The notes beneath the pieces were generated by a model, which saw only the letters and a program-made list of their open reading frames with translations, was not told the DNA's origin and did no database searches. DNA of 64,000 nt, from assembly GCF_001180105.1 (NCBI RefSeq), contig NZ_CVSO01000002.1, positions 124,001 to 188,000 on the forward strand, read 5' to 3'. This document shows positions 1-64,000 of this stretch, one piece after another. Within the stretch, counting starts at the first letter, position 1. Each line of letters starts with the position of its first letter. This DNA comes from Candidatus Pelagibacter communis. Lineage in GTDB: Bacteria; Pseudomonadota; Alphaproteobacteria; Pelagibacterales; Pelagibacteraceae. The translations under genes and the position numbers were made by a program.

Positions 1-1
1 T

Positions 2-94
2 GCTGCAGCAGGTCATCCAAACAGTATATTCAAGATAAATTTTTCAAAATTAAAAGATATTACAAAAGGAAGGATTGAAGACATTACTGAATGA
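2..94 (+). CDS. C-terminal end of an unidentified protein (partial, cut by window edge)
   Basis: Only the last 30 codons are present, in the frame starting at base 2 and ending with TGA at 92-94. The final residues are GRIEDITE. The stop overlaps the ATG of the next gene in an ATGA arrangement, the usual sign of translational coupling in this genome, which supports this as a genuine gene end. Too little is visible to name a family. It is probably in one operon with the following exporter. Confidence 0.55.
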   Translation, partial: AAAGHPNSIFKINFSKLKDITKGRIEDITE

Positions 95-996
95 GACAAC
101 CTACTTTATCAGATTATTCATTGTTGGTTTTTCTAGCAATTGTCTGGGCCTCTGCTTTTTTTAATATCAAATTAGCCACGGACTCGTTCGGTCCTATAAC
201 CATTGCATTTATAAGAGTTTTTTTGGGATCTCTCCCTTTAATCATTTTATGCTTTTACAAAAATATAAAAATTGAAGTTTTCTCGAAAGACTGGCCCTGG
301 TTTGCAGCAATAGGTTTTGTTAATTTAGTTTTCCCTTTTTTCTTAATTGCTTATGGGGTTAAAAACGTTCAAAGCAATCTGGCCGCAATATTAATGTCTA
401 CCTCTCCCTTGACGTCGACTTTACTTGCACATTTTTTTATCAAGAAAGAAAAAATTAACTTGCTCAAAGTTATAGGAGTTTCTATTGGTTTTGCAGGCAT
501 AGTGTATCTGTTTTCTGACAACTTCTTGATTAATGAAAACAATCTATTTTCAGCACTATGTATTTTGCTAGGATCTTTAGGATACGTTATTGGTGGAATA
601 CTAACTTTAAAAATAAGTCATAAAAAAAATGAAAATGTCACCGCATCTATCTTAATTTGGGCAACAATAATTTTATTACCAATATGTTTTTATTTTGAAA
701 AACCATGGAACTATGATCCATCATTGACATCAGTAATTTCAATTACGTATTTAGGAATTATAGCTACGGGCTTAGCTTGGGTTTTAAGATTTAAAATTTT
801 AAAAGATAATGGTTTGGTTTTTCAGTCACAGGTCGCTTATTTAATACCTATTTTTGGAGTTATGTTAGGTTACATATTTTTAAATGAAATTATCACATTC
901 AAAGTAATAGTTGCTTTATTTGCAATAGTAATTGGAATTTATTTTGTTAAAAAGTCTACTCAATCAAAAAAAATTTTGAACCAATTCAAAATTTGA
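91..996 (+). CDS. EamA/DMT-superfamily transporter
   Basis: A 301-residue integral membrane protein of the drug/metabolite transporter family, with two EamA repeats (about residues 8-140 and 150-292) and roughly ten hydrophobic helices. An early WASAF motif and a GFAGIVY stretch at the end of repeat one are typical of EamA proteins. Members export small metabolites, amino acids or drugs; the substrate cannot be read from sequence. The ATG overlaps the TGA of the upstream gene (ATGA), which fixes the start. A second EamA gene follows 130 bases later, so the two may be functional partners or paralogues. Confidence 0.88.
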   Translation: MRQPTLSDYSLLVFLAIVWASAFFNIKLATDSFGPITIAFIRVFLGSLPLIILCFYKNIKIEVFSKDWPWFAAIGFVNLVFPFFLIAYGVKNVQSNLAAILMSTSPLTSTLLAHFFIKKEKINLLKVIGVSIGFAGIVYLFSDNFLINENNLFSALCILLGSLGYVIGGILTLKISHKKNENVTASILIWATIILLPICFYFEKPWNYDPSLTSVISITYLGIIATGLAWVLRFKILKDNGLVFQSQVAYLIPIFGVMLGYIFLNEIITFKVIVALFAIVIGIYFVKKSTQSKKILNQFKI

Positions 997-1092
997 ATTT
1001 CAATTAGAAATAGAAGAATTTATGTAAAACATACCAAATGTTGTTATTGATTGATAATTCAATAATATTTTCAACTTTAGGTTTTTCTGTGG

Positions 1093-1104
1093 TTTCACGT
1101 GAAA
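1093..1104. promoter_or_regulatory. parS-like palindrome TTTCACGTGAAA
   Basis: A perfect 12-base inverted repeat in the gap between two exporter genes. It equals the core of the ParB-binding parS consensus TGTTTCACGTGAAACA; the 16-base window matches that consensus at 13 positions, with mismatches only at the edges. Assuming 30% GC, a hand estimate gives about 0.007 chance copies of the 12-mer per 64 kb. No par genes are in this window, so it could instead be an operator for the gene starting at 1127. Confidence 0.45.
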
Positions 1105-1126
1105 ATCATATAGGTTCACCAGACAA

Positions 1127-1978
1127 ATGAATAAATTTTTACCTCTTATCTTTATTTTATTATGGTCTTCAGCTTTTGTTACTACAAAGCCAATAGTAGA
1201 TAACAGTGATCCTTTTGCAGCTTTGGCATTTAGATTTTTTATAGTTGCTATTGGTTTTTTTATTTACTGTGTTTACAAAAACTTGTCGTTGAAACTAAAT
1301 AATAGGGACTTCGTTCAGTCTTTTTCAAGTGGAATTCTATTTCATGGAGTTTATTTAGGAGGTGTTTTTTTTTCCATTTCAAAGGGTATACCAACTGGCA
1401 TAACTGCACTTATTGTAACAATGCAACCGATCTTAACAAATGCTTTAGCAGGGCCCTTTCTTAGAGAAAACGTTGGTTGGAAACAATGGTTAGGTGTAGC
1501 ATTGGGCTTTATTGGTTCAGCATTAGTTTTAGGAATAGACATAGGAGGAACTTTGCCAACCATCGGAATTATTGCTTCATTCATTGCTTTAATATCCATT
1601 ACAACTGCTACCCTTTTCCAAAAAAAGTTTAGTGGCAATATCCCTTTACCTGTTAGCAACACTTACCAGGCTGCAGGAGGGTGTTTTTTTCATTTAATAA
1701 TAATCCTATTTTTCGTAGATCCGTTTATTGAATTCAATTCAAGTTTTTTAATAGCAATGGGTCATCAAATTTTTCTTGTATCTTTTGGGGCATTCACAAT
1801 ATTGATGTTTCTAATCAAAAATAATTCAGCAAGTAAAACAGTAACAGTATTCTTTTTAATACCTGCAACATCTGCTTTAATTGCTTGGATATTTTTAAAT
1901 GAACAATTATCTTTAATTGACATATTAGGTTTTATTGTTGCATCACTTGGGGTTTTTATCGCAACAAGAAAATCTTAA
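1127..1978 (+). CDS. EamA/DMT-superfamily transporter
   Basis: A 283-residue membrane protein with two EamA repeats and about ten membrane spans. The N-terminus carries the family-typical LLWSSAFVTTKPIV motif, and the last helix ends in SLGVFIATRKS. It probably effluxes a small metabolite; no substrate is indicated. It is distinct in sequence from the EamA gene upstream and has its own 130-base leader containing the parS-like palindrome. The ATG at 1127 begins directly with the first transmembrane helix, as expected for the family. Confidence 0.88.
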   Translation: MNKFLPLIFILLWSSAFVTTKPIVDNSDPFAALAFRFFIVAIGFFIYCVYKNLSLKLNNRDFVQSFSSGILFHGVYLGGVFFSISKGIPTGITALIVTMQPILTNALAGPFLRENVGWKQWLGVALGFIGSALVLGIDIGGTLPTIGIIASFIALISITTATLFQKKFSGNIPLPVSNTYQAAGGCFFHLIIILFFVDPFIEFNSSFLIAMGHQIFLVSFGAFTILMFLIKNNSASKTVTVFFLIPATSALIAWIFLNEQLSLIDILGFIVASLGVFIATRKS

Positions 1979-2078
1979 ATCATTCAAATTATTGAAAAAA
2001 AACATTTCAACCAAAAATTGAAATATATTTTGCGCATTTACATCATGTCCAAAAAGGGCTTAAATTGAATTTATACAA

Positions 2079-3791
2079 ATGGCTAAGAAGAAAAAAAAAG
2101 CTGTTAAAAAAAGAGGAAAGAAAACAAAAAAGTCGATTAAGAAAAGATCAAAAACTTTTAAAAAAGCGACTAGAAAACTTTCTAAAAAAGTAAACAGAAA
2201 AAAAATTCTTAAGCCAAAACTCAAAAAACGTAAAACAAATGGAGGAAAAATGAGTGCAGAGATGAAAGTGTCTTCTGTTCTAGATACCTCTCATTTGAAG
2301 GTTAAATTTCCGTTCAAAGCAAAATACGGAAACTACATTAATGGAAAATTTGTAGAGCCTAAATCTGGAAAGTATTTTGATAATACTTCTCCGATCTCAA
2401 ATGAAGTTATCTGTTCAGTTGCGCGATCTAACGAGAAAGACGTGGATGCAGCATTAGATGCAGCTCACGCAGCTTTCCCAACTTGGGGAAAGACATCAAT
2501 CACTGAAAGATCAAACATTCTATTAAAAATAGCAGATGTATTAGAAAAAAATCTAAATACATTAGCAGTAGCAGAATGTTTAGATAACGGTAAGCCAATC
2601 AGAGAATGTATGGCTGCTGACTTACCTCTTGTAATAGATCACTGGAGATATTTTGCAGGAGTAATAAGAGCAGAAGAAGGTTCAGTTGCTGAAATCAGTA
2701 ACGGTGAATACTCTTATCATATTCCTGAGCCACTTGGTGTAGTTGGTCAAATTATACCTTGGAACTTTCCATTACTAATGGCAACTTGGAAGCTTGCTCC
2801 GGCATTAGCTGCTGGTAACTGTGTGGTATTGAAACCTGCAGAGCAAACTCCAGCGTCTATCATGGTAATGATGGAGTTAATTGGTGATCTTTTACCAAAA
2901 GGTGTTGTTAACATTGTAAGCGGTTATGGTTTAGAAGCTGGTAAGCCTTTAGCATCTTCTAAGAGAATAAGAAAAATTGCTTTCACTGGAGAAACAACAA
3001 CTGGTAGATTGATTATGCAATATGCATCACAAAACTTAATTCCAATAACTTTAGAATTAGGTGGTAAATCTCCAAACATTTTCTTCGAAGACGTCATGGA
3101 AAAAAACGATGACTTCTTTGACAAGTGTTTAGAGGGTTTTGCAATGTTTACATTAAACCAAGGAGAAGTTTGTACTTGTCCAAGTAGAGTACTAGTTCAA
3201 GAGTCTATCTATGACAAATTCATGGAAAAAGCTATTGCTAGAACTAAAGCTGTAAAACAAGACAATCCTTTAAAAATGGAGACAATGATTGGTGCGCAAG
3301 CTTCATTAGAACAAATGGAAAAAATCAAATCTTATCTTGATTTAGGTAAGAAAGAGGGTGCCAAAGTTCTATGTGGAGGAAATGTTGCAAAAATCAATAG
3401 TGGTTTAGAAAAAGGAAACTACATTGAGCCAACTATTTTCGAAGGTAAAAATAATATGAGAATATTCCAAGAAGAAATTTTTGGACCAGTTGTTTCTGTA
3501 ACTAAATTTAAAGATGAGAAAGAAGCATTAGAAATTGCTAATGACACTCTTTATGGTTTAGGTGCAGGAGTATGGACTAGAAATGGAAATCTTGCGTTTA
3601 GAATGGGTAGAGAAATTCAAGCTGGTAGAGTTTGGACAAATTGTTATCATGCTTATCCTGCTCATGCTGCTTTCGGTGGATATAAACAATCTGGTATCGG
3701 AAGAGAAACTCATAAAATGATGCTTAACCACTACAGACAAGTGAAGAACTTACACGTGTCTTACAGTGAAAAGAAATTAGGCTTCTTTTAA
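2079..3791 (+). CDS. Aldehyde dehydrogenase, AcoD/ExaC type, with possible Lys-rich N-terminal extension
   Basis: NAD-dependent aldehyde dehydrogenase that oxidises acetaldehyde-like aldehydes to acids. Counted from 2079, the general base is E326 (LELGGKSPN) and the nucleophile C365 (GEVCTCPSR); the E-to-C spacing has the small insertion seen in the AcoD/ExaC group. The DUF779 gene that usually accompanies this group follows. The first 57 residues are odd: 32 are Lys or Arg. An internal ATG at 2250 has a strong Shine-Dalgarno (GGAGG, 2241-2245) and gives 513 residues, close to the family's usual length, while the ATG at 2079 has none. The true start may therefore be 2250, with the basic stretch either a rarely used extension or untranslated. 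Confidence 0.9.
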
Positions 3792-3810
3792 AAGATAATT
3801 AATATATAAT

Positions 3811-3832
3811 GGCCCGTGAGAAATCACGGGCC
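3811..3832 (+). terminator. GC-rich stem-loop between aldehyde dehydrogenase and DUF779 gene
   Basis: A perfect 9-base-pair stem (GGCCCGTGA, 3811-3819, with TCACGGGCC, 3824-3832) closed by a GAAA tetraloop, very GC-rich for this genome. It lies 19 bases after the upstream stop and 8 bases before the next ATG. The downstream T-run is poor (gtatattt), so it may be a partial terminator or an mRNA-stabilising/processing hairpin rather than a full terminator. Confidence 0.7.
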
Positions 3833-3840
3833 GTATATTT

Positions 3841-4191
3841 ATGAAAGTAAAAGCAACAGAATCAGCATTAAAACTAATTGAAGATATTAAAGCTCAACAC
3901 GGTGAGGAGCTTTTATTTCATCAATCGGGTGGATGTTGCGATGGAAGTGCTCCAATGTGCTATCCTAAAAAAGAGTACATGGTTGGAAACAGCGATGTTA
4001 AGTTAGGAGAAATAGGTGGAGTTCCTTTTTATATGAATGATGACCAATATGAAAAGTGGAAACATACTGATTTAACTATTGATGCAGTAAATGGTATTGG
4101 CGGGATGTTCTCTTTAGATAACGGAACAGGTCGCAGATTTCTGACTAAATCAGAAATCTGCTTAGTCGTTGATAACGACAAAAAAAATTAA
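3841..4191 (+). CDS. DUF779 domain protein (aldehyde dehydrogenase partner)
   Basis: A 116-residue soluble protein matching DUF779 over its whole length: a HQSGGCCDGSAPMC segment near residues 27-40 with three cysteines, then GEIGGVPFYM and WKHT, ending in a GMFSLDNGTGRRFLT stretch. DUF779 proteins are habitually encoded beside AcoD/ExaC-type aldehyde dehydrogenases, as here, but their biochemical role is not established. The clustered cysteines suggest metal or redox function, which is inference. Its start lies 8 bases after a strong hairpin that could reduce its expression relative to the dehydrogenase. Confidence 0.9.
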   Translation: MKVKATESALKLIEDIKAQHGEELLFHQSGGCCDGSAPMCYPKKEYMVGNSDVKLGEIGGVPFYMNDDQYEKWKHTDLTIDAVNGIGGMFSLDNGTGRRFLTKSEICLVVDNDKKN

Positions 4192-4199
4192 ATAATCTT

Positions 4200-4517
4200 T
4201 TATTGTCCTGGGGCTTTGTAACCAATTTTACCTGCTTTAGCAGTAGCTTTTGAAAAATCAATAGCCTCAAGTATTGTTAAATTTTTAACAGCACCTGATC
4301 CTTCTACAACAAGTTTTATCGCAGCAAAATCATCAAAAGATGAAAGTTCTGCAACAACTACAAAATCATAAGATCCTCTAACAATGTCCATACTATGCAT
4401 TGTTCCACCCATAGCTTTTGTTAATTGTTCTACAACTGCTTTTCTGTCAGTTCCTGGATCTTTCAAAAATCCTTGAAAAGCTTTTTCAGTGTAGTTACCC
4501 ATTATATACGCTTTCAT
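4200..4517 (-). CDS. GYD domain protein
   Basis: A 105-residue protein with a full GYD domain (about residues 3-93): YIMGNYTEKAF at the start, a G-x-YDFVVVAE strand in the middle, and KNLTILEA near the end, consistent with a small ferredoxin-like alpha/beta fold. The molecular role of the family is unknown; members are often near metabolic oxidoreductases. A clear Shine-Dalgarno (AAGGAG, complement of 4524-4529) precedes the ATG. It is divergent from the aldehyde dehydrogenase at 4621, and the 103-base gap must carry both promoters. Confidence 0.85.
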   Translation of the reverse strand: MKAYIMGNYTEKAFQGFLKDPGTDRKAVVEQLTKAMGGTMHSMDIVRGSYDFVVVAELSSFDDFAAIKLVVEGSGAVKNLTILEAIDFSKATAKAGKIGYKAPGQ

Positions 4518-4620
4518 ATTTTACTCCTTATATTTAGGTTTATAGTATCGAGTTTATGGGTTTTGTTGATATGATTTATTTGCACACTAGACACTTTAAA
4601 AGGTCATGTTAGATTAAATT

Positions 4621-6063
4621 ATGTACGAAAAATATGGTCAATTCATAGATGGTAAGTGGCACAAATCATCTACAGGCGAAACTTATGAAGTTATCAATCC
4701 AGCAAATGAGGAAGTTATTGGTAAAGCATCTAAAGCTTCATCTGAGGATGTTGATAAAGCTTTGTTGTCTGCTCAAAAAGGATTAGAGGTTTGGAAAAAA
4801 ACACCACCATGGCAACGTGCTTATATTTTAAGAAGAATTGCTGACAAGATGAGAGAAAAGCAAGACATACTTGCTAAATGGATGACTCTTGAAGTTGGAA
4901 AACCGTTTGCAGAAGCAAAGGGTGAAGTTAATGGCGCTGCAGATATTTATGAATGGAATGCAGAGGAGACAAAAAGAATTTATGGTCAAACAGTTGAAAG
5001 TAGATTTGAAGATACTAGAGTTCATGTTTACTACCAACCCGTTGGGGTAGTAGCAGCACTAGTTCCATGGAATTTTCCACTAGTTTTATCTGCTAGAAAA
5101 ATTTCTACAGCATTAGCAGCCGGCTGTTCAGTAATTGTTAAACCAGATGTCATAACTCCTGGAGTTGTTATGGAACAAGTTGAAATTTGTAGAGAATGTG
5201 GGGTTCCTCCAGGTGTTGTAAATTTATTATCAGGGGACCCTCCAAGTATCGCCCAACAATTAATTGCCTCTGATATAGTTAAAAAGATTTCAATTACAGG
5301 ATCTTCAAGAGTTGGTAAGTTAATTTTAAAACAGGCAGCAGATAAAGTTCAAAGAGTTACAATGGAATTAAGTGGTCACTCTCCATTTATAGTTTTTGAT
5401 GATGCAGACATTAAAAAAGCAACCGACATGGCAATAGCTGCAAAGTTTAGAAACAATGGCCAAGTTTGTATTTCACCCAATAGATTTTACATTCAAGAAA
5501 ATAAAAAAGATGAATTTGTTAACTTGTTTGTAGAAAAAACTAAGAAATTAAAAATTGGTGACGGTATGGATCCTTCAGTACAACTTGGACCTTTAACAAC
5601 TAAAAAAAGATTAAATGAAATTGAAGAATTAGTTGAGACAACAAAAAAAGAGGGTGCAAAAGTTTTATTAGGCGGGAAAAGACCATCAGGTTTTAACAAA
5701 GGTTATTTTTATGAACCTACAGTTTTTGATAATGTTAAAGATGATTTTACAATTATGAAAGTAGAACCGTTTGGACCTTTGGTTCCGATGTTATCATTTA
5801 AAAGTTTCGATGAAGTAATTGAAAGAGCTAATAATCATGAATTAGGATTATCAAGTTATATTTGTACCAACTCTATGGAAAAAGCACATAGAGCTTCAGA
5901 GTTGATGGAAACCGGAACAGTGGCAGTCAATACACCTTTAGTAGCTTTAGCAGAAGCACCTTTTGGAGGTATCAAACAAGCAGGATACGGAAGGGAAGGT
6001 GGTTCTATGGCCATAAAAGATTATCTCAATGTTAAGTATACTCACCTTGGTTTAAAAGGTTGA
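4621..6063 (+). CDS. NAD(P)-dependent aldehyde dehydrogenase
   Basis: A 480-residue class 3-type aldehyde dehydrogenase. The cofactor-binding segment VPWNFPLVLSARK lies near residue 145, the general base is E249 (MELSGHSP) and the nucleophile C283 (NNGQVCISPNR), with the canonical 34-residue spacing. The C-terminal PFGGIKQAGYGREGG motif is intact. It most resembles succinate-semialdehyde/betaine-aldehyde dehydrogenases, but the substrate cannot be fixed from sequence. Unlike the dehydrogenase at 2.1-3.8 kb it has no N-terminal extension and no DUF779 neighbour. CcdA follows after 5 bases, so the two are probably co-transcribed despite unrelated roles. Confidence 0.9.
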   Translation: MYEKYGQFIDGKWHKSSTGETYEVINPANEEVIGKASKASSEDVDKALLSAQKGLEVWKKTPPWQRAYILRRIADKMREKQDILAKWMTLEVGKPFAEAKGEVNGAADIYEWNAEETKRIYGQTVESRFEDTRVHVYYQPVGVVAALVPWNFPLVLSARKISTALAAGCSVIVKPDVITPGVVMEQVEICRECGVPPGVVNLLSGDPPSIAQQLIASDIVKKISITGSSRVGKLILKQAADKVQRVTMELSGHSPFIVFDDADIKKATDMAIAAKFRNNGQVCISPNRFYIQENKKDEFVNLFVEKTKKLKIGDGMDPSVQLGPLTTKKRLNEIEELVETTKKEGAKVLLGGKRPSGFNKGYFYEPTVFDNVKDDFTIMKVEPFGPLVPMLSFKSFDEVIERANNHELGLSSYICTNSMEKAHRASELMETGTVAVNTPLVALAEAPFGGIKQAGYGREGGSMAIKDYLNVKYTHLGLKG

Positions 6064-6068
6064 TCTAA

Positions 6069-6776
6069 ATGACAGAATTAATTTTGGCTTTAGGTGCAGG
6101 CCTTCTAAGTTTTTTATCCCCATGTGTTTTACCTTTAATACCTGGGTATATATCTTATGTATCGGGAAAATCTTTAAATGAACTACTTGAGGAAAAAAAG
6201 GTAAATATAATACCAATAGTTCTCTTTACAGTTGGCTTCTCTTTAATTTTTATTGCATTTGGTGCAACTAGTTCTCTAATAGGAAAAATTTTGTTAAATA
6301 ATTCAATAGAGTTAAGAATATTTTCTGGTTTAGTTATTATCTTTTTCTCTCTTCAAATAATTGGAATAATAAACTTAAACTTCCTGAACTTTGAGAAAAG
6401 ATTTCAAACACAAAAAAGCGCTAATATTTTTAGTTCTGTTTTAGTTGGAATGGCTTTTGGTTTTGGCTGGACTCCATGTATTGGACCTATATTGGGTTCC
6501 ATACTAGCTCTTGCAGCTGTTGAACAAACATTATTAAAAGCAGTATTATTATTGTTATTTTATTCATTAGGGCTGGCGATCCCATTTATTTTATCTGGTT
6601 TCTTGATACAAAAATTTATGCTTGTTTCAAAAAACCTAAAAAGAAATATCAATATTATTTCAAAAACTGGTGGATTTATTTTATTGGTAACGGGTATTTT
6701 AATACTTACAAATCAACTTCAGGCAGTGGGTTTTTATTTATTGAAATCTTTACCTTTTTTACAAAATCTTGGTTAA
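6069..6776 (+). CDS. ccdA: CcdA-type cytochrome c biogenesis / thiol transporter
   Basis: A 235-residue protein with about six membrane helices that moves reducing equivalents across the inner membrane for cytochrome c maturation and periplasmic disulfide reduction. The two redox cysteines are in the expected motifs: C19 in LSPCVLPLIPGYISYVSG and C137 in GFGWTPCIGPILGS. Length fits stand-alone CcdA rather than full DsbD. It starts 5 bases after the aldehyde dehydrogenase stop and is followed after 30 bases by a methyltransferase gene in the same direction. Confidence 0.9.
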   Translation: MTELILALGAGLLSFLSPCVLPLIPGYISYVSGKSLNELLEEKKVNIIPIVLFTVGFSLIFIAFGATSSLIGKILLNNSIELRIFSGLVIIFFSLQIIGIINLNFLNFEKRFQTQKSANIFSSVLVGMAFGFGWTPCIGPILGSILALAAVEQTLLKAVLLLLFYSLGLAIPFILSGFLIQKFMLVSKNLKRNINIISKTGGFILLVTGILILTNQLQAVGFYLLKSLPFLQNLG

Positions 6777-6806
6777 AAAAATCTTCTTTTTTGGTATAAT
6801 TAAAAT

Positions 6807-7826
6807 ATGTCATTAAGTTATTTAATAAATCAATCTAGTAAGTTTATCTGGTACTCTGCGCACTACATCATTTCTTTTAAGTATGCGACACCTATAAAAA
6901 TAGATAAGTCTAATCCACCTCCATTTTATGGAAAGATGCCATCAGGTAAAAAACTATTTTTTGAAATGATGAAGCTTTTAAATGAAGAAAGAAAACTAAT
7001 TAATTCAAAATTCTATAAAATACCAAAGACAGAATTAAAAGATTTAATAAATACAGCCAAAGGGAGTTTTGACTTTTTTCTTGATTTACCAAAAATTGAT
7101 AAAAGAAGAACATCAGGAAAATTCTCTGAAGTCAAAACGAATAAAGATTTACCAAAATATTTCTTAAGAAATTTCCATTACCAAACTGATGGATATTTAA
7201 GTGAAAAATCTGCAAGATTGTATGAGTTTCAAGTCGAGACTTTATTTTCAGGGTGCGCTGCAACAATGCGAAGATTTTCAATGATCCCCTTAATTAAATT
7301 CATAAAAGATGAAAATTTGCCAAGGACAAAGTTGTTGGATATTGGTACTGGCACAGGAGATATAATTGAAACATATAAATTAAATACTAAAAATTTAGAG
7401 GTCACTTGTTCTGACTTATCTGAAGAATATTTAAATGTTGCTAAAGAAAAATTAAAGAAATTCTCAGATATAAACTTTGTAAATTGCAAAGGGGAAGAGC
7501 TTCCATTTGATGAGAAGTCTTATGACATTGTTACTTCTACCTACGTTTTTCATGAGGTTCCCTCTGCTATTAGAAAAAAAATTTTTAGTGAAATTTCAAG
7601 AGTTTTAAGAAAAGGAGGGATTTTTATTTTAACAGATTCTTTACAAATGGATGATAATCCAATTTTAAATCCGCTATTAGAATTTTTTCCTTATTCGACA
7701 CACGAACCTTATTATCCTAAATATATAAGAGAAGATCTTGCTAACGTTGCTAGACAAAGTGGACTAGAACTTTTTTACTCTAAGAATGCTTATCTTTCAA
7801 AAAGCTTAGCTTTCAAAAAAATCTAA
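6807..7826 (+). CDS. Class I SAM-dependent methyltransferase
   Basis: A 339-residue protein whose C-terminal half is a Methyltransf_11-type Rossmann fold: motif I LLDIGTGTGD at about 176-185, an acidic end to strand 2 (TCSDLSEEY), ELPFDEKSYDIVTSTYVFHE, and a VLRKGGIFILTDS strand. The first about 160 residues are less recognisable and may bind substrate. The substrate is unknown; the arrangement resembles methyltransferases acting on lipids or quinones. Its stop at 7824-7826 abuts the stop of the minus-strand oxygenase gene with no spacer, so no independent terminator separates the convergent pair. Confidence 0.82.
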   Translation: MSLSYLINQSSKFIWYSAHYIISFKYATPIKIDKSNPPPFYGKMPSGKKLFFEMMKLLNEERKLINSKFYKIPKTELKDLINTAKGSFDFFLDLPKIDKRRTSGKFSEVKTNKDLPKYFLRNFHYQTDGYLSEKSARLYEFQVETLFSGCAATMRRFSMIPLIKFIKDENLPRTKLLDIGTGTGDIIETYKLNTKNLEVTCSDLSEEYLNVAKEKLKKFSDINFVNCKGEELPFDEKSYDIVTSTYVFHEVPSAIRKKIFSEISRVLRKGGIFILTDSLQMDDNPILNPLLEFFPYSTHEPYYPKYIREDLANVARQSGLELFYSKNAYLSKSLAFKKI

Positions 7827-8942
7827 TTAACTAAATTTTCTTAGTAAGTGTCTCAGTTTACCTTCTGAAGAGTCATAATCTATATAACAACCTTGTAAAA
7901 ATCTACTACCCTCATTAGGATTAAATTCTGTTCTACCGTGAAGTAATCTATAATTATCCATCATCAGCAAGTCACCTGGATTTAACTTGAATTTTATTAA
8001 AAATTTATCTGAGTTATAAATTTCTGAAATTTTATTTCTTGCTTTATAATATAAGTCTAGCCTATCTTTTTCTAAGGCTGGAACAAAATCTAGTCTGGTA
8101 CTAAATCTTACTTGTTTAACTCGTTTATTTTGATCTAATTCAATAAGTTCTCCATAATTTTCTAAAACAACATTTTTATCTGCAAATCTAAATTTGACTT
8201 TTACCTCAGTTAGTATTTTAAAAAATTCAGGAAATTCTTTTTTTAAATTTTCTGCTACTGCAAATCCATCGACAAGAGTGGAAAATCCACCTTTAACCTC
8301 ATTTTCAATACAATGTAGTAACTGGATGTTGGGAACTGGTTTTCTGTAAGGATTGTCAGTATGAGGCGAAAGAGGAAGGGGCGTATAAGCTAAATCATTT
8401 GGATTTGGTTTTGACTTAACATTAAAGTATTCACCAAAATTTGTTCTTCTAATGCTACCAATTGAATTAGCAAAATTTACAATAAAATTATCTTTAGTTG
8501 GAACATTTGAAATAATAATAAAACCATTTTTATAGAATGATTTTAAAAGCTCAAGCATCTCACCGCTTTCTAAAAAATTATCATTATATTTAAAATTCTT
8601 TATATTCTTTAGATCAGAATTCCAAAGCGTTGGCTGCATTAATTTATCTAATTCCTCATCTGAAGAAAACTCTTTTTCAATTTTTTTAATGTCGAATTTA
8701 GACTTTACTCCATCACTAAACTCGAGATTTAAAAGATCATTATCAATTTTAACATCTTTAATTGTTATATTTTTTAGAAATGAAGGATCAAATAATCTTT
8801 GTTCTGTATTAGCATCTAGATGTTCTTTTTCAGACACTCTTTCTCTTAACCAAATAGGATGCAATTCTTTCTTTTCTGATCCTAGAAACACAAATATTTT
8901 GTTATTCTTTTCTAATTGTATTTTCATATCTACAATCAACAT
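7827..8942 (-). CDS. Fe(II)/2-oxoglutarate oxygenase, gamma-butyrobetaine hydroxylase/TauD family
   Basis: A 371-residue non-haem iron oxygenase. The N-terminal part has the LHPIWLRERV and RLFDPSFL features of gamma-butyrobetaine and trimethyllysine hydroxylases; the catalytic domain carries the iron triad H194-x-D196 (SPHTDNPYR) and H335 (RLLHGRTEF), with R347 placed to bind 2-oxoglutarate. The likely substrate is a trimethylammonium compound such as gamma-butyrobetaine, which is inference from the family; TauD-like sulfonate or other amine oxygenation is an alternative. The start at 8942 has a weak GGTG upstream; the Met at residue 6 is a possible alternative. Confidence 0.82.
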   Translation of the reverse strand: MLIVDMKIQLEKNNKIFVFLGSEKKELHPIWLRERVSEKEHLDANTEQRLFDPSFLKNITIKDVKIDNDLLNLEFSDGVKSKFDIKKIEKEFSSDEELDKLMQPTLWNSDLKNIKNFKYNDNFLESGEMLELLKSFYKNGFIIISNVPTKDNFIVNFANSIGSIRRTNFGEYFNVKSKPNPNDLAYTPLPLSPHTDNPYRKPVPNIQLLHCIENEVKGGFSTLVDGFAVAENLKKEFPEFFKILTEVKVKFRFADKNVVLENYGELIELDQNKRVKQVRFSTRLDFVPALEKDRLDLYYKARNKISEIYNSDKFLIKFKLNPGDLLMMDNYRLLHGRTEFNPNEGSRFLQGCYIDYDSSEGKLRHLLRKFS

Positions 8943-9010
8943 TTCACCAAAAAATAGCTTTAATCAAGCAAAATTAAATAGTAATAAGATCTCAAGATAA
9001 ATCAAAACAA

Positions 9011-9796
9011 ATGAAAAATATTGAATTTTACAGATTTTTAATCTCTTTAGCTAAAGACTTAAATAGATTTTACAAAAAGAATTTAAACAAACCTTTTAAG
9101 GCCATTAACAAAGGTAAAGGCTCTAAATATGACCCGGTCACTATAGCTGATAAAAAATTTGAAAAATTCATAAGATCAAAGATTTATAAAAGATACCCAA
9201 CTCATTCTATCGTTGGCGAAGAATTTGGAAAGAAAGAAACTAAAAGTGACTACTCTTGGATAATAGATCCAATTGATGGGACAAGATCTTTTGTAATTGG
9301 AAATCCTTCGTGGAGTAATCTTGTAGCTGTTTGTTATAAAGGACAACCAATTTTTGGGTTAGCAAATTTTCCTGAACTAAATAAATTTTATATAAATAAA
9401 AACACTAAAGAGGCTTTTTTATTTAGGGATAACAAAAAGACAAAATTAAGATCCTCAAAAGAAAAAAATTTTAAAAAGATAAAACTTTCTGGAAATTTTC
9501 ATGGTCATTTTTCTTTGGAAAAGCTCAAGAAAGTTAAAAAAATTCTACCTATGATGCAATTTCCTTGCATGGATGCATTAAGTTATTCTCACTTTTGCGA
9601 GGGTAAAATCGATGTTGTCTTCCAATGTGGAAACAAAATTTGGGATATTTTTCCATTGATACCAATCATAAGGGCTTCAGGTGGAATAGTAACAAATTGG
9701 AAAAATCAATTTAACTTTAAAAGTGGAAATGTTTTGGTCTCTCCAAACAAAATCTTGCACTCTAAGATGCTTAAAATGCTTAGACCCCTAAATTAA
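9011..9796 (+). CDS. Inositol-monophosphatase-family phosphatase, HisN-like
   Basis: A 261-residue Mg-dependent phosphatase. Metal ligands are visible as E70 (VGEEFG) and the DPIDGT motif at 86-91, followed by a C-terminal WDIFPLIPIIRASGG segment that replaces the usual WDxAA. The pattern is closest to HisN-type histidinol-phosphatases of alphaproteobacteria, but inositol-monophosphatase or CysQ-like activity cannot be excluded. It overlaps the convergent epimerase gene by 4 bases, and its ATG is 68 bases from the divergent oxygenase start, so promoters must be compact. Confidence 0.8.
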   Translation: MKNIEFYRFLISLAKDLNRFYKKNLNKPFKAINKGKGSKYDPVTIADKKFEKFIRSKIYKRYPTHSIVGEEFGKKETKSDYSWIIDPIDGTRSFVIGNPSWSNLVAVCYKGQPIFGLANFPELNKFYINKNTKEAFLFRDNKKTKLRSSKEKNFKKIKLSGNFHGHFSLEKLKKVKKILPMMQFPCMDALSYSHFCEGKIDVVFQCGNKIWDIFPLIPIIRASGGIVTNWKNQFNFKSGNVLVSPNKILHSKMLKMLRPLN

Positions 9797-10671
9797 TTAT
9801 TATTAATAAAAGATTTAATATAATCTCTGAGTTTTATTTTACCGAAGTGTTTATAAACTTTATTTGATAAATTCATTGTAGTAAGTGCTGATGCATATCT
9901 TTCACCGGGTCTTTTTGATAAAAGCCTAATTCGTTTTTTAAACATCTTTGCAACTTCTAAAATCGTAAAACTTTGCTTATGGGAAATACTATAATGCCTA
10001 CATAGATTTTTTTTCCAAGCGACATAACAAACATTAACTGTATCATCTATATGTGTAAATCTTCTTGATTGAGATCCTGGTTTAACTACTGGTAAAGCTT
10101 TGTTTTTTCTGTAACAGTTTTCGAATATTCCAATTACAGTAGCCATATTTCCTTTACTAATTTGATTAGGACCATAAACATTATAAAAATAAATAACTTC
10201 ATATTTGAAATTATACCATTTTTTTAAATTCTCTAATAACTCTAAGTTTTTTGATTTTGTAAATGCATACGGAGATAGGTTTTTGTCGTTTCCTTTATTG
10301 CCAAGTGATGCAGATGTTGCGCTGTAAACTAATTTAATCTTATTTTTAAGGCAGAAATTAAAAACTGCATTTGTTCCAATTGAGTTAGATTCAATACATT
10401 TATCCATTTGTAAAAAACTTTGATAAATCCTAGCAAATTCTCCAAAATGAAAAATTGAATGTATTTGTTTTGGATTTAATACTGCTGATATATTTTTTGT
10501 GTGAGCGTTTATGTATTTTATTCGAGAGTCTTTAATATGGTTTTTACGTGAACTTGAACTGTAATCATCTAATGAAATTAGTTTGTATCTTGTTTTTTTT
10601 AAAAGTAATTTTATTAGATTAGTACCAACAAAACCTGCACCACCTGTGATTACTATCTTTTTTGAGCTCAT
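9793..10671 (-). CDS. NAD-dependent epimerase/dehydratase (GalE-like extended SDR)
   Basis: A 292-residue extended short-chain dehydrogenase. The Rossmann motif GGAGFVG is at residues 10-16, the serine of the catalytic triad lies in YSATSASLG, and the YxxxK pair in SPYAFTKSKN. NVYGPNQ and RRFTHIDD, typical of nucleotide-sugar epimerases, are also present. It probably interconverts a UDP-sugar for surface polysaccharide; the exact sugar is unknown. The protein is about 30 residues shorter than typical GalE. It stands alone, convergent with the phosphatase gene and divergent from the AhpD-like gene. Confidence 0.82.
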   Translation of the reverse strand: MSSKKIVITGGAGFVGTNLIKLLLKKTRYKLISLDDYSSSSRKNHIKDSRIKYINAHTKNISAVLNPKQIHSIFHFGEFARIYQSFLQMDKCIESNSIGTNAVFNFCLKNKIKLVYSATSASLGNKGNDKNLSPYAFTKSKNLELLENLKKWYNFKYEVIYFYNVYGPNQISKGNMATVIGIFENCYRKNKALPVVKPGSQSRRFTHIDDTVNVCYVAWKKNLCRHYSISHKQSFTILEVAKMFKKRIRLLSKRPGERYASALTTMNLSNKVYKHFGKIKLRDYIKSFINNN

Positions 10672-10747
10672 TAGCTTTTTATTTATTAATTTAAATATTT
10701 ATTTATGTAAATAACTAAATTAAAATGTATTAAAAAAGAGGGGGAAT

Positions 10748-11140
10748 ATGGAAATTTTTAAACCAATAAATGAAAAAAAAGCAAATTCAAAAGTTAAAAG
10801 AATTTTTAATGAAATTAAGAAAACTAGAAAAATTACTAAAATTCCAAATTTTTGGAAATCTATAGCACATAACCCACAACTTTTAGAGAGAACATGGAAT
10901 AATCTTAAACAAATTATGAAAGATGGTGCACTAGACTCAGTTACCAAAGAATTAATTTATGTTGCTGTATCAATTACAAATAGCTGCAGTTATTGTACTA
11001 GATCACATACTTTTGCTGCTAAAAAAAAGGGCGCATCTGACGAGATGATTAAAGAGATGATAGATGTAGTTGGTATTGCTAATCAAAACAATAAACTTGT
11101 TGAAGCGTATCAAGTTGAGGTAGATAAAATTTATAAATAA
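10748..11140 (+). CDS. Carboxymuconolactone decarboxylase family / AhpD-like peroxidase
   Basis: A 130-residue all-helical protein with the AhpD-type redox centre C80-S-Y-C83-x-x-x-H87 preceded by E68. Such proteins reduce peroxides or serve as thiol partners in antioxidant systems. A strong ribosome-binding site (GAGGGGG, 10738-10744) precedes the ATG, suggesting good expression. The SMR-type gene follows after 3 bases and is probably co-translated. There is no AhpC gene next to it, so its electron donor is not shown by context. Confidence 0.85.
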   Translation: MEIFKPINEKKANSKVKRIFNEIKKTRKITKIPNFWKSIAHNPQLLERTWNNLKQIMKDGALDSVTKELIYVAVSITNSCSYCTRSHTFAAKKKGASDEMIKEMIDVVGIANQNNKLVEAYQVEVDKIYK

Positions 11141-11143
11141 ACT

Positions 11144-11479
11144 ATGACGAATATTCTTGGATATGCATATCTTTTGTTAGCTGTAATATTAGGAATTACT
11201 TCTAATGGCTTTTTAAAAACTACTAATGGATTTACAAACCTTGTACCAACCGCAATGTGTATAATAACAATTGTTCTTTGTATATTTTTTCTAGCAAAAG
11301 CAATGATGACAATACCTGTTGGTTTTACTTACGCAACATATGGAGGTTTAACTATAACTGCCGTAACAATATTCGGAATATTGAAATATAATCAGGTTCC
11401 AAACATATACGGAATTATAGGTATTTCTTTGATTATAATTGGTGTGATACTGGTTAATTTTTTAGGCAAAACAAACTAA
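11144..11479 (+). CDS. SMR (EmrE/SugE-like) family membrane protein lacking the essential glutamate
   Basis: A 111-residue, four-helix protein that aligns end to end with small multidrug resistance transporters: Y7/Y9 and K25-x-x-N-G29-F30 match Y4/Y6, K22 and G26-F27 of EmrE, and IPVGFTYATYGG matches helix 3. However, the proton- and substrate-coupling Glu14 of EmrE aligns with Gly17 here, W63 aligns with Tyr, and the whole protein has no Asp or Glu. Proton antiport by the EmrE mechanism is therefore unlikely; it may be a channel, a subunit, or use another coupling. It follows the AhpD-like gene by 3 bases. Confidence 0.75.
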   Translation: MTNILGYAYLLLAVILGITSNGFLKTTNGFTNLVPTAMCIITIVLCIFFLAKAMMTIPVGFTYATYGGLTITAVTIFGILKYNQVPNIYGIIGISLIIIGVILVNFLGKTN

Positions 11480-11481
11480 AT

Positions 11482-11703
11482 TTATTTAGTAATCTTATCC
11501 ACAAAATTTTTAGTTATTGGACCAACTACCAAGGCAGCTACAATTGCAATAGGAAGACTAACTACCCAAGCTTTCAAAAATCTATTTATGTATTCACTAT
11601 CCATCCCTGTGTTAATGTACGTGATGATTAGTGTCATCATAAGGCTCATTCCAAAGCCCATGATTAAGATAAATAATAAATTAGAATATTTTTTTGGAAA
11701 CAT
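11482..11703 (-). CDS. DUF2798 family small membrane protein
   Basis: A 73-residue protein with two hydrophobic helices separated by a short loop (YINTGMDSEYINRFLKAW), ending in a basic VGPITKNFVDKITK tail. This matches the two-helix DUF2798 layout. Function unknown. It lies 18 bases downstream of another small membrane protein gene on the same strand, so both probably share a transcript with the DUF1330 gene upstream. It is convergent with the SMR-type gene, with only 2 bases between stops. Confidence 0.75.
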   Translation of the reverse strand: MFPKKYSNLLFILIMGFGMSLMMTLIITYINTGMDSEYINRFLKAWVVSLPIAIVAALVVGPITKNFVDKITK

Positions 11704-11721
11704 TCGATAATTTATTAATTT

Positions 11722-12138
11722 CTATACGTAAATTTTATCAGCTAATCCGTAACAAAGAACAGCGCTAATAATAACCAGAACTAATGGGGCATATATTCCA
11801 TCATTTCTAGTTTTCTCAGTCAAACCAGTTTTATCAATTTTTAAAGTATAAAAATTTGCACATAATATTGTGACATTAATTATAAAAACTAAATTAAAAA
11901 ATGCCCAAGTAGCATCTAAACCACCCGATCTTATGAAAGCGATATATATTGCCATTAAAACCATTGCAATCATGAACGAACCAGCAAATCTTGTTATTAA
12001 AGTAGCTGTTTTATCTACTCCTCTACCTTCAAGAAATTTTTGAGTTCCGAAAACCAATTGGAATGCGTAGCTTCCAACAATAATGAAATGAACTAAGTAT
12101 ATTATTAAGTAAAATATATTTCCAAACTTATCTATCAT
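11722..12138 (-). CDS. Hypothetical four-helix membrane protein
   Basis: A 138-residue protein with about four membrane spans (residues 8-30, 45-70, 75-97, 115-135). I do not recognise a family with confidence. A good Shine-Dalgarno (AAGGAG, 5 bases before the ATG on the minus strand) supports translation. It sits between a DUF1330 gene and a DUF2798 gene in one direction with gaps of 13 and 18 bases, so it is part of a three-gene transcript of small proteins. Confidence 0.7.
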   Translation of the reverse strand: MIDKFGNIFYLIIYLVHFIIVGSYAFQLVFGTQKFLEGRGVDKTATLITRFAGSFMIAMVLMAIYIAFIRSGGLDATWAFFNLVFIINVTILCANFYTLKIDKTGLTEKTRNDGIYAPLVLVIISAVLCYGLADKIYV

Positions 12139-12151
12139 GTTATCTCCTTTT

Positions 12152-12439
12152 TTATATCCCTTTAATAATTATTATATTACCTTCAGATCCCTTTTGGCGC
12201 AATTCCTTTAATGGCTTGTATAGGTCAGAGTTGTACCATTCTAACGCTTTTTCATAAGTTGGAAATTGAATAATTACATTTCTTGTGAAATCCCACTTTC
12301 CTTGCATTGATTTAAACTCTCCAGCTCTAACCAAGTACTTACCACCAAATTTTTTTACAGATTCAGGCACTGTTTCAGCATAAAGCTTAAAATTTTCTTT
12401 GTCTGTCATGTTGAGTTGAGCTATTAGGTAGCCGCTCAT
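12152..12439 (-). CDS. DUF1330 family protein
   Basis: A 95-residue protein with the DUF1330 ferredoxin-like pattern: GYLIAQLNMTD at the start, a GGKYLVRAGEF strand, a central VIIQFPTYEKALEWYNS segment and a short final strand. Members are small dimeric alpha/beta-barrel-type proteins of unknown function. First recognisable member of the minus-strand group running to 11482; a 29-codon membrane peptide ORF precedes it by 3 bases. Confidence 0.85.
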   Translation of the reverse strand: MSGYLIAQLNMTDKENFKLYAETVPESVKKFGGKYLVRAGEFKSMQGKWDFTRNVIIQFPTYEKALEWYNSDLYKPLKELRQKGSEGNIIIIKGI

Positions 12440-12442
12440 TTG

Positions 12443-12532
12443 CTAAAATGCCAAAGCTAATGAAAAAATAAATAAACTGAACAGTATGATTAATAAAAAT
12501 GAGAAGAAATTTTTTTTAAGTAGTTCGTTCAT
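12443..12532 (-). CDS. Possible 29-residue single-helix membrane peptide
   Basis: A short ORF ending 3 bases before the DUF1330 start on the same strand. It encodes a charged N-terminus (MNELLKKN) followed by an uninterrupted hydrophobic helix of about 20 residues. Position and topology suggest a small membrane peptide in the same transcript, but no Shine-Dalgarno is visible and an AT-rich stretch can produce such an ORF by chance. No function can be assigned. Confidence 0.35.
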   Translation of the reverse strand: MNELLKKNFFSFLLIILFSLFIFSLALAF

Positions 12533-12609
12533 AATCTTAAATAATAAAATTATTTAACTACAATATTATTGTTATGTAAAAGAATTATTAAAAAGTGCGC
12601 GAAAAAAAA

Positions 12610-13611
12610 TTAAATCCAAGCGGGAATTGGAAGACCTTTTTCTTGTAAAAACTTCTTATTAAACAGCTTAGAGTTGTATTTATCTGATCTGTCACAAAGA
12701 ATAGTAACAATTGTCTTACCCGGTCCTAATTTTTTACCAAGTCTAATAGCTCCAGCAATATTTACACCACAACTTGTACCTAAACTTAAACCTTCGTTTT
12801 GAATTAGGTCATATAACACTGGTAAAGACTCTTTATCTTCAATTGAGAAGGCACCATCAATTTTTGCTTCAGCAAAATTAGCTGTAACTCTACTAGATCC
12901 TATACCTTCAGTTATAGAATTACCTTCACCTTTTAATTCCCCATTTTGAATGTAGTTATAAAGGCATGATCCAGCAGGATCTGATAAATAAATCTTAATA
13001 TTTTTGTTTTTTTCTTTCAAAAAACTACTTACACCAGCAATAGTTCCACCTGTGCCTGATGAACAAACAAAACCATCAACCTTTCCATCAGTTTGCATCC
13101 ATATTTCTGGCCCTGTCGTCTCATAATGTCCTTTAGAATTAGCGGTATTATCAAATTGATTAGCCCAAACCACTCCGTGATTGTTGCTACTCTTTAATTC
13201 ATCCGCAAGTCTACCCGCTACTTTTACATAATTGCCATCATCTTTGTATGGTTTAGGGGGGACTAACCTTAAATCAGCTCCCATGTTCTTTAACATATCT
13301 TTTTTTTCCTGAGTTTGATTATCATTCATCACAATAATTGTCTTATACCCAATAGAATTTCCTATTAAGCAAAGACCAATACCAGTGTTACCTGCGGTAC
13401 CTTCAACAATCGTTCCACCTTTTGAAATTAATTTTTTTTCTTGAGCGTCTTTAATCAATGCTAAGGCCGCTCTATCTTTTACGGATCCACCTGGATTTAA
13501 GTATTCTGCTTTGCCATAAATGTTGCATCCAGTAATTTCGGATGCAGCTCTTAACTTAACTAATGGTGTATTTCCAATTCCCTCAATAAAATTATTTTGA
13601 GCATTTTTCAT
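12610..13611 (-). CDS. cysK: Cysteine synthase (O-acetylserine sulfhydrylase)
   Basis: PLP-dependent enzyme that makes cysteine from O-acetylserine and sulfide. GIGNTPLVKL opens the domain, the PLP lysine is in NPGGSVKDR, the phosphate-binding loop is GTAGNTGIG, and GTGGTIAGV follows. The chosen ATG at 13611 lies 1 base after the cysE stop; a GTG at 13626 would add five residues and overlap cysE by 14 bases but lacks support. cysE is immediately upstream, forming the usual cysE-cysK pair whose products assemble into the cysteine synthase complex. A cysteine-rich ORF precedes the pair and could regulate it. Confidence 0.93.
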   Translation of the reverse strand: MKNAQNNFIEGIGNTPLVKLRAASEITGCNIYGKAEYLNPGGSVKDRAALALIKDAQEKKLISKGGTIVEGTAGNTGIGLCLIGNSIGYKTIIVMNDNQTQEKKDMLKNMGADLRLVPPKPYKDDGNYVKVAGRLADELKSSNNHGVVWANQFDNTANSKGHYETTGPEIWMQTDGKVDGFVCSSGTGGTIAGVSSFLKEKNKNIKIYLSDPAGSCLYNYIQNGELKGEGNSITEGIGSSRVTANFAEAKIDGAFSIEDKESLPVLYDLIQNEGLSLGTSCGVNIAGAIRLGKKLGPGKTIVTILCDRSDKYNSKLFNKKFLQEKGLPIPAWI

Positions 13612-13612
13612 A

Positions 13613-14194
13613 TCAACTTTTATCACTTTCAGAAGTTATACCATAAGGTTTAAAGTTCTCATCCGAACCAGAAGTTTCAGCAACATTTTTCGCTGGTATT
13701 CCAACCATCACTGCATTTTCTGGAACATCTTTTGTGACAACTGCGTTTGCACCAATTTTTGCGTTTTTGCCAACAGTTACTGGCCCAAGTATTTGTGCAC
13801 CAGACCCAACTACAACATTATCTTTAAGTGTTGGATGTCTTTTAATATTTCTTTGTTCATTTGAGTTTACGCTTGGTGAGATGCCACCTAACGTTGCCAT
13901 ATGATAGATTGTTACATTATCCCCAATTTCTGAAGTTTCACCAATCACAACTCCCATTCCGTGATCTATAAATAAATTTTTCCCAATATTGGCTCTTGGA
14001 TGAATTTCTATACCAGTTAAAAATCTTGAAAATTGAGAAATTATTCTTGCAACTAAATGAAATTTTGCAATTGCAAAAAAATTTGCAATTTTGTGAAAAA
14101 AAACAGCCTTAGCACCAGGATAAGTTAAGATAATACTTAACTTTGATTTGGCAGCCGGATCTCTCTTAATTATAGACTCTAAAAATTCATTCAT
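13613..14194 (-). CDS. cysE: Serine O-acetyltransferase
   Basis: A 193-residue left-handed beta-helix acetyltransferase that makes O-acetylserine from serine and acetyl-CoA. Recognised by [13 protein letters not shown], the hexapeptide-repeat core, and [20 protein letters not shown] near the end. It is the short (EpsC-like) form without the long N-terminal SATase domain. It is followed directly by cysK and preceded, 25 bases upstream, by a 38-codon ORF with twelve cysteine codons. No Shine-Dalgarno is evident in that gap, so translation may depend on coupling to the upstream ORF, which is inference. Confidence 0.92.
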
Positions 14195-14209
14195 AATTTT
14201 GTGAAATTA

Positions 14210-14225
14210 AATTAGCTTACTAATT
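14210..14225 (-). promoter_or_regulatory. Small inverted repeat over the stop of the Cys-rich ORF
   Basis: AATTAG (14210-14215) and CTAATT (14220-14225) are a perfect 6-base inverted repeat with a 4-base loop, overlapping the ORF's last Asn codon and stop, 16 bases before cysE. It is AT-rich and weak alone. It is noted because a ribosome paused on the preceding Cys codons would cover it. Confidence 0.25.
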
Positions 14226-14336
14226 GCAACAACAGCAAACACTTTCAGGTTTGCAATTACATTGCATATCCCCATCGCAAGCACATGTGTCGTTAGTACA
14301 GTTTGTGCAAATACATTTTGAATTGTCGCAAGCCAT
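14220..14336 (-). CDS. Cysteine-rich 38-residue ORF upstream of cysE-cysK (leader peptide or metallothionein)
   Basis: ATG at 14336, TAG at 14222-14220. Twelve of the 38 residues are cysteine, at 3, 8, 10, 13, 18, 20, 26, 28 and 34-37, ending CCCC-Asn-stop. It begins MACDNSKCICTNC, which contains a CxCxxC metal-thiolate motif. Two readings are open: a cysteine-sensing leader peptide for cysE-cysK, by analogy with polycysteine short ORFs that attenuate sulfur operons in mycobacteria, or a small metallothionein. The gap to cysE is 25 bases. No Shine-Dalgarno is visible, but a possible promoter (TTGATT, 16 bases, TATATA) would place the transcript start at the ATG. Such cysteine density is very unlikely by chance in AT-rich DNA. 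Confidence 0.75.
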   Translation of the reverse strand: MACDNSKCICTNCTNDTCACDGDMQCNCKPESVCCCCN

Positions 14337-14342
14337 AATTAA

Positions 14343-14370
14343 TATATAGAGCTAATAACTGAATAATCAA
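14343..14370 (-). promoter_or_regulatory. Possible promoter giving a leaderless Cys-rich ORF transcript
   Basis: On the minus strand, TTGATT (14370-14365) is followed after 16 bases by TATATA (14348-14343). A start 7 bases after the -10 falls on the A of the ATG at 14336. In AT-rich DNA such matches are easy to find, so this is suggestive only. Confidence 0.35.
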
Positions 14371-14386
14371 CCCAAATTTTGTCGCT

Positions 14387-15079
14387 TTAAATTTGATTTA
14401 AAGTAAGACCTTTTACGTTTGCAGGTACAGCCACATCCATCATTTTTGGATTAGCTAATTTTAAATTATTCATAATCTCTACATATTGATCTATTGAATT
14501 TACTTGTAATCTTGGATTATTTTTTATTTCATTTCCAATTGTAGAATTTTTTTTCCCATTATAATCATGCGCAGGAAAAACTATTGTACTTTCTGGAAGT
14601 TTAAGCAATTTATTAAACAATGAATCGTATTGTTGTTTAGCATTTCCATTTTGAAAATCAGTTCTTCCAGTCCCATTAATTAATAAAGTGTCTCCAGTGA
14701 AAACTCTGTCCTCCATTAAAAAACTATACGAACAATCTGTATGTCCAGGAGTGTACAAAACTTTTAATTCAATACCATCTAATTTAATTTTTTCATTTTC
14801 TTTCACTCTTAAATCAACAACTTCAGATTTAGAATTTTCACCCATTATTTTTGTACAACTAGTTCTTTTACTTAACTCATTAAGTCCAGTAATATGATCA
14901 GCATGAATATGTGTATCAATTACTTTTACTAATTTTAATTTTAGTTTTTCTAAAAGTTTTAGGTATTCTTCAGTGTGTTCTATTACCGGATCGATTATTA
15001 AAGCTTCACGACCCTCTCCACTTGACAGTATGTACGTATAGGTTGAAGACTTATTATCAAATAGTTGTTCAAAAATCAT
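14387..15079 (-). CDS. MBL-fold persulfide dioxygenase (ETHE1-like)
   Basis: A metallo-beta-lactamase-fold enzyme that oxidises glutathione persulfide to sulfite in ETHE1-type proteins. Metal-binding THIHADH is at residues 56-62, PGHTDCS near 111-117, TGDTL near 130 and PAHDYNG near 176. The GRTDFQNG segment is characteristic of ETHE1/Blh sulfur dioxygenases rather than glyoxalase II. I chose the ATG at 15079 (MIFEQLFDNKSSTYTY), which matches the usual family N-terminus; an in-frame ATG at 15118 would add 13 residues. It heads the minus-strand sulfur group that includes cysE and cysK and is divergent from the peroxiredoxin. Confidence 0.82.
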   Translation of the reverse strand: MIFEQLFDNKSSTYTYILSSGEGREALIIDPVIEHTEEYLKLLEKLKLKLVKVIDTHIHADHITGLNELSKRTSCTKIMGENSKSEVVDLRVKENEKIKLDGIELKVLYTPGHTDCSYSFLMEDRVFTGDTLLINGTGRTDFQNGNAKQQYDSLFNKLLKLPESTIVFPAHDYNGKKNSTIGNEIKNNPRLQVNSIDQYVEIMNNLKLANPKMMDVAVPANVKGLTLNQI

Positions 15080-15102
15080 ATTAATAATCATCTTATAAAA
15101 AA

Positions 15103-15131
15103 TTGCATAGCAAATCAATCTTGCATATAAT
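15103..15131 (+). promoter_or_regulatory. Sigma70-type promoter for the peroxiredoxin gene
   Basis: TTGCAT (15103-15108), 17-base spacer, TATAAT (15126-15131). The predicted transcript start near 15138 leaves a short leader containing the AAGGAG ribosome-binding site before the ATG at 15155. Confidence 0.6.
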
Positions 15132-15154
15132 TTGATTTTAAAAAGGAGATGTAA

Positions 15155-15817
15155 ATGACTCTAAAAATAAATAGTTTAGCGCCTGACTTTAAAGCTAAAA
15201 CAACAGTTGGTGATATTTCGTTTCATGAATGGCTAGGTGATAGTTGGGGTGTCTTATTTTCACACCCAAAAGACTTCACACCTGTTTGCACAACAGAATT
15301 AGGTTCTCTTGCAAAATTAAAACCTGAATTTGAAAAAAGAAATGTAAAGGTAATAGGTCTAAGTGTTGATCCAGTTTCAGATCACGTAAAGTGGTTAGAA
15401 GATATAAAAGATGTAACTGGAAAAAAACCAGACTATCCAATCATAGCTGATGAAGATCTTAAAATTGCAAAACTTTATAACATGTTAGAAGGTGATGCAG
15501 GAACTACTTCAATGGGCAGAACTGCTGTTGACAATCAAACAGTTAGAACAGTTTTCATTATAAGACCTGATAAAAGAATTGGTTTGTTCTTAACTTATCC
15601 AATGGCAACTGGAAGGAACTTTATGGAATTATTGAGATCAATAGACTCAATGCAGTTAACTGCAAAACATAAAGTAGCAACTCCAGCTGATTGGAAAAAA
15701 GGTGAGGAAGTTATCATTGTACCTGCTGTTAAGGATGATGAAGCTAAAAAATTGTTTCCTAAAGGTTGGAATGCAATTAAACCTTATTTAAGAAAAGTTC
15801 CAGATCCGTCTAAGTAG
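15155..15817 (+). CDS. 1-Cys peroxiredoxin (Prx6 family)
   Basis: A 220-residue AhpC/TSA-fold peroxidase. The peroxidatic cysteine is C45 in HPKDFTPVCTTELG, and the extended C-terminal domain (KVATPADWKKGEE, then LFPKGW) identifies the Prx6/1-Cys group. It reduces hydroperoxides using an external thiol donor. A strong Shine-Dalgarno (AAAGGAGATG) and a near-consensus promoter indicate high expression. It is divergent from the persulfide dioxygenase, so thiol and sulfur redox genes cluster here. A methyltransferase gene follows almost immediately. Confidence 0.92.
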   Translation: MTLKINSLAPDFKAKTTVGDISFHEWLGDSWGVLFSHPKDFTPVCTTELGSLAKLKPEFEKRNVKVIGLSVDPVSDHVKWLEDIKDVTGKKPDYPIIADEDLKIAKLYNMLEGDAGTTSMGRTAVDNQTVRTVFIIRPDKRIGLFLTYPMATGRNFMELLRSIDSMQLTAKHKVATPADWKKGEEVIIVPAVKDDEAKKLFPKGWNAIKPYLRKVPDPSK

Positions 15818-15818
15818 A

Positions 15819-16472
15819 TTGGACAAAAAACTTTTAAACCAACAATCTCAGCATTGGGAAAAAAGTTTCTCAAGTAAGCCTGAGATGTTCGGTTCTGAAC
15901 CAAGCCACTCTGCAAAAATAGCCTTAGAAAATTTTAAGAAAAATAATATAAAACATATTATTGAACTTGGTGCAGGACTAGGACGAGATACTATTTATTT
16001 TGCTAAAAATTCTATTAAAGTAACAGCATTAGATTACAGTCCATCTGCAATTAAAATTATCAAAGATAAATCAAGCAATTTGAGATTGACTGATTTTATA
16101 AATGTTCAAACACATGATTTAAGACAAAAATTAAATTTTAAAGATAATAGTTTTGAAGGTTGTTACTCTCATATGCTTTATTGTATGGCTTTCACATACT
16201 CTGAATTAGAAAATTTAAATAATGAGATCTGCAGAGTTTTGAAAAAAGATTCTCTAAATATTTATACAGCGAGAAACTATAGAGATGCTGACTATAAAAA
16301 GGGGATATATCATGGAGAAGATTTATACGAAATGAATGGATATATTGTTCATTATTTTTCAGATGAAAAAATTAAAAAATTATTAATAGGATTTAAAAAC
16401 TTAAGTATCAATCATTTTGATGAAGGAAGTTTTCCTAGAAAATTATCATTAGTTATTAATCAAAAAATTTAA
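15819..16472 (+). CDS. Class I SAM-dependent methyltransferase
   Basis: A 217-residue protein with a complete class I fold: IIELGAGLGRDTIYFA (motif I, about residues 47-62), VTALDYSPSAI, then a CYSHMLYCMAFTY segment and LSLVINQK at the end. Substrate unknown. The start appears to be TTG at 15819, 1 base after the peroxiredoxin stop, because residues before the first internal ATG (NQQSQHWEKSFSSKPE) look like genuine family sequence. LysE follows after 1 base, so this is a tight three-gene operon with the peroxiredoxin. Confidence 0.82.
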   Translation: MDKKLLNQQSQHWEKSFSSKPEMFGSEPSHSAKIALENFKKNNIKHIIELGAGLGRDTIYFAKNSIKVTALDYSPSAIKIIKDKSSNLRLTDFINVQTHDLRQKLNFKDNSFEGCYSHMLYCMAFTYSELENLNNEICRVLKKDSLNIYTARNYRDADYKKGIYHGEDLYEMNGYIVHYFSDEKIKKLLIGFKNLSINHFDEGSFPRKLSLVINQKI

Positions 16473-16473
16473 T

Positions 16474-17088
16474 ATGGAATACTTGGTAATTGGTTTTTTT
16501 ACTGGTTTAAGTCTAATTTTGGCACTTGGAGCCCAAAATATATTTGTAATAGAACAGGGACTAAAGAGACAATATACTTTTTTAGTTTGTTTAATTTGTT
16601 CAATTTCTGATTATATCTTAATTTTTTTAGGTATTATCTTATTTGAATATTTTCAAAGCTACTTCAATCAAACAATTGAACTGATATTAAATACTCTATT
16701 ATTATTATTTCTATTACATTTTATTTATTCTAAAATAAAATTAAGTTTTTCAAATATTAATTTCTCGACTAATAAAACTCATGAAACTTTTAAAAGTATT
16801 CTTTTTAAAACTTTAGGGTTTACATATTTAAATCCGCACGTTTATTCGGATACAGTATTTTTTTTAGGAAATTTCTCTAAAAATTTTTCTTTGGTAAATA
16901 AAATATATTTCGGTTTAGGTGCTACTATATCTTCTTTTTTATTTTTTTTTACCATTGGTTATCTAGCTAATTCTTTATCTAAATATTTTAATAATAAAAA
17001 AACCTGGTTTTATATAAATATATTTGTAATTATTTTTATGACTGTTTTGTCTCTTTATGTCTTAAATACTATTCTCAATTTCTATTGA
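16474..17088 (+). CDS. LysE/ArgO-type amino-acid exporter
   Basis: A 204-residue membrane protein with about six helices. GLSLILALGAQNIFVIEQGLKRQ at residues 10-32 and GFTYLNPHVYSDT in the middle are the hallmarks of the LysE/ArgO subgroup, which exports lysine or arginine. It is unusually phenylalanine- and isoleucine-rich, fitting the low GC. It begins 1 base after the methyltransferase stop and ends the short operon; the alternative oxidase gene follows after 67 bases. Confidence 0.85.
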   Translation: MEYLVIGFFTGLSLILALGAQNIFVIEQGLKRQYTFLVCLICSISDYILIFLGIILFEYFQSYFNQTIELILNTLLLLFLLHFIYSKIKLSFSNINFSTNKTHETFKSILFKTLGFTYLNPHVYSDTVFFLGNFSKNFSLVNKIYFGLGATISSFLFFFTIGYLANSLSKYFNNKKTWFYINIFVIIFMTVLSLYVLNTILNFY

Positions 17089-17155
17089 TATAAAAGGTTT
17101 CTAAACGTCAATTTAGACCTATTGGATTTTAAAAAAAAATCACTAAATATATTGT

Positions 17156-17836
17156 ATGAGTAATTTAGATAGCCATTATAAACCGAGTAACTTTAGTGAT
17201 AAGGTAGCTTTATCTTTCACAAAATTCTTAAGGTTCCTTGCAGATACTTTTTTTAAGAAAAGGTACGGTCATAGAGCTGTTGTATTAGAAACTGTAGCAG
17301 CAGTTCCAGGTATGGTTGCTGGAATGTTAATCCATTTAAAATCTCTTAGAAAGATGGAAGATGACAAAGGGTGGATCAAAACTCTTCTAGATGAAGCTGA
17401 AAACGAAAGAATGCACTTAATGACCTTCATACATATCGCTAAACCAACTTTTATAGAAAGAATTGTAATAATGATTGCACAGTTTATTTTCATAATTACT
17501 TATGCAATTATTTATTTAGTTTCTCAAAGAACCGCACATAGAATTGTTGGTTATTTTGAGGAAGAAGCTGTCAGAAGTTACACAGAATATTTACATGAAT
17601 TAGAAACTGGCAAAATTAAAGATCAACCTGCTCCAGAAGTTGCAATTAATTATTGGAACTTACCTTTGCATGCAACATTAAAAGATGTTGTAAAAGTTAT
17701 TAGAGATGATGAGGCAGGACATAGAGATGTAAATCACAGTTTTGCTGACGTTATTGATGAGAGAAAAACTAAAGAAAAAGTTAAATTAACTGATAAAGAA
17801 ATAAGTACAAAAGAGAATTTAGAGGCAAAGAATTAA
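17156..17836 (+). CDS. aox: Alternative oxidase (diiron ubiquinol oxidase)
   Basis: A 226-residue cyanide-insensitive ubiquinol oxidase that passes electrons from quinol to oxygen without proton pumping. All diiron ligands are visible: E45 (VVLETVAAVPG), E84 and H87 (ENERMH), one of E135-137 (YFEEEAVR), and E186 plus H189 (DDEAGHRDVNH). Two hydrophobic stretches fit the monotopic membrane-bound fold. It is shorter than plant enzymes because it lacks the targeting and regulatory-cysteine region. A cupredoxin and a DUF4396 gene follow within 7 bases of each other, suggesting one operon. Confidence 0.95.
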   Translation: MSNLDSHYKPSNFSDKVALSFTKFLRFLADTFFKKRYGHRAVVLETVAAVPGMVAGMLIHLKSLRKMEDDKGWIKTLLDEAENERMHLMTFIHIAKPTFIERIVIMIAQFIFIITYAIIYLVSQRTAHRIVGYFEEEAVRSYTEYLHELETGKIKDQPAPEVAINYWNLPLHATLKDVVKVIRDDEAGHRDVNHSFADVIDERKTKEKVKLTDKEISTKENLEAKN

Positions 17837-17842
17837 TTAATA

Positions 17843-18349
17843 ATGAATAAAATTTTTACATACCTATCTATTTTTTTTATTTTTACGTCGGCTTCATTTG
17901 CAGACAAAAATATGATGATTGGTTCAAAAGGAAAACTTTCTGAAGTAGATAGAACAATCAAAGTGAAGATGTATGATAATTATTATGAACCAAAATCATT
18001 TAATATTAAAAAAGGTGAAACGATAAAGTTCGAAGTAGTTAACGCAGGCAACCTTGTCCACGAATTTAATATTGCTAATGCAATGATGCATAAAAAACAC
18101 CAGCCAGAAATGGAAAGAATGGTTGAGAATGAAATTTTATTAGCTGACTCTATTGATAGAGAGAAAATGAAGAAAATGGCAAAAATGGACAAAGCGATGG
18201 GTCACTCACATAGTAATAGTGTTCTTTTAGCTCCAAATGAAAAAGGAGATTTAATTTGGAAGTTTGACAATGCAATGAATATTGAAATTGCTTGTAATGT
18301 GCCTGGCCATTATCAAATTGGAATGGTAGCTAACGTAGACTTAAAATAA
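17843..18349 (+). CDS. Periplasmic cupredoxin-like copper protein
   Basis: A 168-residue exported protein: a signal peptide at residues 1-20 (ends SASFADK) followed by a cupredoxin fold. The type 1 copper ligands can be placed at H73 (LVHEFN), C151, H156 and M161 (CNVPGHYQIGM). A long Met/His-rich insertion (residues 81-123, with MMHKKH and GHSHS) may bind extra copper. It could carry electrons or handle copper. It starts 6 bases after the alternative oxidase gene, suggesting joint regulation. Confidence 0.85.
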   Translation: MNKIFTYLSIFFIFTSASFADKNMMIGSKGKLSEVDRTIKVKMYDNYYEPKSFNIKKGETIKFEVVNAGNLVHEFNIANAMMHKKHQPEMERMVENEILLADSIDREKMKKMAKMDKAMGHSHSNSVLLAPNEKGDLIWKFDNAMNIEIACNVPGHYQIGMVANVDLK

Positions 18350-18355
18350 TTTTTA

Positions 18356-18799
18356 GTGAGTTCAGAAAGTTTATCTTTTAATTGGTCGTGTAAACACACA
18401 TGGAAAAGAAGTGCAAAAAATACTGCATGGTGTTTACTTGGATGCTCTATTGGTGATTTTGGAACAATCTTATTTTTTCAATTAACTAAAATTTCATTTC
18501 CAGTTCTTGGAATAATGACTTTAGCAATTATCAATGGATTAATCACAAGTATAATTTTGGAAACAGTTATACTTATGAGACAAAATTTTGATTTTAAAAA
18601 AGCATTCAATACGGCAATAGGGATGAGTTTTATATCTATGATCAGTATGGAAGTTGCAATGAATTTAACAGATTATCTTTTAACAGGTGGAGCAATATTA
18701 ACTTGGTGGGTTGTTCCGTTAATGTTGATCGTAGGATTTGTTACACCTTGGCCTTATAATTATTGGAGATTAAAAAAGTTTAATATAGCTTGCCACTAA
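18356..18799 (+). CDS. DUF4396 membrane protein
   Basis: A 147-residue protein with about four helices. The N-terminal NTAWCLLGCSIGDFGTIL segment, with two cysteines around a helix start, is the DUF4396 signature. DUF4396 proteins are often encoded near copper proteins, in line with the cupredoxin gene that ends 6 bases upstream; a role in copper or metal handling is inference. The start is GTG at 18356. It overlaps the convergent HpsN-like gene by 4 bases. Confidence 0.8.
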   Translation: MSSESLSFNWSCKHTWKRSAKNTAWCLLGCSIGDFGTILFFQLTKISFPVLGIMTLAIINGLITSIILETVILMRQNFDFKKAFNTAIGMSFISMISMEVAMNLTDYLLTGGAILTWWVVPLMLIVGFVTPWPYNYWRLKKFNIACH

Positions 18800-20082
18800 T
18801 TGGAATAACCATATTTTCTAAGTCTTACATCACCAGTTCTTGCATGCGCTTCCATTCCTTCATATCTTGAAATTCTTGCAGCTGCAGCACCAACTTCTTT
18901 TGTAGATTCTTTAGTCATTCTTTGAAAACTTAGTGTCTTAATAAACTTACCTACAAATAAACCGCCAGTATATTTTCCAGCTCCTTTAGTGGGCAATATG
19001 TGGTTAGTACCTGAACATTTATCACCATAAGCAACAGTAGTTTCTTCACCTATAAATAATGATCCATAATTTTTTAATTTTTCATGGAACCATTTTAAAT
19101 TTTTTGTTTGTAACTCTAAGTGTTCAGGAGCATAATCGTCACTAACTTTGACCATTTCTTCATTAGTATCACACAAAATAACTTCACCATAATCTCTCCA
19201 CGCTGCTTCAGCACTTAATCTTGGAACCTCTGGCAATTCTTCAATTAATTCAGGAACTCTTTTCATAACTGCATCAGCTAATTTTTGACTTGTTGTATAT
19301 AACCAAGCAGGTGAGTTATAACCGTGCTCAGCTTGTCCTACTAAGTCAACTGCAACAATTTCAGGATCTGCAGTTTCATCAGCTATAATTCCAATCTCTG
19401 TCGGTCCAGCAAATAAATCAATACCAACTTTACCAAACAAAATTCTTTTAGCTTCAGCAACAAATTGATTTCCAGGTCCAACTAAAATATCTGCTGGTGC
19501 ATTACCAAATAAACCGTAAGTCATTGCAGCTATCGCTGGTACACCACCTAAATTTAAAATTACATCTGCACCACATAAGTCTGCTGTATAAATTATAGAA
19601 GGGTGTGCGCCTGTATTCTCTTTTGGTGGACTGCATGCGATGATGTTTTTAACTCCAGCTACTTTTGCGGTAGTCACACTCATCACAGCTGAAGCAATGT
19701 GCGCATATCTACCACCGGGTATATAACATCCAGCTGTATTTACTGGTACTAGTTTTTGTCCAGCATATAATCCATTTGAAAGCTCTACTTCAAAGTCTTG
19801 TCCGTAATTTTTTAATTGAGCTTCAGCAAATTTTTTAACTCTATCGTAAGAAAATCTAATGTCGTCTTTAGTCTTTTGATCTAATTTTTTTTTAATCTCT
19901 TCAATTTTTTCTTTAGATACGATTATTTCACCATCATATTTATCAAATTTTTTTGTTAATTCTTTGCAACCTTCTTCTTTTGATTTTTCAAGTTCTTTTA
20001 AAAGATTTTGAACAATCTCTTTAGTTTTAGTGTCATCCGTTGAAGCTGTTTTAGTTGCTTTTTTTAAATATTTAATTGTCAT
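18796..20082 (-). CDS. hpsN: HpsN-like sulfopropanediol dehydrogenase (histidinol dehydrogenase family)
   Basis: A 428-residue Zn-dependent NAD enzyme of the HisD superfamily. It begins TIKYLKKA and contains AGCYIPGGRY, VGPGNQFVAEAKR, LVGQAEHGYNSPAW and a C-terminal EGMEAHARTGDVRL segment. These details follow 3-sulfopropanediol (DHPS) 3-dehydrogenase HpsN of roseobacters as I recall it more closely than HisD of histidine synthesis, and no his genes adjoin. HpsN oxidises (R)-DHPS to sulfolactate. A Pta-like gene lies 23 bases upstream on the same strand. True HisD is the alternative reading. Confidence 0.75.
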   Translation of the reverse strand: MTIKYLKKATKTASTDDTKTKEIVQNLLKELEKSKEEGCKELTKKFDKYDGEIIVSKEKIEEIKKKLDQKTKDDIRFSYDRVKKFAEAQLKNYGQDFEVELSNGLYAGQKLVPVNTAGCYIPGGRYAHIASAVMSVTTAKVAGVKNIIACSPPKENTGAHPSIIYTADLCGADVILNLGGVPAIAAMTYGLFGNAPADILVGPGNQFVAEAKRILFGKVGIDLFAGPTEIGIIADETADPEIVAVDLVGQAEHGYNSPAWLYTTSQKLADAVMKRVPELIEELPEVPRLSAEAAWRDYGEVILCDTNEEMVKVSDDYAPEHLELQTKNLKWFHEKLKNYGSLFIGEETTVAYGDKCSGTNHILPTKGAGKYTGGLFVGKFIKTLSFQRMTKESTKEVGAAAARISRYEGMEAHARTGDVRLRKYGYSN

Positions 20083-20105
20083 TTATATAAATTTATATTT
20101 CATTC

Positions 20106-21017
20106 TTAATCTAATGCAACAACTGCAGCAGCTATAGAAGCTAGCCTTGCAACTGCCTCATCCGATCTACTTGTAATAACTACAGGAACTTTCCCACCAA
20201 CTACAACTCCTGCTGCGCACGCTCCCATAAAATAAATCATCATTTTAACCAAAGCATTTCCAGTTTCTACACTTGGTACCAAAAGAACATCAGCATCTCC
20301 TGCAACAATATTCTTTATTCCTTTAATACTAGCTGATTTTTTAGAAATACAATTATCAAATGCCAAAGGTCCAAAAACATCAGCATCTAATTTTTCTTTC
20401 TTTGATAATTCAGTAATTTCTTTTGCTTCCATTGAACTTTGTATACTATCAAGAACTTCTTCTGTAGCTGATAAGACTGCAACTTTAGGTCTATTGTTTC
20501 CAATCCTTTTTGAAAAACCGATAACGTTTTTTAAAATATGCATTTTAGTTTTAACATTTGGCATAACATTTAAAGCACCATCAGTTATAATTAGAGGTTT
20601 GTCCTCTTTGTCCAATGTCATATGCCATATATGACTTAGTCTAGTTTTTCCTAAAAGCTGATATTCTCTTTTTAAAACTTCTTTCATTAATATATCTGTG
20701 TGAATATGACCTTTAACAATAATTTTGATCTTTCCTGCTTTTGCTAATTTAGCAGCTACGATTGCAGTATTATTTTCTACTGGCTCATGAATAATTTCAT
20801 ACTGAGAAATATCAAACTTAATTTCTTCAGCACATTTTTGAATTTCTTGTTTGTCTCCAATGAAAATTGGTTTAATCAAATTTTCTTTAACAGCGTCCAT
20901 TACTGAAAGCATAGGCAAGGGTTTTCCAGCGTTTACAATCGCTGCGCTCACACCCTTCTTTTTGCTAGCTGCATCCAAAAGATTGTTAGGACACACTATT
21001 TGCTTATCTGAAATCAT
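20106..21017 (-). CDS. Phosphate acetyl/butyryltransferase family enzyme (Pta-like)
   Basis: A Pta/Ptb-fold acyltransferase that converts acyl phosphate and CoA to acyl-CoA. The long C-terminal region with DADVLLVPSVETGNALVK and AGVVVGGKVPVVITSRSD is typical of the short phosphotransacetylases that accompany sulfoacetaldehyde acetyltransferase (Xsc) in taurine degradation. I chose the ATG at 21017 (MISDKQIVCPNN); an upstream in-frame ATG at 21125 would add 36 hydrophobic residues and overlap the divergent symporter gene. It heads a two-gene unit with the HpsN-like gene. No xsc is in this window. Confidence 0.8.
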   Translation of the reverse strand: MISDKQIVCPNNLLDAASKKKGVSAAIVNAGKPLPMLSVMDAVKENLIKPIFIGDKQEIQKCAEEIKFDISQYEIIHEPVENNTAIVAAKLAKAGKIKIIVKGHIHTDILMKEVLKREYQLLGKTRLSHIWHMTLDKEDKPLIITDGALNVMPNVKTKMHILKNVIGFSKRIGNNRPKVAVLSATEEVLDSIQSSMEAKEITELSKKEKLDADVFGPLAFDNCISKKSASIKGIKNIVAGDADVLLVPSVETGNALVKMMIYFMGACAAGVVVGGKVPVVITSRSDEAVARLASIAAAVVALD

Positions 21018-21085
21018 TAAAAATCTTATATTTGTTTTTATAATGAGTATAAAGGAATTTGAGCATATTTGTGGTAATATAAAGA

Positions 21086-21940
21086 GTGGAAATCGTAACA
21101 AAAATAACACCGATAATCCTTGCATTAATTATGCTTGGTTTAGGATTAGGTTTAAAACTTGAAGATTTTACAAGAGTATTAAAAACACCTAAAGATTTTA
21201 TTGTTGGTTTTATTTCACAATTAATAATTCTTCCACTCGTTGCTTATTTACTAATTATAATTTTAAAAACACCTCCTGAAATTGCAATTGGAGTAATGAT
21301 TATTGCATCAGCACCTGGAGGAGTTACCTCAAATATAATGACTAAATTTGCTGATGGGGATGTAGCATTATCAATTTCTTTAACGGCTGTAATAAGTTTA
21401 TTAAGCATTATTACAGTCCCTTTTATAATTTTTACATCTGCAGATTTGTTTGGAATTATCAATATCTCAGAAAATATATCCATGATTGGTATCGCATTTA
21501 AGATGTTTTTAGTTGTTACTGTGCCAGTTATATTAGGAATGATTATAAGAAAATTTGCAGAAAATTTTGTGGCGTCAAAAGTAGAAATATTTAATAAACT
21601 TAATATTGTCTTGTTTGCAGTTTTTTTCTTTGCTGCATTTTATGAAGAAAGAGAAAACTTAATAAATTTATTGAAACAAGCAGGTCTTATAGCCTTACTT
21701 TTAAATGTTACCATGATGGTTATTGCTTTTTATCTTGGTAAAATTTTTGCATCAGGCGTTAAACAACTTAAGTGTATTGCTTTAGAGTGTGGCTTACAAA
21801 ATGGAACTTTAGCACTGTTTGTTTCTACACAAATTTTTGGCTCTGATATATTATATGCAATTCCAACTGGTGCTTATGCTCTTATAATGTATATAACTGG
21901 ATTTACTTTTGTTTTTTTATTAAGAAGAAGCGCTAATTAA
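21086..21940 (+). CDS. Bile acid:sodium symporter family transporter
   Basis: A 284-residue protein with nine to ten membrane helices. The signature motifs are MIASAPGGVTSNIMTKFADG around residue 73 and ECGLQNGTLALFVS near 231, both of which bind sodium and substrate in the ASBT fold. The substrate is a Na-coupled organic anion, otherwise unknown; its position beside sulfonate-type genes makes a sulfonate or hydroxy-acid possible. The start is GTG at 21086. The 3' end overlaps the convergent dehydrogenase by 21 bases. A paralogue of equal length is at 34200. Confidence 0.85.
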   Translation: MEIVTKITPIILALIMLGLGLGLKLEDFTRVLKTPKDFIVGFISQLIILPLVAYLLIIILKTPPEIAIGVMIIASAPGGVTSNIMTKFADGDVALSISLTAVISLLSIITVPFIIFTSADLFGIINISENISMIGIAFKMFLVVTVPVILGMIIRKFAENFVASKVEIFNKLNIVLFAVFFFAAFYEERENLINLLKQAGLIALLLNVTMMVIAFYLGKIFASGVKQLKCIALECGLQNGTLALFVSTQIFGSDILYAIPTGAYALIMYITGFTFVFLLRRSAN

Positions 21941-22939
21941 TTTATCTAAATCTTTTTTTATTTCTTTCGGTAAATTAATTTTCTTTTTAGAGTTTTTCGA
22001 AAATCTTTTTGCTTTATTTTCTCCAGGATAAGAAATTGAGGCAAAACCCTTAGCTCGCGGGAGCTTTTTTATAATTCTTATATTTTCTTTTATTCTTTTG
22101 ATATAATTTTTTCCAATAAAGATATTGGGTTTTATAGCTAAAAATAAATGTCCAACATTTTGCGGTCCTCTAAAATCATCAAATGGGTCTCTGACTTTTC
22201 CGCCGTGAGCAGCTCCTGTAATTACTCCACTTAAGATATCAACCATCCATGCAAGACCCGATCCTCTAAAGCCTGCGATCGGAAGCTGAACTCCTTTTAA
22301 AGCTTTTTTAGCATCAGTGGTAGGGTTTCCATTTTTATCTAAGGCGACACCAGCAGGAATTTTTTTACCAAGTCTAGCAGCAACTCTTATAATACCTCTG
22401 TTAATCATTGAAACCGATGAGTCTAAAATAAATGGAACCTTTCCTCCTGAAGGAGTTCCAAAACAAATTGGATTAGTCCCAAACAAAGTTTTTTTTGCTC
22501 CATAAGGTGCTATTGCGGGTGGTGCATTAGTAAAGCACCAAACCATTAAATTTTTTTTAACTGCTTGTTCAACGTAATAACCTGACAAACCATAATGTCC
22601 CGAATTTTTTACACCGACTAATCCTATACCTGTCTTTATTGTATTTTTAATTAAAGTCTTAATAGCTGTATCTGCTGCAACAAATCCAATTGAATTGTTA
22701 GCATCAATAAAAGATATTGAGTTAGATATTTTTTTAATCTTAATTTTTGGTTTTGGGTTAATAACTTTTTTTTTAATTCTTTCACAATACATCTTAAGTC
22801 TTGATATACCATGACCATATGCACCGACATATTCAGCATTTATTAAGGCATCAGCACTTATTGATGCATGAGGGAGACTTAGTCCTCTTTTTTTTAAAAT
22901 TTGGATAACAATTTTTTTTAGTTTTTTTCCATCAACCAT
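21920..22939 (-). CDS. Malate/L-lactate dehydrogenase family (Ldh_2), possible sulfolactate dehydrogenase
   Basis: A 339-residue NAD(P)-dependent dehydrogenase of the Ldh_2/MDH2 fold. YGHGISRL (about 40-50), VGVKNSGHYGLSGYY and GFRGSGLAWMVD are family hallmarks. The family includes malate, ureidoglycolate and (R)-sulfolactate (ComC) dehydrogenases. Given the HpsN-like gene nearby, sulfolactate is an attractive substrate, but this is inference from context. It overlaps the start of... no other start: its ATG at 22939 lies inside the end of the upstream sugar-dehydrogenase gene (22-base overlap), indicating co-transcription with that gene. Confidence 0.8.
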   Translation of the reverse strand: MVDGKKLKKIVIQILKKRGLSLPHASISADALINAEYVGAYGHGISRLKMYCERIKKKVINPKPKIKIKKISNSISFIDANNSIGFVAADTAIKTLIKNTIKTGIGLVGVKNSGHYGLSGYYVEQAVKKNLMVWCFTNAPPAIAPYGAKKTLFGTNPICFGTPSGGKVPFILDSSVSMINRGIIRVAARLGKKIPAGVALDKNGNPTTDAKKALKGVQLPIAGFRGSGLAWMVDILSGVITGAAHGGKVRDPFDDFRGPQNVGHLFLAIKPNIFIGKNYIKRIKENIRIIKKLPRAKGFASISYPGENKAKRFSKNSKKKINLPKEIKKDLDKLISASS

Positions 22940-23979
22940 AGACCATCCTGACCAAGAAAATAAATCTTTCCATTGACGGGATGAACCTGAATATCTCTAA
23001 TTCTTCCAATTTGATTTTGAAATACAATTTCTTCTCGCACATTTTTAGTGTCAGAAAAATCAAGCTTTCTCAAAGACATATCTTTTAAAGATGTTACTAA
23101 TGCTTGACCATTCCATTCTTTAAATTCATTACCTTTATAAATTGTTATTGCACTTGTTGCAATTGAAGGAACCCAATATTTAATAGCTTTTGTGTAACCA
23201 GGCATCCATTTTGGTCCTATCTTGGTTCCACTATAATTTGTTCCACCCCAACCTAATATTTTCCATCCATAATTTTCACTCTTCTTAATTTCTCCAAACC
23301 AATCACCGCCTTTAGCTCCGTGATTACTTGCATAAACTTTTTTATCAAAAGGAGATACCGTTAAACCTTGTGGGTTTCTTACACCAATTTGAAATATTTC
23401 GGGCAACCAATCTTTTTTATCTAAAAATTTAGGATTATCTTTTGGGATGCTCCCATCTAACTTAATTCTTATAATGCTTCCAGGATGTTGAGTTGGATCT
23501 TGCGCTATCATTCCTTTTCCTCTTTCACCAATGGATGCAAAAAGAAATTCATCTTTGACTGCTAGCCTAGAGCCAAAATGATAACCTGAGTTAATAGGGG
23601 GTTGAGCAACAAATATATTGTCAAATTTTAATTCTCCTCTATCTAAATTTGCTCTTGCAATAGAAGTGGTAGATTTGAATTTCCCGTGATCCTCTGAGTA
23701 GCTAACAAAAACAATCTCATCTTTATATAGAATATCTAATAATCCACCTTGGCCGTCCTCTAATATTTTTAAATTATGATTTACATCAGAAACATTCCCA
23801 GAGCCTAGTTCTATTAATTTAATTTTTCCTGACTTCTCAGTAATCAATAATTCTTTATTAGAGATGAAAGTTGAGCCCCAAGGAGCATCTAAATCTGTAA
23901 TTTTATTTATTCTAAATTCTTGTGCTTCAGCAGATACTGAAAATATAAATAAAAATAGAATTAACCTTTTCCACGCCAT
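22918..23979 (-). CDS. Periplasmic PQQ-dependent sugar dehydrogenase (glucose/sorbosone dehydrogenase family)
   Basis: A 353-residue beta-propeller protein with a signal peptide at residues 1-20 (ends SAEAQEF). DAPWGSTFI, LLITEKSGKI, HFGSRLAV and VRNPQGLTVSPFDKKVYASNHGAKGGDWFGE-type segments (no longer stretch is shown) match soluble aldose dehydrogenases. It would oxidise a sugar or aldehyde in the periplasm using PQQ. Its start overlaps the end of the TauC-like gene by 19 bases and its end overlaps the Ldh_2 gene by 22, so it belongs to the tau transcript. Confidence 0.83.
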   Translation of the reverse strand: MAWKRLILFLFIFSVSAEAQEFRINKITDLDAPWGSTFISNKELLITEKSGKIKLIELGSGNVSDVNHNLKILEDGQGGLLDILYKDEIVFVSYSEDHGKFKSTTSIARANLDRGELKFDNIFVAQPPINSGYHFGSRLAVKDEFLFASIGERGKGMIAQDPTQHPGSIIRIKLDGSIPKDNPKFLDKKDWLPEIFQIGVRNPQGLTVSPFDKKVYASNHGAKGGDWFGEIKKSENYGWKILGWGGTNYSGTKIGPKWMPGYTKAIKYWVPSIATSAITIYKGNEFKEWNGQALVTSLKDMSLRKLDFSDTKNVREEIVFQNQIGRIRDIQVHPVNGKIYFLGQDGLWLMEKN

Positions 23980-25886
23980 GGAATAGTTTTATCTATTATT
24001 TTTCTCAATGTAACGTCGAATAATAGTCCCAGCATACCCATAATGAAAATAGTTATCCAAATAACTTCATATTGGAAATATTTTTTTGCGACATTTTCAA
24101 CAAATCCAATTCCTGTAGTACCTGCTAAAAATTCTGCTGCAACAAGAGTTCCCCAACACATACCAACCGCTACTCTAATTCCTGTAAGAATTTCCGGTAA
24201 AGAGTTAGGAAAGATCACGTATCTTAAAATTTGTTTTTTAGATGCACCAAGTGAGTGAGCTGCATGAATTTTAGAAAGCTGAGTTCCAGATGCACCAGCT
24301 CGTGCAGAAATAATCATAATTGACAATGAGACCATAAATAATAAAAACACTTTTCCAGTGTTATCAATACCTAGAACTGAAATGATTAAAGGAGCCCATG
24401 CTAATGGTGGTACAGGTCTGTAAAGTTCAATTAAAGGATCAAAAAAACCTTTAGCAAATCTATTTAAACCCATAAACAATCCAAGTGGAACTCCAATTAA
24501 AATTCCAAAAATAAGTCCTAAAAAAACTCTTAAAAATGAGTCCCAAATATGCCCGTAAGGAACAGGAATTTTAAATAATTTGAAATCTCCTGTAACAACT
24601 TTAAGAACTCTTCCTTTAAAGTTTTGTTCAACCACACCATCTTTAGTATGAATAGGGTATTCACCTGGAAGAACGTCAGCAATCCAATCAGGTAAAATGA
24701 ATCCAATTATTTTACTTACATCCATCATGTCAATCCAAAGTAAAGGTATATTTTTGTAACCGACACTTGGTTTTGACATTAAGATAAATTTATTAAGAGT
24801 ATCTGATGGTTTAGGTAACCATCTTCCAGAACCCTGTTCAGAACAACTCGTTCCACTTGATACAATTGTTCCCGCAGGGAATAAAAACATATCTACAAAC
24901 CTTAATCCACCTTGTTCAGATTTTTGAACATTATCGAATTCAACAATTGCATTTTGCATTTCATTGAGTGCATTTGGCGGATAGATACTTGCAAACTCTA
25001 TTCTTCTTGCGATTTTAACAATATTTTTTGCAAAGGTAGAAGCTACTTCTTCTGTATCGTCTAAGCCACCTCTGTATTCTTTAATTTTATCTTTTAAAGC
25101 TTTTATAGAATTTTTGAATTGTGGATTGTGATTTCTTAATTTAAAGAATTTATCATTTATAATCTCAAGCTCTTTTGCAGCAGCATCAAATTTTAGACCT
25201 TTATTAGTTGCTGGAACTAAAGGTACCTCAATTGTATTTTCGATTGAACCTGTACCAGATTGAACTTTTGTGATACCCCAACCACCTTCTTCAGATACTG
25301 CTTTTAATCTTTCACTTTTTTGTTCATCAGTTTCAAATGGGTAATCATTCTTTTTAAAATTAGAGGTTAAAAGTCTTATTTCTTCAGTCATCTCTTTAAT
25401 CTTAATTTTTGTGTCTGTTTCCATTAAATTTTCGTTTGTTAGTAATGGAATTAACTGTCTCGTCTCGTTGATAAATCCAACTAAAGTTGTTTTCTGTGGA
25501 CTACTTAAGTCTGGGGAGCTTTGTATTTCGTTAGTAATTATTTGAAGGTTTTTATTTTCAATTTTTATTATTGAAGTACTTTTAAATTCTCTCTCCTCTA
25601 TTGGAAACTGATACTTTAGACCTAAAAGAGATTCATTTACTTTAGCTACCTGACATAATTCATTAGCAGATTTAGGATAAAAACCTTTCGCTATATCCCA
25701 AGAATAATATAACCAAATTAAAAGTATCGCACTACTTCCAACAATAATCCAATGCGTTCCACCTTTTGCTCTTTCAGGGTTACCAAATACAGCGTCAACT
25801 TTTTCTGTTCGAATTAATCTTCTTCCGTAAAGAATACATCCGACAATCGATACTAATATTAATATTGTAATAAATTGGGTAAACAT
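23961..25886 (-). CDS. tauC: TauC-type ABC permease with a very long N-terminal extension
   Basis: A 641-residue inner-membrane permease. The C-terminal about 200 residues (440-635) are a standard BPD_transp_1 domain with the TauC/SsuC EAA region (SLGASKKQILRYVIFPNSLPE). The first about 430 residues are unusual: two membrane helices (4-22 and 47-65) followed by a mostly hydrophilic, probably periplasmic region with helical stretches and two cysteines, then another helical segment. Ordinary TauC proteins are about 250-280 residues. The ATPase gene is 1 base upstream and the binding protein precedes it. Confidence 0.85.
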   Translation of the reverse strand: MFTQFITILILVSIVGCILYGRRLIRTEKVDAVFGNPERAKGGTHWIIVGSSAILLIWLYYSWDIAKGFYPKSANELCQVAKVNESLLGLKYQFPIEEREFKSTSIIKIENKNLQIITNEIQSSPDLSSPQKTTLVGFINETRQLIPLLTNENLMETDTKIKIKEMTEEIRLLTSNFKKNDYPFETDEQKSERLKAVSEEGGWGITKVQSGTGSIENTIEVPLVPATNKGLKFDAAAKELEIINDKFFKLRNHNPQFKNSIKALKDKIKEYRGGLDDTEEVASTFAKNIVKIARRIEFASIYPPNALNEMQNAIVEFDNVQKSEQGGLRFVDMFLFPAGTIVSSGTSCSEQGSGRWLPKPSDTLNKFILMSKPSVGYKNIPLLWIDMMDVSKIIGFILPDWIADVLPGEYPIHTKDGVVEQNFKGRVLKVVTGDFKLFKIPVPYGHIWDSFLRVFLGLIFGILIGVPLGLFMGLNRFAKGFFDPLIELYRPVPPLAWAPLIISVLGIDNTGKVFLLFMVSLSIMIISARAGASGTQLSKIHAAHSLGASKKQILRYVIFPNSLPEILTGIRVAVGMCWGTLVAAEFLAGTTGIGFVENVAKKYFQYEVIWITIFIMGMLGLLFDVTLRKIIDKTIPWRGKG

Positions 25887-26684
25887 TTAATTATCTTTCC
25901 CCATTATTTCCTCTTCCATATTCCATATCATGGATAGTATTTCTTCTCGTTTTGATGAAAATTCTTTATTCTTTTTAATTTCTCTTAAATCTTCTTTTAA
26001 ACCCATTTCTGCAAATGGAAGTTTATATTCTTTATGAATTCTACCTGGTCTTGGCGCCATGACATATAATCTTTCACCCAATAACAAAGCTTCTTCAACT
26101 GAGTGAGTAATTAAGATAATTGTTTTTCCAGTTTCTTTCCAAATTTTTAAAACAAGTGATTGCATTTTTTCTCTAGTTAAAGCATCTAATGCACCTAAAG
26201 GTTCATCCATTAAAATTAAATCTGGGTCATTAATTAAACATCTTGCAAGCGCAACTCTTTGCTGCATACCACCTGACAATTGATAAGTAGGAGTATTTCC
26301 AAAACCTTTAAGACCAACTATTTCTAACCACTCATCAACTTTTTTTTGAGTTTCATCCGGATCTTTTTTCTTCATTCTTAATCCAAAGTTGACATTTTCA
26401 GAAACAGTTAACCATTCAAATAAAGCACCTTGTTGAAATACCATCCCTCTATCAACTCCAGGACCATTAATTTCATTTGAACCTAAAGTGATTGTTCCTG
26501 ATGTAGGTCTAATAAAACCAGCTGCAATATTTAATAAAGTTGTTTTTCCACATCCTGATGGACCGAGAACTGTTAATAGTTCTCCTTTTTTAATTGTGAA
26601 ATTTAAATCTTTTAATGCATGAACAGTTTCTCCTTTAGGAGATTTAAAGATCATATTTAGATTTTGAGAAACTAAATCACTCAT
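25887..26684 (-). CDS. tauB: Taurine/sulfonate-type ABC transporter ATP-binding protein
   Basis: A 265-residue ATPase of the TauB/SsuB/NrtD group. Walker A GPSGCGKTT is at residues 41-49, the signature LSGGMQQRVALARCLI near 137, and Walker B DLILMDEPLGALD near 160; the H-loop is LITHSVEEALLLG. It energises import through the permease whose gene follows directly. It lies 88 bases after the binding-protein gene, separated by a strong hairpin, which should lower its expression relative to the binding protein. Confidence 0.93.
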   Translation of the reverse strand: MSDLVSQNLNMIFKSPKGETVHALKDLNFTIKKGELLTVLGPSGCGKTTLLNIAAGFIRPTSGTITLGSNEINGPGVDRGMVFQQGALFEWLTVSENVNFGLRMKKKDPDETQKKVDEWLEIVGLKGFGNTPTYQLSGGMQQRVALARCLINDPDLILMDEPLGALDALTREKMQSLVLKIWKETGKTIILITHSVEEALLLGERLYVMAPRPGRIHKEYKLPFAEMGLKEDLREIKKNKEFSSKREEILSMIWNMEEEIMGKDN

Positions 26685-26716
26685 ATCAAGACCTTACATT
26701 AAAATTTGTGTAAAAA

Positions 26717-26751
26717 AAATAGGCACCAATTAAAAAAATTGGCGCCTATTT
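26717..26751 (-). terminator. Hairpin between tauA and tauB
   Basis: A 15-base-pair stem (26717-26731 with 26737-26751) with one G-U pair on the transcribed minus strand and a 5-base loop. It lies 20 bases after the tauA stop. It is probably a partial terminator or 3' stabiliser that yields more binding protein than ATPase and permease. Confidence 0.75.
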
Positions 26752-26771
26752 AATTCTATTTAACCTTCTGA

Positions 26772-27713
26772 TTATAAAGGTAAGAAACTAGTGTCTACGT
26801 TTCCTCTTGGTGTTCCCATTCCTTTTAAGAATGCATCAAGATTTCCTTTAGTCATAGATTGCTTAGTCTCTGCTGGTGTTAAAAATTTGAAACCACTTAA
26901 AGTTTCTTTCATATCACCAACTTTCATTTCAGAAGCTTTAGACATTGCGTTCATGTCGCTTTTGCCAGCTCTGTATCTGTCATTAGCTTCATGAGTTACT
27001 TCAATAAAAGTTCTTAGCATTTCAGGATTTTCCTTCATGAACTTAGTAGTTACTGAAGTAATATCTATTCCTAAGATACCAGCGTCTCTTGCTTCTTGAA
27101 CTGTAAGTAATCTTGTTCCAACAGCTGTTGCAGCTTTAATTGAATTACCACCGAACAAACATGCCATTACAACATCACCACTTACTAATGCAGCAGCACC
27201 TTCTTCAGGGTCCATTTGAATGATATCCATTTTTTTTCTGTCTGCACCAACAACTTTCATACTTTCATCAAAAACGTATTCAGCCATTGTTCCTAGCGGT
27301 ACAGCAACTTTTTTACCTTCAAGTTCAGTAGCATTAGCTTTTGTAATACCTGAAGCGTTTGAAGTTACACAAGTTGTTCCACCCATTCCATATTCCATAG
27401 CTATATCTACAAGCTTGATAGGTGCTTTAGATTTAACTGCGTTTATGAAAGGTACTAAACCTTGTGAGTAAGAAATATCGATGTCTCCCGCTAACATAGC
27501 GTCAGTCATTGCTCCACCGTTTGTGAAGTTAGTCCACTTAACTGGTACACCTAAAGCTTTAGCAAAATTTTTCTTCTGCATGTCCTCTAGGTTTGGACTA
27601 GGCCATTCTAAAAAGTAAGCAACTCTAACTTCTTTTGCAGCTGAATTAGCAACTGAAATAGTCAAGTTAAGAGCTAAGATACTTCCAAGAATAAAACTTA
27701 GTATTTTTCTCAT
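26772..27713 (-). CDS. tauA: Taurine/sulfonate-type ABC substrate-binding protein
   Basis: A 313-residue periplasmic binding protein of the NMT1/TauA/SsuA fold. The signal peptide covers residues 1-24 (ends SVANSAAKEV). RVAYFLEWPSPNLEDMQ opens the mature protein and DIDISYSQGLVPF lies near residue 75. A strong Shine-Dalgarno (AAGGAGAGGAATAA) precedes the ATG, indicating abundant product. The neighbours tauB and tauC and the divergent aminotransferase plus alanine dehydrogenase genes make taurine the most likely ligand, which is inference. Confidence 0.88.
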   Translation of the reverse strand: MRKILSFILGSILALNLTISVANSAAKEVRVAYFLEWPSPNLEDMQKKNFAKALGVPVKWTNFTNGGAMTDAMLAGDIDISYSQGLVPFINAVKSKAPIKLVDIAMEYGMGGTTCVTSNASGITKANATELEGKKVAVPLGTMAEYVFDESMKVVGADRKKMDIIQMDPEEGAAALVSGDVVMACLFGGNSIKAATAVGTRLLTVQEARDAGILGIDITSVTTKFMKENPEMLRTFIEVTHEANDRYRAGKSDMNAMSKASEMKVGDMKETLSGFKFLTPAETKQSMTKGNLDAFLKGMGTPRGNVDTSFLPL

Positions 27714-27830
27714 TTATTCCTCTCCTTATTTAAATTTATAAGCGGTATTTAAGTTGAAAATAGATCCAATGTAAATGAAGTTGTTAACAGGAATGGGTGT
27801 CAAAATAGACTATTCAATTTTTGGTTGTAC

Positions 27831-27839
27831 TGCTATAAT
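27831..27839 (+). promoter_or_regulatory. Extended -10 promoter for the aminotransferase operon
   Basis: TGCTATAAT matches the extended -10 pattern TGnTATAAT, 54 bases before the ATG at 27893, in the 179-base divergent region between tauA and the aminotransferase. I see no good -35. The rest of this gap contains the tauA ribosome-binding site and nothing else recognisable. Confidence 0.5.
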
Positions 27840-27892
27840 AGATTTTTATAGTTAATTAATATTAATTAGTCTAAAGATTAGGAATTAAAAAA

Positions 27893-29233
27893 ATGAGTCA
27901 AAAACCTTCAATACCAAATTCGCTTAACGAACATTGGATGCCATTTACATCCAATAAAGATTTTAAAGAAAGACCAAGATTAATAACAGAAGCAAAAGGC
28001 GTTTATTTAAAAAATCATGAAGGTAATACTCAAATAGATGCAAGCTCAGGATTATTCTGTAATCCTTTAGGTCATGGCAGACAAGAAATTATAGATGCAA
28101 TATCAAATCAATTAAAAACTTTAGACTATGCTCAACCGTTCCAACAAGGTTTTGGTGGATCGTTTGAACTAGCAACAAGAATTTCAAAACACACACCAGG
28201 AAATTTAAATAGAATTTTTTATACAATATGTGGATCAACTGCAGTTGAAACAGCAATTAAAATTGCAATCGCTTATCATAAAGCTAGAGGTGAAGGACAT
28301 AGATTCAGATTTGTTGGAAGAGAAAGAGCTTACCACGGAATGAATATAGGAGCGACATCAGTTGGTGGAATGATTAACAACGTAAAAACTTTTGCAAGTG
28401 TATTGATGCCAGGTGTTGTTCACATGAGACACACTCATTTACCAGAACACAAATTTGTATCGGGTCAGCCTGAAACAGGAGCAAATATGGCTGAGGACTT
28501 AGAAAGAATATGTACAAACTTCGGCGCAGAAAATATAGCAGCATGTATTGTTGAGCCTATTGCTGGATCAACTGGAACACTAGTTCCTCCAAAAGGATAT
28601 TTGCAAAAACTTAGAGAAATTTGTGACAAGCACGGAATACTTTTAATTTTTGATGAAGTTATAACTGGTTGGGGCAGAACTGGTTCTGCTTTTGGTGCAC
28701 AAGAGTTTGGTGTTACTCCAGATATAATGACTATGGCGAAAGCTACAACAAATGGAATTGTTCCAATGGGTGTAGTTGCAAGTAAAGAAGAAATTTACGA
28801 TACAATAATGGACTCAGCTCCAAAAGGAACAATTGAATTGTTTCATGGTTATACTTATTCAGGTATTCCAATTTCAGTTGCAGCTGCTTTAGCAGTTCAA
28901 GATATATTTGAAAAAGAAGATATTTTTAAAAGAGTAAAAGAATTATCACCATATTTCCAAGAAGGTTTGATGTCTTTAAAAGATTTAGAGGCAGTAGAAA
29001 ATATTAGAGGATATGGAATGATGGGTGGAATTGATATGAAGATGGATCAAAAACCTGGAAGAGCAGGTTTAACAACTTTCAAACATTGTTATGATGCAGG
29101 TGTAAACTTTAAAGCCACAGGTGATTGTTTAATTATTGCACCAATGTTTATATCTGAGAAAAAACATATTGATGAAATAATTGAAAAACTAAGAACTGGT
29201 ATTAGCAATTATTCTAAAAGTAAAAAAAATTAA
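27893..29233 (+). CDS. tpa: Taurine/omega-amino-acid:pyruvate aminotransferase
   Basis: A 446-residue class III PLP aminotransferase. EHWMPFTSNKDF near residue 15 is typical of omega-amino-acid:pyruvate enzymes; ICGSTAVETAIKIA binds the PLP phosphate, IFDEVITGWGRTGSAFG holds the PLP aspartate and K283 (MAKATTNG) is the Schiff-base lysine. With taurine it would yield sulfoacetaldehyde and alanine; beta-alanine or hypotaurine are alternatives. The divergent tauABC-type genes and the following alanine dehydrogenase, which regenerates pyruvate from alanine, support taurine. Gap to the next gene is 8 bases. Confidence 0.85.
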   Translation: MSQKPSIPNSLNEHWMPFTSNKDFKERPRLITEAKGVYLKNHEGNTQIDASSGLFCNPLGHGRQEIIDAISNQLKTLDYAQPFQQGFGGSFELATRISKHTPGNLNRIFYTICGSTAVETAIKIAIAYHKARGEGHRFRFVGRERAYHGMNIGATSVGGMINNVKTFASVLMPGVVHMRHTHLPEHKFVSGQPETGANMAEDLERICTNFGAENIAACIVEPIAGSTGTLVPPKGYLQKLREICDKHGILLIFDEVITGWGRTGSAFGAQEFGVTPDIMTMAKATTNGIVPMGVVASKEEIYDTIMDSAPKGTIELFHGYTYSGIPISVAAALAVQDIFEKEDIFKRVKELSPYFQEGLMSLKDLEAVENIRGYGMMGGIDMKMDQKPGRAGLTTFKHCYDAGVNFKATGDCLIIAPMFISEKKHIDEIIEKLRTGISNYSKSKKN

Positions 29234-29241
29234 TTTTCTAA

Positions 29242-30360
29242 ATGAAAATTGGCGTTCCAAAAGAAATAAAACCACAAGAAAATAGAATTGGATTAACCCC
29301 TGATAGTGTAAAAACTTTAGTAGGTGAGGGTCACGAAGTTTTAGTTGAGTACAATGGTGGGTTTGAAGCAGGTTTTGATAATGATCAGTACACTAAAGCT
29401 GGAGCAAAAATTGCAAAAACTGCTGGTGATATTTTTAATGATGCAGACATAATTGTAAAAGTAAAAGAGCCTCAAAAAGTTGAGGTGGATATGTTAAGAG
29501 AAAATCAAATTCTTTATACTTATCTTCATTTAGCAGCTGCAAAAGAGCTTACTGAAGGATTAATTAAATCTAAAAGTGTCAATATTGCTTATGAAACTGT
29601 TACAGATGATAATGGTAGACTTCCATTACTTGCACCAATGAGCGCGGTCGCTGGGCGTATGTCAGTTCAAGCGGGAGCACATTGTTTAGAAAAAAATCAA
29701 AAGGGTAGAGGTATTTTGTTAGGTGGTGCACCAGGCGGCGAACCAGCAAATGTATTAATTCTTGGAGGTGGAGTAGTAGGAGAGAATGCTGCAATTATTG
29801 CAACAGGTATGAGAGCAAAAGTTCACATAGTTGATAAGTCTGAAGAAAGATTAAAACAATTAGTTAAAATGTTTGGTGATAAAATTATTCCAGAACAAAG
29901 TGATAAAGTTGATTTAAATAAGTTAGTTTCTGAGGCAGATCTATTAGTTGGTGGTGTTTTAATCCCTGGTGCAGAAGCTCCAAAATTAGTTACTAAAGAT
30001 ATGCTTAAATTAATGAAAAGAGGGTCTGTAATAGTTGATGTTGCAATTGATCAAGGTGGGTGCGTTGAAACAAGTAAACCAACCACTCATGGAGACCCGA
30101 CATATATAGTAAATGATGTTGTTCATTATTGCGTTGCTAATATGCCAGGTGGAGTTCCCAGAACTTCTACATTTGCATTAAATAAAGCAACTCTTCCATA
30201 CTTAATAAAATTAGCAAATAAAGGTTATCAAAAAGCTTTAGGTGAAGATAAAAACTTTTTAGCAGGACTTAATGTTCACAAAGGCCATGTGACTTATAAA
30301 GCTGTTGCAGATGTTTTTGGTCATGAATATGTTAGTGCAGGAGAAGCTATCAAAAATTAA
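29242..30360 (+). CDS. ald: Alanine dehydrogenase
   Basis: A 372-residue NAD-dependent L-alanine dehydrogenase. KIGVPKEIKPQENRIGLTPD opens the N-terminal domain, IVKVKEPQ contains the catalytic lysine, YTYLHLAA the catalytic histidine, and LGGGVVGENAA is the nucleotide-binding loop. It converts alanine to pyruvate and ammonium, regenerating the acceptor for the aminotransferase encoded 8 bases upstream and releasing the nitrogen. Length and ends fit the family. The flavoprotein gene follows after 4 bases, so all three are one operon. Confidence 0.93.
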   Translation: MKIGVPKEIKPQENRIGLTPDSVKTLVGEGHEVLVEYNGGFEAGFDNDQYTKAGAKIAKTAGDIFNDADIIVKVKEPQKVEVDMLRENQILYTYLHLAAAKELTEGLIKSKSVNIAYETVTDDNGRLPLLAPMSAVAGRMSVQAGAHCLEKNQKGRGILLGGAPGGEPANVLILGGGVVGENAAIIATGMRAKVHIVDKSEERLKQLVKMFGDKIIPEQSDKVDLNKLVSEADLLVGGVLIPGAEAPKLVTKDMLKLMKRGSVIVDVAIDQGGCVETSKPTTHGDPTYIVNDVVHYCVANMPGGVPRTSTFALNKATLPYLIKLANKGYQKALGEDKNFLAGLNVHKGHVTYKAVADVFGHEYVSAGEAIKN

Positions 30361-30364
30361 TTAG

Positions 30365-32809
30365 ATGAGTAAAAAAATACCTAGTAGCACAAAAGTTGTT
30401 GTTATTGGTGGCGGGGTTGTTGGATGTTCTTGCGCTTACCATTTAGCAAAATTTGGATGGAAAGATGTTATTCTTTTAGAAAGAGATAAACTAACTTCAG
30501 GAACTACTTGGCATGCTGCAGGATTAGTCAGTCAATTAGGACCCTCTGCAACAATTACAAAAATAAGAAAATATTCTTTAGATTTATATAAAGAACTTGA
30601 AAAGAAAGTAGATCACTCAGCAGGACTTCGTTTAAATGGCGCAATGTCTATTGCCCAAGAAGAAGGTAGATGGCAGGAATTAAAAAGACAAGCAACAACT
30701 GCTCAACTTTTTGATGTTGATGTTCAAATTTTAAATAAAGATCAAATTAAAGAAAAAGTTCCATTAATTAAAAATGATGATTTACTTGGAGGCATTTTAA
30801 TGCCTGGTGACGGATCAGGTGACCCATCTGGAATAACTCAATTACTTGCTAAAGCTGCAAGAGCAGAGGGAGCCAAAATTTTTGAAGACTCACCTGTTGA
30901 AGATATTTTAGTTAAAAATAAAAGAATTGAAGGTGTAGTTGTAAATGGAGAAAAAATTGAGTGTGAATATATTGTTTTAGCAACAGGGATGTGGTCAAGA
31001 CAAATTGGAGAAAAATTAGGTATAAGTATTCCATTATATCCTGCAGAACATTTTTATGTAATTACTGAACCAATTAAAGAAGTACCAAAAGATTTACCAG
31101 TGATAAGAGATTTTGATAGTAGAACTTATTTTAAAGAAGATGCAGGAAAATTACTTTTAGGAATATTTGAAGGAAAATCTATTCCTGCATTTGATAAAAC
31201 TAATAAAGTTCCAGAGGATTTTTCTTTCGGCGAGTTTCCAGAAAATCTTGAGCATTTCGAGCCATACTTAAATGCATGCATGAAAAGATTTCCCATTTTA
31301 GAAAAAACAGGAATTAGAAAGTTTTTTGCAGGACCAGAATCTTTTACACCAGATACGAATACTTTGTTAGGCGAAGTTCCTGAAGTTAAAAATTTTTTTG
31401 TTTGTTGTGGTTTGAATAGTATTGGAATAGCAAGTGCAGGAGGTGTTGGTAAAGTTACAGCTGAATGGATGATGAACGGTCATATTAATGAAGACATCTT
31501 TAGTTATGACATTAAAAGATTTCAAAAATTTCACTCTGGTATTAATTTTATTAAAGAAAGAGTAACTGAAACACTTGGTGATTTATATGGAATGCATTGG
31601 CCGTATAAACAACATAAAACTTCAAGAAATGTAATTACACTTCCTTATCATGAAAGATTAAAAGATAATGGAGCATGTTTTGGGGTTTCTGGCGGTTATG
31701 AAAGACCAATGTGGTTTTCAAAGGATGAAAAAAATAAAGATTACAAATATAGTTACAATTATCAAAATTGGTATCCAAGTGCTGAATTTGAAACAAAAAA
31801 TGCTAGATCAAATGTTGGTTTATTTGAATTATCTCCATTTTCAAAATTCGATTTAAAAGGCGAAAAAGTACATGAAGAATTACAAATTTTATGTACAGCT
31901 AATATCCCAAATGAACCTGGTAAAATTAAATATACACAAATGTTAAATGCAGATGGTGGAATTGAAACTGACTTAACTGTTATTTGTGTTGAAAAAAATT
32001 ATTTTAGAATTGTTTCTTCAGCTGCAAATAGAGAGCATGATAAATTTCATATTTTAAAGCATATTTCTAAAGATGTGAAATTAACAGATGTTACAGAAGA
32101 TTATTGTTGTTTAGGTTTATTTGGACCAAAAAGCAGAGAAATGATTTCCTCAATCAGTTCTGACGATTTCTCTAATGAAAACTTTAAATTTGGTACAGCT
32201 AAATTAGTTAAAATAGATGATGTAGAAGTATGGGCTCAAAGAATTTCATATGTAGGAGAATTAGGCTTTGAACTCTATGTAAAAAAAGAAAATGCATTAA
32301 AACTTTTTGATATTTTAATGGATAAAGGAAAAACTTATAAAATTTCTCTTTGTGGAATGCATGCTATGGATATTATGAGGATGGAAAGTGGTTATTTACA
32401 TTGGGGCCACGATATTTCACCTGAAGAAAACCAATTTGAGGCAGGTTTAAACTTTGCTGTCAGTTTTAAAAAGAATATGAATTTTATTGGAAGAGCTGCT
32501 TTAGAAAAGAAGCGAGATAAAAAGGACTATAAGAAATTTAAAATGCTCATTTTGAACAATTCTAAAGAAGGAGCACCTCTTCTACTTCATGATGAACCAA
32601 TTTATTTAAAAGATAAGATTGTGGGTCGTACAACCTCTGGCTGCTATTCTTTTAATTATAATAAAAATTTAGCATTTGGTTATATTAATTCTGGTCTAAG
32701 AAGTGACCAAATCGATAAACAAGCCTTTGAAATAGAGGTTGAGAAAAAAAAATACCCTGCATCTGTGATCACCCGACCTCTTAATGACAAAAAGCTTAGC
32801 TCTTTGTAG
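30365..32809 (+). CDS. Dimethylglycine/sarcosine dehydrogenase-like flavoprotein (DAO-FAO_M-GcvT)
   Basis: An 814-residue three-domain enzyme. An FAD-binding DAO domain (VVVIGGGVVGCSCAYHLA at about 11-28) carries TTWHAAGL, whose histidine forms the covalent flavin bond in this family; an FAO_M linker follows and a GCV_T/GCV_T_C folate domain covers about 430-805. It would oxidatively demethylate dimethylglycine, sarcosine or a related amine and pass the one-carbon unit to tetrahydrofolate. Its operon with the taurine-type aminotransferase suggests it could alternatively act on an N-methylated sulfonate such as N-methyltaurine, which is speculation. Confidence 0.87.
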   Translation: MSKKIPSSTKVVVIGGGVVGCSCAYHLAKFGWKDVILLERDKLTSGTTWHAAGLVSQLGPSATITKIRKYSLDLYKELEKKVDHSAGLRLNGAMSIAQEEGRWQELKRQATTAQLFDVDVQILNKDQIKEKVPLIKNDDLLGGILMPGDGSGDPSGITQLLAKAARAEGAKIFEDSPVEDILVKNKRIEGVVVNGEKIECEYIVLATGMWSRQIGEKLGISIPLYPAEHFYVITEPIKEVPKDLPVIRDFDSRTYFKEDAGKLLLGIFEGKSIPAFDKTNKVPEDFSFGEFPENLEHFEPYLNACMKRFPILEKTGIRKFFAGPESFTPDTNTLLGEVPEVKNFFVCCGLNSIGIASAGGVGKVTAEWMMNGHINEDIFSYDIKRFQKFHSGINFIKERVTETLGDLYGMHWPYKQHKTSRNVITLPYHERLKDNGACFGVSGGYERPMWFSKDEKNKDYKYSYNYQNWYPSAEFETKNARSNVGLFELSPFSKFDLKGEKVHEELQILCTANIPNEPGKIKYTQMLNADGGIETDLTVICVEKNYFRIVSSAANREHDKFHILKHISKDVKLTDVTEDYCCLGLFGPKSREMISSISSDDFSNENFKFGTAKLVKIDDVEVWAQRISYVGELGFELYVKKENALKLFDILMDKGKTYKISLCGMHAMDIMRMESGYLHWGHDISPEENQFEAGLNFAVSFKKNMNFIGRAALEKKRDKKDYKKFKMLILNNSKEGAPLLLHDEPIYLKDKIVGRTTSGCYSFNYNKNLAFGYINSGLRSDQIDKQAFEIEVEKKKYPASVITRPLNDKKLSSL

Positions 32810-32812
32810 GAC

Positions 32813-32855
32813 CATTTTGGACAAAACTCAAAAATGTACAACTCATTTTGAACAA
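32813..32855 (+). repeat. Two direct copies of CATTTTGRACAA
   Basis: CATTTTGGACAA (32813-32824) and CATTTTGAACAA (32844-32855) lie 31 bases apart, about three helical turns, upstream of the small protein gene at 32900. A related CATTTT pair occurs before the regulator gene at 34.1 kb. This is a possible regulator-binding arrangement and not demonstrated. Confidence 0.4.
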
Positions 32856-32899
32856 CGCTTTTCTTGAAAGATCGAATCGGGTGGTGTTAAATAACCTTC

Positions 32900-33088
32900 A
32901 TGAGTGGGGAAACATCTAGTTACGATCAACAAGTAGAGCTTAAAAAAACGCCAAACATCAAAGTTGATATCAACGATTTGCTATCAAGAGTAAGAGACGA
33001 GAAGAAAAAAGAAAGAAAAGAAAATCTTTTATTTCTCGGTCTAATTGGTTCAGTGATAGTGATTACTGGTATAATTGCGTCTCTTTAA
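32900..33088 (+). CDS. Small tail-anchored membrane protein, unknown function
   Basis: A 62-residue protein: a hydrophilic, charged N-terminal 42 residues (KVDINDLLSRVRDEKKKERK) and one C-terminal helix (LLFLGLIGSVIVITGIIASL). This is a tail-anchored topology with the N-terminus in the cytoplasm. I do not recognise a family. It overlaps the stop of the convergent regulator gene by 4 bases, and the upstream 90 bases contain two CATTTTGRACAA repeats. Confidence 0.7.
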   Translation: MSGETSSYDQQVELKKTPNIKVDINDLLSRVRDEKKKERKENLLFLGLIGSVIVITGIIASL

Positions 33089-34089
33089 TTAAATACTGTC
33101 AAATTTAACAATTTCGTTAACATTTTAATAAATCTTTCTTCATTAGTTTTATTAATATCACGAACTGCTTTTAAGGTAACATCTTTTTCAATAGTATTTG
33201 TATCCAATTTTGGCAACCCGAATAAAAGATAAAGATTATTTTTATCTTTTTTAAGCAATTTTCTTTTAATCAAACCATTTAATTTTCTAAGTGCTGTAGG
33301 CCTTGGTATTCCTGATAGCTCAGATATAGTCATAGCATTTAAACCTTGGTTCCCCCAATTATTAATTTTTTCAACGTAATTATCTGATGTTAATTCTGGA
33401 CTCATATTTTCTTTAAAACCTTTATTCATTACAAGATTTTGATTATAAGCGCACTGAGCCCAGATAGACCAAGTCTCTATATCTCCAAAAAATTTTTTCC
33501 AACCTACAATAGTTGGTATTTGAAATTCAAAAAAAATATTCCAAATTTGTGTAAAACTATCTCTTATCTTTTTATCTAAAACAGAGTTTTCAACTTTTTT
33601 GTCTAAATAACCTGCTTGACTTAGAAATTCTGTAAATCTTGAAAGTAATCTAGACATGTTTCGTATCGAGTCTTTAGGTTTTTGATATTCTTGCCCTTTA
33701 CGATTAATCATTATTCTTTTTTTATCTTTCTTAATAGCTCCATCTCTTTCCATTTCTAAAATTTTTCTTCTAGTTGTTTCCTTTGAAATTATTAATTCCC
33801 TTGATAAATCAATTACATTTATTTTCGGTATTTCATAAGTTTCTTTTGCATAAAACTCATCAAATGAATTTTTGATCTGATAATCACCGTATGCTTTAAA
33901 AGTTTTGTGTACTAGATGAATTAAAATTAAATACTTATCAAAGTCTTTAAATCTATTATAAGCAGCATGAAGCCATTGTTGTTGGAAATAAAATCTTTCT
34001 GTAACGATATAATTAAAATTTTTGTGATAGACAGATCTAATTTGTTCTTCTTGAATTTGATTTGAAAATTTTAACTCTCTTAATGACAT
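33085..34089 (-). CDS. Putative transcription regulator with two winged-helix domains
   Basis: A 334-residue protein with two helix-turn-helix-like regions: one near residues 98-133 (ELIISKETTRRKILEMERDG) followed by a basic wing, and one near 242-278 (MTISELSGIPRPTALRKLNG) followed by another KRKLLKKD wing. Neither matches a family I can name; MarR-like folds are plausible. No receiver or ligand domain is recognisable. CATTTT repeats just upstream of its start suggest autoregulation, which is inference. Divergent from the symporter gene at 34200. Confidence 0.65.
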   Translation of the reverse strand: MSLRELKFSNQIQEEQIRSVYHKNFNYIVTERFYFQQQWLHAAYNRFKDFDKYLILIHLVHKTFKAYGDYQIKNSFDEFYAKETYEIPKINVIDLSRELIISKETTRRKILEMERDGAIKKDKKRIMINRKGQEYQKPKDSIRNMSRLLSRFTEFLSQAGYLDKKVENSVLDKKIRDSFTQIWNIFFEFQIPTIVGWKKFFGDIETWSIWAQCAYNQNLVMNKGFKENMSPELTSDNYVEKINNWGNQGLNAMTISELSGIPRPTALRKLNGLIKRKLLKKDKNNLYLLFGLPKLDTNTIEKDVTLKAVRDINKTNEERFIKMLTKLLNLTVFN

Positions 34090-34131
34090 TTTTAATTATT
34101 TACGCAAATAATCCTAAAATTTTTGATTTAG

Positions 34132-34152
34132 CAACCCCAAAATGAACAAAAA
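34132..34152 (-). repeat. CATTTT tandem motif upstream of the regulator gene
   Basis: Read on the minus strand, this segment contains CATTTTTGTT followed directly by CATTTTGGGG, a 10-base (one helical turn) spacing, within the 110-base divergent gap between the regulator and the symporter genes. It shares CATTTTGG with the repeats at 32813. It could be an operator, but AT-rich DNA makes this weak. Confidence 0.25.
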
Positions 34153-34199
34153 TGCCTTGAATTTTATTTTTTTTCGTTCATAAAGCTCATGAGGGAATT

Positions 34200-35054
34200 G
34201 TGGAATTTGTAAAAACCGTTGGACCACTTGGCATGATTTTTATCATGTTTTCTTTAGGTCTTAATTTATCTTATAAAGATTTCTTTGAGGTATTAAAAAA
34301 GCCAAGAAATCTTATAGTTGCACTTATATGTCAAATGATAATGCTTCCTTTAATTGGAATTATCATTATTTCCTTCTTCCCGATGCAAGCTGAATTTCAA
34401 CTTGGAGTATTTTTATTATTAATTTTACCTTCAGCAGTAATGTCTAACTATGCGACCAAACTTGTAAAAGGAAACGTAGCTTTATCAATAACAATAACCT
34501 CAATTTGTGGATTGGTATCATTTATAACAATTCCGATGTTTTTAAAGATTTATGCAGCATTCTTTTCGTCAGTAGAATTTGATCTGAATCTTTTAAAATT
34601 TTCCGTGAGAATGTTTTTATTTATAGCTTTACCAACATTTGTAGGAATCCTAGTTAGGGGAAACTTCAAAAGATTCTCTGAGCAAAATAATTTAAAATTT
34701 GATAGAGCAGCTCTTGCTTTATTCATAATTATTTTATTAGTTGCCATATTTACAGAGCAGGGAAATTTAGGTGGTTATTTTGCTGATGCGGGAGCAATTG
34801 CTTTTGTAGTAATAATATCAGTTTTATCATCGGTTTATCTCATCACCAGCTACACCTTAAGAGATGTAAGGGTAAAAAGAACTATTATGATTGAAGCTAT
34901 GTTGCAAAATGGCGCAATGGGCTTTATCGTTGGAGCACAATTATTTCATGAGATTGAATATATCACACCGATAGCAATTTATGCTTTGATACAATACGTT
35001 GCTTTAATGTTTTATATTGGTAATATAAATATTACTAAAATCACTTCGAAATAA
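34200..35054 (+). CDS. Bile acid:sodium symporter family transporter
   Basis: A 284-residue membrane protein homologous to the symporter at 21086, with LPSAVMSNYATKLVKGN near residue 80 and MIEAMLQNGAMGFIVGAQ near 230 as the two sodium-site motifs. The start is GTG at 34200 with a good GAGGG ribosome-binding site (34191-34195). Its substrate is unknown; the conserved family role is sodium-driven uptake of organic anions. It is divergent from the winged-helix regulator, which may control it. Confidence 0.83.
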   Translation: MEFVKTVGPLGMIFIMFSLGLNLSYKDFFEVLKKPRNLIVALICQMIMLPLIGIIIISFFPMQAEFQLGVFLLLILPSAVMSNYATKLVKGNVALSITITSICGLVSFITIPMFLKIYAAFFSSVEFDLNLLKFSVRMFLFIALPTFVGILVRGNFKRFSEQNNLKFDRAALALFIIILLVAIFTEQGNLGGYFADAGAIAFVVIISVLSSVYLITSYTLRDVRVKRTIMIEAMLQNGAMGFIVGAQLFHEIEYITPIAIYALIQYVALMFYIGNINITKITSK

Positions 35055-35074
35055 TTTAATTTTACTATTAAATA

Positions 35075-35929
35075 ATGAATTTATTTTTTTGTGGAGGAAT
35101 AGCAAAATCGGGAACTACTTTGCTCCAAAGAATCTTAAATTTACATAATGATATTACTTGTGAGTCAGAAGATGATCTTAATTTTTTATTAGGAGAATTT
35201 ATAAAAGTTCATAAGCTTTATAATTCAAGAATAAAAAAAATTGGAGAAAGAATAGGTTTAAAAGAAGTAAAAACTGTCAGTTCCAATGTTTATTTCAATG
35301 CTTTAATCAAAATAATTAATGGTATTGCTGAAGAAAGGAGTGGAGATAAGAAATTTGTTGGAATTAGTGATAATAGCTTTTTATTAGAAAATTTTAATAT
35401 TTTGAATAATCATTTCATAAATAGTAAATCGATAATAATTTTCAGAAATCCAATTGATAGAGCTATATCTTTATGGAATCATAATCATAGATTATACAAG
35501 AAAGAAAATGAATATGGTCATATCAAAGTTTTAGAAATTGATGGCAAATTAGATCTTGATAAATTTGTTATATACAAATCTAATTTGTGGAACACTCAAG
35601 TAAAAAAAATTTTTGAGAAAATTAAAAAAAAGGATGAAAATTTGCTATTCATAACATATGAATTATTATGCACAAAAAAATCAGATGTTGTTAAAAAAAT
35701 TTTTGATTTTATTGGTTGTAAATATGATAACTCAACTATAAATAACATATTAGAAAATACGACATTAGAAAATTTTAAAGCTAAAAGCTCTTACCCAGAA
35801 TTTTACGATAAAGGGAGTTTGAATTTTGGAGAAAATTTTTTAAATTCAGAAACTATAAAAAAATCAATTGAATTATCAAGAGAGAGCTTAGATTTACTTA
35901 ATATTAAAATTCCAGATAAATTTAAATAA
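35075..35929 (+). CDS. Sulfotransferase-family protein
   Basis: A 284-residue protein with the PAPS-dependent sulfotransferase pattern: the 5'-phosphosulfate loop FFCGGIAKSGTTLLQRIL at residues 4-21 and the 3'-phosphate strand IIIFRNPIDRAISLWNH near 122-138. It would transfer sulfate to a carbohydrate or lipid, most likely on the cell surface; the acceptor is unknown. It sits 20 bases after the symporter gene and just before tRNA-Met and the dTDP-sugar operon, so it may belong to the same surface-glycan region. Confidence 0.78.
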   Translation: MNLFFCGGIAKSGTTLLQRILNLHNDITCESEDDLNFLLGEFIKVHKLYNSRIKKIGERIGLKEVKTVSSNVYFNALIKIINGIAEERSGDKKFVGISDNSFLLENFNILNNHFINSKSIIIFRNPIDRAISLWNHNHRLYKKENEYGHIKVLEIDGKLDLDKFVIYKSNLWNTQVKKIFEKIKKKDENLLFITYELLCTKKSDVVKKIFDFIGCKYDNSTINNILENTTLENFKAKSSYPEFYDKGSLNFGENFLNSETIKKSIELSRESLDLLNIKIPDKFK

Positions 35930-35946
35930 TTGAAATATTGAGTTGT

Positions 35947-35975
35947 TTGCAACAAAAAAATAAAAGTGTTATAAA
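35947..35975 (+). promoter_or_regulatory. Sigma70-type promoter for tRNA-Met
   Basis: TTGCAA (35947-35952), 17-base spacer, TATAAA (35970-35975). Transcription from about 35982 would precede the mature tRNA by about 10 bases. Confidence 0.6.
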
Positions 35976-35991
35976 TCAACAATAATTTAAT

Positions 35992-36068
35992 GGCGGGGTA
36001 GCTCAGTTGGTTAGAGCGCGGGACTCATAAGCCCGAGGTCAGTGGTTCGATCCCACTTCCCGCTACCA
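35992..36068 (+). tRNA. trnM: tRNA-Met (anticodon CAT), elongator type
   Basis: A 77-base cloverleaf with encoded CCA. The acceptor stem is GGCGGGG with TCCCGCT (G-U pairs at both ends), the D-arm GCTCAGTTGGTTAGAGC, the anticodon arm carries CTCATAA, and the T-arm AGTGG-TTCGATC-CCACT. The 5' end GGCGGGG rather than CGCGGGG and a paired 1-72 base make it an elongator methionine tRNA rather than the initiator. tRNA-Ile2 (lysidine type) has the same anticodon but a different acceptor sequence in relatives. Confidence 0.95.
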
Positions 36069-36071
36069 TTA

Positions 36072-36779
36072 TTAAAAAAGTTTTTTAAATCTTCTGATAT
36101 TCATCGTTGAGTTTAATGGAAGATTACTAGTTGCTTTTTTTAAGATTTTTTTTTTAACTTTTTTATTATTTTTCTTTGCAAAACTATAAACAGATTGTAC
36201 AGGACCACCAATATTAATTATCCCTTTTTTATTTATAAGCTTAAAAAAAACTTTTGCCAAATCCTCATGAAACATAAAATTTGTTTTAAGATTTGTGAAG
36301 GCATAACTATGTATAAATGGTTTTTCGGTCATACAAATTCTAAGTATTAGAGAATTTTTGTACATTTGAACTGCTGCTTCACCACCCAGTTTAGACCAAC
36401 CATAATTATTAAAAGGTAGCATAGCACTGTTTTCATCATAATTTCCTTTTTTAGCTGGATACACGTAGTTAGTGGAAAAATAAATTAATTTAATTTTTTT
36501 TTCACTACAGGCCTTAACTACATTGCATGTTCCAATGATATTTGTATCAATACTCCTAGTAATTTCTTTTTCATGAATACTCATTGGTCTAGACAAAGCC
36601 GCTGCATGAACAAAATATTTTGGCCTGTGTTTAATCAAATATTTTGCAGTTTTCTCAAAATTTGTAACATCTAGTTCTTTAGAGGTAGGAAATAAGATAT
36701 TTTTATCATTGTATATATCTCTAAGTACTTTACCGAATCTTCCAGATCCACCAGTAAATACTATTTTGTAATTTTTCAT
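36072..36779 (-). CDS. NAD-dependent sugar reductase/epimerase (RmlD-like extended SDR)
   Basis: A 235-residue short extended-SDR protein. The nucleotide-binding motif is TGGSGRFG near residues 9-16, then FVHAAALSRPM, the triad serine in YFSTNYVYP, and YGWSK as the YxxxK motif. This is the pattern of dTDP-4-keto-sugar reductases (RmlD/NovS-like). It is last in the rmlB-rmlA-rmlC-methyltransferase operon and overlaps the methyltransferase by 4 bases, so it probably reduces the 4-keto group of the final deoxysugar. It is shorter than RmlD by about 50-60 residues. Confidence 0.78.
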   Translation of the reverse strand: MKNYKIVFTGGSGRFGKVLRDIYNDKNILFPTSKELDVTNFEKTAKYLIKHRPKYFVHAAALSRPMSIHEKEITRSIDTNIIGTCNVVKACSEKKIKLIYFSTNYVYPAKKGNYDENSAMLPFNNYGWSKLGGEAAVQMYKNSLILRICMTEKPFIHSYAFTNLKTNFMFHEDLAKVFFKLINKKGIINIGGPVQSVYSFAKKNNKKVKKKILKKATSNLPLNSTMNIRRFKKLF

Positions 36780-37954
36780 CTAATTATCCTTGGTGTAGGT
36801 GTGTGCGTAATAAACCTTGTACCATTTTTAATGAATTTTTTCTCCTTCTTTAAAATTTCATTTTTAAAATTCCAAGCTCCTAAAAAGACATAGTGAATAT
36901 CTTTGAGCGAATTTTTGTTATATTTTTTAATTTTAATTTTTACACCAGGCAAATATTTGTTTATTTTTTCTGGAGTAACATCTAAAAAATAATCAATAAT
37001 GGAACTATTTATTTTGCAATAATTTAATATTGTTACTGATTTGGCTGTTGCACCATACCCAATAATTTTTTTTCCAGATTTTTTGATTTCTTTTAATATT
37101 TTAATTAATCTTATTTTCGAATTTTTTATTCTTTTAGCAAAATTTACATATGTTTTTAATTTATGCAAAGAAAATTTCATTTCTTCTCTTCTTAGGTTTT
37201 CAACAGACTTATCAATTTTTATTTTACTTTGATCTTTACAAATGAAATATCTGTTTGAGCCACCATGAACTTTTATCTTGTCAACTTTAAATATTCTAAG
37301 TTTATGTTTTTTGAGGAATTTGGACAATGCAATTAGTGAAAACACGTATATGTGTTCGTTATAAAACTGATCGTAAGTATTCTTCTTTATACACTCCAAG
37401 AGAGATGGGTCTTCCATTATAATTATACCATCAGTCTCTAAAATATTTTTAATTGCAGAAAAAACATTATCTAAATTTTTAATGTGAGTAATAGTATTTG
37501 CCGAGTAAACAATATCGAATTTTCCATATTTTAGTTTGATTTTATTAGAAAGTTTTGTATTCCAGTACTCTGAAATTACGTTAATTTTTTTTTTTCTTGC
37601 TAAATTTGCGATATTTTTACAAGGCTCAATTCCTAAAGAACAATTGTTATCAAAATTTTTCAAAAAAGCTCCATCATTACATCCTATTTCTAAAATCTTT
37701 TTATTTTTATATTTCTTTTTTAGTTTATTTGATAATTTTAAAAAACTATCTTTCATTGTTTCTGACATTGAAGATCTGTAAGGATAAGTGTCATTAAACA
37801 TTTTTTTACTTGAAAAAGTTTTTTTAATAGAAACAATTTTTGTTTTAACATTAAAATCTAGAAGTAATCTAAATTTTGTTTCGTGTTTTTTTATTTGATT
37901 AAAGTTTAAGTATTTATTAGCCAAAGGTTGAAGCCCTAAATCTAGAAAAATCAT
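36776..37954 (-). CDS. Sugar C-methyltransferase (NovU/TylC-like), without N-terminal Zn domain
   Basis: A 392-residue class I methyltransferase of the Methyltransf_13/14 C-methyltransferase architecture. It starts MIFLDLGLQPLANKYL, the segment that in relatives lies just after an N-terminal Cys4 zinc-binding domain; those cysteines are absent here and no in-frame upstream extension supplies them. The SAM motif ILEIGCNDGAFLKN is near residue 91, and the C-terminal GYGATAKSVTILNYC domain is intact. It should add a methyl branch to a dTDP-4-keto-deoxysugar. It begins 1 base after the rmlC stop. Confidence 0.8.
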   Translation of the reverse strand: MIFLDLGLQPLANKYLNFNQIKKHETKFRLLLDFNVKTKIVSIKKTFSSKKMFNDTYPYRSSMSETMKDSFLKLSNKLKKKYKNKKILEIGCNDGAFLKNFDNNCSLGIEPCKNIANLARKKKINVISEYWNTKLSNKIKLKYGKFDIVYSANTITHIKNLDNVFSAIKNILETDGIIIMEDPSLLECIKKNTYDQFYNEHIYVFSLIALSKFLKKHKLRIFKVDKIKVHGGSNRYFICKDQSKIKIDKSVENLRREEMKFSLHKLKTYVNFAKRIKNSKIRLIKILKEIKKSGKKIIGYGATAKSVTILNYCKINSSIIDYFLDVTPEKINKYLPGVKIKIKKYNKNSLKDIHYVFLGAWNFKNEILKKEKKFIKNGTRFITHTPTPRIIR

Positions 37955-37955
37955 T

Positions 37956-38480
37956 TTATCTTCTTTTTAAATATTCACTTACAAAGATTGCTTTTTTATC
38001 TTTTTTGGAAAGTATAGGTTTATTTATACCCCATTTAATTTTTAATTTTTTATCGTTCCATCTAATTGAAACTTCACTATTTTTGTCTCTATAGTTACTG
38101 CAGCTGTAAGTTACAATATTTTCTTTGTCTAAACCAAGAAAACCATGAGCAAAACCTTTTGGTATGAAAAATGATTTAGAATTTTTTTCACTAATTATTA
38201 TCTTATGATACTTACCAAAAGTTTGTGAATTTTTTCTTAAATCAACAGCCACATCTAAAATCTTTCCTTTTAAACAAGTTATCAGTTTATCTTGAGATTT
38301 TTTAGTTTGTAAATGTAGGCCCCTTAAAACATTTTTTTTTGACTTAGATGTGATTGAGAAAAGCATTTTTTTATTAAAATAATTTTCCTTAAAAGTCTCT
38401 TTAAGCCATCCTCTTTTGTCAGTGAATTTTTTCCCTTGTAAAATAAAAAGACCTTTTATTTTAGTTTTTATCTTTTTCAT
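37956..38480 (-). CDS. rfbC: dTDP-4-dehydrorhamnose 3,5-epimerase
   Basis: A 174-residue cupin-fold epimerase. The motif VLRGLHLQ contains the catalytic histidine, FFIPKGFAHGFLGLD is the conserved strand, and RWNDKKLKIKW closes the core. Length is close to RmlC. It epimerises C3 and C5 of dTDP-4-keto-6-deoxyglucose. In an operon with a C-methyltransferase it could, as in noviose-type pathways, act before or after methylation. It lies 5 bases after rmlA and 1 base before the methyltransferase. Confidence 0.9.
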   Translation of the reverse strand: MKKIKTKIKGLFILQGKKFTDKRGWLKETFKENYFNKKMLFSITSKSKKNVLRGLHLQTKKSQDKLITCLKGKILDVAVDLRKNSQTFGKYHKIIISEKNSKSFFIPKGFAHGFLGLDKENIVTYSCSNYRDKNSEVSIRWNDKKLKIKWGINKPILSKKDKKAIFVSEYLKRR

Positions 38481-38485
38481 TAAGC

Positions 38486-39352
38486 TTAAATTAATCTTCT
38501 AAGATAATTTGAATAATCGCAATTTCCATAAAATTTTATCGAGTCAACAACATTTTTTCTTGAAATCCACTTATTGTTAAGTGCTATTTCTTCTAAGCAT
38601 GCTATTTTAAATCCCTGTCTATTCTCAATTGCGGATACAAAAGCACTAGTTTTGTAAAAATCATCTATCGACCCAGTGTCCAGCCATGCTCCGCCTCTTC
38701 CCAATAAATCTGAAGATAATTGTTTTTTCTTACGATAAATATTTAGCAAATCAGTGATTTCTAATTCTTTTCTCTTAGAAGGTTTCAATTTTTTAGAATA
38801 TTCTACTACTTTACTATCAAAAAAATATAGACCTGTTATCGCTAGGTCAGAAATAAATTTCTTAGGTTTTTCCTTTATCAAGCTTATTTTTCCTAAATTA
38901 TTTGTTTTAGCTACACCAAATAACTCAGGTTTAAGAACTTTATGCAATATTACTTTTGCTCCCTTTTTTAACTTAGTGCAGTTAATTAATTTAGCTGTTA
39001 AGTTTTGACCATAAAAAAAATTGTCACCGAGTATTAAAGCAACATTTTTGTTGTCAATAAATTTTTCACCAAGCAAAAAAGCATCGGGTAACCCTCTTGG
39101 TTGTGATTGTTCTTTATAACTTATCTTTATTCCTAAATTATTTCCATTTGGTAAAATTTTTTTATACTGATTAAGTTGTCCTTTATTAACAATAATTAAT
39201 ATATCTTTTATTTTAGCTAGCATCAAAATTGAAAGTGGATAGAAAATTAGTGGTTTATCGTAAATTGGAAGTAATTGTTTATTGACTGCTTTTGTTAAAG
39301 GACTCATTCGAGTACCCATACCACCAGCTAAAATAATTGCTTTATTTATCAT
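38486..39352 (-). CDS. rfbA: Glucose-1-phosphate thymidylyltransferase
   Basis: A 288-residue nucleotidyltransferase making dTDP-glucose. The signature AIILAGGMGTRMSPLT is at residues 5-20, then KQLLPIYDKPLIFYPLS, and LILGDNFFYG, with GRGGAWLDTGS near 217-227. All features of RmlA are present. It overlaps rmlB by 4 bases (ATGA) and is followed 5 bases later by rmlC, the standard order for a dTDP-deoxysugar operon. Confidence 0.93.
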   Translation of the reverse strand: MINKAIILAGGMGTRMSPLTKAVNKQLLPIYDKPLIFYPLSILMLAKIKDILIIVNKGQLNQYKKILPNGNNLGIKISYKEQSQPRGLPDAFLLGEKFIDNKNVALILGDNFFYGQNLTAKLINCTKLKKGAKVILHKVLKPELFGVAKTNNLGKISLIKEKPKKFISDLAITGLYFFDSKVVEYSKKLKPSKRKELEITDLLNIYRKKKQLSSDLLGRGGAWLDTGSIDDFYKTSAFVSAIENRQGFKIACLEEIALNNKWISRKNVVDSIKFYGNCDYSNYLRRLI

Positions 39353-40371
39353 TTAACAACCCCAAGTCTTCTTGTGATATCCTTTTTTTTTAAAGTTGTA
39401 TAGTATTTCATATTTTTGAAATACCAATTAAATGTATTTTCTAAACCTTTTTTAAGATTTATTTTCGATTTCCATTTAAGTCTTTTAAAAATTTTTTTAC
39501 TATCTAAAGCGTATCTGACATCATGACCAGGCCTATCTTTAACAAACTTTATCTTTACTTTTTTACCTAATTTAGTTTTTTTCTTAGCAATATTTATTAA
39601 TAGTTTTGCAATATCTAAATTGCTTCTATTTATGTTAGATCCGATATTATAGAATTGACCTTTAGCTCCATTTTTAAATACTTTGAACAAAGCCTCACAA
39701 TGATCATCTACAAATATCCACTCTCTTGAATTTTTTCCCTTTCCGTATAGAGGAAGCGGTTTGTTCTTAATTATATTGTAAATTAATTTTGGTATCAGTT
39801 TTTCAGGATGTTGGTGAGGCCCGTAGTTATTTGAACAGTTAGTAATCATTGCATTAAGTTTAAAAGTCCTTACGTAAGAATATACCAGATGATCTGACGA
39901 TGCCTTTGATGCAGCATAGGGTGAGCTTGGTTTGTAAGGATCATTTTCTTTACTTCTTCCTTTTAATACATCGCCATAAACTTCATCAGTTGAAATATGA
40001 ATTAGTTTAGATTTTTTATTTTTCTTTGTAAATTCTCTGAATTCTTCAAGTAAATTAAATACTCCAACTATATTACTTTTTATAAACTCAGCAGGCCCAT
40101 CAATAGATCTATCAACGTGAGTTTCTGCCGCTAAATTAAACACCGCAATAGGTTTATGTAAGTTTAAAACTTTTCTTAATTTAGATCTGTTATTAATGTC
40201 TAATTTAATAAATTTATAATTCTTCTTGTTAAAGAAATCTCTAGTGTTGTAAAAGTTTGAGGCATAATTAACTTTATCAACATTAATTACAAAATAGTTT
40301 TTTTTAATTAATAACTTAGCTAGATTACTGCCAATAAATCCCAAACCTCCAGTTACAATTATTTTTTTCAT
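39349..40371 (-). CDS. rfbB: dTDP-glucose 4,6-dehydratase
   Basis: A 340-residue extended SDR that forms dTDP-4-keto-6-deoxyglucose. The GGLGFIGSNL motif is at residues 8-17, AAETHVDRSIDGP near 81-93, STDEVYGDV contains the catalytic Asp-Glu pair, and SPYAASKASSDHL is the YxxxK motif. It heads the minus-strand operon rmlB-rmlA-rmlC-methyltransferase-reductase, divergent by 50 bases from the glycosyltransferase at 40422. Confidence 0.94.
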   Translation of the reverse strand: MKKIIVTGGLGFIGSNLAKLLIKKNYFVINVDKVNYASNFYNTRDFFNKKNYKFIKLDINNRSKLRKVLNLHKPIAVFNLAAETHVDRSIDGPAEFIKSNIVGVFNLLEEFREFTKKNKKSKLIHISTDEVYGDVLKGRSKENDPYKPSSPYAASKASSDHLVYSYVRTFKLNAMITNCSNNYGPHQHPEKLIPKLIYNIIKNKPLPLYGKGKNSREWIFVDDHCEALFKVFKNGAKGQFYNIGSNINRSNLDIAKLLINIAKKKTKLGKKVKIKFVKDRPGHDVRYALDSKKIFKRLKWKSKINLKKGLENTFNWYFKNMKYYTTLKKKDITRRLGVVK

Positions 40372-40421
40372 TACTTTTTTTTTTTACAACAATAGTTATT
40401 TTAAGTATACTTCATTCTTAC

Positions 40422-41348
40422 ATGGAATTCACAAGTAATAACCTTACCTTTGTAATAGTCACCTTTAACAGTAGAAAAGTAATCTATGATTGTCTAAATT
40501 CTCTACCAAAAGATTTTCATAAATTAATAATTGAAAATTCATCAGACAAAGAATTAAAAAAAGAATTAGAGCAAAATTATGTTAACACGAAAGTAATTTT
40601 ATCAACTAATATAGGGATGGGCGCTGGAAATAACATTGGAATTGCTAGTTCTAAAACAAAATTTGTGTATGTTTTAAACCCCGATGTAAAATTTAGCAAA
40701 GATACATTTGGACTTTTAAATGACTCAATTTCAAGATTAAACGACTTTGCTATAATTTCACCAATTTCAGACAATCCAAAATTTCCAAATTATAAAGAGG
40801 AGATAAATATACCTTATATGAAAATGTCATCTGTAGATGAAGGCCCTAAGATAATTAGTCTTGAAAAAGAACAGCAAGAGCAAAAGTCAGCAGGATTAAT
40901 TAGAGTAAAAGAGATTGATGGTTTTTCTATGATTTTAAATAAAGACTATTTTGCTGATAATATCTTTTTTGATGAAAAATTTTTTATGTATTTAGAAAAT
41001 GTAGATTTATGTTTAAGAGCAATGGAAAATAATGGAAAAATGTTTATTGTAAAGAATTCAAAGATTAATCACTTAGGAGCTAAAGCAGTTGATGATAAGT
41101 ATAATGATGAAATAGAGCTTTCCAGAAATTGGCATTGGATGTGGTCTAAATTCTATTTCAATAAAAAACATCGAGGAATTTTTGTTTCGACTTTATTAGG
41201 ATTAAATAATTTATTAACAAATCTACTAAAATATTCTTTGTATACTCTTATTTTTAATAAAAAAAAAAATATTTATAAAATGAGAATGTTGGGTATTTTT
41301 AATGCTTTGATGGGCAGGAATTCTTGGTTTAGACCAAAATTAAATTAA
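40422..41348 (+). CDS. Family 2 glycosyltransferase
   Basis: A 308-residue GT2 protein. LTFVIVTFNSRKVIYDCLNSLP opens the GT-A fold, GMGAGNNIGIASSKTKFVYVLNPDV holds the DxD-like metal site (NPDV), and FFMYLENVDLCLRAM is the ED-type catalytic segment typical of rhamnosyltransferases. It likely transfers the dTDP-sugar made by the divergent operon onto a surface polysaccharide or lipid. It ends with a 4-base overlap with the convergent apt gene. Confidence 0.85.
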   Translation: MEFTSNNLTFVIVTFNSRKVIYDCLNSLPKDFHKLIIENSSDKELKKELEQNYVNTKVILSTNIGMGAGNNIGIASSKTKFVYVLNPDVKFSKDTFGLLNDSISRLNDFAIISPISDNPKFPNYKEEINIPYMKMSSVDEGPKIISLEKEQQEQKSAGLIRVKEIDGFSMILNKDYFADNIFFDEKFFMYLENVDLCLRAMENNGKMFIVKNSKINHLGAKAVDDKYNDEIELSRNWHWMWSKFYFNKKHRGIFVSTLLGLNNLLTNLLKYSLYTLIFNKKKNIYKMRMLGIFNALMGRNSWFRPKLN

Positions 41349-41872
41349 TGGCCAGGGAATTCAATTAAATTTTCAACTTTAAAACCTTTTTCTATCAATT
41401 TATCAGAACCACCTAAATCAAATAAGTTTATAACAAAAATAAACGCTCCAACTTTTCCTTTTGAGATTTCAATAAGTCTCGAAGCTGCTTCAGCTGTTCC
41501 ACCGGTAGCAATTAAATCATCAATTATTAAAACAGTGTCATTTTCATTTACCGAGTCTTTATGGACCTCAATAGTTGCAGTTCCATACTCTAATTCAAAA
41601 TCAATAGAGTGAGTTTCAGCAGGTAATTTATTTTTTTTTCTTAACATTATAAAAGGTTTTTTGAGAATATATGAAACAGCAGATGCAAATACGAAACCTC
41701 TTGATTCAATTGCTGCAATCTTATTAAATTTAAATTTTTTTGATCTTTCAACTATTTGATTAATTGTTTCTTCAAAAGCTTTTTCATCTTTTATTAAAGT
41801 TGTAATATCTCTAAACAAAATACCCTTCTTAGGATAGTCAGGTATAGATCTAATAAATTTTTTTAAGTCCAT
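41345..41872 (-). CDS. apt: Adenine phosphoribosyltransferase
   Basis: A 175-residue type I phosphoribosyltransferase that turns adenine and PRPP into AMP. The PRPP loop VLIIDDLIATGGTAEAA and the IESRGFVFASAVSY segment are clear, and the length is typical. It is divergent by 41 bases from mtnP, whose reaction releases adenine from methylthioadenosine, so the pair recycles both halves of that molecule. Confidence 0.94.
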   Translation of the reverse strand: MDLKKFIRSIPDYPKKGILFRDITTLIKDEKAFEETINQIVERSKKFKFNKIAAIESRGFVFASAVSYILKKPFIMLRKKNKLPAETHSIDFELEYGTATIEVHKDSVNENDTVLIIDDLIATGGTAEAASRLIEISKGKVGAFIFVINLFDLGGSDKLIEKGFKVENLIEFPGH

Positions 41873-41913
41873 TTAAATTTGTGTTATATTATTAAATAAA
41901 CTATCTTTTGAAT

Positions 41914-42786
41914 ATGGCAAACAATAAATTAGCAATTATAGGTGGAAGTGGATTGTATGATGTTGAGGAATTTAAAGATAGAGAGTTATTAGACTTACAT
42001 ACTCCTTGGGGAAAACCTTCAGATAAAATTTTAAAAACAAATTATAAAAGTAAAGAAGTTTACTTCTTACCAAGACATGGAAGAGGTCACTTTATAAATC
42101 CATCTAATATCAATTTTAGAGCTAATATTGACGCTCTCAAACAACTTGGTGTCACTGATATTATTTCTATTTCAGCTGTAGGATCTCTTAAAGAAAATTT
42201 ACCACCAGGTAAATTTGTGATTGTAGACCAATTTATTGATAGAACATTTGCAAGAAATAAAACTTTTTTTGAAGACGAAATTGTAGCCCATGTATCAATG
42301 GCACATCCAACATCAACTGGATTAATGAATGCATGTGAAAAAGCTATCAAAAAAGAAAAAATAGATTTTCAGAGAGGTGGGACCTATGTAGTAATGGAAG
42401 GGCCACAGTTTTCAACGTTGGCAGAGTCAAATTTATATAGATCTTGGAAAGCAGATGTAATTGGAATGACTAACATGCCTGAGGCAAAATTAGCTAGAGA
42501 AGCAGAAATAAGATATGCCTCAGTTTCAATGGTTACAGATTATGATTGCTGGCATCCAGATCATGAAAACGTTGATGTTCAACAAGTTATTAAAGTTCTT
42601 TTAGGTAATGCTGCAAAAGCAAAGAATATGATTAAAAATCTAATAGAAAATTTTGAAAAACATATTGATCCTAAAGATCCAACTAATAATTGTTTAGATG
42701 TAGCTATTATTACAGCACCGGAAAAAAGAACACAAAAAACTATAGACAAATTAAAAACAGTTGCTGGAAGAGTTTTAAATAAATGA
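41914..42786 (+). CDS. mtnP: S-methyl-5'-thioadenosine phosphorylase
   Basis: A 290-residue purine-nucleoside-phosphorylase-fold enzyme. LAIIGGSGLYD near the start, PRHGRGHFINPSNINFRAN, GGTYVVMEGPQFST and the MVTDYDCWH strand identify MtnP. It cleaves MTA to adenine and methylthioribose-1-phosphate. I chose the ATG at 41914; an in-frame TTG two codons earlier is less likely. It overlaps mtnA by 4 bases (ATGA). Confidence 0.94.
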   Translation: MANNKLAIIGGSGLYDVEEFKDRELLDLHTPWGKPSDKILKTNYKSKEVYFLPRHGRGHFINPSNINFRANIDALKQLGVTDIISISAVGSLKENLPPGKFVIVDQFIDRTFARNKTFFEDEIVAHVSMAHPTSTGLMNACEKAIKKEKIDFQRGGTYVVMEGPQFSTLAESNLYRSWKADVIGMTNMPEAKLAREAEIRYASVSMVTDYDCWHPDHENVDVQQVIKVLLGNAAKAKNMIKNLIENFEKHIDPKDPTNNCLDVAIITAPEKRTQKTIDKLKTVAGRVLNK

Positions 42787-43853
42787 AAATTGAGGGAAAA
42801 GAATATCGAACGATTTGGTTCGAAAATAATGTTGTAAAAATTATTGATCAAACAAAACTACCACATCAATTTATTATAAAGGATTTAAAAACAGTAAATG
42901 ATGCGATTAATGCAATTAAATTAATGGAAGTTAGAGGTGCACCTTTAATAGGGGCTACAGCAGCTTATGGATTGGTTTTAGCAATTATAGAAAATAATGA
43001 TCAATCCTTTTTAAATAAATCTGCAGAAAAGTTAATTGGTTCAAGGCCAACAGCAATAAATCTTAAGTGGGCAGTAGATAGAATGATGAACATACTTTCG
43101 GGGATAAATTCTGAAAAAATTTTAGATGTTGCATTAAACGAAGCAAAAGAAATTTGTGAAGAAGATATAAATTTTTGCGAAAATATTGGGTTAAATGGTC
43201 TTAAGATTATTGAGGAAATTTATAATAAAAAAAAAGATACAGTGAATATTTTAACTCATTGTAACGCAGGATGGCTTGCAACAATTAATTGGGGTACAGC
43301 TACATCCCCAATTTATCATGCGCATAAAAAAGGCATTCCCGTACATGTTTGGGCAGATGAAACTAGGCCCAGAAACCAAGGCGCAAACTTAACGTCATAT
43401 GAATTAAATGAAGAGGGTATTAAAAATACAATTATTGCTGACAACACTGGTGGAATTTTAATGCAGAGAGGACAAGTTGATATGTGTATAGTTGGAACTG
43501 ATCGCACTTTATCTAATGGTGATGTGTGTAATAAAGTAGGGACTTATCTCAAAGCACTTGCTGCAAAAGATAACAATATACCATTTTATGTGGCTTTACC
43601 AAGTTCTACTATCGATTGGAAAATCAAAAATTCTAAAGATATTCCTATTGAAGAAAGAAGTTCAGATGAGTTATCAAAAATTGAAGGTGTTGACGAAGAT
43701 GGAAAAGTTAAAAAAGTAAAGATATATCCAAATAAAAGTAAGGCTATGAATTTAGCATTTGATGTTACTCCAGCAAAATATATAACTGGTTTAATAACAG
43801 AAAAAGGTATTTGTGAAGCATCAGAAAAAGGATTAAAAAATTTATTTAAATGA
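42783..43853 (+). CDS. mtnA: S-methyl-5-thioribose-1-phosphate isomerase
   Basis: A 356-residue MtnA enzyme of the eIF2B-like fold. RGAPLIGATAAYG, the catalytic cysteine in LTHCNAGWLAT, VWADETRPRNQGA and the aspartate in GTDRTLSNGDV are all present. It isomerises methylthioribose-1-phosphate to methylthioribulose-1-phosphate. It overlaps mtnP and the following small membrane gene by 4 bases each. No mtnBCDE homologues follow; instead a class II aldolase is encoded 0.3 kb downstream. Confidence 0.94.
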   Translation: MKIEGKEYRTIWFENNVVKIIDQTKLPHQFIIKDLKTVNDAINAIKLMEVRGAPLIGATAAYGLVLAIIENNDQSFLNKSAEKLIGSRPTAINLKWAVDRMMNILSGINSEKILDVALNEAKEICEEDINFCENIGLNGLKIIEEIYNKKKDTVNILTHCNAGWLATINWGTATSPIYHAHKKGIPVHVWADETRPRNQGANLTSYELNEEGIKNTIIADNTGGILMQRGQVDMCIVGTDRTLSNGDVCNKVGTYLKALAAKDNNIPFYVALPSSTIDWKIKNSKDIPIEERSSDELSKIEGVDEDGKVKKVKIYPNKSKAMNLAFDVTPAKYITGLITEKGICEASEKGLKNLFK

Positions 43854-44173
43854 ACCCACTTATTTTATCGCTTATATGTCTTTTATTAGTTGGTGTTTCA
43901 GCTAATTGGCTCAGTATTGTCAAAAATAATAAGACTTTAATTTATCTTTCATTAGCACCATGTATTTATATAGCAATTTACGGAATTTATTTAGTTATAG
44001 GACCTGTCGATTTGTATGAAGACGGTTCAAAAAACTTTTTTATGCAGAACCCTTATGAAAGTGAGCTTCCACCACAGTTTTTATTATTAAAGCTTTACCA
44101 GTATATTCTAATAGGCGTAGGTCTAATTTTTGGGTATTTATTTTTAAAATATTTAAAAAATTATGGACGTTAA
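43850..44173 (+). CDS. Hypothetical three-helix membrane protein in the MTA operon
   Basis: A 107-residue protein with hydrophobic stretches at about 4-22, 29-52 and 78-101 and a hydrophilic loop containing GPVDLYEDGSKNFFMQNPYE. I do not recognise a family. It overlaps mtnA by 4 bases and the class II aldolase gene by 11, so it is translated with them. A role in moving a product such as methylthio-aldehydes or alcohols can be imagined but nothing in the sequence shows it. Confidence 0.65.
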   Translation: MNPLILSLICLLLVGVSANWLSIVKNNKTLIYLSLAPCIYIAIYGIYLVIGPVDLYEDGSKNFFMQNPYESELPPQFLLLKLYQYILIGVGLIFGYLFLKYLKNYGR

Positions 44174-44810
44174 GAGTAGAGAAGAAATAATAAAATTTGC
44201 TCAAAAACTAAATAGTACAAATTTATCTCCTTTAAGATCAGGAAATATTTCACTTAAAGCTCAGAAAAATAATGAAAAAGGGTTTTTAATTACTCCATCA
44301 GGCAAGAAATACGACAGTTTAAAAGCTGATGATATCGTTTTTGTATCTTTAGAGGGTAAATATGATGAAAAAGGATTGCAGCCCTCTTCTGAGTGGAGAT
44401 TTCATAAGGATATTTATTTAAAAAAGACTGATGCAAAAGCTGTTGTTCATGCTCATTCACCACACGCAACAGCTGTATCTGCACATAACAAAGACATTCC
44501 AGCTTTTCATTACATGATAGCATTAGCTGGGGGAGACAATATAAAGTGTGCAAAGTATGCAACTTTTGGAACACAAGAACTATCTGACAATATTATTGAA
44601 GCGTTAGAAAATAGAAAGGCATGCTTGATGTCTAATCACGGTCAAGTTGCTTATGGGGATAACTTGAACTCAGCCTTTGAACTTGCAGAAGAAGTTGAAA
44701 ATATTTGCCATCAATACATAAATGCAATAAAGTTAGGAGAGCCTAAGATTCTTTCATCAAGTGAGATGGATGTAATATTAGAAAAAGTTAAAAACTATAA
44801 AAAAGGATAA
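44163..44810 (+). CDS. Class II aldolase/adducin-family enzyme, probable methylthioribulose-1-phosphate aldolase
   Basis: A 215-residue Zn aldolase of the L-fuculose-phosphate type. LRSGNISLKA binds phosphate, the catalytic glutamate is in SSEWRFH, the Zn histidines are in HAHSPHAT and MSNHGQVAYG. With MtnP and MtnA upstream it best fits the DHAP shunt, in which such an aldolase splits methylthioribulose-1-phosphate to dihydroxyacetone phosphate and a methylthio-aldehyde. MtnB dehydratase, of the same superfamily, is the alternative, but no later enzymes of the universal salvage pathway are here. Confidence 0.82.
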   Translation: MDVKSREEIIKFAQKLNSTNLSPLRSGNISLKAQKNNEKGFLITPSGKKYDSLKADDIVFVSLEGKYDEKGLQPSSEWRFHKDIYLKKTDAKAVVHAHSPHATAVSAHNKDIPAFHYMIALAGGDNIKCAKYATFGTQELSDNIIEALENRKACLMSNHGQVAYGDNLNSAFELAEEVENICHQYINAIKLGEPKILSSSEMDVILEKVKNYKKG

Positions 44811-44816
44811 CTTTTT

Positions 44817-45857
44817 ATGACGAAGGTTGGGGAGCACGTCACTTTAGATATTATAGGTACTGAAAAAGAGTACGAACCAAAGTTCTTTGAAAAACTAGTC
44901 TACAAGATATCAAAGAAGGCAAAAGTAACTGTTCTAGAGATTTCAAAGTATAAATTCGAACCACAAGGCTTTACTCTCGTAGCCTTATTAGCAGAAAGTC
45001 ACATAAGCTTTCATACTTTCCCAGAAAGAGGAATAATAAGTTTTGATTTTTTTACGTGTGGAAAAGTAAATCCTAATATTGCTTATGATATTTTAAAAAA
45101 AGAAATCAAACATAAAAGAATTGTTAAAAAAGAGTTTAATAGAGACACTATAAGTTATTATGATGACATTTATAGCTCACCAGGTTTAAAAAAATATTAT
45201 ATGGTAAAAGATGTTTTAGAAAACTTTACCTCAAAAGTAGGTCAAAACATTGAAATTTTAGATTTAGAACAGTTCGGTAAATCTCTTTTTATCGATGGTG
45301 AACTTCAAGTGGCAGAAAATGATGAACACTTATATAGCTCCACATTTGTTAACTCTGGTTTAAAACTTAATCCATCAAATGATAAAACTGCAATTATTGG
45401 TGGAGGGGATGGAGGGGTTGCAAGAGAATGTATCTCTAAAGGTTTTAAATTAATTGATTGGTACGAGTTAGATCCTGAAGTTGTAACAATGTGTGAAAAA
45501 TATTTATCTAAGGTAGGTAAGAAAGCTACTACAAAAAATCATGTCCAATGTGTATGGGGAGATGCATTTGAAAGCATTAAATCAGTTGAAGACAATAAGT
45601 ATGACAAAATTTATGTAGACCTGAACGATGATCAGTACTGTATTGATTTAGCCGCGAAAAATATCAAATCTTTAAAAAGAATTCTTAAACCAAATGGAAC
45701 TATAACCGCTCAAGTTGGAAGCCAAGATAAAAAACCTAAACAAGTTGATAAATGGTTAAATCTTTTTGAAAAAAGCTTTGGAAATACATCTTTAGATAGA
45801 ATTTACATCCCAAGTTTTGATTGCTCTTGGAATTTTGCCTCTTCTTTAAATAAATAA
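44817..45857 (+). CDS. Fused S-adenosylmethionine decarboxylase - spermidine synthase
   Basis: A 346-residue two-domain protein. Residues 1-112 are SpeD: the self-cleavage site is E60-S61 in AESHISFHTFPERG, with H66 and C81 (FDFFTCG) as processing and catalytic residues. Residues 115-346 are SpeE: YYDDIYSSP, DGELQVAENDEHLYSS, and the SAM-site loop IGGGDGGVARE at 194-204. The protein would make decarboxylated SAM and transfer its aminopropyl group to a diamine, releasing MTA. The MTA-salvage genes are directly upstream, 6 bases away. Confidence 0.92.
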   Translation: MTKVGEHVTLDIIGTEKEYEPKFFEKLVYKISKKAKVTVLEISKYKFEPQGFTLVALLAESHISFHTFPERGIISFDFFTCGKVNPNIAYDILKKEIKHKRIVKKEFNRDTISYYDDIYSSPGLKKYYMVKDVLENFTSKVGQNIEILDLEQFGKSLFIDGELQVAENDEHLYSSTFVNSGLKLNPSNDKTAIIGGGDGGVARECISKGFKLIDWYELDPEVVTMCEKYLSKVGKKATTKNHVQCVWGDAFESIKSVEDNKYDKIYVDLNDDQYCIDLAAKNIKSLKRILKPNGTITAQVGSQDKKPKQVDKWLNLFEKSFGNTSLDRIYIPSFDCSWNFASSLNK

Positions 45858-45913
45858 TTTCTTTTAAGCAAAATAAATTTATGAAATAATCATCTCAAAA
45901 TTATGGAGGTATT

Positions 45914-46765
45914 ATGAATATACTAAAAAAATTCAGTTTGGGAATATTGATTTCGTTTTTTGTCACGTTTTCAGTATTGGCTGATAAAATTAAGATTGGT
46001 ACTGAAGGTGCTTATCCTCCCTGGAATGCAAAAGATGCATCAGGAAAATTAATTGGCTTTGAAGTAGAGCTTGCAAATGAATTATGTAAAATTATGGGTC
46101 ATGAGTGTACTATAGTTGAACAGGATTGGGACGGTATGATACCAGCTCTATTAATGAGAAAATTCGATGCGATAATGGCTGGAATGTCAATTACAGACGA
46201 AAGATTAAAAACAATTAACTTTTCTCAGGGTTATGCTGATGAAGTTGCATCACTCGCAGTTATGAAGGGTTCAAATTTAGAAAGTATGGAAACTTCTGAG
46301 GGAATAAATCTTTCAAAAAAAAGTGGATCAGCTAAGAAAGATCTAAAAACAATCACTGCTGCTTTAAAAGGAAAAACAGTTTGTGTTCAAACTGCAACTA
46401 TTCATCAAAACTTTTTAGAGTCAGGTGAAGTTGGCAAAGTAAATGTTAGAACTTACAAAACTCAAGATGAGGTGAATCTTGATCTAGCAGCAGGAAGATG
46501 TGATGTAGCACTAGCTGCCGCTGTTGCTTTTACTGACTATGCAGATAAATCTGGAAAACCAGTTGTACTAGTTGGACCAACATTTTCAGGTGGAGCATTT
46601 GGAAATGGAGTTGGTGTTGGAATTAGAAAAAGTGGTGACGGAGCAATCGGGAAAAGAGATGCTCAGTTACTAAAAGATTTCAACAAAGCAATTAATGAAG
46701 CGAGAAAGCAAGGAATTATAAGTAAACTTGCAATAAAACATTTTGGTTTTGACGCTTCCATGTAA
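45914..46765 (+). CDS. Polar amino-acid ABC transporter substrate-binding protein
   Basis: A 283-residue periplasmic protein of the HisJ/ArgT (SBP_bac_3) family. The signal peptide spans residues 1-23 (ends SVLADKI). GTEGAYPPWN and GFEVELANELCK match the ligand site, IMAGMSITDERLKTI is conserved, and paired cysteines in ELCKIMGHEC recall the HisJ disulfide. The ligand is probably a basic or polar amino acid. A GGAGG ribosome-binding site (45905-45909) precedes the ATG. The permease genes follow after a strong hairpin. Confidence 0.88.
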   Translation: MNILKKFSLGILISFFVTFSVLADKIKIGTEGAYPPWNAKDASGKLIGFEVELANELCKIMGHECTIVEQDWDGMIPALLMRKFDAIMAGMSITDERLKTINFSQGYADEVASLAVMKGSNLESMETSEGINLSKKSGSAKKDLKTITAALKGKTVCVQTATIHQNFLESGEVGKVNVRTYKTQDEVNLDLAAGRCDVALAAAVAFTDYADKSGKPVVLVGPTFSGGAFGNGVGVGIRKSGDGAIGKRDAQLLKDFNKAINEARKQGIISKLAIKHFGFDASM

Positions 46766-46774
46766 TTATTTCAG

Positions 46775-46805
46775 TTATGGCGGCTATATTATATAGTCGC
46801 CATAA
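46775..46805 (+). terminator. Hairpin between amino-acid-binding protein and permease genes
   Basis: A 31-base near-perfect inverted repeat: an 8-pair stem (TTATGGCG/CGCCATAA), one G-U pair and five more pairs around a 3-base loop. It ends 3 bases before the permease ATG at 46809. There is no long T-run, so partial termination or mRNA stabilisation is likely. Confidence 0.75.
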
Positions 46806-46808
46806 TTT

Positions 46809-47501
46809 ATGAGTCTTCTTTCATTTGGAAATTCAGGTTGGGGTGATGAGTTGTTTTTTGCAACTCTCATGACTTTAGCGGTTTCATTAACAGCAATGAT
46901 AATAGGTTTTATTTTTGCATTAATTTTTACCCCTTTAAAACTATCGAAAAATAAATTTTTAAACATTATTGCTAACTCTTACACAACAGTAATTAGAGGA
47001 GTACCTGAATTATTAGTTATATATTTATTTTTTTTTGGTGGAAGTGGTGCAGTAATGTTTGTTGCGTCAATTTTTGGTTATAATGAATACATTGAGATTA
47101 ACGCTTTTATCACAGGTTCTTTTGCAATTGGAATAATTTCTGGCGCTTACTCAACTGAAGTTTTTAGAGGAGCAATACAATCAATTGATAAAGGTCAATT
47201 CGAAGCCTCTCAAGTTTTAGGGCTGAAAAAACCGATCCATTTTTTAAAAGTAATACTTCCACAAATGCTTCGATTAGCTATCCCAAATTTAAGTAATGTA
47301 TGGCAAATAACTCTTAAAGATACATCTTTGATTTCTGTAACAGGATTGGTCGAAATTATGAGGCAATCATACATTGCAGCAGGCTCAACAAGAGATCCGT
47401 TATTTTTTTATTCATTTGCTGCTTTATTATATTTGTTATTAACTTTTTTAAGCATGAAATTAATCAACAAATTAGAAATAAAATACAATAGGGGTTTTTA
47501 A
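46809..47501 (+). CDS. Polar amino-acid ABC transporter permease (HisQ-type)
   Basis: A 230-residue permease with five membrane helices and a BPD_transp_1 domain. LIANSYTTVIRGVPELLVIYLFFFG and the EAA loop FEASQVLGLKKPIHFLKVILPQMLRLAIP are characteristic of HisQ/OccQ proteins (segments only are quoted here: VIRGVPELL and EASQVLGL). It shares its stop/start base with the next permease gene (47501). Its ATG begins 3 bases after the intercistronic hairpin. Confidence 0.9.
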   Translation: MSLLSFGNSGWGDELFFATLMTLAVSLTAMIIGFIFALIFTPLKLSKNKFLNIIANSYTTVIRGVPELLVIYLFFFGGSGAVMFVASIFGYNEYIEINAFITGSFAIGIISGAYSTEVFRGAIQSIDKGQFEASQVLGLKKPIHFLKVILPQMLRLAIPNLSNVWQITLKDTSLISVTGLVEIMRQSYIAAGSTRDPLFFYSFAALLYLLLTFLSMKLINKLEIKYNRGF

Positions 47502-48172
47502 TGGATTTTGATTTAATGTTAAATAGTTTTCCAAAGTTGCTCAATGCTACTTTAGTAACATTAAAGTTATTATCTTTATCTCTAATAATCGGGTTGTTTC
47601 TAGGATTTTGTTTCGCAATTTTAAGGCTTAGCAAAAATATTTTTATTAATAGGTTTGCTTATGGATATTCGTATCTATTCAGAGGCACACCATTACTTGT
47701 TCAAATATTCATTATATATTTTGGTTTAGGACAAATAGAATTTTTAAGATCATCAGCATTATGGGTTATTTTAAAAGAACCTTATTGGTGCGCCATCATA
47801 GCGTTTTCCTTAAATACTGGAGCTTATACATCTGAAATAATAAGATCAGCTCTACAAACAATAAAACTAGGTTTTATAGAAGCAGGCAAAAGCTTAGGCT
47901 TATCAAACAAAATTATTTTTTTTAAAATACAAATTCCAATTGCAATTCGGCAATCATTGCCTGCTTACGGTAATGAAATTATATTGATGCTGAAAGGGAC
48001 CTCTTTAGCTAGCACAGTTACTTTAATGGATTTAACAGGAGTAGCTAAATATATTATTTCTACAACTTTCAAACCAGTCGAAGTATTTGTTGTTGCTGGT
48101 AGTATTTATCTTTTTTTAACTTTCCTGATACACAATCTAATTAAATTTTTAGAAAAAAAATATAGTTACTAA
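47501..48172 (+). CDS. Polar amino-acid ABC transporter permease (HisM-type)
   Basis: A 223-residue permease, paralogous to the preceding one, with YLFRGTPLLVQIFIIYFG and an EAA loop containing EAGKSLGLSNKIIFFK. It forms a heterodimeric channel with the HisQ-type subunit. The matching ATPase (HisP type) is not adjacent: the next gene is DUF6165 on the opposite strand, overlapping this one by 4 bases. The ATPase must be elsewhere or shared. Confidence 0.9.
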   Translation: MDFDLMLNSFPKLLNATLVTLKLLSLSLIIGLFLGFCFAILRLSKNIFINRFAYGYSYLFRGTPLLVQIFIIYFGLGQIEFLRSSALWVILKEPYWCAIIAFSLNTGAYTSEIIRSALQTIKLGFIEAGKSLGLSNKIIFFKIQIPIAIRQSLPAYGNEIILMLKGTSLASTVTLMDLTGVAKYIISTTFKPVEVFVVAGSIYLFLTFLIHNLIKFLEKKYSY

Positions 48173-48558
48173 TATTTTGTATATTCTTTAATTTCTTTGA
48201 TTTTTGACCCTGTATGATTATTAATTTCCAGTTTTATACTTGCCCGTTTATCGTTTAAGAAGTGGATCTCTCTCGATAATAAAATGAAATGATCATCGAA
48301 TTTTGAATCTTTTTCACATTGTCTTTTATTATCCTCAATATCCCACAATTTAGCATTTATTTCTTTTAATTCAGAGAATAGTTTCTTAATCTTTTCATCA
48401 ACTTTCACATTTTTATCATATTGTTCCTTTAAAGAATCATATTCTAAATTTATGAATTTTAATTTTTCTGAGTCTTTAATTCTGTCTTTTTTGATTTCAA
48501 GGATAGTTAATTTATCCAATAACTCACCAACAGATACTTCAACCAATATTTTATTCAT
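48169..48558 (-). CDS. DUF6165 family coiled-coil protein
   Basis: A 129-residue, charge-rich helical protein beginning ILVEVSVGELLDKLTILEIK and containing KLWDIEDNKRQCEKD and LSREIHFLNDKRASIKLEIN, the DUF6165 pattern. Long helices suggest a coiled coil. Members are usually beside LPS glycosyltransferase genes, as here with the divergent GT9 gene 32 bases away. Function unknown; a scaffold or regulator of glycan assembly is inference. Confidence 0.82.
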   Translation of the reverse strand: MNKILVEVSVGELLDKLTILEIKKDRIKDSEKLKFINLEYDSLKEQYDKNVKVDEKIKKLFSELKEINAKLWDIEDNKRQCEKDSKFDDHFILLSREIHFLNDKRASIKLEINNHTGSKIKEIKEYTKY

Positions 48559-48590
48559 AAAATTTTATAGTGTGATAAATTGTTAAAAAT

Positions 48591-49520
48591 ATGTCTAATA
48601 TATTAATCATAAAGCACGGATCACTAGGAGATATAGCTCAAGCGAGTGGGGCAATTCAAGATATTTATGACAATCACAAAGATGATTTTATTTACTTATT
48701 AACATCTCACGTATATTCAGATCTTTTCAAAAAAAATCCTAATATAAAAGAAGTAATTATCGATAAAAGACTATCTAGATTTAATTTGATCTATCTTTTT
48801 TCATTAATGAAAAAAATTAAAAATCATAAATTTACAAAGGTCTACGATCTACAGAATTCCTCAAGGACTTCATTTTATAAAAGTATTTTATTTCCTAACT
48901 CAGGATCTTATAAATGGTCCTCTTCAGAAACTAATCTTCCAGCAAATGAAACTAAAAAAGAATTTGATAAAAAACCTGTTTTAGAGAGATTTGATCATCA
49001 ACTGAGGATATCTGGTTTAAAAACCTCTCATACTTTAAAACCAGATTTTTCTTGGGGTTGTTCTAATATTGATAAACTTATTTCTAAATATAATTTAACT
49101 GATTATATACTGTTGTTCCCTTTCTGCTCTGAACATTTAAAACAAAAGAAATGGCCTTATTACGATCAATTAATAAAACTTATAAAACAAAATCATCCTA
49201 ATCTAAAAATAGTGATAGCACCTGGTCCTGGTGAAATAGAAAAAGCAAAAGAATTAGATGCTGTATCTATTTTAAGTGAAGACAAACCAATTTCTATTTC
49301 AGAGCTTGCGGGTTTAATTAAAAAAAGCAAATTTGTCGTTGCTAATGATACAGGTCCTGCACATATGGCGGCACATTTGAATGTTCATGGACTATCATTG
49401 TTTGGAAGTCATACAACAGCTCATAAAGTAAGTATTGAAAGAGAAAACTTTAAAGCAATACAAGTGAGTGATTTAAAAAATTTAAGTGCAGAGAAAGTTT
49501 TCGAAAGATTAGTTCTTTAA
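48591..49520 (+). CDS. Family 9 glycosyltransferase (heptosyltransferase-like)
   Basis: A 309-residue GT-B enzyme. ILIIKHGSLGDIAQASGAI opens the N-terminal Rossmann domain, and FVVANDTGPAHMAAHLNVHGLSLFG-type C-terminal motif (core DTGPAHMAAH) binds the ADP-heptose donor in family 9. It probably adds heptose to the LPS core. It overlaps the convergent GT4 gene by 12 bases and is divergent from the DUF6165 gene. Confidence 0.87.
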   Translation: MSNILIIKHGSLGDIAQASGAIQDIYDNHKDDFIYLLTSHVYSDLFKKNPNIKEVIIDKRLSRFNLIYLFSLMKKIKNHKFTKVYDLQNSSRTSFYKSILFPNSGSYKWSSSETNLPANETKKEFDKKPVLERFDHQLRISGLKTSHTLKPDFSWGCSNIDKLISKYNLTDYILLFPFCSEHLKQKKWPYYDQLIKLIKQNHPNLKIVIAPGPGEIEKAKELDAVSILSEDKPISISELAGLIKKSKFVVANDTGPAHMAAHLNVHGLSLFGSHTTAHKVSIERENFKAIQVSDLKNLSAEKVFERLVL

Positions 49521-50597
49521 TATTAGTAAATAACTTTTTATGATTTCTTGCCAAAGAAATTTTTTTGCATTTTCTTCTGCATTTTTTCCTAAAACTTTAA
49601 ATTTATTGTTCTGTAATATATCTACTAAACTTTGATAGATTTCATCCATGTTATTTCCATCACATAGTAAACCAGTTTCATTATCGACTATAGCATCGGA
49701 TGCACCACCAACTTTTCCGCCAATAGACGGCACTCCATATTGAGCAGCCTCAACATAAACAATTCCAAATCCCTCTACAGATTTTTTGTAAGAAATTGAT
49801 GGCATTACAAAAACATTTGAATTTTTTAAATAAGAGTTTTTTTCATCTTTTGTTAAATTCTTTAAAAATAAAACATTATTTTCAAGTTTTAGTTCTTTAA
49901 TAAGTTTTTCCTGAGACTCCAAAGTATCTCCTTGGCCTATACAAATATAAATTATGTTTGGGTAAATTTCCTTCAAATTTCTCAAAGACATAATTATTTT
50001 TTCATGATTTTTTCTTTTATCAAATCTAGCAACAGTAATTAGCCTTGGCTCTTTTCCCTCAAGTTTCTTTAATATTTTTTCCTCTATTTTTGGATTTAAT
50101 TCTTCTTTTGGAAAAACTCCTGGGTTAATAACCTTTATTTTTTCTTCATTAACGCCAATTTCAACACCAAGACTTTTGGTGAAATTTGAATTTGCAATAA
50201 CATGATCACAATTATTTAATACTCTAACAACTCTTTTATTTAAAAAAGAATCTTTTTTATGATTTATCTCTTTAGAGTGAATAAGACATATTTTTCTAAT
50301 TTTGGTATTAATATTTTCTAAACTTTTCCAATGGTCACAGATGATATTTTTAACTTTAGTATTTTTTTGTAAGTAATTATTAATTAATGAAGCTTTTCTA
50401 AATTTTCTAAAGATTTTTGGCCCCCCAACTCTTTCAATTGAAAATGATAAGTCTTCATCAAATTTTTCCTGTTGATAATGTTGATCAGCAAATACCTTGA
50501 CCATCATATGCTCTGACAGTGATTTTGTAAGGCCAAACATAAGATTTTGCATACCTCCAACATCAGGGGGGAAATTTCTTGTGATAATTAAATTCAT
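49509..50597 (-). CDS. Family 4 glycosyltransferase
   Basis: A 362-residue GT-B enzyme. ITRNFPPDVGGMQNLMFGL at the N-terminus and the C-terminal donor site (TVARFDKRKNHEKIIMSL, then VFVMPSISYKKSVEGFGIVY with the E-x7-E motif) are diagnostic. It likely builds a surface glycan or LPS. It shares one base with the start of the next minus-strand gene's neighbour (stop of the thioredoxin-like gene at 50597), so both are in one transcript. Confidence 0.88.
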   Translation of the reverse strand: MNLIITRNFPPDVGGMQNLMFGLTKSLSEHMMVKVFADQHYQQEKFDEDLSFSIERVGGPKIFRKFRKASLINNYLQKNTKVKNIICDHWKSLENINTKIRKICLIHSKEINHKKDSFLNKRVVRVLNNCDHVIANSNFTKSLGVEIGVNEEKIKVINPGVFPKEELNPKIEEKILKKLEGKEPRLITVARFDKRKNHEKIIMSLRNLKEIYPNIIYICIGQGDTLESQEKLIKELKLENNVLFLKNLTKDEKNSYLKNSNVFVMPSISYKKSVEGFGIVYVEAAQYGVPSIGGKVGGASDAIVDNETGLLCDGNNMDEIYQSLVDILQNNKFKVLGKNAEENAKKFLWQEIIKSYLLILKN

Positions 50598-51151
50598 TAT
50601 TTAAACCATTTAATACTACATCCCATACTAGGATATTGTTCTTTTGGACCTTGTTGAGTTTTGGCAATTAGCTTCATTGATTTAAGCAACTCACTGTCAC
50701 CAGAACCGACAGGCTTTAAATTATTTAATTCTCTTATTCTTCCTCTGTAATTTAGTTTTAGGTCTTTATTATATCCAAAGAAGTCTGGTGTACACACGGC
50801 ATCATATTTTTTTGCAATTTCTTGCGTTTCATCAATTAAATAAGGAAATGAAAAATTATATCTATCAGAAAACTTTTTCATATTTTCAAAAGAGTCTTCA
50901 GGATAGTTTTTGGTATCATTTGACATTATCGCAACTGAGTTAATGCCATCTTTTTTAAGTTTTGCACAATCATCTGCAAGTTCTCTTATTATAGCTTTTA
51001 CGTATGGACAATGATTGCAAATAAACATTATCAGAGTACCATTATCGCCTTTGACATCATTCAATGTTAATAACTCCCCATTAATTGATTTAAGCTTGAA
51101 ATCTATTGCATTAAGACCGAAATCACATATTGGAGTTTTTAAAAGTGCCAT
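50597..51151 (-). CDS. Thioredoxin-fold protein (AhpC/TSA-type, CNHC motif)
   Basis: A 184-residue thioredoxin-fold protein with the redox motif C45-N-H-C48-P-Y-V. FICNHCPYVKAIIREL and VAIMSND...YPEDSFENM (separate segments), then TPDFFGYN, are typical of a widespread family annotated as thioredoxin-like or resA-like peroxiredoxins. No signal peptide, so cytoplasmic. It probably reduces peroxides or disulfides; the partner is unknown. It overlaps the GT4 start by 1 base. Confidence 0.82.
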   Translation of the reverse strand: MALLKTPICDFGLNAIDFKLKSINGELLTLNDVKGDNGTLIMFICNHCPYVKAIIRELADDCAKLKKDGINSVAIMSNDTKNYPEDSFENMKKFSDRYNFSFPYLIDETQEIAKKYDAVCTPDFFGYNKDLKLNYRGRIRELNNLKPVGSGDSELLKSMKLIAKTQQGPKEQYPSMGCSIKWFK

Positions 51152-51168
51152 GTTAGAATATATAAATT

Positions 51169-51681
51169 ATGTTTTACGATTTGGAAAATAAAAAACCAAA
51201 AAACTCTGGCGAAAATTGGGTAGCTCCTAATGCTGTTATTATTGGAGATGTAACTTTAGACAAGAATACAAGTGTTTGGTTTAATGCAACCTTAAGAGGT
51301 GACATTGAAAATATTCATATAGGTGAGGGCTCAAACGTTCAGGATGGTTGTGTGTTACATACTGATCCAGGTTGTCCTTTGAAAGTCGGAAAAGATGTAA
51401 CCATTGGACATTTAGTAATGCTTCATGGATGCACAATCGGTGACAATAGTTTAATCGGAATTGGTGCAGTGATCCTTAACAAAGCAAAGATAGGAAAAAA
51501 TTGTATTATAGGTGCGAAGGCTCTGATAACAGAAAATAAAGAAATACCTGATAACTCTTTAGTTGTTGGATCGCCAGGAAAAATTATTAGACAAGTAACA
51601 GAAGAAGAAAAAAAAGCAGTGTTTGAAAACACAAAACATTATCAAGATAATTGGAAAAAATATTCTAAATCAATTTTTTAA
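51169..51681 (+). CDS. Gamma-class carbonic anhydrase family protein
   Basis: A 170-residue left-handed beta-helix trimer subunit. WVAPNAVIIGDVTLDKNTSVWFNATLRGD near the start (core VWFNATLRGD), DGCVLHTDPG and TIGHLVMLHGCTIG carry the histidine metal ligands of gamma carbonic anhydrases. Many such proteins have weak or unknown activity. It is divergent by 17 bases from the thioredoxin-like gene and overlaps the convergent PNPOx-family gene by 4 bases. Confidence 0.9.
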   Translation: MFYDLENKKPKNSGENWVAPNAVIIGDVTLDKNTSVWFNATLRGDIENIHIGEGSNVQDGCVLHTDPGCPLKVGKDVTIGHLVMLHGCTIGDNSLIGIGAVILNKAKIGKNCIIGAKALITENKEIPDNSLVVGSPGKIIRQVTEEEKKAVFENTKHYQDNWKKYSKSIF

Positions 51682-52277
51682 GGAACTAACCAAGTATCTT
51701 TTTTACTTTCCAAATCAAACTTTGCTCTTCGATGACCTTTAGCAGCAAGATATAACCACTCAATAGATTTTATTTTACACTGAATGACAGTGAAGTTTTT
51801 ATAACCTTCTTCACTTTGCTCCTTTGTATAATCAAAATTATCTAATTCAGGTTTTAATCCAGATGTTGGAGCATCAGACTCTGTTCCTGGACCATTATCA
51901 ACCAAATAACATTTACGGCTTATATGTTGAGTTTTTTCCCAAGAATTCTTTGTAATGTCGTTTTTATGATTAATAATACAGTTTACTTTAAGTCGAACCT
52001 GAATTTTTTCATCCTTATCATAAAATAAAAGAGCAGCGTTGGGATTATTTTTAAGTAATTCTATTTTATCTGATCTAATATCACTGTGAAATTGAACTAA
52101 GTTGTTTTGTTGATCTGATTTTCTTAAAACAACAATTCTTCCATCAATATCGTTATTATGACCACATATAAAAGTAGGAATTCTAAATTGAGAACTTCTA
52201 TTCGTCACTGCATCATCTAGCATTGACCAGATTTTTTTCTTAATTTCTGTGAAGTCTTCATAGTACGCTGGCTGCAT
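51678..52277 (-). CDS. Pyridoxamine 5'-phosphate oxidase-like flavoprotein
   Basis: A 199-residue split-barrel FMN-binding protein. GRIVVLRKSDQQNNLVQFHSDIRSDKIELL (core VQFHSDIRSDK) and ALLFYDKDEKIQVRL match the PNPOx-like fold used by general-stress and heme-utilisation proteins. Conserved PdxH substrate residues are not obvious, so true PdxH activity is uncertain. It lies 4 bases downstream of the hydroxyisobutyrate-dehydrogenase-family gene on the same strand. Confidence 0.8.
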   Translation of the reverse strand: MQPAYYEDFTEIKKKIWSMLDDAVTNRSSQFRIPTFICGHNNDIDGRIVVLRKSDQQNNLVQFHSDIRSDKIELLKNNPNAALLFYDKDEKIQVRLKVNCIINHKNDITKNSWEKTQHISRKCYLVDNGPGTESDAPTSGLKPELDNFDYTKEQSEEGYKNFTVIQCKIKSIEWLYLAAKGHRRAKFDLESKKDTWLVP

Positions 52278-52281
52278 ACTT

Positions 52282-53151
52282 TTACTTTCTAAATCTTTTT
52301 ATTAAGCTTGAAGTATCCCATCTTTTGCCACCCATGTCTTGAACTTCAGCATAATACTTATCAATTATTTCTGTGATCGGTAATAGCGATCCATTATTCT
52401 TTGCCTCTTCCATTGCAATTTTAAGATCTTTTCTCATCCAATCTACAGCAAATCCAAAATCAAATTTATCTTCTAACATTGTTTTATATCGGTTCTCCAT
52501 TTGCCAAGATTGTGCAGCACCTTTTGAAATAACTTCAATGACATCTTCCATGTTTAATCCTGCTTTTTGACCAAAGTTAATTGCTTCTGATAATCCTTGC
52601 ACTAAACCTGCAATACAAATTTGATTAACCATCTTTGCTAATTGACCTGAACCTGATTTACCTAACAACTTTACTTTTTTGCTATAACAATCAATTTTAT
52701 CTAATGCTTTATCAAAATCATCTTGATCTCCACCAACCATTACAGTTAAAGCACCGTTCTCGGCACCTGCTTGACCACCAGATACGGGCGCATCTAAAAA
52801 ACCAAAACCATTTTTCTTTGCGTAAGAATAAATTTCTCTTGCTATTGTTGCTGAAGCAGTTGTGTTATCGATGTACACTGCTCCTTTTTTAATTGATTTG
52901 AATATTCCATTATCTCCAAATGTAACTTCTCTTAAATCATTATCGTTTCCTACACATGTAAAAACATAATCAGCGTCTTTTGCAGCATCTTTAGGTGTGT
53001 CAGCTTTTTTTCCTTTGAAATCTTTTAGCCATTTATCAGCTTTAGATCCTGTTCTATTATAAACAGTTACATTGTGCCCACCTTTTGATATATAACCAGC
53101 CATGGGATATCCCATTACACCAAGACCAATGAAAGCAACGTTACAAGACAT
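52282..53151 (-). CDS. Beta-hydroxyacid dehydrogenase (3-hydroxyisobutyrate dehydrogenase family)
   Basis: A 289-residue NAD(P)-dependent enzyme. The cofactor motif GLGVMGYPMAGYI is at residues 9-21, the substrate motif DAPVSGGQAGAENGALT near 120-136, and the catalytic lysine lies in SGSGQLAKMVNQ near 172. Possible substrates are 3-hydroxyisobutyrate, tartronate semialdehyde, or a sulfonated analogue (SlaB type); sequence alone does not decide. Its start is only 6 bases from the divergent MFS gene start. Confidence 0.87.
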   Translation of the reverse strand: MSCNVAFIGLGVMGYPMAGYISKGGHNVTVYNRTGSKADKWLKDFKGKKADTPKDAAKDADYVFTCVGNDNDLREVTFGDNGIFKSIKKGAVYIDNTTASATIAREIYSYAKKNGFGFLDAPVSGGQAGAENGALTVMVGGDQDDFDKALDKIDCYSKKVKLLGKSGSGQLAKMVNQICIAGLVQGLSEAINFGQKAGLNMEDVIEVISKGAAQSWQMENRYKTMLEDKFDFGFAVDWMRKDLKIAMEEAKNNGSLLPITEIIDKYYAEVQDMGGKRWDTSSLIKRFRK

Positions 53152-53157
53152 AATTTA

Positions 53158-54360
53158 ATGTTAAAAAATTTAAGTATTAAAGTAATTATATTTGGTTTTA
53201 TATTTACATTTTTTTCAAGCTTTGGACAGAGTTTTTTTTTAGGATTGTTCAATGAAAGTATAAGAAATGAATTAAATATTACTCATGGACAATTTGGCTC
53301 AATTTATGCATCAGCAACTTTATTAAGTAGTATAATTTTAATTTGGGTTGGAAAGAAAATTGATGACTTTGATGTCTTAAAATTTTCTTTTTTTGTTATA
53401 TCATTACTTGCAATTTCAACATTTACTTTCTCAAAGATTAATTCAGTAGCATTTCTTTTTGTTGCAATATTGTTAATGAGATTTTCTGGTCAAGGAATGA
53501 TGTCTCACACTGCCTCTACAACAATATCTAGATACTTTACTAACACTCGGGGTAAAGCACTAAGTACTGGATGGTTTGGTTTATCTACTGCAGAATTTTT
53601 AATGCCAGTTACAATAATTTATGCTCTTACAATAATGGATTGGAGAAATATATGGATCATTATTTCAGTCGCCATAATTTTATTTCTTCCTTTAGTATCT
53701 TACTTTTTGGTTAAAGAGGTTAAACTTTCATCGAGAGAGGATGATAATGAAGTTATTAAACAAAATATAAAACAATGGAAAAGATCTGAAGTTATTAAAG
53801 ATTATAGATTTATTATTATCGCTTTAAATATGTTAGCGATGCCCTGGATAGCAACAGGAATATTTGTCTATCAATCATTTATTTTGTCTGCAAAAAACTG
53901 GGGTGAATATACTATCGCTCAATCATTTATGGTTTATTCAATTGCATCTGTTTTAACTTTATTCGTAGCTGGATATTTGATTGATAAATTTACAAGTCGA
54001 AAACTACTTATATATATGAATATCCCTTTTTTGATTTCTTTATTTATTTTAATTTACTTTCAATCACCAGTTTCCTCATTTTTCTTTCTTGGATTAATAG
54101 GGGTATCAAATGGTTTTGCAAACGTTTTAGGTTCATCAACATGGGCTGAATTGTATGGAGTTAAATTTATAGGATCTATCAAAGCACTAACCACTGCATT
54201 AATGGTATTTTCAACAGCATTTGGAACTGCTTTATTTGGATTATTGATAGACTTTGATTTTACGATAGAGCAGATATCTATGATTTCTGGAGGCTATATT
54301 TTAATTTCTTTAATATTGCTGTTTTTAATTAAGGACAAACTTAATCCAACGATTTTGTAA
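53158..54360 (+). CDS. MFS transporter
   Basis: A 400-residue protein with twelve membrane helices. The N-terminal GQSFFLGLFNESIRNEL and the loop motif GKKIDDFDVL (helices 2-3), with GYLIDKFTSRKLL as the repeat in the second half, are typical of the major facilitator family. Substrate unknown. Start and divergent neighbour start are separated by 6 bases, so its promoter must lie inside the dehydrogenase coding region or transcripts must be leaderless. Confidence 0.85.
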   Translation: MLKNLSIKVIIFGFIFTFFSSFGQSFFLGLFNESIRNELNITHGQFGSIYASATLLSSIILIWVGKKIDDFDVLKFSFFVISLLAISTFTFSKINSVAFLFVAILLMRFSGQGMMSHTASTTISRYFTNTRGKALSTGWFGLSTAEFLMPVTIIYALTIMDWRNIWIIISVAIILFLPLVSYFLVKEVKLSSREDDNEVIKQNIKQWKRSEVIKDYRFIIIALNMLAMPWIATGIFVYQSFILSAKNWGEYTIAQSFMVYSIASVLTLFVAGYLIDKFTSRKLLIYMNIPFLISLFILIYFQSPVSSFFFLGLIGVSNGFANVLGSSTWAELYGVKFIGSIKALTTALMVFSTAFGTALFGLLIDFDFTIEQISMISGGYILISLILLFLIKDKLNPTIL

Positions 54361-54402
54361 AAACACCTTGATTTTGTAGACTTGAGAGTATAAATACTCC
54401 GC

Positions 54403-54924
54403 ATGGCAAGAGTGACTGTAGAAGATTGTATCGATAAAGTAGACAGCCCTTATGAATTAGTTTTAGTTGCAAAGGAAAGAGCTACTCAATTAAATTCTGG
54501 AATTGAACCGAGTGTAGAAAAAGATAACGATAAAAATACCGTTATTGCACTAAGAGAAATTGCTAATGAAAATATTAAAACGAGTGAATTAACAGATAGC
54601 GCTGTTTACAAACTTAGAAAACATATCGAACAAGTAGATGATTTAAGCGAAGAAGATGAAGATATCGGAGATGATTTTGAAAATTTATACAAAGGTGAAA
54701 TCTCAAAAAGTGGAGCTCCAATTTTACCATCTAAAAGAGCAAGAAAAGTACCTGAAAAAATTCAAGTTTCAAAAGAAGATTTAGCTGAATTACAAAATGC
54801 TGATGCACCTCAATCAAATGATGCTCCAGCAGAAGAGGGTGGAGAAGAAGAAAGTAACGAAGTTTCTTTAGATGAAATAGCTGAAAACGATCAGCAAGAT
54901 GCTGATAACTCAGAAAATTCATAA
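54403..54924 (+). CDS. rpoZ: RNA polymerase omega subunit with long acidic tail
   Basis: A 173-residue omega subunit. The conserved [20 protein letters not shown] start, then [13 protein letters not shown] and [11 protein letters not shown], is a clear RpoZ core (residues 1-60). The tail is long for omega and acidic: 18 of the last 55 residues are Asp or Glu. A TATAAA at 54389-54394 lies within a GAGTAT/ATACTC inverted repeat 9 bases before the ATG, so the transcript may have almost no leader. Confidence 0.92.
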
Positions 54925-54977
54925 CAATAATATTTCAATAATAATCAAAATAAGTTATTTAATTAAACATTGTTTTA

Positions 54978-55619
54978 ATGAATAAGTCTTTAAGAATTGC
55001 ATGTGATGGAGAAGCTGCTAGTGGTAAAAGCACAGGTGCAAAATTAATTTCAAAAAAATATAAACTTTTTCTTATAAATTCTGGATTATTATATAGATAT
55101 GCAAGCAAAATTATCATTAAGCATAAGCCAAAAAAAATAGTTCCTTTTTTAAAAAAGAAATTTAAAAATCTCTCATATAATAAAATAAAAAAGCAATCTT
55201 TACATTCACAGGAAATTAGTAACCATGTTGGTTATTTAGCTAAAAATAAAGGTGTTAGAGAAATAATGAAAATATTTCAAAAAAAAATTATCAAAAAAAA
55301 TAAAAGAATATGTGTTGAAGGTAGAGACATTGCTAGCAGTATATTGAAAAAAAATCCCCGTTATGACTTAGCTTTTTACTTTACTTGTAATTTAAATGAA
55401 GCCTCCATTAGAAGATGGAAAGATTTAAAGAAGAAAGTTCCTCTCAAAGAGGTTAAAAAAAGCTTAATTATAAGAACTAGACTCGATAAAAAAAGAAAAC
55501 ATTCACCACTAAAAAAAATGAGAGATGCTATTTTAATCAGAACAGACAAACTAAATAAAAAAAAAGTGTTACTTAAAATGTCTCAGGAGATAGAAAAAAT
55601 TAGTTACAAAACTCTTTAA
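54978..55619 (+). CDS. cmk: Cytidylate kinase
   Basis: A 213-residue (d)CMP kinase. The P-loop GEAASGKSTGAKLI is at residues 11-24; LINSGLLYRY binds the nucleotide and CVEGRDIASSIL is the signature GRDI motif. It supplies CDP/dCDP. It is strongly lysine-rich (KK runs), as are many proteins here. It follows rpoZ by 53 bases and overlaps the convergent CoA-transferase gene by 20 bases. Confidence 0.9.
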   Translation: MNKSLRIACDGEAASGKSTGAKLISKKYKLFLINSGLLYRYASKIIIKHKPKKIVPFLKKKFKNLSYNKIKKQSLHSQEISNHVGYLAKNKGVREIMKIFQKKIIKKNKRICVEGRDIASSILKKNPRYDLAFYFTCNLNEASIRRWKDLKKKVPLKEVKKSLIIRTRLDKKRKHSPLKKMRDAILIRTDKLNKKKVLLKMSQEIEKISYKTL

Positions 55620-56757
55620 TAATTTTTTCTCTATGTTCATCTAAATCTGGAATATCGCCTCTTTTTTCCTCATCTTTATAGTTTGATATTTTTATTGGGT
55701 TGCCGGCGGTTTTAAATTCACCAATTTTTTTATGATATGAATTTACAATCATATTTCTTGCTTTGATTTGAGGATTTTCAACAGCTTGTTTTATATTAAA
55801 GATTGGACCACAAGGAATTTTTTCTTTTTCCATTAATGAGATCCAATCGTTTGTATTTCTAGATAAAAGTTCTTTTTCTAAAATTTTTTTAAGTTCATCC
55901 ATATTTTGAGCTCTAGATGAATTTGTTTTAAATTTTTCATCTTGTACAATATTATCGATGTTCAAAACTTGGCAGAGTTTTTCAAAAAGTTTGTCGTTAC
56001 CTGCGGCTATTATAATATGACTATCTTTTGTTTTAAAAGCTTCAAAAGGTGCTATTGATGGATGACGGGACCCCATTGGTTTAGGTATTTCATTCTTTGA
56101 CAAGTATCTTGCAATCGCATTTTCTAAAATTGCAATTTGGCAATCAAGCATCGAAACATCTATATAAGTTCCTTTACCAGTTTTCTTTCTGTCATATAGT
56201 GCTGCATTAACACCTATCGCTGTAAACAAACCAGCAGTAATATCGCCAATTGATGTTCCAACTCTTGTAGGTTCAGAATTTGGTTGACCTGTTACACTCA
56301 TTAATCCACCCATTCCTTGAACAACCATATCATACGCAGGTAATTCTCTTAAAGGACCTGTTTGACCAAATCCTGATGCAGAAGCATAGATTAACTTCGG
56401 ATACTTTTTACATAAATCCTTCCAACCAAATCCCCATTTCTCCAACGTTCCAGGTTTAAAATTTTCAACTAACACATCTGCTTTTCTAAGTATTTGTTCA
56501 AAAATTTTTTTGTCTTCTGAATTTTTTAAATTTAGAGCTATACTTTCTTTTCCTCTATTAAGGGACATAAAGTATGCAGACTGATCATCAATAAAAGGTC
56601 CAAATTTTCTAGAGTCATCTCCAATTTCAGGCGCTTCAACTTTAATCACTCTAGCTCCGAGATCTGACAATATCATAGTACAATAAGGACCAACCAGCAC
56701 TCTAGTTAGGTCTAAAACTAATATATCTTTTAAGGGTCCATTCATAATTAGCGTCAA
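55600..56757 (-). CDS. Class III CoA transferase (CaiB/BaiF family)
   Basis: A 385-residue family III CoA transferase. ILVLDLTRVLVGPYCTMILSDLG at the N-terminus, SLNRGKESIALNLK, LVENFKPGTLEKWGFG and YDMVVQGMGGLMSVTG (containing the catalytic-aspartate region D in YDMV) are diagnostic. Substrates in the family include formyl/oxalyl, carnitine and itaconate/mesaconate CoA esters; none is singled out. The divergent TRAP transporter may supply its acid, which is inference. Confidence 0.88.
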   Translation of the reverse strand: MTLIMNGPLKDILVLDLTRVLVGPYCTMILSDLGARVIKVEAPEIGDDSRKFGPFIDDQSAYFMSLNRGKESIALNLKNSEDKKIFEQILRKADVLVENFKPGTLEKWGFGWKDLCKKYPKLIYASASGFGQTGPLRELPAYDMVVQGMGGLMSVTGQPNSEPTRVGTSIGDITAGLFTAIGVNAALYDRKKTGKGTYIDVSMLDCQIAILENAIARYLSKNEIPKPMGSRHPSIAPFEAFKTKDSHIIIAAGNDKLFEKLCQVLNIDNIVQDEKFKTNSSRAQNMDELKKILEKELLSRNTNDWISLMEKEKIPCGPIFNIKQAVENPQIKARNMIVNSYHKKIGEFKTAGNPIKISNYKDEEKRGDIPDLDEHREKIIKEFCN

Positions 56758-56774
56758 TTGTATTTTAAAGCATA

Positions 56775-56803
56775 TTGACTCTTATCAAGAAGTTACATTT
56801 AAT
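56775..56803 (+). promoter_or_regulatory. Sigma70-type promoter for the TRAP operon
   Basis: TTGACT (56775-56780), 17-base spacer, TTTAAT (56798-56803), ahead of a GAGAGGA ribosome-binding site and the ATG at 56837. Confidence 0.5.
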
Positions 56804-56836
56804 ACATCAATAAAATAATAATAGAGAGGAATAATA

Positions 56837-57847
56837 ATGTTTAAAAAAATATCTTTATATTTTCTTTCATTAGTTTTCGTAACTACAACTATTGGATCAG
56901 CTTTTGCAGTAACTTTAAAAGCTAGTCACCAATGGCCAGGTACGCCAAGAGCCGATGGATCTTACGACGTAAGACATGAAATGGTTCAAATTATTGCTGA
57001 TGAAATGAAAAAAGCAAACGTGGGAGTAGACGTAAGAGTTTATCCTGCAAAATCACTTTACAAACCAAAAGAGCAATGGAAGCCGATGACAACTGGACAG
57101 TTAGATATTTCAGCTTTCCCATTAGCATATGCTGCTAAGTTTCACCCAGAGTTTGATATTACTTTGATGCCTGGAATGGTAAAAAACCATAAACACGCTT
57201 TAAGAGTAAACAAATCTCCGATGATGGATGAAATTAGAAAAATTATGGATGATGCTGGAGTAATAGTATTATCTGATGCATGGTTAGCAGGTGGATTTGC
57301 TTCAAAAACTAAATGTATTAGAAACCCATCAGACGCTCAAGGACAAGTTATGAGAGCAGCTGGAAAAGCATTTAACCAAATGTTAGCAGCAGCTGGTGCT
57401 GGTATTCAAAAAATGCCATCATCTGAAATTTATACTGGTCTTCAGACTGGAGTATTAACTGGTGCAAATACAAGTTCAGGAAGTTTTGTAAGTTACAAAA
57501 TTTATGAACAAGTAAAATGTGCAACACCTCCAGGAAAATTTGGTTTATGGTTTATGTATGAGCCAATTTTGATGTCTAAGAAGAACTTCAACGCTTTAAA
57601 TGAAAAACAACAAAAAGCTTTGATGAAAGCTGGAAAAAAAGCTGAGAAGTATATGACTAAACAAGCAGCAGGCTTAGATAAGACTTTTGAAAAAGCTTAC
57701 AAAGCAGCTGGTGTTGAATTAGCGTATATGGATCAAGATGATTTCAACGCATGGTTAGAAATAGCTAAGAAATCTTCTTACAAAAATTTTGCAGATAAAG
57801 TACCAGGCGGTCAAAAACTGATCGATATGGCTTTAGCTGTTAAGTAA
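56837..57847 (+). CDS. dctP: TRAP transporter substrate-binding protein (DctP family)
   Basis: A 336-residue periplasmic binding protein with a signal peptide at residues 1-25 (ends GSAFAVTL). SHQWPGTPRADGSYDVRHE-type N-terminus (core SHQWPGTPRADG), KPKEQWKPMTTGQLDISAF and QVMRAAGKAFNQML, the latter holding the carboxylate-binding arginine, are DctP features. A strong ribosome-binding site and promoter precede it. A terminator-like hairpin separates it from dctQ. Ligand unknown, probably an organic acid. Confidence 0.9.
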   Translation: MFKKISLYFLSLVFVTTTIGSAFAVTLKASHQWPGTPRADGSYDVRHEMVQIIADEMKKANVGVDVRVYPAKSLYKPKEQWKPMTTGQLDISAFPLAYAAKFHPEFDITLMPGMVKNHKHALRVNKSPMMDEIRKIMDDAGVIVLSDAWLAGGFASKTKCIRNPSDAQGQVMRAAGKAFNQMLAAAGAGIQKMPSSEIYTGLQTGVLTGANTSSGSFVSYKIYEQVKCATPPGKFGLWFMYEPILMSKKNFNALNEKQQKALMKAGKKAEKYMTKQAAGLDKTFEKAYKAAGVELAYMDQDDFNAWLEIAKKSSYKNFADKVPGGQKLIDMALAVK

Positions 57848-57861
57848 AATAATATATAAAG

Positions 57862-57897
57862 AACCCCTATTTATGAAAATAAGTAGGGGTTTTTTTT
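57862..57897 (+). terminator. Rho-independent terminator-like hairpin between dctP and dctQ
   Basis: A 13-pair stem (57862-57874 with 57879-57891, one U-G pair) with a GAAA loop, followed by a run of T to 57897. The dctQ ATG starts at the next base, so the T-run doubles as the dctQ leader. It should make much dctP mRNA and less dctQM. Confidence 0.85.
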
Positions 57898-58392
57898 ATG
57901 AAATCAAAATACCTCAAATTTTGTGATATTGTCTCGAAAGCTTGCGGAGCTTTTGCAGTTATATCTCTAGCATTTGCAATATTAATAATAGTTGAACTAG
58001 TATTTGAAAGATATTTTTTCCAAAGAGCAATAACTTGGCAAAATGAATTAGTGACTATGCTTCTCGTAGCATCTACATTTATAGGAAGCGCATACGTTTT
58101 AAGTGAAAAGGCCCATGTAAGCATGGAATGGGTCTATGATTTTTTATCTAAAAAAAATATTATTAGATTAAAAATATTTACATCTCTTTTAAGTTTATTA
58201 TTTTTTATTTTATTGTTCTATTTTGGTTATTTGATAACCGCAGAAGCATTTATCAAAAATTACACCACTGGAAGCATATGGGATCCACCACTCTGGATAC
58301 CTTACTCATCAATGTTAATTGGGGCAACTTTAATGATACTCCAATACATTGCCGAAATAATTAAGTTGTTAGACGAAAGGGATTTAGATTAA
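57898..58392 (+). CDS. dctQ: TRAP transporter small permease (DctQ)
   Basis: A 164-residue membrane protein with four helices; WQNELVTMLLVASTFIGSAYVL near residue 43 and HVSMEWVYDFLS are DctQ hallmarks. It pairs with DctM, whose ATG overlaps its stop by one base. The start at 57898 immediately follows the T-run of the terminator-like hairpin, with no room for a Shine-Dalgarno. Confidence 0.9.
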   Translation: MKSKYLKFCDIVSKACGAFAVISLAFAILIIVELVFERYFFQRAITWQNELVTMLLVASTFIGSAYVLSEKAHVSMEWVYDFLSKKNIIRLKIFTSLLSLLFFILLFYFGYLITAEAFIKNYTTGSIWDPPLWIPYSSMLIGATLMILQYIAEIIKLLDERDLD

Positions 58393-59723
58393 TGGATCCT
58401 TTAATAATAGCATTAATAGTTGCCGTATTTACCTTAATTGTTTTATTTTCGGGAATACCAATCGCATTTGGATTAAGTTTTGTTTCAGTTGTACTTCTAG
58501 TTTCATTTGAAGGCTTTCAAATGCTTGATGTCTTTGCTGAAACCTTTTATGCAGGTTTAAATTCTTTTGTATTACTTTCAATACCAATGTTTATTCTTAT
58601 GGGAATGGCCGTTGCAAACTCACCAGCAGGAAAAGATTTATACACTGGTCTTGACAGATGGCTTTGGAGAGTACCAGGTGGATTAGTCATTTCAAATATT
58701 GGAGCGTGTTCAATCTTTGCTGCTTTAAGTGGATCAAGTCCTGCAACATGTGCAGCAATAGGAACTATGGGAATTCCAGAGATGAGACAGAGGGGATATT
58801 CTGACCAAATTGCTACAGGAACAATTGCAGCCGGTGGAACTTTAGGAGTTTTGATTCCTCCAAGTATCGTTTTAATTGTATACGGTATGGCTACTGGAAC
58901 CTCAATTGGAAGATTATTTTTATGCGGTTTGATACCCGGTTTTATGTTAGCTGGATTATTTGCTCTTTGGGCATTAATTCACAGTTACTTTATTGATAAA
59001 GATTCAGCTAAAGCTTTAAGACAAAGAACACCACCAACATTAAAAGAAAAGCTAGAAGTACTTCCAAGAGTACTACCTTTTTTACTTATTATTGCTGGAG
59101 TTTTATATGTTTTATATGGAGGAGTTGCTACTCCATCGGAAGCATCTGGAGTAGGGGCTTTCTTAGTTTTTGTTCTTATTGCTGTTGTTTATAAAATTTA
59201 TCAGCCAAAAAGAATATGGAATATTATTAAAGTATCAATGAAAGAAAGTGTGATGATAATGTTTATTATTGCAGCGTCATATTTTTTTTCATTCACATTA
59301 TCACAGTTATATGTAACTCAATCTTTAGCCCAAAGCATGATAGAGATTAGTGCAAATAAGTGGGTAATATTTTTCTTAATTAATATCTTTTTACTTGTTG
59401 CTGGTTTCTTTTTACCTCCAGTGGCTGTAATAGTAATGACTTCAGCTATACTTTTACCTGTAATAACAACCTTAGGATTTGATCCGTATTGGTTTGCAAT
59501 AGTATTCACAATTAATATGGAAATTGGTTTAATTACACCTCCAGTTGGATTAAACCTATACATTATTAAGGGTATAACGCCCGATGTAAGCTTATCTAAA
59601 ATTTTAAGGGGATCTATACCATTTATGTTTATGATGGTTTTGGCAATTATAATTTTATGTATTTTCCCTGAAATTGTAACTTGGTTACCTGACAAATTAA
59701 TGGGCAAACCTCTTGGATACTAA
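58392..59723 (+). CDS. dctM: TRAP transporter large permease (DctM)
   Basis: A 443-residue protein with about twelve helices. GLSFVSVVLLVSFEG, FAALSGSSPATCAAIGTMGIPEM and GTIAAGGTLGVLIPPSIVLIVYG-type motifs (core GGTLGVLIPPS) are typical of DctM; the second half repeats them in MNIEIGLITPPVGLNLY-like form (here NMEIGLITPPVG). It completes the dctPQM tripartite Na-driven importer. Its end overlaps the dusA start by 11 bases. Confidence 0.93.
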   Translation: MDPLIIALIVAVFTLIVLFSGIPIAFGLSFVSVVLLVSFEGFQMLDVFAETFYAGLNSFVLLSIPMFILMGMAVANSPAGKDLYTGLDRWLWRVPGGLVISNIGACSIFAALSGSSPATCAAIGTMGIPEMRQRGYSDQIATGTIAAGGTLGVLIPPSIVLIVYGMATGTSIGRLFLCGLIPGFMLAGLFALWALIHSYFIDKDSAKALRQRTPPTLKEKLEVLPRVLPFLLIIAGVLYVLYGGVATPSEASGVGAFLVFVLIAVVYKIYQPKRIWNIIKVSMKESVMIMFIIAASYFFSFTLSQLYVTQSLAQSMIEISANKWVIFFLINIFLLVAGFFLPPVAVIVMTSAILLPVITTLGFDPYWFAIVFTINMEIGLITPPVGLNLYIIKGITPDVSLSKILRGSIPFMFMMVLAIIILCIFPEIVTWLPDKLMGKPLGY

Positions 59724-60720
59724 TAAAAAAAAAATTAACAGAAAAATATCAGTAGCACCGATGATGGACTGTACTGATAGACATGACCGTTATTTCTTAA
59801 GATTAATCAGTAAAAATGTGATGCTTTATTCAGAAATGGTAGCAACTAAATCAGCAATTCATGGTGATAGGAAAAGAATACTCGGTTTTAGAGAGGAAGA
59901 AAAACCTGTCGCTCTTCAAGTGGGAGGCTCAGATAAAAATGAATTAGCAGAGGTTGCTAAACTAGCTGAACAATTTGGTTATGATGAAATAAATATTAAC
60001 TTGGGTTGTCCGAGCAAAAAAGTGCAAAAAAATTCATTTGGAGCGTGCTTAATGAAAGAACCTGATCTAGTTGCAGAATGTATTAGTAACATGGTCAATT
60101 CATGTAAAATACCCGTTACAGCTAAAACTCGGATAGGAGTTGATGAAATTGAGGACTTCGAATATTTAAATAGCTTCGTTAACAAAATAAAACAATCAGG
60201 ATGCAAAACAATCATACTCCATGCAAGAAAGGCTTTATTAAAAGGTCTTACTCCTAAACAAAATTTAAATATACCAAAACTTAATTATGAAATGGTATAC
60301 GAAATTAAAAAAGCAAATCCAGATCTTGAGATAATAATTAATGGAGGAATCTCACAAACTGAGCAAATTAAAAAACATTTAGAACACTGTGATGGTGTGA
60401 TGATTGGAAGAGCAATTTATCAAAATCCTTACTTTTTGACAGACATAGAGAAAGAAATACTTAATACAAATGAAGTACCATCAAGAGAACAGATAGCAAA
60501 ACAGATTATTAGTTATTTAGAAGAAGAAGTAAAGCTTGGTACAAAAGTAAATCATATAATGAGACACACGGTCGGACTATACCACGGTCAACCAGGTTCT
60601 AAAGATTGGAAAAGATATTTAAGTGACAATATGATGGCTAGAGACTCAGATTTTCAAAAAGCAAAACACATAATGACTATCGTGCAAAACAATGAGAAAG
60701 CAAATCAATTAAATTCCTAA
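59713..60720 (+). CDS. dusA: tRNA-dihydrouridine synthase A
   Basis: A 335-residue FMN enzyme that reduces uridines in the tRNA D-loop. SVAPMMDCTDRHDRYFLRL near the N-terminus, LQVGGSDKNELAEVA, INLGCPSKKVQ and GACLM, holding the catalytic cysteine, identify the DusA group. The start is probably TTG at 59713, inside dctM, because the first in-frame ATG lies within the conserved APMMD motif. Its stop overlaps the ATG of the next gene. Confidence 0.92.
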   Translation: MDTNKKKINRKISVAPMMDCTDRHDRYFLRLISKNVMLYSEMVATKSAIHGDRKRILGFREEEKPVALQVGGSDKNELAEVAKLAEQFGYDEININLGCPSKKVQKNSFGACLMKEPDLVAECISNMVNSCKIPVTAKTRIGVDEIEDFEYLNSFVNKIKQSGCKTIILHARKALLKGLTPKQNLNIPKLNYEMVYEIKKANPDLEIIINGGISQTEQIKKHLEHCDGVMIGRAIYQNPYFLTDIEKEILNTNEVPSREQIAKQIISYLEEEVKLGTKVNHIMRHTVGLYHGQPGSKDWKRYLSDNMMARDSDFQKAKHIMTIVQNNEKANQLNS

Positions 60721-61556
60721 TGGAAAATTTAAATATCAATGAAATTTTTTATCTTTTAACTGTTTTAGCTATTGCTGCAGCAGTAGCAGGATTTATGGCT
60801 GGTTTACTTGGAGTAGGTGGGGGTATAATTATGGTTCCTGCTCTTTATTACGCATTTACAGTTTTAGAATTTGATCTTGTAACAAGAATGCACTTAGCTG
60901 TTGGTACATCTTTAGCAATAATAATTCCGACCTCAATTATATCTACGTTAACACACAGAGAACATGATGCAGTTGATTTTAAAATGGTAAAATCTTTTGG
61001 AATTTTTATTTTAATTGGAGTTTTTTTTGGAACTTTCTTAGCAGTTAATTTGAAAACTCCTGCACTTGTATTATTTTTTTCTATATTTGCCTTTATGGTT
61101 GGACTTTTTTTTATTTTTTTGAGAGAAAAATTGGTTGATAACCCAAAACAAATATCAAACTTAATAAAAAATATTTCTGGTATATTGATTGGGTTTATTT
61201 CTATTCCTTTAGGGATTGGAGGTGGATCATTAATGGTTCCTTTCATGAGAACATTTGGTTACGATATTAGGAAATCAATTGGAACAGCTGCAGCAGTAGG
61301 TTTCCTTATCGCTGTTACTGGAACAGTTACAATGATCACTGGTGGAAAAATTATTAATAATGTCAACACACCGTTCAGTTTGGGGTATATAAATTTACTT
61401 GGCTTCATTGTGTTTGTCCCAGTTACTATGATAATGGCTAGGTTAGGTGCAAAAGCAGTCTACAAAATCGATAAAAAAATCCTGAGCAAAATATTTGGAA
61501 CTTTTTTAATTTTGGTATCAATTAGATCATTTTTAGAATATTTAAGTATCAATTAA
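60720..61556 (+). CDS. TauE/SafE-family sulfite exporter-like protein (first of tandem pair)
   Basis: A 278-residue protein with about eight helices. GFMAGLLGVGGGIIMVPALYY near residue 24 and the second-half repeat GFISIPLGIGGGSLMVPF define the family, which exports sulfite or sulfoacetate or takes up related anions. In a cell that breaks down taurine, sulfite export is plausible. Its ATG overlaps the dusA stop. A paralogue with the same layout follows 9 bases later, indicating local duplication. Confidence 0.87.
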   Translation: MENLNINEIFYLLTVLAIAAAVAGFMAGLLGVGGGIIMVPALYYAFTVLEFDLVTRMHLAVGTSLAIIIPTSIISTLTHREHDAVDFKMVKSFGIFILIGVFFGTFLAVNLKTPALVLFFSIFAFMVGLFFIFLREKLVDNPKQISNLIKNISGILIGFISIPLGIGGGSLMVPFMRTFGYDIRKSIGTAAAVGFLIAVTGTVTMITGGKIINNVNTPFSLGYINLLGFIVFVPVTMIMARLGAKAVYKIDKKILSKIFGTFLILVSIRSFLEYLSIN

Positions 61557-61565
61557 ATTAAAATT

Positions 61566-62396
61566 GTGGACCAAATTTTTTTCAACCAATATATATTTTT
61601 CATTTTATTGATGATAGCTGCAGCTATCCCTGTTGGTTTTTTTGCAGGATTATTTGGTATTGGTGGTGGATTAATTTCGGTACCATTTCTTTTCTTTATT
61701 TTCGAAACTTTTGGAATAGATAAAGATTATCTAATGCATCTTACTGTTGGGACTGCATTTACAATAACAATATTAACCTCATTTTCATCAGTTCTGGCTC
61801 ACAGAAAACATGGTGCTGTTGATTTAAGTATAATAAAAACTTTTGGAATATTTGTTATTTTTGGCGTGGTAACAGGAACTATTATTGCTTCTATGATGAA
61901 TACTAAGTCATTAGTTCTTTTCTTTTCAATCATGGTCTATTTTTTAGGTGCTTATCTACTCCTAGCAAAAAATAAAAGTAAAAAAGTTTATCCTTCATTT
62001 AATTTGCTGCCTCGTCTTTCATTTGGGTTTGTCTCTGGCTTAATTTCAGCTCCAATGGGGATTACTGGAGCAATGATCAATGTCCCTGTATTAAGATATT
62101 TTGGCTACTCAATAAATAGAGCAATAGGGAGCGCTGCAGCAATTGGATTTATAATTTCATTGTTTGGTGCAATTGGTTTTTTTTTATCAGGATTATACAA
62201 AAGTGTTGATATTCCCCTCAGCATTGGTTTTGTAAATATTCCAGCCTTTCTAATATTCGTCCCTATCACAACATTAATGGCTAGAATAGGGGCTAATACG
62301 GTGCATAAGCTTGAGAGGGCGAAAGTCCAAGTACTTTTTGGAATTTTTTTGTATGTAGTTGCTACAATATTTCTCTACCGATACTTTAATATTTAA
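61566..62396 (+). CDS. TauE/SafE-family sulfite exporter-like protein (second of tandem pair)
   Basis: A 276-residue paralogue of the preceding protein: GFFAGLFGIGGGLISVPFLFF near residue 24, HRKHGAVDLSIIKTFGIF in the middle and SAPMGITGAMINVPVL in the second half, where the third glycine motif has diverged. The start is GTG at 61566. The two may form a heterodimer or handle different anions. They are almost certainly co-transcribed. Confidence 0.85.
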   Translation: MDQIFFNQYIFFILLMIAAAIPVGFFAGLFGIGGGLISVPFLFFIFETFGIDKDYLMHLTVGTAFTITILTSFSSVLAHRKHGAVDLSIIKTFGIFVIFGVVTGTIIASMMNTKSLVLFFSIMVYFLGAYLLLAKNKSKKVYPSFNLLPRLSFGFVSGLISAPMGITGAMINVPVLRYFGYSINRAIGSAAAIGFIISLFGAIGFFLSGLYKSVDIPLSIGFVNIPAFLIFVPITTLMARIGANTVHKLERAKVQVLFGIFLYVVATIFLYRYFNI

Positions 62397-62455
62397 TGGT
62401 GATAATTCAAAAACTTATCTTGAACTTAAGTATAATATATTTAAAGTTTTAATTG

Positions 62456-62857
62456 ATGATTACTAAATTAAAAAACTTTCTACTAAACTTTGAAGCTCTT
62501 GCCTCCCTTTTGTTAAGATTTGGTATCGGAATTGCTTTTATCATTCACGGTTATGCTAAATTCCCTTTGCCACCAGCGGGTTTAGTTGAATACTTTGGTT
62601 TACCTCCAGCACTTGCATCATTTGTTGCATTAAGTGAACTTTTGTCTGGAGTTATTTTAATTATAAGTGGTTTTTTAAAAAATCCTATAGGTGATACGCT
62701 TACAAGATTTGCTGGACTTGTAATTGTAATAATTATGACAAATATTTTTATAATTGCCCATTCAGATTGGTTTATCACACAAAAATTATTTACCAGTGAG
62801 CAAATTTTTCTTTTTATTGGTGGCTTTTATTTTTTGATTAAAGGAAATAAAGTTTAA
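62456..62857 (+). CDS. DoxX-family membrane protein
   Basis: A 133-residue four-helix protein. LLLRFGIGIAFIIHGYAKF near residue 20 and ELLSGVILIISGFL are the DoxX pattern. Family members are linked to quinol or thiosulfate oxidation and redox stress; the role here is unknown. I chose the ATG at 62456; a TTG one codon earlier is an alternative. A TATAAT at 62431-62436 suggests its own promoter, though no good -35 is seen. Convergent with the phosphomannomutase gene. Confidence 0.82.
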   Translation: MITKLKNFLLNFEALASLLLRFGIGIAFIIHGYAKFPLPPAGLVEYFGLPPALASFVALSELLSGVILIISGFLKNPIGDTLTRFAGLVIVIIMTNIFIIAHSDWFITQKLFTSEQIFLFIGGFYFLIKGNKV

Positions 62858-62859
62858 AG

Positions 62860-64000
62860 CTATATCTTTTGATCGTACTCACCAATCTTTCCAGTTTTTT
62901 GAAGTAGATCGTCTATAAATCTGAAGATATCAATTTTAATTTTATCTGATACAGGACTTTCTGTGACAACAACAAGTGAAGGTTTATTCGAAGATGCTCT
63001 TACAAGACCCCAAGATCCATCAGCAAGAGTAAATCTTACACCATTGACTGTTAGAATATCAGTAATTTCTTGATTGCATATTTTTTGTTTATCAGTTTGA
63101 AGATTTTTTATTTTAGAAATAATTTCATCTATTACTTTATATTTTTCTTCATCTTTACAAAAAGGTCCCATAGTTGGGCTTTGAAAAGTTTTAGGTAAAT
63201 CATTTATTAAAGTACCTAACTTTTTATTTTGATTATCTATTAAATGACAAATTTGAATTGCAGAATTAATTCCATCATCAAAACCAAATCCTAAAGGTTT
63301 ATTAAAAAAAAAGTGACCACTTTTTTCAAATCCAGCAATCGCATTATCTTCTTTTACTTTTCTCTTAATATATGAATGCCCTGTTTTCCAATATAAAGTT
63401 TTACAATTATTTTTTTTTAAAATTTCATCATTGCTAAATAATCCTGTAGATTTTACATCTACAATGAATTTATTATTAGGATGTAATTCTGAAATATTTC
63501 TAGCAATTAATAAACCAATTTTGTCTGCAAATATTTCATTTCCTTTATTATCTATAACTCCAACTCTATCTCCATCACCGTCAAATCCAAAACCAACATC
63601 TGCATTGTTTTCTTTTACGCATTTTGAAATTTCATGTAACATTTTCATATCTTCCGGATTTGGATTATATCTTGGAAAACTATAGTCCAAATTACAGTCA
63701 AGCTCTATTACTTCACATCCAATGTTTCTAAGTATCTCAGGCGCGAAAATTCCTGCAGTTCCATTTCCGCAAGCAGCAACAATTTTTAATTTTTTCTTAA
63801 TTTTATTTTTTGATAATTCTTCAATATATACTTTATTAAAATTTTTTACTTTTTCATATTTACCTGAACCTTGTTTAAAAGTTTCATTCATTACAATCGA
63901 TTTAAGTTCAGACATTTCATCTTTACAATGAGTTAAACCTTTCTCAATTCCCATCTTTATACCTGTCCAACCATTTTCGTTGTGGCTCGCAGTTATCATT
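62860..64000 (-). CDS. manB: Phosphomannomutase/phosphoglucomutase (5' end beyond window)
   Basis: The C-terminal 380 residues of an alpha-D-phosphohexomutase. The phosphoserine loop TASHNENGWTGIK lies at the window edge, so about 90 N-terminal residues are missing; the Met in front of it is internal and not a start. FGFDGDGDRVGVIDNKG is the Mg site and GFEKSGHFFFN the sugar-binding loop. It interconverts hexose-6- and hexose-1-phosphates and would feed the nucleotide-sugar pathways seen elsewhere in the window. Confidence 0.9.
   Translation of the reverse strand, partial: MITASHNENGWTGIKMGIEKGLTHCKDEMSELKSIVMNETFKQGSGKYEKVKNFNKVYIEELSKNKIKKKLKIVAACGNGTAGIFAPEILRNIGCEVIELDCNLDYSFPRYNPNPEDMKMLHEISKCVKENNADVGFGFDGDGDRVGVIDNKGNEIFADKIGLLIARNISELHPNNKFIVDVKSTGLFSNDEILKKNNCKTLYWKTGHSYIKRKVKEDNAIAGFEKSGHFFFNKPLGFGFDDGINSAIQICHLIDNQNKKLGTLINDLPKTFQSPTMGPFCKDEEKYKVIDEIISKIKNLQTDKQKICNQEITDILTVNGVRFTLADGSWGLVRASSNKPSLVVVTESPVSDKIKIDIFRFIDDLLQKTGKIGEYDQKI

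Follow-up and report, generated by a model that had tools for sequence, protein, structure and literature searches.

The gene considered here lies in a stretch of 64,000 nucleotides from Candidatus Pelagibacter communis, hereafter the window, and reads from an ATG start to a TAA stop codon (Table 1). Its product is a member of the SMR family by descent and predicted fold: it matches the Pfam SMR profile PF00893 with 61 bits (cut-off 23.7), recovers the EmrE chains of the PDB in a sequence search (best E 7e-11) and, among its 23 NCBIfam matches at E<=1, scores best with the Qac models. Four helices are predicted (residues 2-26, 33-56, 59-82 and 88-110), and an AlphaFold2 monomer model (pLDDT 85, pTM 0.70) likewise has four helices, with Gdx-Clo (Z 15.8) and EmrE (Z 14.5) as its best structural matches; its other Foldseek and VIA matches, to non-SMR chains, are weak and of a generic helical kind. 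The translation contains neither Asp nor Glu, as the first-pass annotation had stated, and its only Lys, Arg or His residues are Lys25, Lys52, Lys81 and Lys109. The same annotation had placed Gly17 at the site of the central glutamate of the family and a tyrosine at that of Trp63; both assignments hold, with EmrE E14 aligned to Gly17 and EmrE W63 to Tyr66 (the 63 being EmrE numbering, the 17 that of the window protein). The AhpD/carboxymuconolactone-decarboxylase-like gene immediately upstream is probably co-transcribed with the SMR gene. Behind the latter, at 11482-12439 of the window, lie small DUF2798, membrane and DUF1330 genes; the content of this segment varies among close relatives, and in some of them (e.g. 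L034) SRAP and FkbM genes follow the SMR gene.

Table 1. Features of the SMR locus, in positions of the window
Feature	Position	Strand	Remark
AhpD/carboxymuconolactone-decarboxylase-like gene	10748..11140	+	ends 3 bp before SMR start
Glu-less SMR protein, type A	11144..11479	+	111 aa, ORF + Pfam + fold
Codon 17, GGA, Gly	11192..11194	+	central Glu site (EmrE E14)
Codon 21, AAT, Asn	11204..11206	+	EmrE T18 site
Codon 63, TAC, Tyr	11330..11332	+	Tyr switch (EmrE Y60)
Codon 66, TAT, Tyr	11339..11341	+	EmrE W63 site

Relatives were read from loci drawn from family, order, class and phylum samples, together with named single-cell and other genomes. The 172 unique SMR domains of the Pelagibacterales (SAR11), bacteria that are abundant in the ocean, fall into three residue classes at the EmrE E14 and W63 sites: type A with Gly and Tyr (113, including the window protein), type B with Gly and Phe (37), and a class with Glu and Trp (22). 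Here unique means not identical, near-copies remaining among the counted proteins; A is over-represented, as loci were picked by similarity to the window protein, and two short B fragments (L079 and L147) were dropped ahead of the count. A mixed combination occurs in none of the 172 domains: the Glu site is Gly in 150/150 A and B proteins (113/113 and 37/37, respectively) and Glu in 22/22 of the other SAR11 SMRs, and the W63 site is Tyr in 113/113 A and Phe in 37/37 B proteins. The nearest SMRs read outside the Pelagibacterales have Glu and Trp in 60/60 cases, a set made up of 28 unique proteins of other Alphaproteobacteria, 31 from 28 phylum-sample loci and one from a viral contig, and representing the part of the matches listed in the class and phylum searches that were read as loci. 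A viral origin was considered and rejected, the one viral contig match being 38% identical and carrying both Glu and Trp. Scored with an A+B profile, and among the matches listed, full-length A and B proteins reach 143-177 bits, two contig-truncated copies 90 and 104 bits, the Glu-bearing SAR11 proteins that we term C 110-126 bits, and SMRs outside the Pelagibacterales at most 92 bits. Conservation at position 17, which the first-pass annotation had put forward as a check, thus speaks clearly: Gly is found in every near relative read, Glu only in outgroup lineages, and a single aberrant sequence is ruled out by the 150 unique proteins from many assemblies. One homologue beside an A-type gene, at G196:C16:20643-20948, has one internal TAG and is the only interrupted A/B-like row among the matches listed.

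The Glu-less branch was found here only in the Pelagibacterales, where the A+B profile matches 87 of the 147 sampled genomes; G101 and G551 hold a canonical SMR only, leaving 85/147 genomes with A or B. With the sample limited to completeness >=90% and contamination <=5%, 82 of 105 genomes have A or B (84 profile matches less 2). The first-pass annotation had suggested a re-purposed SMR branch, and with it a phylogeny of the SAR11 SMRs. In a tree of 105 thinned rows, A and B form one clade (100/97), within which A (97/98) and B (99/97) are each recovered. Immediately below it come two SAR11 lineages with Glu, all within a SAR11 clade (100/99); this tree has few columns and flagged long branches, and is rooted at the midpoint. 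A repeat tree that left out eight trait columns and MdtI/J gave the same groups (SH-aLRT 92 for the A+B split, 95 for A, 97 for B and 96 for A+B+C). Such a topology fits a single origin of the Glu-to-Gly change inside SAR11, in the common ancestor of A and B. Closest to A+B on the tree are the C lineages (L126 and L203; L199-L202), which share with them a loop 3 of the KY.Q.PN type and, unlike them, keep Glu14 and Trp63.

One of these Glu-bearing sister genes, L199:4062-4397, lies inside a carnitine/gamma-butyrobetaine-type locus, next to genes for a GMC oxidoreductase, a TauD-type dioxygenase, BKACE, a carnitine-dehydrogenase-like protein (a match under the NCBIfam cut-off, 346.5 vs 414 bits) and an EamA transporter; the gamma-butyrobetaine label is based on a TauD domain together with the gene order reported in PMC12421898. 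In L200-L203, genes similar to those of the L199 locus in length and order are present. As excerpted, the 2025 study describes an Arctic SAR11 island with an SMR and genes for choline dehydrogenase, gamma-butyrobetaine dioxygenase, BKACE, carnitine dehydrogenase and DMT, and the excerpt does not mention the Glu (PMC12421898). The setting of L199 hints that the Glu-bearing sister SMR may transport quaternary amines.

The change at the Glu site reflects purifying selection and not decay. Its Gly codons are GGA 73, GGT 21, GGC 12 and GGG 7 in A, and GGA 16, GGT 12, GGC 3 and GGG 6 in B; the median dN/dS is 0.064 in A (294 pairs with dS 0.1-1, of 1378 pairs) and 0.108 in B (22 pairs with dS 0.1-1). 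With all four Gly codons in use, the residue fixed and dN/dS at about 0.06 in A, we take Gly to be under selection. The complete absence of acidic residues, which holds for 82/113 unique A proteins, is by itself weak evidence, because a 111-residue chain would be acid-free by chance with P ~0.05, given the D+E frequency of 28 alphaproteobacterial SMRs; what goes beyond chance is the invariant Gly at the Glu site in all 150 unique A and B proteins. A sequencing error, a decaying gene or a chance event could draw on this figure and on the single base that separates GAA from GGA, but the number of unique proteins and assemblies, the low dN/dS and the use of all four codons reduce the likelihood of such an explanation to almost nothing.

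The central Glu is described as invariant and essential in the SMR family (PMC9000954, in excerpt). In the same excerpt the EmrE pocket is lined by E14, T18, Y40 and L47, with T18 paired with Y40, and the Y60F mutant is dead, while W63F still transports non-aromatic substrates (PMC9000954). Along with the Glu, the positions of Thr18, Tyr40, Ser64 and the GXG motif have been remodelled in A and B. Asn occupies the T18 site in 97% of A and in all B, and the Y40 site is Ile/Met in A/B, so that the conserved Thr18-Tyr40 pair of the Qac subtype is replaced by Asn plus Ile/Met. The S64 site is Gly in 92% of A and Ala in B, Ser being lost in all B. The G67 site (Thr70 of the window protein) is Thr in A and Cys, Thr or rarely Ala in B; the TM3 GXG fulcrum accordingly reads GxT in A and GxC, GxT or rarely GxA in B, its second Gly gone. 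Since Ser64, which has been proposed to make a pivot hydrogen bond, and this second Gly are both missing, alternating access itself may be altered. The sites of Y60, K22, G90 and G97 are retained at 99-100% in A and B, the Tyr switch at the Y60 site in 100% of both; the TM4 glycines G90 and G97 are presumably those that pack the dimer. Where A and B have a rare Asp or Glu, it falls only on loop, helix-end or terminal sites (EmrE 25, 52, 53, 80, 84 and 105-108). The idea of a re-purposed branch is therefore well supported, given a Glu loss common to every A and B protein read, its fit to a single origin, the purifying selection and these further changes in the pocket.

We considered whether a second SMR could supply what A lacks. 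In G051 (99% complete) and G093 (97%), A is the sole SMR in a PF00893 search at E<=0.01, and therefore no Glu-bearing partner rescues A there; such a rescue is ruled out for these two genomes. The window genome, 78% complete, also has one PF00893 match. Among the 21 loci that hold both types, 17 are B-A tandems within 100 bp. The K/R bias is -2 to +1 in A and 0 to +1 in B, near zero as in dual-topology SMRs, with the same script returning -5 for E. coli MdtI and +6 for MdtJ. As the partners show no opposite Arg/Lys bias, a fixed-topology A/B heterodimer is not supported, and we set aside a paired SMR of fixed opposite topology.

The genes around A and B are diverse. For 112 unique A loci, the window uncounted, the labelled upstream neighbours are led by the AhpD-like gene (31), followed by B (19), PhnE (16), a ManC-type gene (11) and an epimerase (9); the tally takes the best labelled gene <=400 bp upstream, may skip a nearer unlabelled one, and draws on flanks that vary from about 1.5 to 10 kb. 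In 82/113 A genes, the gap to the first upstream ORF of at least 100 residues on the same strand is <=30 bp. Overall, neighbours of A and B include AhpD-like, PhnE, ManC, epimerase, MtnA, Liv-type permease and G3P-dehydrogenase-like/GlpK genes; because they differ so widely among loci, the neighbourhood names no substrate, and none of those identified points to quinones. A phosphonate function, suggested by PhnE directly upstream in 16/112 unique A loci and by the gene run at L106 described below, was set aside because the same A type follows ManC or other genes in sister loci, the cassette thus changing while A does not. A glycerol facilitator, an idea prompted by L217, where A stands between a G3P-dehydrogenase-like gene and GlpK, was likewise dropped because five genomes carrying A (G000, G051, G093, G003 and G012) have no GlpK match at E<=1e-60. 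At L106:481-4339, genes for a PepM-cytidylyltransferase fusion, a phosphonopyruvate-decarboxylase-like protein and an Fe-ADH stand directly before A, likely a SAR11 phosphonate-synthesis run. At L122:2013-4293, genes for an MTA-phosphorylase-like protein and MtnA precede B (4-bp overlap), with an aldolase-SDR fusion on the opposite strand, perhaps a methylthioribose shunt. In genus g4 (L252, L253 and L256-L274) a variable phosphate-acquisition stretch often starts right behind A, comprising a UgpB-type operon and DAGK, PlcP-like, Agt-like, PhoR and Pst genes, pieces of which come and go between genomes.

Set against the known members of the family, A agrees with the Qac-type SMRs such as EmrE in length, fold and number of helices (four), and in its Tyr switch, TM4 glycines and near-neutral charge bias, but has other residues in place of the central Glu, Trp63, GXG and the Thr18/Tyr40 pair, and mostly also of Ser64. 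Like the paired SMRs MdtI/MdtJ, A and B occur in tandem; unlike them, they have no opposite charge bias and both partners are devoid of the Glu. The exceptions to the central Glu that we found in print, in excerpts, are the lipid SMRs (PMC9574504) and YvaD of Bacillus, a paired SMR that also lost E14 (PMC2716321). YvaD is described there as being under very little selective pressure, whereas A and B are strongly conserved. ArnE and ArnF also lack the central Glu, the E. coli proteins having Ser (ArnE) and Ala (ArnF) at the site in a loose alignment; A and B instead have Gly with Tyr or Phe, and no general link to glycolipid genes. A and B are SMRs by descent and fold that, by their residues at the E14, Trp63 and GXG sites, stand outside the proton-coupled Gdx, Qac and polyamine subtypes.

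The first-pass annotation had argued that the classical proton/drug antiport cannot operate in the window protein. Support for this comes by analogy from EmrE, where replacement of E14 by anything except Asp abolishes both proton and substrate binding (PMC9860125, in excerpt), and we consider it very probable that proton-coupled cation antiport has been lost in A and B. As the best overall explanation, to which we give about an even chance, we propose that they constitute a selected Glu-less SMR branch acting as an uncoupled facilitator of a non-cationic substrate. The central proton- and cation-binding Glu would have been replaced once by Gly in the common ancestor, and Gly held since. A would still form an antiparallel, dual-topology dimer in which access alternates through the retained Tyr switch. 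As its membrane core has no carboxylate, A would bind neither proton nor cation, which would leave it an uncoupled facilitator, whether a uniporter or a lipid flippase. The substrate would be uncharged, zwitterionic or otherwise non-cationic, would move down its own gradient, and might be held by the neutral hydrogen-bonding groups of Asn21, Tyr66, Thr70 and Tyr63 in place of Glu, Thr and Trp. In the window lineage A would work alone as a homodimer; elsewhere, where A and B stand in tandem, the two may mix. We lean slightly less than evenly towards a small polar non-cationic solute as the substrate of this uncoupled transport, as opposed to a lipid or a non-transport role.

A flippase of lipids or lipid-linked sugars in the manner of ArnE/ArnF, possibly serving the non-phosphorus glycolipids of SAR11 under phosphate stress, is the first of the competing views to be weighed. 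The first-pass annotation had wondered about a channel or a lipid/quinone carrier, of which the lipid option would have a precedent in ArnE/F and finds no general genomic backing here. In lipid SMRs the Glu is frequently Asn, and their substrates are non-cationic lipids whose transport may not involve protons (PMC9574504, in excerpt). In genus g4, where A follows an epimerase gene, the ~20 kb fetched around it contain PlcP- and Agt-like genes in 13/21 loci and some DAGK, PhoR or Pst gene in 15/21, a count of 21 that leaves out a 22nd stretch (L254, where G114 has its second A copy); in shorter stretches a lipid-remodelling or phosphate-type gene lies <=4 kb from 14/115 A genes, and at L204 B follows a PAP2 phosphatase. 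The PlcP, Agt and DAGK labels combine Pfam domains, gene order and the SAR11 plcP-agt operon as published (PMC4796936 and PMC8231724, in excerpts). However, A and PlcP-Agt do not form one operon, since in loci free of other insertions a DAGK gene in inverted orientation lies between the two; 6/21 g4 loci show none of the PlcP, Agt, DAGK, PhoR or Pst genes; and 0/39 B genes have such a gene <=4 kb away. Across 105 genomes (>=90% complete, <=5% contaminated), both A/B and Agt occur in 47, A/B without Agt in 35, Agt without A/B in 10 and neither in 13, i.e. their presence is unlinked (Fisher P 0.34). PlcP and Agt matches are absent from the window genome (78% complete) and from G003 (99%), both of which carry A, and ArnE/F is absent among the 23 NCBIfam matches of A at E<=1, from a library that may or may not hold such models. 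A specific role in phosphate-stress glycolipid transport, with the genes near A in g4 but no co-occurrence, was rejected, and flippases at large appear unlikely.

It is rather less probable still that A and B do not transport at all but take part in the assembly, regulation or structure of membrane proteins encoded nearby, as a degenerate fold kept for helix packing. The loss of the pivot Ser64 and of the GXG fulcrum besides the Glu, the usual position of A right behind another ORF, and the adjoining genes for transporters (PhnE ahead of A and, around B, Liv-type permeases) would all suit this role, but the upstream partners change between clades while A and B stay constant, and the near-complete retention of the Tyr switch and TM4 glycines has no obvious purpose in a protein that is only a scaffold. 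Improbable, too, and more so, is that A and B still move cations, e.g. methylated amines, as uniporters driven by the membrane potential, with Asn and Tyr standing in for Glu. The carnitine/gamma-butyrobetaine-type setting of the Glu-bearing sister L199, with a similar island in the excerpt of PMC12421898, and the transport of non-aromatic cations by W63F EmrE (PMC9000954) lend it some plausibility; against it are the abolition of substrate binding by non-Asp replacements of EmrE E14 (PMC9860125) and a membrane core free of any carboxylate, and none of the A/B loci examined lies in an island of that type.

Returning to the uncoupled facilitator, we tentatively posit that a whole SMR branch was converted from a proton-driven cation antiporter to a facilitator that lacks the carboxylate, works uncoupled and takes neutral metabolites or lipids as its substrates. 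The accompanying path, from Glu/Thr/Tyr/Trp to Gly/Asn/Ile/Tyr-Phe with Glu-bearing relatives persisting in sister lineages, is offered with equal reserve. No description of a SAR11 branch of Glu-free SMRs turned up in a search of open-licence PMC papers. A strongly selected branch of this kind, together with Glu-bearing sisters in the same order, amounts to a natural experiment on the function of the SMR scaffold without proton coupling and on how the energetics of a transporter change.
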